9,370 nt of DNA from a bacterium (GTDB lineage: Bacteria > T1Sed10-126), in assembly GCA_003557545.1 (NCBI GenBank), contig PWOD01000227.1, positions 1 to 9,370 on the forward strand, in the 5' to 3' direction. Within the stretch, counting starts at the first letter, position 1; every line of letters starts with the position of its first letter. A program made the translations under genes and the position numbers. Shown here piece by piece: positions 1 through 9,370 of the stretch. The notes under the pieces were generated by a model. The model was not told where the DNA came from, did not search any database, and worked only from the letters and a program-made list of their open reading frames with translations.

Positions 1-244
1 ACAGCTGAAGTTTTTTTTCCGAGCTAATCGTCATTACATGTTCTTCAACTATGGCCTTGATCTTCTCACGCTGACTATCATCCTTACGAACCCGAATTGT
101 TTCTGTACCAAGCTGATCCACAACCTTACGGTGAACCTCCGTTTTCAGCTGTTCACGGGGTGATACAGGTTCAACTTTTTCAGTTTCACTGGACTGATCA
201 TGATCCTGAGTTCGGACTGTTTCCAACCGTTGTAATAATGACAT
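1..244 (-). CDS. cpaF: CpaF/TadA pilus assembly ATPase, N-terminal fragment (3' end beyond window)
   Basis: Only the first 81 codons are inside the window; the frame is open to base 1. It begins ATG (244-242) with AGGTGA at 251-256 on the minus strand, six bases upstream. The product starts MSLLQRLETV, continues with a charged linker, then a segment around residues 32-81 with LKTEVHRKVVDQL and REKIKAIVEEHV. This matches the helical N-terminal region of CpaF/TadA secretion ATPases (an LK..vH..lv pattern followed by a second helix pair). The nucleotide-binding motifs would lie downstream and cannot be seen. The family is a cytoplasmic hexameric ATPase that powers assembly of Flp pilin. It follows the TadZ gene after a 119-base gap, as in many tad loci. 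A run of eight A residues (coding strand, bases 18-11) encodes Glu-Lys-Lys. The call rests on the N-terminal pattern plus position in the operon. Confidence 0.8.
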   Translation of the reverse strand, partial: MSLLQRLETVRTQDHDQSSETEKVEPVSPREQLKTEVHRKVVDQLGTETIRVRKDDSQREKIKAIVEEHVMTISSEKKLQL

Positions 245-263
245 CAAAAGTCACCTGGTTTAA

Positions 264-293
264 ATAAAAAATTCTCCCTCAACAACAAGTCAA
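264..293 (-). promoter_or_regulatory. Weak promoter candidate before cpaF
   Basis: On the minus strand TTGACT (293-288, five of six to the -35 consensus) is followed after 18 bases by TTTTAT (269-264, four of six to the -10 consensus). A start site just downstream would leave a leader of about 15 bases carrying the AGGTGA ribosome site of cpaF. The surrounding 119-base gap (245-363) is AT-rich and contains no ORF or clear hairpin that I could find. In AT-rich DNA such matches arise by chance, so this is tentative; cpaF may simply be read through from the TadZ gene. Confidence 0.25.
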
Positions 294-363
294 ACTGACA
301 GTAATTTAAACAGATATCCGGTAAATATATTCCACGGGTTTTTCATATATAACTAAAAATTAA

Positions 364-2022
364 TTAATTCGAATGAAAATTTTCCACTCTGGTCTTCGCA
401 AGTATATCATGCCAGGTCCGCTGCTGTTCGTCGAAAAAAGCCCAGAAAAAGCCCAGACCAAAGGGTATGACTGAGAAAAACAGGGCCACGGACCTGGTGA
501 AAGCAACTCCCAGGGAGATCTCAGACTGATCGGAAACGGCAAGTGACAATCCCATCAGTTTTTCGCCGGGGGTCTGCCCTCCACTGTGGAAAAATGTAAA
601 ATAAAGCACCGGCGGTAAGATGCTGGAAAATATTCCCAGCATCCCCACCAGTAGATTGACTGGCGGCTCCAAAAAAATTAATCCCAGCACTCCCGGAATT
701 AAGAACAGTAACATACAGATAAAAACCAGTGAATAATCTACCAAACCGGCCAGTATTCTATTTTCAATCGGCGGTAGATTTGATGGCGATTGATCGGTTT
801 TCGAACTCTCTTCAATAAGAAACTCTGGCTGCTCAAAATAGTCAGCTATAATGGTACGACCGAGATCGAACAGTTGTTTGGAAAACTGTGACTCCGGATG
901 TGAATCAACCACGGGATTGCCCATGTCGATTGAGGGCATGACAACATTTCCCTGGCTGGGCAAACAGCCAATTATTTCCTTGCCCAGGGCCTCTTCCACC
1001 TCTTCAACCTGAAGTTCGGAGTCAGGAACATCACGATTCATCACGATTCGCACATTTTGTTTAGAAAGCCCCAGGTTATCCATCAGTTCTAACATTAGCC
1101 GCCCATTTTTTATGGTGGGTAGCTCAAGAGTTAAAAGCAACAGTATAATGTCAGCCTTTTCCATGGCTACCATGACCGGTTCCGAAATATGTGTGGAAGT
1201 ATCGATAACCACATAATCATAATGGCGTTCAAGAACCTCCAGAATCTTAACAACATCATCAGCTTCCACATACTCTGCCTGCTCCGGACGGGAAGGTGCC
1301 GCCAGCAGGTCAACGCCTGTTGATTCATGGGTATAGATATAATCGTCAACCAGATCAAAATTAATATATTCCTCCTGTTTACAATCCCGGGCAAGAGTAT
1401 CTATCATGGTCGTCGGTTTCATATCCATCAGGATAGCATCATCACCAAACTGCAGATCAAGATCAACAAGAATTACACGGGACTCAGTCAACTTACGCAA
1501 AGCGCAGGCCAGATTAACAGCCAACAGTGATCTGCCCACCCCCCCTTTAGTACTGAAAACCGAAATTATCTTACCTATTTGCTGTCGTTTGGCGCCATAA
1601 CCAGGTCCAGAAACTATCTCTGAAAGCTTTTTTTGACGTCGGCGGGAAATTTCAACTATCTCCCGCACAGCAGCCACCAGTTCCTCCTCAGAAAAGGGCT
1701 GTTCAATATAATCAAAGGCCCCCGCCCGAAGCAATCGCCGGGCCAGCTGATTGCTTTCCATCCCCTGACTTAAGATTAAAATTTCAAGTTGTGGGAAATC
1801 TCCAGTTATTTCATAGACCAGCTCCAGGAGCTCCTCGGGATCGGCGAATTCCAGGGATAGCAGCAGCAGATCAACATTATTATTTTTTAGCTGACCGATG
1901 ATCTCATCCGGCTCTTCAATCTCCATGGCAATTTCCATGGTCTGGTCGGTAAACAGCTGCTTTTTGAGTTCAATTCGCTGCTGAATATCAGGATGGGCAA
2001 GGGCAACAGAAATAATTTCCAA
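364..2022 (-). CDS. cpaE: CpaE/TadZ-type pilus positioning ATPase with pseudo-receiver and fused RDD membrane domain
   Basis: 552 residues in three parts. Residues 1-125 fold like a response-regulator receiver, but the phospho-acceptor position in DLLLLSLEF is Ser56 and the usual Lys of the K-P-F motif is Gln108, so it is probably not phosphorylated. Residues 150-405 are a ParA/MinD-type P-loop ATPase: deviant Walker A STKGGVGRS (157-165, Arg164 where Lys is common), Walker A' VDLDLQ (186-191) and Walker B VVIDTS (281-286). After a polar linker, residues 419-547 match the RDD family: ENRILAGLVDY, three or so hydrophobic spans (about 431-451, 455-478, 511-530), GGQTPGEKLMGL (481-492) and RTWHD (535-539). 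TadZ proteins place the Tad machine at the cell pole and recruit the CpaF/TadA ATPase; the RDD part would tie it to the inner membrane (inference). The start is TTG, chosen for its strong ribosome site. It follows cpaC by 57 bases. Confidence 0.9.
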   Translation of the reverse strand: MEIISVALAHPDIQQRIELKKQLFTDQTMEIAMEIEEPDEIIGQLKNNNVDLLLLSLEFADPEELLELVYEITGDFPQLEILILSQGMESNQLARRLLRAGAFDYIEQPFSEEELVAAVREIVEISRRRQKKLSEIVSGPGYGAKRQQIGKIISVFSTKGGVGRSLLAVNLACALRKLTESRVILVDLDLQFGDDAILMDMKPTTMIDTLARDCKQEEYINFDLVDDYIYTHESTGVDLLAAPSRPEQAEYVEADDVVKILEVLERHYDYVVIDTSTHISEPVMVAMEKADIILLLLTLELPTIKNGRLMLELMDNLGLSKQNVRIVMNRDVPDSELQVEEVEEALGKEIIGCLPSQGNVVMPSIDMGNPVVDSHPESQFSKQLFDLGRTIIADYFEQPEFLIEESSKTDQSPSNLPPIENRILAGLVDYSLVFICMLLFLIPGVLGLIFLEPPVNLLVGMLGIFSSILPPVLYFTFFHSGGQTPGEKLMGLSLAVSDQSEISLGVAFTRSVALFFSVIPFGLGFFWAFFDEQQRTWHDILAKTRVENFHSN

Positions 2023-2036
2023 ATCAATCCCCTCCC
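2023..2036 (-). promoter_or_regulatory. Ribosome binding site supporting the TTG start of cpaE/tadZ
   Basis: The minus strand reads GGGAGGGG at 2036-2029, six bases before a TTG at 2022-2020. No ATG or GTG in this frame lies nearby, and the receiver-like fold needs the residues that begin here (MEIISVALAHP). The purine run therefore decides the TTG start. It sits in a 57-base gap after cpaC, which makes translation of this gene independent of, rather than coupled to, the secretin. Confidence 0.65.
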
Positions 2037-2079
2037 GTAATCCAGAACCCCTGTTCAGACCGGTGACGGTAGATAACCA

Positions 2080-3612
2080 TCAGTTCACTACAGCTGCAGA
2101 TTCTGTATCAGCTGTTGTCCCGTCCAAATCAGGAGATATCTCATCAATATTGATGATTTCAGCTGTAAGGAAAATTGTTAAACTACGGGATTCCTGGCGT
2201 TCTGTTTGATGACCGAAAAATAGGCGACCAATCAGGGGAATACGACTGAAGAATGGAACCTCACGCTCTTCAGAATCCCTGAACTCCCGATCCAGTCCAC
2301 CAATTACCAGGGTCTGACCATCCCGCAGAGCCACCTCCAGTTCAGCCGTCCGGCGATCGACCTCATGAACAAAAAATGTTCTATCCTGATCCGGGGTAAC
2401 AGCATCACGATATTCAGTCAGTTCAACCACACGCATCTCCGAATTAAGTGACATCTGAATCAAACCTGTGCTGGTAATCAAAGGTGTCACCTGTAGCTCA
2501 ATCCCACCGGAAACAGTTTCTATCTGGGGAGTGAACTGCGGTTGTCCCTCATGATAACTGACATCCCATCCTCCCACATAACTCTGTTCATCAACAATTT
2601 CCAGGTTGGCCTCCTGCTGGTTTCTGGTCATCACATTCGGGGAAGAGATAAGATTTATCAACCCCTCGGTTTCCATCATTTGCAGACGAGCCCGCAGTTC
2701 AGAGGGGGCGGCGGTTCCCAGTCCCAGTTCCAACCCTTCGCCCCCCAGGATGCCACCAGCTCTTTCTCCCCCGAGAGTCCCATCATATTCCCAATTGATC
2801 CCGATCGCCCTTCTGGCCTGCTCGCCCATTTCAACAAAACGGGCCTCAATCCTGACCTGAGCCACGGTCTCCACATCGATCCCCCACAGATATTCTTCAA
2901 TTCGTTCAACATTTTCCAGCCGATCGACAACCAGCACTGAATTTGTCTCTTCATCAAATACCAGTTTTCCATCATCACTCAACAGCTCCCGGGCTTCATC
3001 GGCCAGCTCCACTGCGGAGCGATGCTGCAGGTCAACCCGGGTTGAGTAGATAGTTTCTCTCCCGGGAACATCCAGTTTAGAAAATAATCGACCAATCTTA
3101 TCAAGAATTTGTGGTGGTCCAACAGCAAACAGTTTGCGGGCCTGATGATCGACCAGAACGACCTCACCATCATCTTCCAGAAGATCCTCTAAATATTCTT
3201 CGAAAATCTCAGTATCACGATACCGTGGTGAAAACTCCCGTAGTTCCACCTCGCGGTCATCAATATCAATATAGTTAAGAATGTTCCGGCGGGGCCGATC
3301 AATATCTCGACGAATCCTCAGCTGATATCTAAACAACCCCTGTTCAGTCCAAACATGTAGAGTTGTCTGTCCAGCTTCCTGACCAAAGATTAAAATCTCA
3401 CGACTACTTACCACCTGGACACGGGCCAGCTGATTATCGGCCAGAACAACCCGCTCAAGCGGTGAAGAAAGTTCCAGAACTATACCACCCTGAACCGGTA
3501 CCTCAAGCTCTTCCCGGACCGCTGTGGAACCGGACAGATAGCCGCCCGGTAGACTCAGAACAAATAGAGCTATTAATAGGAGGAGTAAAAACCTCTGTCT
3601 AAACTGTCTCAT
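2080..3612 (-). CDS. cpaC: CpaC/RcpA-type secretin, outer-membrane channel of the Tad pilus
   Basis: 510 residues. Residues 1-30 are a Sec signal peptide (MRQFRQRF, then a Leu-rich core ending near SGSTA). Residues 33-102 match the pilus-type secretin N-terminal domain (LELSSPLERVVLADNQLARV, then REILIFGQEAGQTTLHVW). Two small alpha/beta N domains follow: about 131-182 (ending KLDVPGRE) and 187-255 (VELADEARELLSDDGKLVFD, SVLVVD). The secretin core spans about 260-488, with NLISSPNVMTRNQQEANLEI, VSGGIELQVTPLI, LRDGQTLVIGGL and the hallmark VPFFSRIPLIGRLFFG at 452-467. The family forms a homomultimeric gated pore through which the Flp fibre passes. The ATG overlaps the cpaB stop as ATGA, with no strong ribosome site before it, so translation is probably coupled to cpaB. 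Size and domain order are normal for the family. Its presence implies an outer membrane, because Tad systems of monoderm bacteria lack it. Confidence 0.95.
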   Translation of the reverse strand: MRQFRQRFLLLLLIALFVLSLPGGYLSGSTAVREELEVPVQGGIVLELSSPLERVVLADNQLARVQVVSSREILIFGQEAGQTTLHVWTEQGLFRYQLRIRRDIDRPRRNILNYIDIDDREVELREFSPRYRDTEIFEEYLEDLLEDDGEVVLVDHQARKLFAVGPPQILDKIGRLFSKLDVPGRETIYSTRVDLQHRSAVELADEARELLSDDGKLVFDEETNSVLVVDRLENVERIEEYLWGIDVETVAQVRIEARFVEMGEQARRAIGINWEYDGTLGGERAGGILGGEGLELGLGTAAPSELRARLQMMETEGLINLISSPNVMTRNQQEANLEIVDEQSYVGGWDVSYHEGQPQFTPQIETVSGGIELQVTPLITSTGLIQMSLNSEMRVVELTEYRDAVTPDQDRTFFVHEVDRRTAELEVALRDGQTLVIGGLDREFRDSEEREVPFFSRIPLIGRLFFGHQTERQESRSLTIFLTAEIINIDEISPDLDGTTADTESAAVVN

Positions 3613-4853
3613 CGTCTATCAGGGACCCTGTAAATTTCCTGCTGATCCCCTTGAATCACCTCAACCGGACGAGATTTAATAAGGTCATCCACTTCGGATT
3701 TAGATCTTCTATAAAATAGTTCAAAATCAGTCAGGCTGCGCAGGCCATATTGACTTTCTAGGATACGAGGCCGTAAAATGACATAAAACCGCATATCAAG
3801 ACCACGGTATTTCATCCCTTTAACAAGGCTGACTTTTTCAGCCTCTTTAAGAGTCAAAGCCAGGGTTATTCCATCATATGTTAAATGCCCTTCCTGTTCT
3901 TCAACCTGATCTACCTGGTCACTGCTCCAGATATTTCTATCCCCCCGGTTTAGGGCCAGAATCTCAGCTCCGTCAGCCAGTTTCTGGAGAAGATGAACCC
4001 TATCTCCGGTTCCTGAAAATCTTTCCATTTCTTGAGCGCTGTACTGTTTAGCCTGATAAACATAAAGATCAACCAGATCACCGGGCCGGATCATGTGAGA
4101 TACCGAACGATCCAGGTCGATCTCAATCCCAACTGCCCGGCGATACATAGGAATAAAATAGGAAAGTTGTAATTTTTCGTCATACAGATCTGACTCCCGA
4201 ATAACCTCCCCGGGAACTTTGCCTGTTCTGATCGCTCGACCAGCCAGAGCAGTCCGGTTGGTAACCGCATCATCAGGAACTACCGGACGGGTTTCTTCAA
4301 CCAGATCCTCAATTCTAATCAGACTGTTAGGGCGAATTCGACGATCCGCCACAACAACCGTGTGTTCCTCTACATAAACATGATCCTGGGTAACAACAGT
4401 TCCCGCCGGTATCCCCTCCCTTACCATCCGATCCAGCAGCCAGCTCAAATCATCGATCGCATTACGTGGACGGTCCTCAGTCTGGACAGGCTCAAGCATA
4501 GCCTGTTCCAGCCGGTTTCCGGCCGGAACAGATCTGGTTGTTTGAAAAAGCTCAAAATAATCCCGAAGAAGATCCTCCGTAAACTCTGTTTCCCGGGGAA
4601 TATTTTCGGCCGCCACACTCCCCACGATCCGATTAATGTCAGTGATAATATTTTCAGGCGGTGGCTGGTCCTGATAAACCATTTCCAGCTGATCCTCACG
4701 GATTCGACTATTGGCCGGAATCTGCTGGGCCGCCACCGGAATAGAATGATCCATACGGGCGGTGAGAAACAGGGCAACAAAAATAGCTGTCCCCAAAAAA
4801 ACAGCAAGCAGGAAAAGTATCCCGGCTACAATGATCATGACCCTGTTTTGCAT
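3609..4853 (-). CDS. cpaB: CpaB/RcpC Tad pilus assembly protein with repeated SAF-like units
   Basis: 414 residues, longer than the roughly 250-300 typical of CpaB. One N-terminal membrane anchor (about 5-31) is followed by SAF-like units. Each has a lead segment of the type xxIPANSRIREDQLE and a trailing segment ending in an E/D-L pair: unit 1 about 40-97 (QQIPANSRIREDQL, NIPRETEFTEDLL), unit 2 about 105-162 (RSVPAGNRLEQAML, GIPAGTVVTQDHV) and unit 3 about 167-228 (RRIRPNSLIRIEDL, GEVIRESDL). The RcpC core follows at about 237-365, with YRRAVGIEIDLDRSVSHMIRPGD and LVDLYVY. The family sits in the periplasm, binds the envelope through SAF or LysM-like folds and stabilises the secretin. It starts ATG with GAGGGG at 4868-4863, nine bases upstream, and its stop overlaps the start of cpaC. 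A separate promoter candidate precedes it. The exact number of SAF copies is my reading of the repeats by eye. Confidence 0.88.
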   Translation of the reverse strand: MQNRVMIIVAGILFLLAVFLGTAIFVALFLTARMDHSIPVAAQQIPANSRIREDQLEMVYQDQPPPENIITDINRIVGSVAAENIPRETEFTEDLLRDYFELFQTTRSVPAGNRLEQAMLEPVQTEDRPRNAIDDLSWLLDRMVREGIPAGTVVTQDHVYVEEHTVVVADRRIRPNSLIRIEDLVEETRPVVPDDAVTNRTALAGRAIRTGKVPGEVIRESDLYDEKLQLSYFIPMYRRAVGIEIDLDRSVSHMIRPGDLVDLYVYQAKQYSAQEMERFSGTGDRVHLLQKLADGAEILALNRGDRNIWSSDQVDQVEEQEGHLTYDGITLALTLKEAEKVSLVKGMKYRGLDMRFYVILRPRILESQYGLRSLTDFELFYRRSKSEVDDLIKSRPVEVIQGDQQEIYRVPDRR

Positions 4854-4911
4854 ACAATATTACCCCTCAATTTGAACGTCAGTAGTTCGACCAGTTCTAT
4901 ATTTACTATGC

Positions 4912-4962
4912 CATCCAAGTTGCCTTAACAAACCGCCAATACCTTCAGAACAACTCTGGACA
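4912..4962 (-). promoter_or_regulatory. Possible stem-loop in the long cpaB leader
   Basis: In the transcript of the minus strand, bases 4962-4951 (TGTCCAGAGTTG) can pair with 4922-4912 (CAACTTGGATG). This gives about 11 pairs, two of them G-U, with one bulged G, around a 28-base loop. It falls inside the roughly 140-base leader between the promoter candidate and cpaB. I could not match it to a known riboswitch; it lacks the conserved sequences I would expect of c-di-GMP-I or -II classes. A chance pairing is possible. Confidence 0.25.
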
Positions 4963-5001
4963 CTCTATGCCGTCTGTTTAAAATTAAGAAACTTACTGTT
5001 A

Positions 5002-5030
5002 AATATACCACAAAACAGAGAGATTGTTAA
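5002..5030 (-). promoter_or_regulatory. Promoter for the cpaB-cpaC-cpaE unit
   Basis: The minus strand has TTAACA at 5030-5025 (five of six to the -35 consensus), a 17-base spacer, and TATATT at 5007-5002 (five of six to the -10 consensus). The bases before the -10 box are TGG, which gives the TGn extension. Transcription would start near 4995, leaving a leader of about 140 bases before the cpaB ATG at 4853. This is the best promoter match in the 232-base gap (4854-5085), which otherwise has no ORF I would support. Confidence 0.6.
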
Positions 5031-5067
5031 ATAAAAAGATGTTTTCAAAAACTATCAAACCATCTCT
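5029..5067 (-). terminator. Weak AT-rich intrinsic terminator candidate after the minor pilin genes
   Basis: Read on the minus strand, AGAGATG (5067-5061) can pair with CATCTTT (5041-5035), extended past one mismatch by TTT/AAA. It is followed directly by a T-rich run (TTTTTATTT, down to about 5029). The stem is short and AT-rich, so termination would be partial at best. It abuts the next promoter, which supports a unit boundary here. Confidence 0.35.
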
Positions 5068-5085
5068 GCCAGTTTATGAGACAGT

Positions 5086-5835
5086 TCAGGGACCGATGGC
5101 GGGATTTTGATAGAGCAGGTTATTGCCGGGATCAAATTTATTTTCTATTCCACTCCCACTATGATCATAATCGGGCTGAATAACCGAATCAACTTCTCCC
5201 GTATAATCAAGATGGCTGGGATGAACCCACTCAGTATCACCGGTCTGATCGAGGAACCATAACAGATAACCGGCTTCCCAGGAGTCTACAAGTCCATCCC
5301 GATCAAGATCGTTGGCAGTCTGGATAACACGCCGGCTAACAATCGGACGGGAAGCTGTTAAAGCCCTGAGAAAAGGTATCTGAAAGCCAACCAGATAGTT
5401 AAGCCCGATCTCAATCTCATAGCCCTGCGCCCAGAAAAGATAGGGCGCAATCAGTTCCCGAGCCGGTTCCAGACGGGGCTGATCAAAGGGAAAATCGGTA
5501 GTTTCCAGAGGAGCAATCTTATCCCCGGTATAGGGATTATAAATATCAACAAATAACTGAGCGGTATCCAGTTCCTGATAAATAAAAGCTGAATAGAGAA
5601 GGTTGGATGATTCACTGACAAAAACCTCCTCAATGTTTTCAATAGGTGCACCATATGAAGCATAAAGAGAAGCGCTATCAGCTGCCCGGTTAAGGACTGA
5701 AATATTATGGATATAAACCCCGATTTCGAAAATTCCAAAAGCCATCGCCAGGCAAACAAAGATCACAACAGCCAGTTCAACTATTGCCTGTCCGGACTGC
5801 TGACCGACAATCAGGTTAGTTATTTTTCTGGTCAT
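5086..5835 (-). CDS. TadE-like minor pilin with EF-hand/TSP3-type calcium loops (second of a pair)
   Basis: 249 residues from the ATG at 5835. In-frame ATGs at 5904 and 5871 exist but lie inside the upstream gene without ribosome sites. The chosen ATG sits one base after the upstream stop (TAA-C-ATG), has GGAG about 10 bases upstream and leaves a short leader. Residues 1-15 are a basic leader ending in Gly15, then QAIVEL with Glu at +5 and a hydrophobic span to about 41, the TadE prepilin-type pattern. After an extracytoplasmic domain (about 45-170) comes DLDRDGLVDSWE (176-187), a perfect 12-position EF-hand-type loop with Asp at 1, 3, 5 and 9, Gly at 6 and Glu at 12. A degenerate second loop, DYDHSGSGIENKFD, is at 222-235. 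It is probably an accessory pilus subunit, processed by a TadV-like peptidase. Calcium binding is inferred from the motif. The shared layout with the preceding gene suggests duplication. Confidence 0.85.
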   Translation of the reverse strand: MTRKITNLIVGQQSGQAIVELAVVIFVCLAMAFGIFEIGVYIHNISVLNRAADSASLYASYGAPIENIEEVFVSESSNLLYSAFIYQELDTAQLFVDIYNPYTGDKIAPLETTDFPFDQPRLEPARELIAPYLFWAQGYEIEIGLNYLVGFQIPFLRALTASRPIVSRRVIQTANDLDRDGLVDSWEAGYLLWFLDQTGDTEWVHPSHLDYTGEVDSVIQPDYDHSGSGIENKFDPGNNLLYQNPAIGP

Positions 5836-5836
5836 G

Positions 5837-6874
5837 TTACCAGCGCTCCGGATCCTGGGGATAACGATCATATTTATTAAGCCATCCGTTATTAACCGTA
5901 TCATGAGCAGTCCGCAGCTGACGAATTATGTAAGGCCGGGAGGAGTTGTCAACCCCCCAGCGTGGTAAACGCCGGGGAAACATCTGCTGTGGTGCCTCGC
6001 TGCCATCATCCCAGATTTCCGGAGCATGGTACCAACCATCAGAGATGATCCCTTGATCCCACCCAGAAATCCCTCCAAACTCACAGGTACTACCTAAGGG
6101 CTGATCATGGGGGCGATAAAGGTAATACCCGGCAGGACAGCTGCCGGTACTGCCATCTGTATAACCAATAGCTATTGTATCCGCCTCCCAGCTGACTCCA
6201 TCCCCATCAGCATCCTCCTGACTGCCACCAAAAAGATAGCTATCAGTCACCCCGGTATTACGATGATCACGGGGATTGGTACTGGAAAACTCCTGGTAAC
6301 TATTGCAGGGAACGCCCGGTCCGGAAAGCTGATCTTTGCAGCCATCATTATCAAGGTCATTATATTGAATAATTAATCGTTGAGTGCTAACCGGCAGCTC
6401 AATCAGCTGCATAAAACCAAAAATCCCCAGGCCATAAAACAGTTCCAGATTAATCTTCACATCCATTCCATCAACTCGCTCAATCTCAGCCGCTGGAAAA
6501 ATCTCAACATCACCGGGCCGGGAGAGAAAAAGTATACCGGGCAGCGTCCGCTGGTCGATCTGCTGATTAATCTTTTCCATGATCGCCTGATTGGAGCCCC
6601 CCAGCGAGCCGACCCGGGCCCCTTCAACCACAGCAAAATGATACAGATTATGATTATAGATAAGAAAGCCAAGATCGATGACCAAAAAGACAAAGATAAC
6701 AAAAATAACAAAGGCCAGGGCAAACTCCACCATATATTGCCCGCGGCTTGACGAACTTCGATTGAAGAAACCACAGAAGAGATTAGCCAATATTGATTTC
6801 AATGATATGGAGCGGTTAAGAGGATAAGAAAAGAACCGCTGAAAGAAGTTAGCGACAAACAAAAAGGCGGTCAA
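5837..6874 (-). CDS. tadE: TadE-like minor pilin with calcium-loop motifs and long leader (first of a pair)
   Basis: 345 residues, longer than usual TadE proteins. The TTG start is fixed by GGAGGT six bases upstream. An unusually long leader (1-45), rich in Phe and Leu, precedes Gly45, then QYMVEF with Glu at +5 and a hydrophobic span (about 51-73), the TadE/prepilin pattern. An extracytoplasmic domain (about 74-165) ends at NDLDNDGCKD (172-181), matched in the next gene by NDLDRDGLVD at the same place. A second Asp-rich loop, DADGDGVSWEAD, is at 221-232. The rest (to 345) is rich in Gly, Trp, Tyr and Pro and is unlike any family I recognise. Cys179, Cys190, Cys246 and Cys264 could form two disulfides outside the cell. 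The role is presumably a minor pilin or tip component of the Tad pilus. It follows the flp terminator, so its expression would depend on read-through. Confidence 0.85.
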   Translation of the reverse strand: MTAFLFVANFFQRFFSYPLNRSISLKSILANLFCGFFNRSSSSRGQYMVEFALAFVIFVIFVFLVIDLGFLIYNHNLYHFAVVEGARVGSLGGSNQAIMEKINQQIDQRTLPGILFLSRPGDVEIFPAAEIERVDGMDVKINLELFYGLGIFGFMQLIELPVSTQRLIIQYNDLDNDGCKDQLSGPGVPCNSYQEFSSTNPRDHRNTGVTDSYLFGGSQEDADGDGVSWEADTIAIGYTDGSTGSCPAGYYLYRPHDQPLGSTCEFGGISGWDQGIISDGWYHAPEIWDDGSEAPQQMFPRRLPRWGVDNSSRPYIIRQLRTAHDTVNNGWLNKYDRYPQDPERW

Positions 6875-6886
6875 CAGGAAACCTCC
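6875..6886 (-). promoter_or_regulatory. Ribosome binding site deciding the TTG start of the first TadE-like gene
   Basis: The minus strand carries GGAGGT at 6886-6881, six bases before TTG at 6874-6872. Other in-frame TTG codons further in have no purine run before them, and the first in-frame ATG (Met48) lies within the cleavage motif, too late to be a start. This selects the TTG start and hence the long 45-residue leader. The site lies between the flp terminator and the gene, so read-through transcripts would carry it intact. Confidence 0.65.
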
Positions 6887-6901
6887 TGTATAGAGTAAAT
6901 T

Positions 6902-6936
6902 AAAAAGGCCCTGGCCCCTTGAAGGGACCAGGGCCT
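6902..6936 (-). terminator. Strong intrinsic terminator after flp
   Basis: On the minus strand AGGCCCTGG (6936-6928) pairs perfectly with CCAGGGCCT (6914-6906). An inner CCCT/AGGG-type extension follows past one mismatch, and the hairpin is followed by TTTTT (6906-6902) and an AT-rich stretch. It lies just after the flp stop and about 30 bases before the next gene, so it should separate abundant pilin mRNA from lower-level transcripts of the assembly genes. There is no T-run on the other strand, so it acts in one direction. Confidence 0.9.
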
Positions 6937-6958
6937 GCTGTTAAATTCAGAATTAAAA

Positions 6959-7180
6959 CTAATCAGTGTCGCCTTCGTCTTCACCAAGCGCATCCTCGAG
7001 CTGCTGACGACCTTCAGCCAGGTCATCTTCGATGGCGCTTTCAAAAATACCTACGATCTGGGGTCCAAGAGCTACCATCACGGCGATCACAATAATCGCG
7101 ATCAAACCGACGATCAGGCCGTATTCAACCATGCCCTGACCTTCTTCGGCAGTGAAAAAATTTCCGATTTTTCTCATCAT
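6959..7180 (-). CDS. flp: Flp-type major pilin (class IVb prepilin)
   Basis: 73 residues. The leader MMRKIGNFFTAEEG ends at Gly14; the mature protein begins QGMVEYGLIVG with Glu at +5 and Tyr at +6, the Flp signature. It continues with a hydrophobic helix to about residue 44 and a polar C-terminal tail. Mature length is about 59, normal for Flp. After cleavage and assembly by the Tad machine the helices pack into the pilus shaft used for adhesion and biofilm. The last 23 residues contain 11 Asp/Glu and one Arg, more acidic than most Flp pilins, which would fit a salt-adapted organism (inference). It has its own promoter, a near-perfect ribosome site and a strong terminator, the usual design for a subunit needed in great excess over the assembly proteins encoded next. 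Confidence 0.96.
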   Translation of the reverse strand: MMRKIGNFFTAEEGQGMVEYGLIVGLIAIIVIAVMVALGPQIVGIFESAIEDDLAEGRQQLEDALGEDEGDTD

Positions 7181-7195
7181 ATCTAATCACCTCCT
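7181..7195 (-). promoter_or_regulatory. Near-perfect Shine-Dalgarno of flp
   Basis: AGGAGGTGAT at 7195-7186 (minus strand) matches ten bases of the complement of the 16S rRNA 3' end and lies five bases before the first ATG. A second ATG follows immediately but is less well spaced. The long match fits very high expression. It also argues against Bacteroidota, which seldom use such sites. Confidence 0.85.
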
Positions 7196-7215
7196 CTCCC
7201 TTTCAAGGTATAGCC

Positions 7216-7244
7216 AGCATACTATAAGTTAAGCTACCTGTCAA
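7216..7244 (-). promoter_or_regulatory. Sigma-70/A-type promoter of flp
   Basis: The minus strand has a perfect -35 box TTGACA (7244-7239), a 17-base spacer and TATGCT (7221-7216, four of six) as -10 box. TATAGT at 7225-7220 is a closer -10 match but would leave only a 13-base spacer. The start site would be near 7209, giving a leader of about 30 bases that contains the Shine-Dalgarno. No terminator is visible between the upstream barrel gene and this promoter, so read-through into flp is possible. Confidence 0.7.
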
Positions 7245-7269
7245 ATAATTTCCCTGATTTCACCCAAAG

Positions 7270-9370
7270 TTAAAAACGAAAATCAACCGAACCATAGATT
7301 CCATAGGACAGCCGATCGTTTCCGGCCTCATAATTATCCCGATACCAGGAAAAGCTGCCACCAAAAGTAGAACGAATATTATCGGTGAAATCATAGGAAC
7401 CACCGAACCGACCATCGATTGATTGATTATCCGACCGGGTTTCTCCGTCCCGGGTCCGTTTATTATATGACATCGAGATAGTGCCGTTAATCTCCAGCCT
7501 GTTGGTGAACCAGAGAATTCGCTGCTCATCCGGCTTATTAGCCAGCCAGCGAAATTCCAGGGAGGGACGCAGGGACCGCTCCCGGGTAGTAGTGAATGAA
7601 CTGTTGAGATTCATATTGGTATTCCAGCGTTGATTCCAACGCGTTCTCCAGCCCAGATCGACCCGGTTTCCGGTTGATTCTTCTCGACGATCCTCAGAGA
7701 GAGAGAGAGTATAATCAACCCGGAGAGTGGAGTTATCAGTGTTTTCTTCAAACCAGCTGCTGATAGCCTCAAGATTAAGCCGGTTATCAAGAGAAAATTG
7801 ATCGGTAGTTGAACTACGCACTGATCCTTCGTCCTGGGTGTAACTTTCCGAACGGCTAATATTGTAGCTGGTTCGCAGGGGGTTCCAGAACTCAAGACGG
7901 CCAGAAAAGCGGTGACTGAGGGATTTCCTGGCACTGCTTCTAAAATAGGTAAGACGATCGGCACCTACCGAAACATCGGGACCACGCCAGAGCCAGTTGA
8001 TATTACTATAAAAATCAGAATAAATATTGGACAGTGACTCATCCGTGGGCAAACCGTCATAACTGGCACTGCTGGTCAGTGAAAAGTTATATCTCAAGGT
8101 AAGAAAATCAAGCCGTTCCGACCAGAGCTGTGGATCTGTTCGCAAGCCAAGATCAGTTCCTCCGGAAAGACCCACGTCCTTTTCCCCGGCGACCCGGTCA
8201 AAATCCTCATCAACAGAAAAATCAAAACGCAAAGTTGGTTCTAAACCATAAAAGCGGGCCAGACCAACCCGAAGATCAAAATCCTGTGAGCGATTAATAA
8301 GACCGTCCTCTTCTTCTTCATGTTTACGGTGCAGATCAGAAAATCGATAGGAAGGTTCAAGATCCAACCAGCTATAGGGCTGAAGATTAAGATCCAACCC
8401 GAGCCGGCGGCGGACTTCCTCACGGTCACGTTCAGCAATCGGCTCTATTCCCCGGCTTTCACGGGTTTCCACGCGGCGACGCAGACCGGCCGACGCGGAC
8501 AGGGAAAACCGCTCCCCTACCGGAAGATAACCCAAAATGGGATCGGAGAAACTCTGAGAATAATCAGCCGACAGATTCCATTCTCTAACTTCATCAAACC
8601 AGTGCTCACCAAGTCGCTCACGCAGAACTTCCCGTTCATAATCAGAAAAATCAAAACTAAGGTTTGGCAGATGTCCCGGGGTCTGCAGGCCACTTCTATA
8701 ACCAATCCGACGCTCATCCACAACTCCCAGGTCATCATCTCGAACCCGTTCAACCCGATCCGGAGGTATTTCAGTCTTATCCTGGTACCAGTTAAAACTG
8801 AAGGGTACACTAACCGGCCAGCCCTCCGGGATAAACCGGTTAACATCAACTGAGCCGGTAAAATCTCGCCGGCGAGTATCTTCAGGCACAAACTCTCCGG
8901 TTGTTGAACGTCCGGCCAGCCCAATTGTCCGGAAATCTCCATCCCTCTCCTCCTGGCTATATGTCCCCTCTAACAGTCCTTGATAGATGTTAAAATCAGT
9001 CCCTATATATTCCGCCCGGCCTGTTTCTTTACGGGTTTCATGCAGGGAAAAGAAATTGAACAGAACCTCTCCCGGTGTTGGGGGATTGGCCGGATCCCCC
9101 TCCAGAGCAATCTCGTACCAGCTCACATCAGCCGGATTGGGTTCCCCCTTGATAAGCCGGTTATTACGGACAAAAGGTTCTGGTGGTGAAGGATCTAACA
9201 GCTTATCCAATAGATCCTGTTCGAGGCGACGCAGATCTATATCCACCCGGTACCAACCGCCGCCCAGCTGAGTCACCCAGGTATCAGACGACGGATTATC
9301 AAGCCCAAAACCATATTGAAAATAGTTGTTTTCACTGCGCCCAAACCGAATATATGCAGTATCGGCAGGG
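7270..9370 (-). CDS. SprA-like giant outer-membrane beta-barrel protein, C-terminal part (5' end beyond window)
   Basis: 699 residues are visible. The frame is open to the window edge and reads as protein beyond the GTG at 9276 (residues 6-20 are YIRFGRSENNYFQYG), so that GTG is not the start. Features of the SprA family (type 9 secretion translocon, also called Sov): the RFG..ENNYFQY segment followed by W...WYRVDIDLRRLEQ; an inter-strand module with GEPNPADVSWYEI and then VLFNFFSLHETR; a DFTGSVDVNRFIPEGWPVSVP segment (about 169-188), like the family's FFPEKWG..LP motif; then many alternating amphipathic strands rich in Tyr, Arg, Asp and Ser. The chain ends GSVDFRF with a terminal Phe, typical of barrels inserted by BamA. 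No secretion partner is in view, so a type 9 role is inferred from resemblance only. Another giant barrel family is possible. It lies 89 bases upstream of flp on the same strand. Confidence 0.75.
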   Translation of the reverse strand, partial: PADTAYIRFGRSENNYFQYGFGLDNPSSDTWVTQLGGGWYRVDIDLRRLEQDLLDKLLDPSPPEPFVRNNRLIKGEPNPADVSWYEIALEGDPANPPTPGEVLFNFFSLHETRKETGRAEYIGTDFNIYQGLLEGTYSQEERDGDFRTIGLAGRSTTGEFVPEDTRRRDFTGSVDVNRFIPEGWPVSVPFSFNWYQDKTEIPPDRVERVRDDDLGVVDERRIGYRSGLQTPGHLPNLSFDFSDYEREVLRERLGEHWFDEVREWNLSADYSQSFSDPILGYLPVGERFSLSASAGLRRRVETRESRGIEPIAERDREEVRRRLGLDLNLQPYSWLDLEPSYRFSDLHRKHEEEEDGLINRSQDFDLRVGLARFYGLEPTLRFDFSVDEDFDRVAGEKDVGLSGGTDLGLRTDPQLWSERLDFLTLRYNFSLTSSASYDGLPTDESLSNIYSDFYSNINWLWRGPDVSVGADRLTYFRSSARKSLSHRFSGRLEFWNPLRTSYNISRSESYTQDEGSVRSSTTDQFSLDNRLNLEAISSWFEENTDNSTLRVDYTLSLSEDRREESTGNRVDLGWRTRWNQRWNTNMNLNSSFTTTRERSLRPSLEFRWLANKPDEQRILWFTNRLEINGTISMSYNKRTRDGETRSDNQSIDGRFGGSYDFTDNIRSTFGGSFSWYRDNYEAGNDRLSYGIYGSVDFRF
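7696..7709 (-). repeat. Dinucleotide tract (CT)7 inside the SprA-like barrel gene
   Basis: Seven AG units on the plus strand, (CT)7 on the coding strand, encode the alternating Leu-Ser of YTLSLSED, a barrel strand. It is the longest dinucleotide run I saw in the window. The frame is intact here; gain or loss of one unit would break it and remove the C-terminal strands. Confidence 0.7.

Follow-up and report, generated by a model that had tools for sequence, protein, structure and literature searches.

A divergent SprA-type gene, paired PorV and cargo genes and no detected motor: a candidate type 9-like exporter in an uncultured salt-lake bacterium

Introduction

Type 9 secretion has been described as specific to the Bacteroidota or at most as FCB-wide, and its proton-driven rotary motor as needed for the release of cargo from SprA (PMC11285876, PMC10994853, PMC12611786). 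In F. johnsoniae, one PorV serves the cargo of type A, while type B cargo relies on a cognate carrier, PorP/SprF, whose gene immediately follows that of the cargo (PMC12618676). Binding between cargo and PorV in the SprA pore is energy-free in this organism, and the subsequent extraction depends on the motor (PMC10994853); experiments there have demonstrated both the extraction of the carrier from SprA and the existence of dedicated type B carriers (PMC10994853, PMC12618676). Here we describe a sprA gene that probably encodes the outer-membrane translocon of a divergent type 9-like exporter, accompanied by cognate PorV-cargo pairs and by no detected motor.

Identity of the SprA-type gene

The window analysed here, a stretch of 9,370 nucleotides, is the whole of one contig (C86) in the genome of an uncultured bacterium of salt-lake origin (G000), a metagenome-assembled genome (MAG) of 2.15 Mb in 239 contigs and 92% complete. 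Positions 9369 to 7270 on the minus strand encode the C-terminal part of a SprA-type outer-membrane translocon (699 aa), whose reading frame is cut off on its 5′ side by the end of the contig. The SprA-like features named in an earlier sequence-only reading are present. Just past the contig break lies the SprA "RFG..NYYEY" motif, RFGRSENNYFQY (approximately 9348-9313, minus strand); a segment common to SprA homologues, DFTGSVDVNRFIPEGWP, follows at approximately 8865-8815 on the same strand, and the product ends in ...SVDFRF, with Phe as the last residue before the stop.

A second contig of the same genome carries the SprA N-terminal part (1,004 aa; C23:77-3088, plus strand), which begins with a signal-peptide-like segment and runs off the contig end. 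The search with the SprA model TIGR04189, which the sequence-only reading had proposed as a check, was carried out as a profile search over both halves and matched each of them (E = 2.0e-6 for the window half, E = 4.7e-17 for the C23 half). The pieces score 59.6, 24.7 and 18.1 bits and miss the curated cut-off of 200 bits; we therefore regard the protein as a divergent homologue of SprA, without claiming membership of the TIGR04189 family. When joined, the two halves (about 1,705 aa, of which the window half makes up the C-terminal 40% or so) align co-linearly with the SprA homologue of another genome, G029, over 1,682 residues (E = 3e-156, 27% identity), with a gap of only about 5 columns at the junction. 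The window half alone aligns with the full-length G029 protein over 699 columns (E = 1.5e-50); among 200 shuffled copies, the lowest E-value was 0.004. The SprA profile search of the genome returned a single N-terminal and a single C-terminal piece. Given the co-linear alignment, the tight junction and this single pair of pieces, the two halves are very probably one sprA gene divided by the assembly. The homology to SprA, suggested earlier by the motifs, thus holds over the full length of the joined halves.

That the gene encodes a barrel of another family (LptD, TamA/BamA or similar) has practically no probability. A better match to such a family had been named as the outcome that would speak against SprA; the window half has no match in Pfam and only an insignificant one in NCBIfam (E = 0.17), so that no other barrel family claims it, and its homology to SprA is co-linear. 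Other barrel families were accordingly rejected. Among the named genomes no close relatives of the SprA protein were found, and a tblastn search of plasmids gave no match. An AlphaFold model of the C-terminal part by itself has a pLDDT of 30, too low to show the 36-strand outer-membrane barrel of SprA.

Comparison with the SprA/Sov proteins of Bacteroidota type 9 systems (6h3i, 8gl6/8gl8) reveals lengthwise homology, a signal-peptide-like N-terminus and the terminal Phe as shared features, and in both cases the translocon is found together with PorV and sorting-domain cargo. The protein described here is, however, smaller (about 1,705 aa; the F. johnsoniae protein has about 2,400), scores far under the TIGR04189 cut-off and lies on a divergent branch of its own. 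A profile built from nine SprA-type rows, including the present protein, aligns with almost all of F. johnsoniae SprA (6h3i; E = 4e-161), much of this signal coming from the other members of the alignment; our SprA as a single sequence (phmmer) and a profile from a four-row alignment (A2) gave no match to solved SprA. In a tree of 19 SprA proteins, that of G000 pairs with that of G029 (support 100/99), and these two form, with those of G038, G056, G039 and G018, a branch separate from the other SprAs (support 100/99); the branches are long, and the program issued a warning on the join between our protein and that of G029.

Host of the gene

Two genomes of the same phylum were present in the searched set, G000 itself and a soda-lake MAG, T1Sed10_126 (G001). 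Since the latter is its sole same-phylum relative, we infer that the host belongs to T1Sed10-126, which in GTDB is the name of a phylum (PMC10104926), and thus lies outside the Bacteroidota, as had been suspected from the sequence. The G001 genome contains a sprA fragment, 14 PorV matches and 3 sorting-domain matches. Upstream of its sprA, on contig C25 (locus L055), are an O-antigen ligase-TPR gene (Wzy_C) and a ComEC-like gene.

The relative also bears on the possibility that the SprA halves reached the bin from another organism. Such contamination could be suspected in a MAG whose two halves lie on different contigs, but we consider it exceedingly unlikely: the Tad genes of the window are 50-61% identical to those of G001, G001 itself possesses the sprA fragment, the PorVs and the sorting domains just listed, and the closest homologue of both halves is the same, that of G029.

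PorV carriers and sorting-domain cargo

Searching the genome for further type 9 components revealed 10 matches to the PorV family (14 in G001), the best of which, at 166 bits, is far above the cut-off of 90, and 29 matches to the sorting-domain model TIGR04183, about 28 of them genuine. Carriers of the PorV family and C-terminal cargo sorting domains are therefore both present. Of 24 extracted TIGR04183 domains, 23 form the exact C-terminus of their protein, and the remaining one is a false match to a coiled coil. The domains end in ...TIIR, ...LAIIR or near variants directly before the stop and come in two styles, ...LASGTYIYLI.G.G.SS..TLTIIR and ...NNSG..VSSGYYLYRV....TG..KTG.LAIIR. Pfam reports CHU_C/FlgD_ig or Por_Secre_tail signals on the cargo, mostly under the gathering score, and the cargo proteins contain InlB-B, GLUG, LRR or GH16 domains. 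Where their N-termini are complete, these are signal-peptide-like as judged by eye. Across 59 genomes, counted as independent, SprA and sorting domains occur together (Fisher p = 1.4e-9). One genome, G027, has sorting domains and PorV-cargo pairs and no TIGR04189 match; its translocon is either strongly diverged or absent.

At all six loci fetched from our genome, porV lies directly 3′ of a sorting-domain gene on the same strand, and most of these pairs overlap by 4-11 bases (longest-ORF start). The same order is found at 9 of 10 loci in G001 and at 27 of the 29 fetched overall, which had been picked on the PorV match alone from G000, G001, G029, G058, G054, G045, G027 and G039; the two exceptions are a G039 locus and the second member of a tandem porV pair in G001. 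By a rough estimate, which assumes that about 28 of about 2,000 genes encode a sorting domain, chance would pair about 1.4% of porV genes. The loci were scored with sorting-domain models derived from sequences of our genome, including three of its own paired cargoes, so that these three are detected by construction, their place beside porV being independent of the models. Three PorVs of our genome continue beyond the barrel into a linker that is acidic or rich in Pro/Glu and then into a C-terminal TPR tail (L103:4306-5658, L104:4769-6070 and L106:670-1938); the linker of the first is an (EP)n run that recalls TonB.

This arrangement combines traits of both classes of F. johnsoniae cargo. As in the type B pair SprB-SprF, many of the cargo genes are directly followed by a carrier gene of their own; in contrast to it, the carriers belong to the PorV family instead of PorP/SprF, some of them bear the Pro/Glu linker and TPR tail, and the sorting domains are type A/CHU_C/FlgD-like. 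With type A cargo, which uses a general PorV and the PorU sortase, our system shares the TIGR04183 sorting domains and the PorV family, but it has some ten PorV paralogues where type A cargo uses a single general shuttle, and the C25 sortase is undetected. The gene pairs can be taken directly as candidates for cognate carrier and cargo.

Search for the motor and the sortase

Of the motor, hub and sortase components, the search covered GldL and GldM (rotary motor), GldN/PorN (hub protein) and PorU (sortase). Of the type 9 partners that the sequence-only reading had proposed to look for, PorV and the sorting domains came to light; GldL, GldM and GldN did not. Peptidase_C25 (PorU) was not found in G000 or G001. 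Neither GldL nor GldN was found in our genome or in 20 others that possess SprA, sorting domains or both, among them the single-contig genome G058. For GldM, the model TIGR03517 gave no match anywhere, controls included, and PF12081, for which a positive control exists, was therefore used in its place; GldM was undetected in our genome by this model as well. All these negatives were obtained with Bacteroidota-trained models, and those for our genome concern a 92%-complete MAG.

These limits could be taken in favour of an ordinary, complete type 9 system, whose GldKLMN motor/hub and PorU would have diverged too far for the models or been lost in gaps between the 239 contigs. Weak, sub-threshold GldM_1st matches in two unrelated genomes point in the same direction, as does the need for motor energy in the release of cargo from SprA in F. 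johnsoniae (PMC10994853). Nevertheless, this explanation appears rather unlikely to us. GldL and GldN are undetected in all 21 genomes, one of them a single contig. The same models score strongly in the positive control, G062, where the genes for GldM (PF12081), GldL and GldN lie close together, and G062 is the only genome with GldM above the cut-off among the matches listed (192 genomes). Likewise, Peptidase_C25 is easily found in most other SprA genomes.

Proposed export route

Because the genome that contains sprA also encodes PorV carriers and sorting-domain cargo, a divergent type 9-like exporter, one of the two possibilities raised from the sequence, is the best reading of the gene; judged by its gene content, the exporter looks like a motor-less variant of type 9 secretion. 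In the proposed route, cargo that carries a Sec signal peptide and, at its C-terminus, an Ig-like sorting domain would first reach the periplasm. The sorting domain would then enter the SprA pore and be caught there by a barrel of the PorV family, a loading step that, by analogy, may proceed as in F. johnsoniae, and the carrier-cargo pair would exit SprA sideways into the outer membrane. As the cargo-porV pairs resemble the type B logic of SprB-SprF, the dedicated PorV probably remains bound and anchors its cargo. Since no C25 sortase and no GldL, GldM or GldN were found, release from the pore might draw on another source of energy, on a strongly diverged motor or on none.

We also advance, tentatively and as a prospect somewhat short of even, a more general proposal: the core formed by SprA, PorV and sorting domains may be separable from the GldKLMN motor, and perhaps older than it. 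Many lineages outside the Bacteroidota would then employ cognate pairs and another source of energy, or none, and the Pro/Glu-TPR tails of some PorVs could provide a periplasmic link. SprA, PorV and sorting-domain cargo occur together in about 20 other lineages in which neither GldL nor GldN could be detected, and through these lineages it becomes directly testable whether secretion requires the motor or acquired it later.

The adjoining Tad locus

The Tad locus reported beside sprA is genuine. It comprises, all on the minus strand, a Flp/Fap pilin gene (6959..7180), which is probably not part of the exporter, and, between 364 and 6874, two tadE genes, cpaB, the secretin gene rcpA and cpaE (REC+MinD+RDD). 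The sequence-only reading had suggested that the barrel might be a new partner of Tad pili; a SprA-like barrel specialised for such pili or for surface attachment, and tied to the flp operon, would agree with the mere 89 bp between the sprA stop and the flp start. Several observations make this very unlikely, and we rejected it. At 20 other loci with SprA-type genes, all in other phyla, tblastn found no Tad genes within about 5 kb, so that the linkage expected between sprA and flp or other tad genes is not conserved there. The interval between sprA and flp contains a promoter-like site, TTGACA-17-TATGCT (7216..7244, minus strand; 10 of 12 matches to the consensus, on which alone it is called), and an intrinsic terminator-like hairpin follows flp (6906..6936, minus strand); both set flp apart, and the former points to separate transcription of the Tad operon. 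Moreover, the cargo and carriers of SprA are encoded elsewhere in the genome. In G001, the contigs with sprA and with the Tad genes both end short of any sprA-flp junction. Adjacency by chance is the simplest reading.

Some features of the Tad genes may be recorded in their own right. The CpaE/TadZ-like protein (364-2022, minus strand) joins a response-regulator receiver, a MinD/ParA ATPase and a C-terminal RDD membrane domain, a fusion with identical architecture in G001 (60% identity). The two TadE-like genes overlap (5086-5904 and 5837-6874, minus strand), and the long C-terminal parts of their products are Asp-rich and calcium-repeat-like. In G001, a tandem (gaaagtgt)n array lies directly upstream of tadE at a contig end (L056:15100-15272). 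Finally, another contig of our genome (C167, locus L121) carries what, by gene length and order, looks like a type IV pilus cluster (pilM-pilQ-like) with a second secretin.
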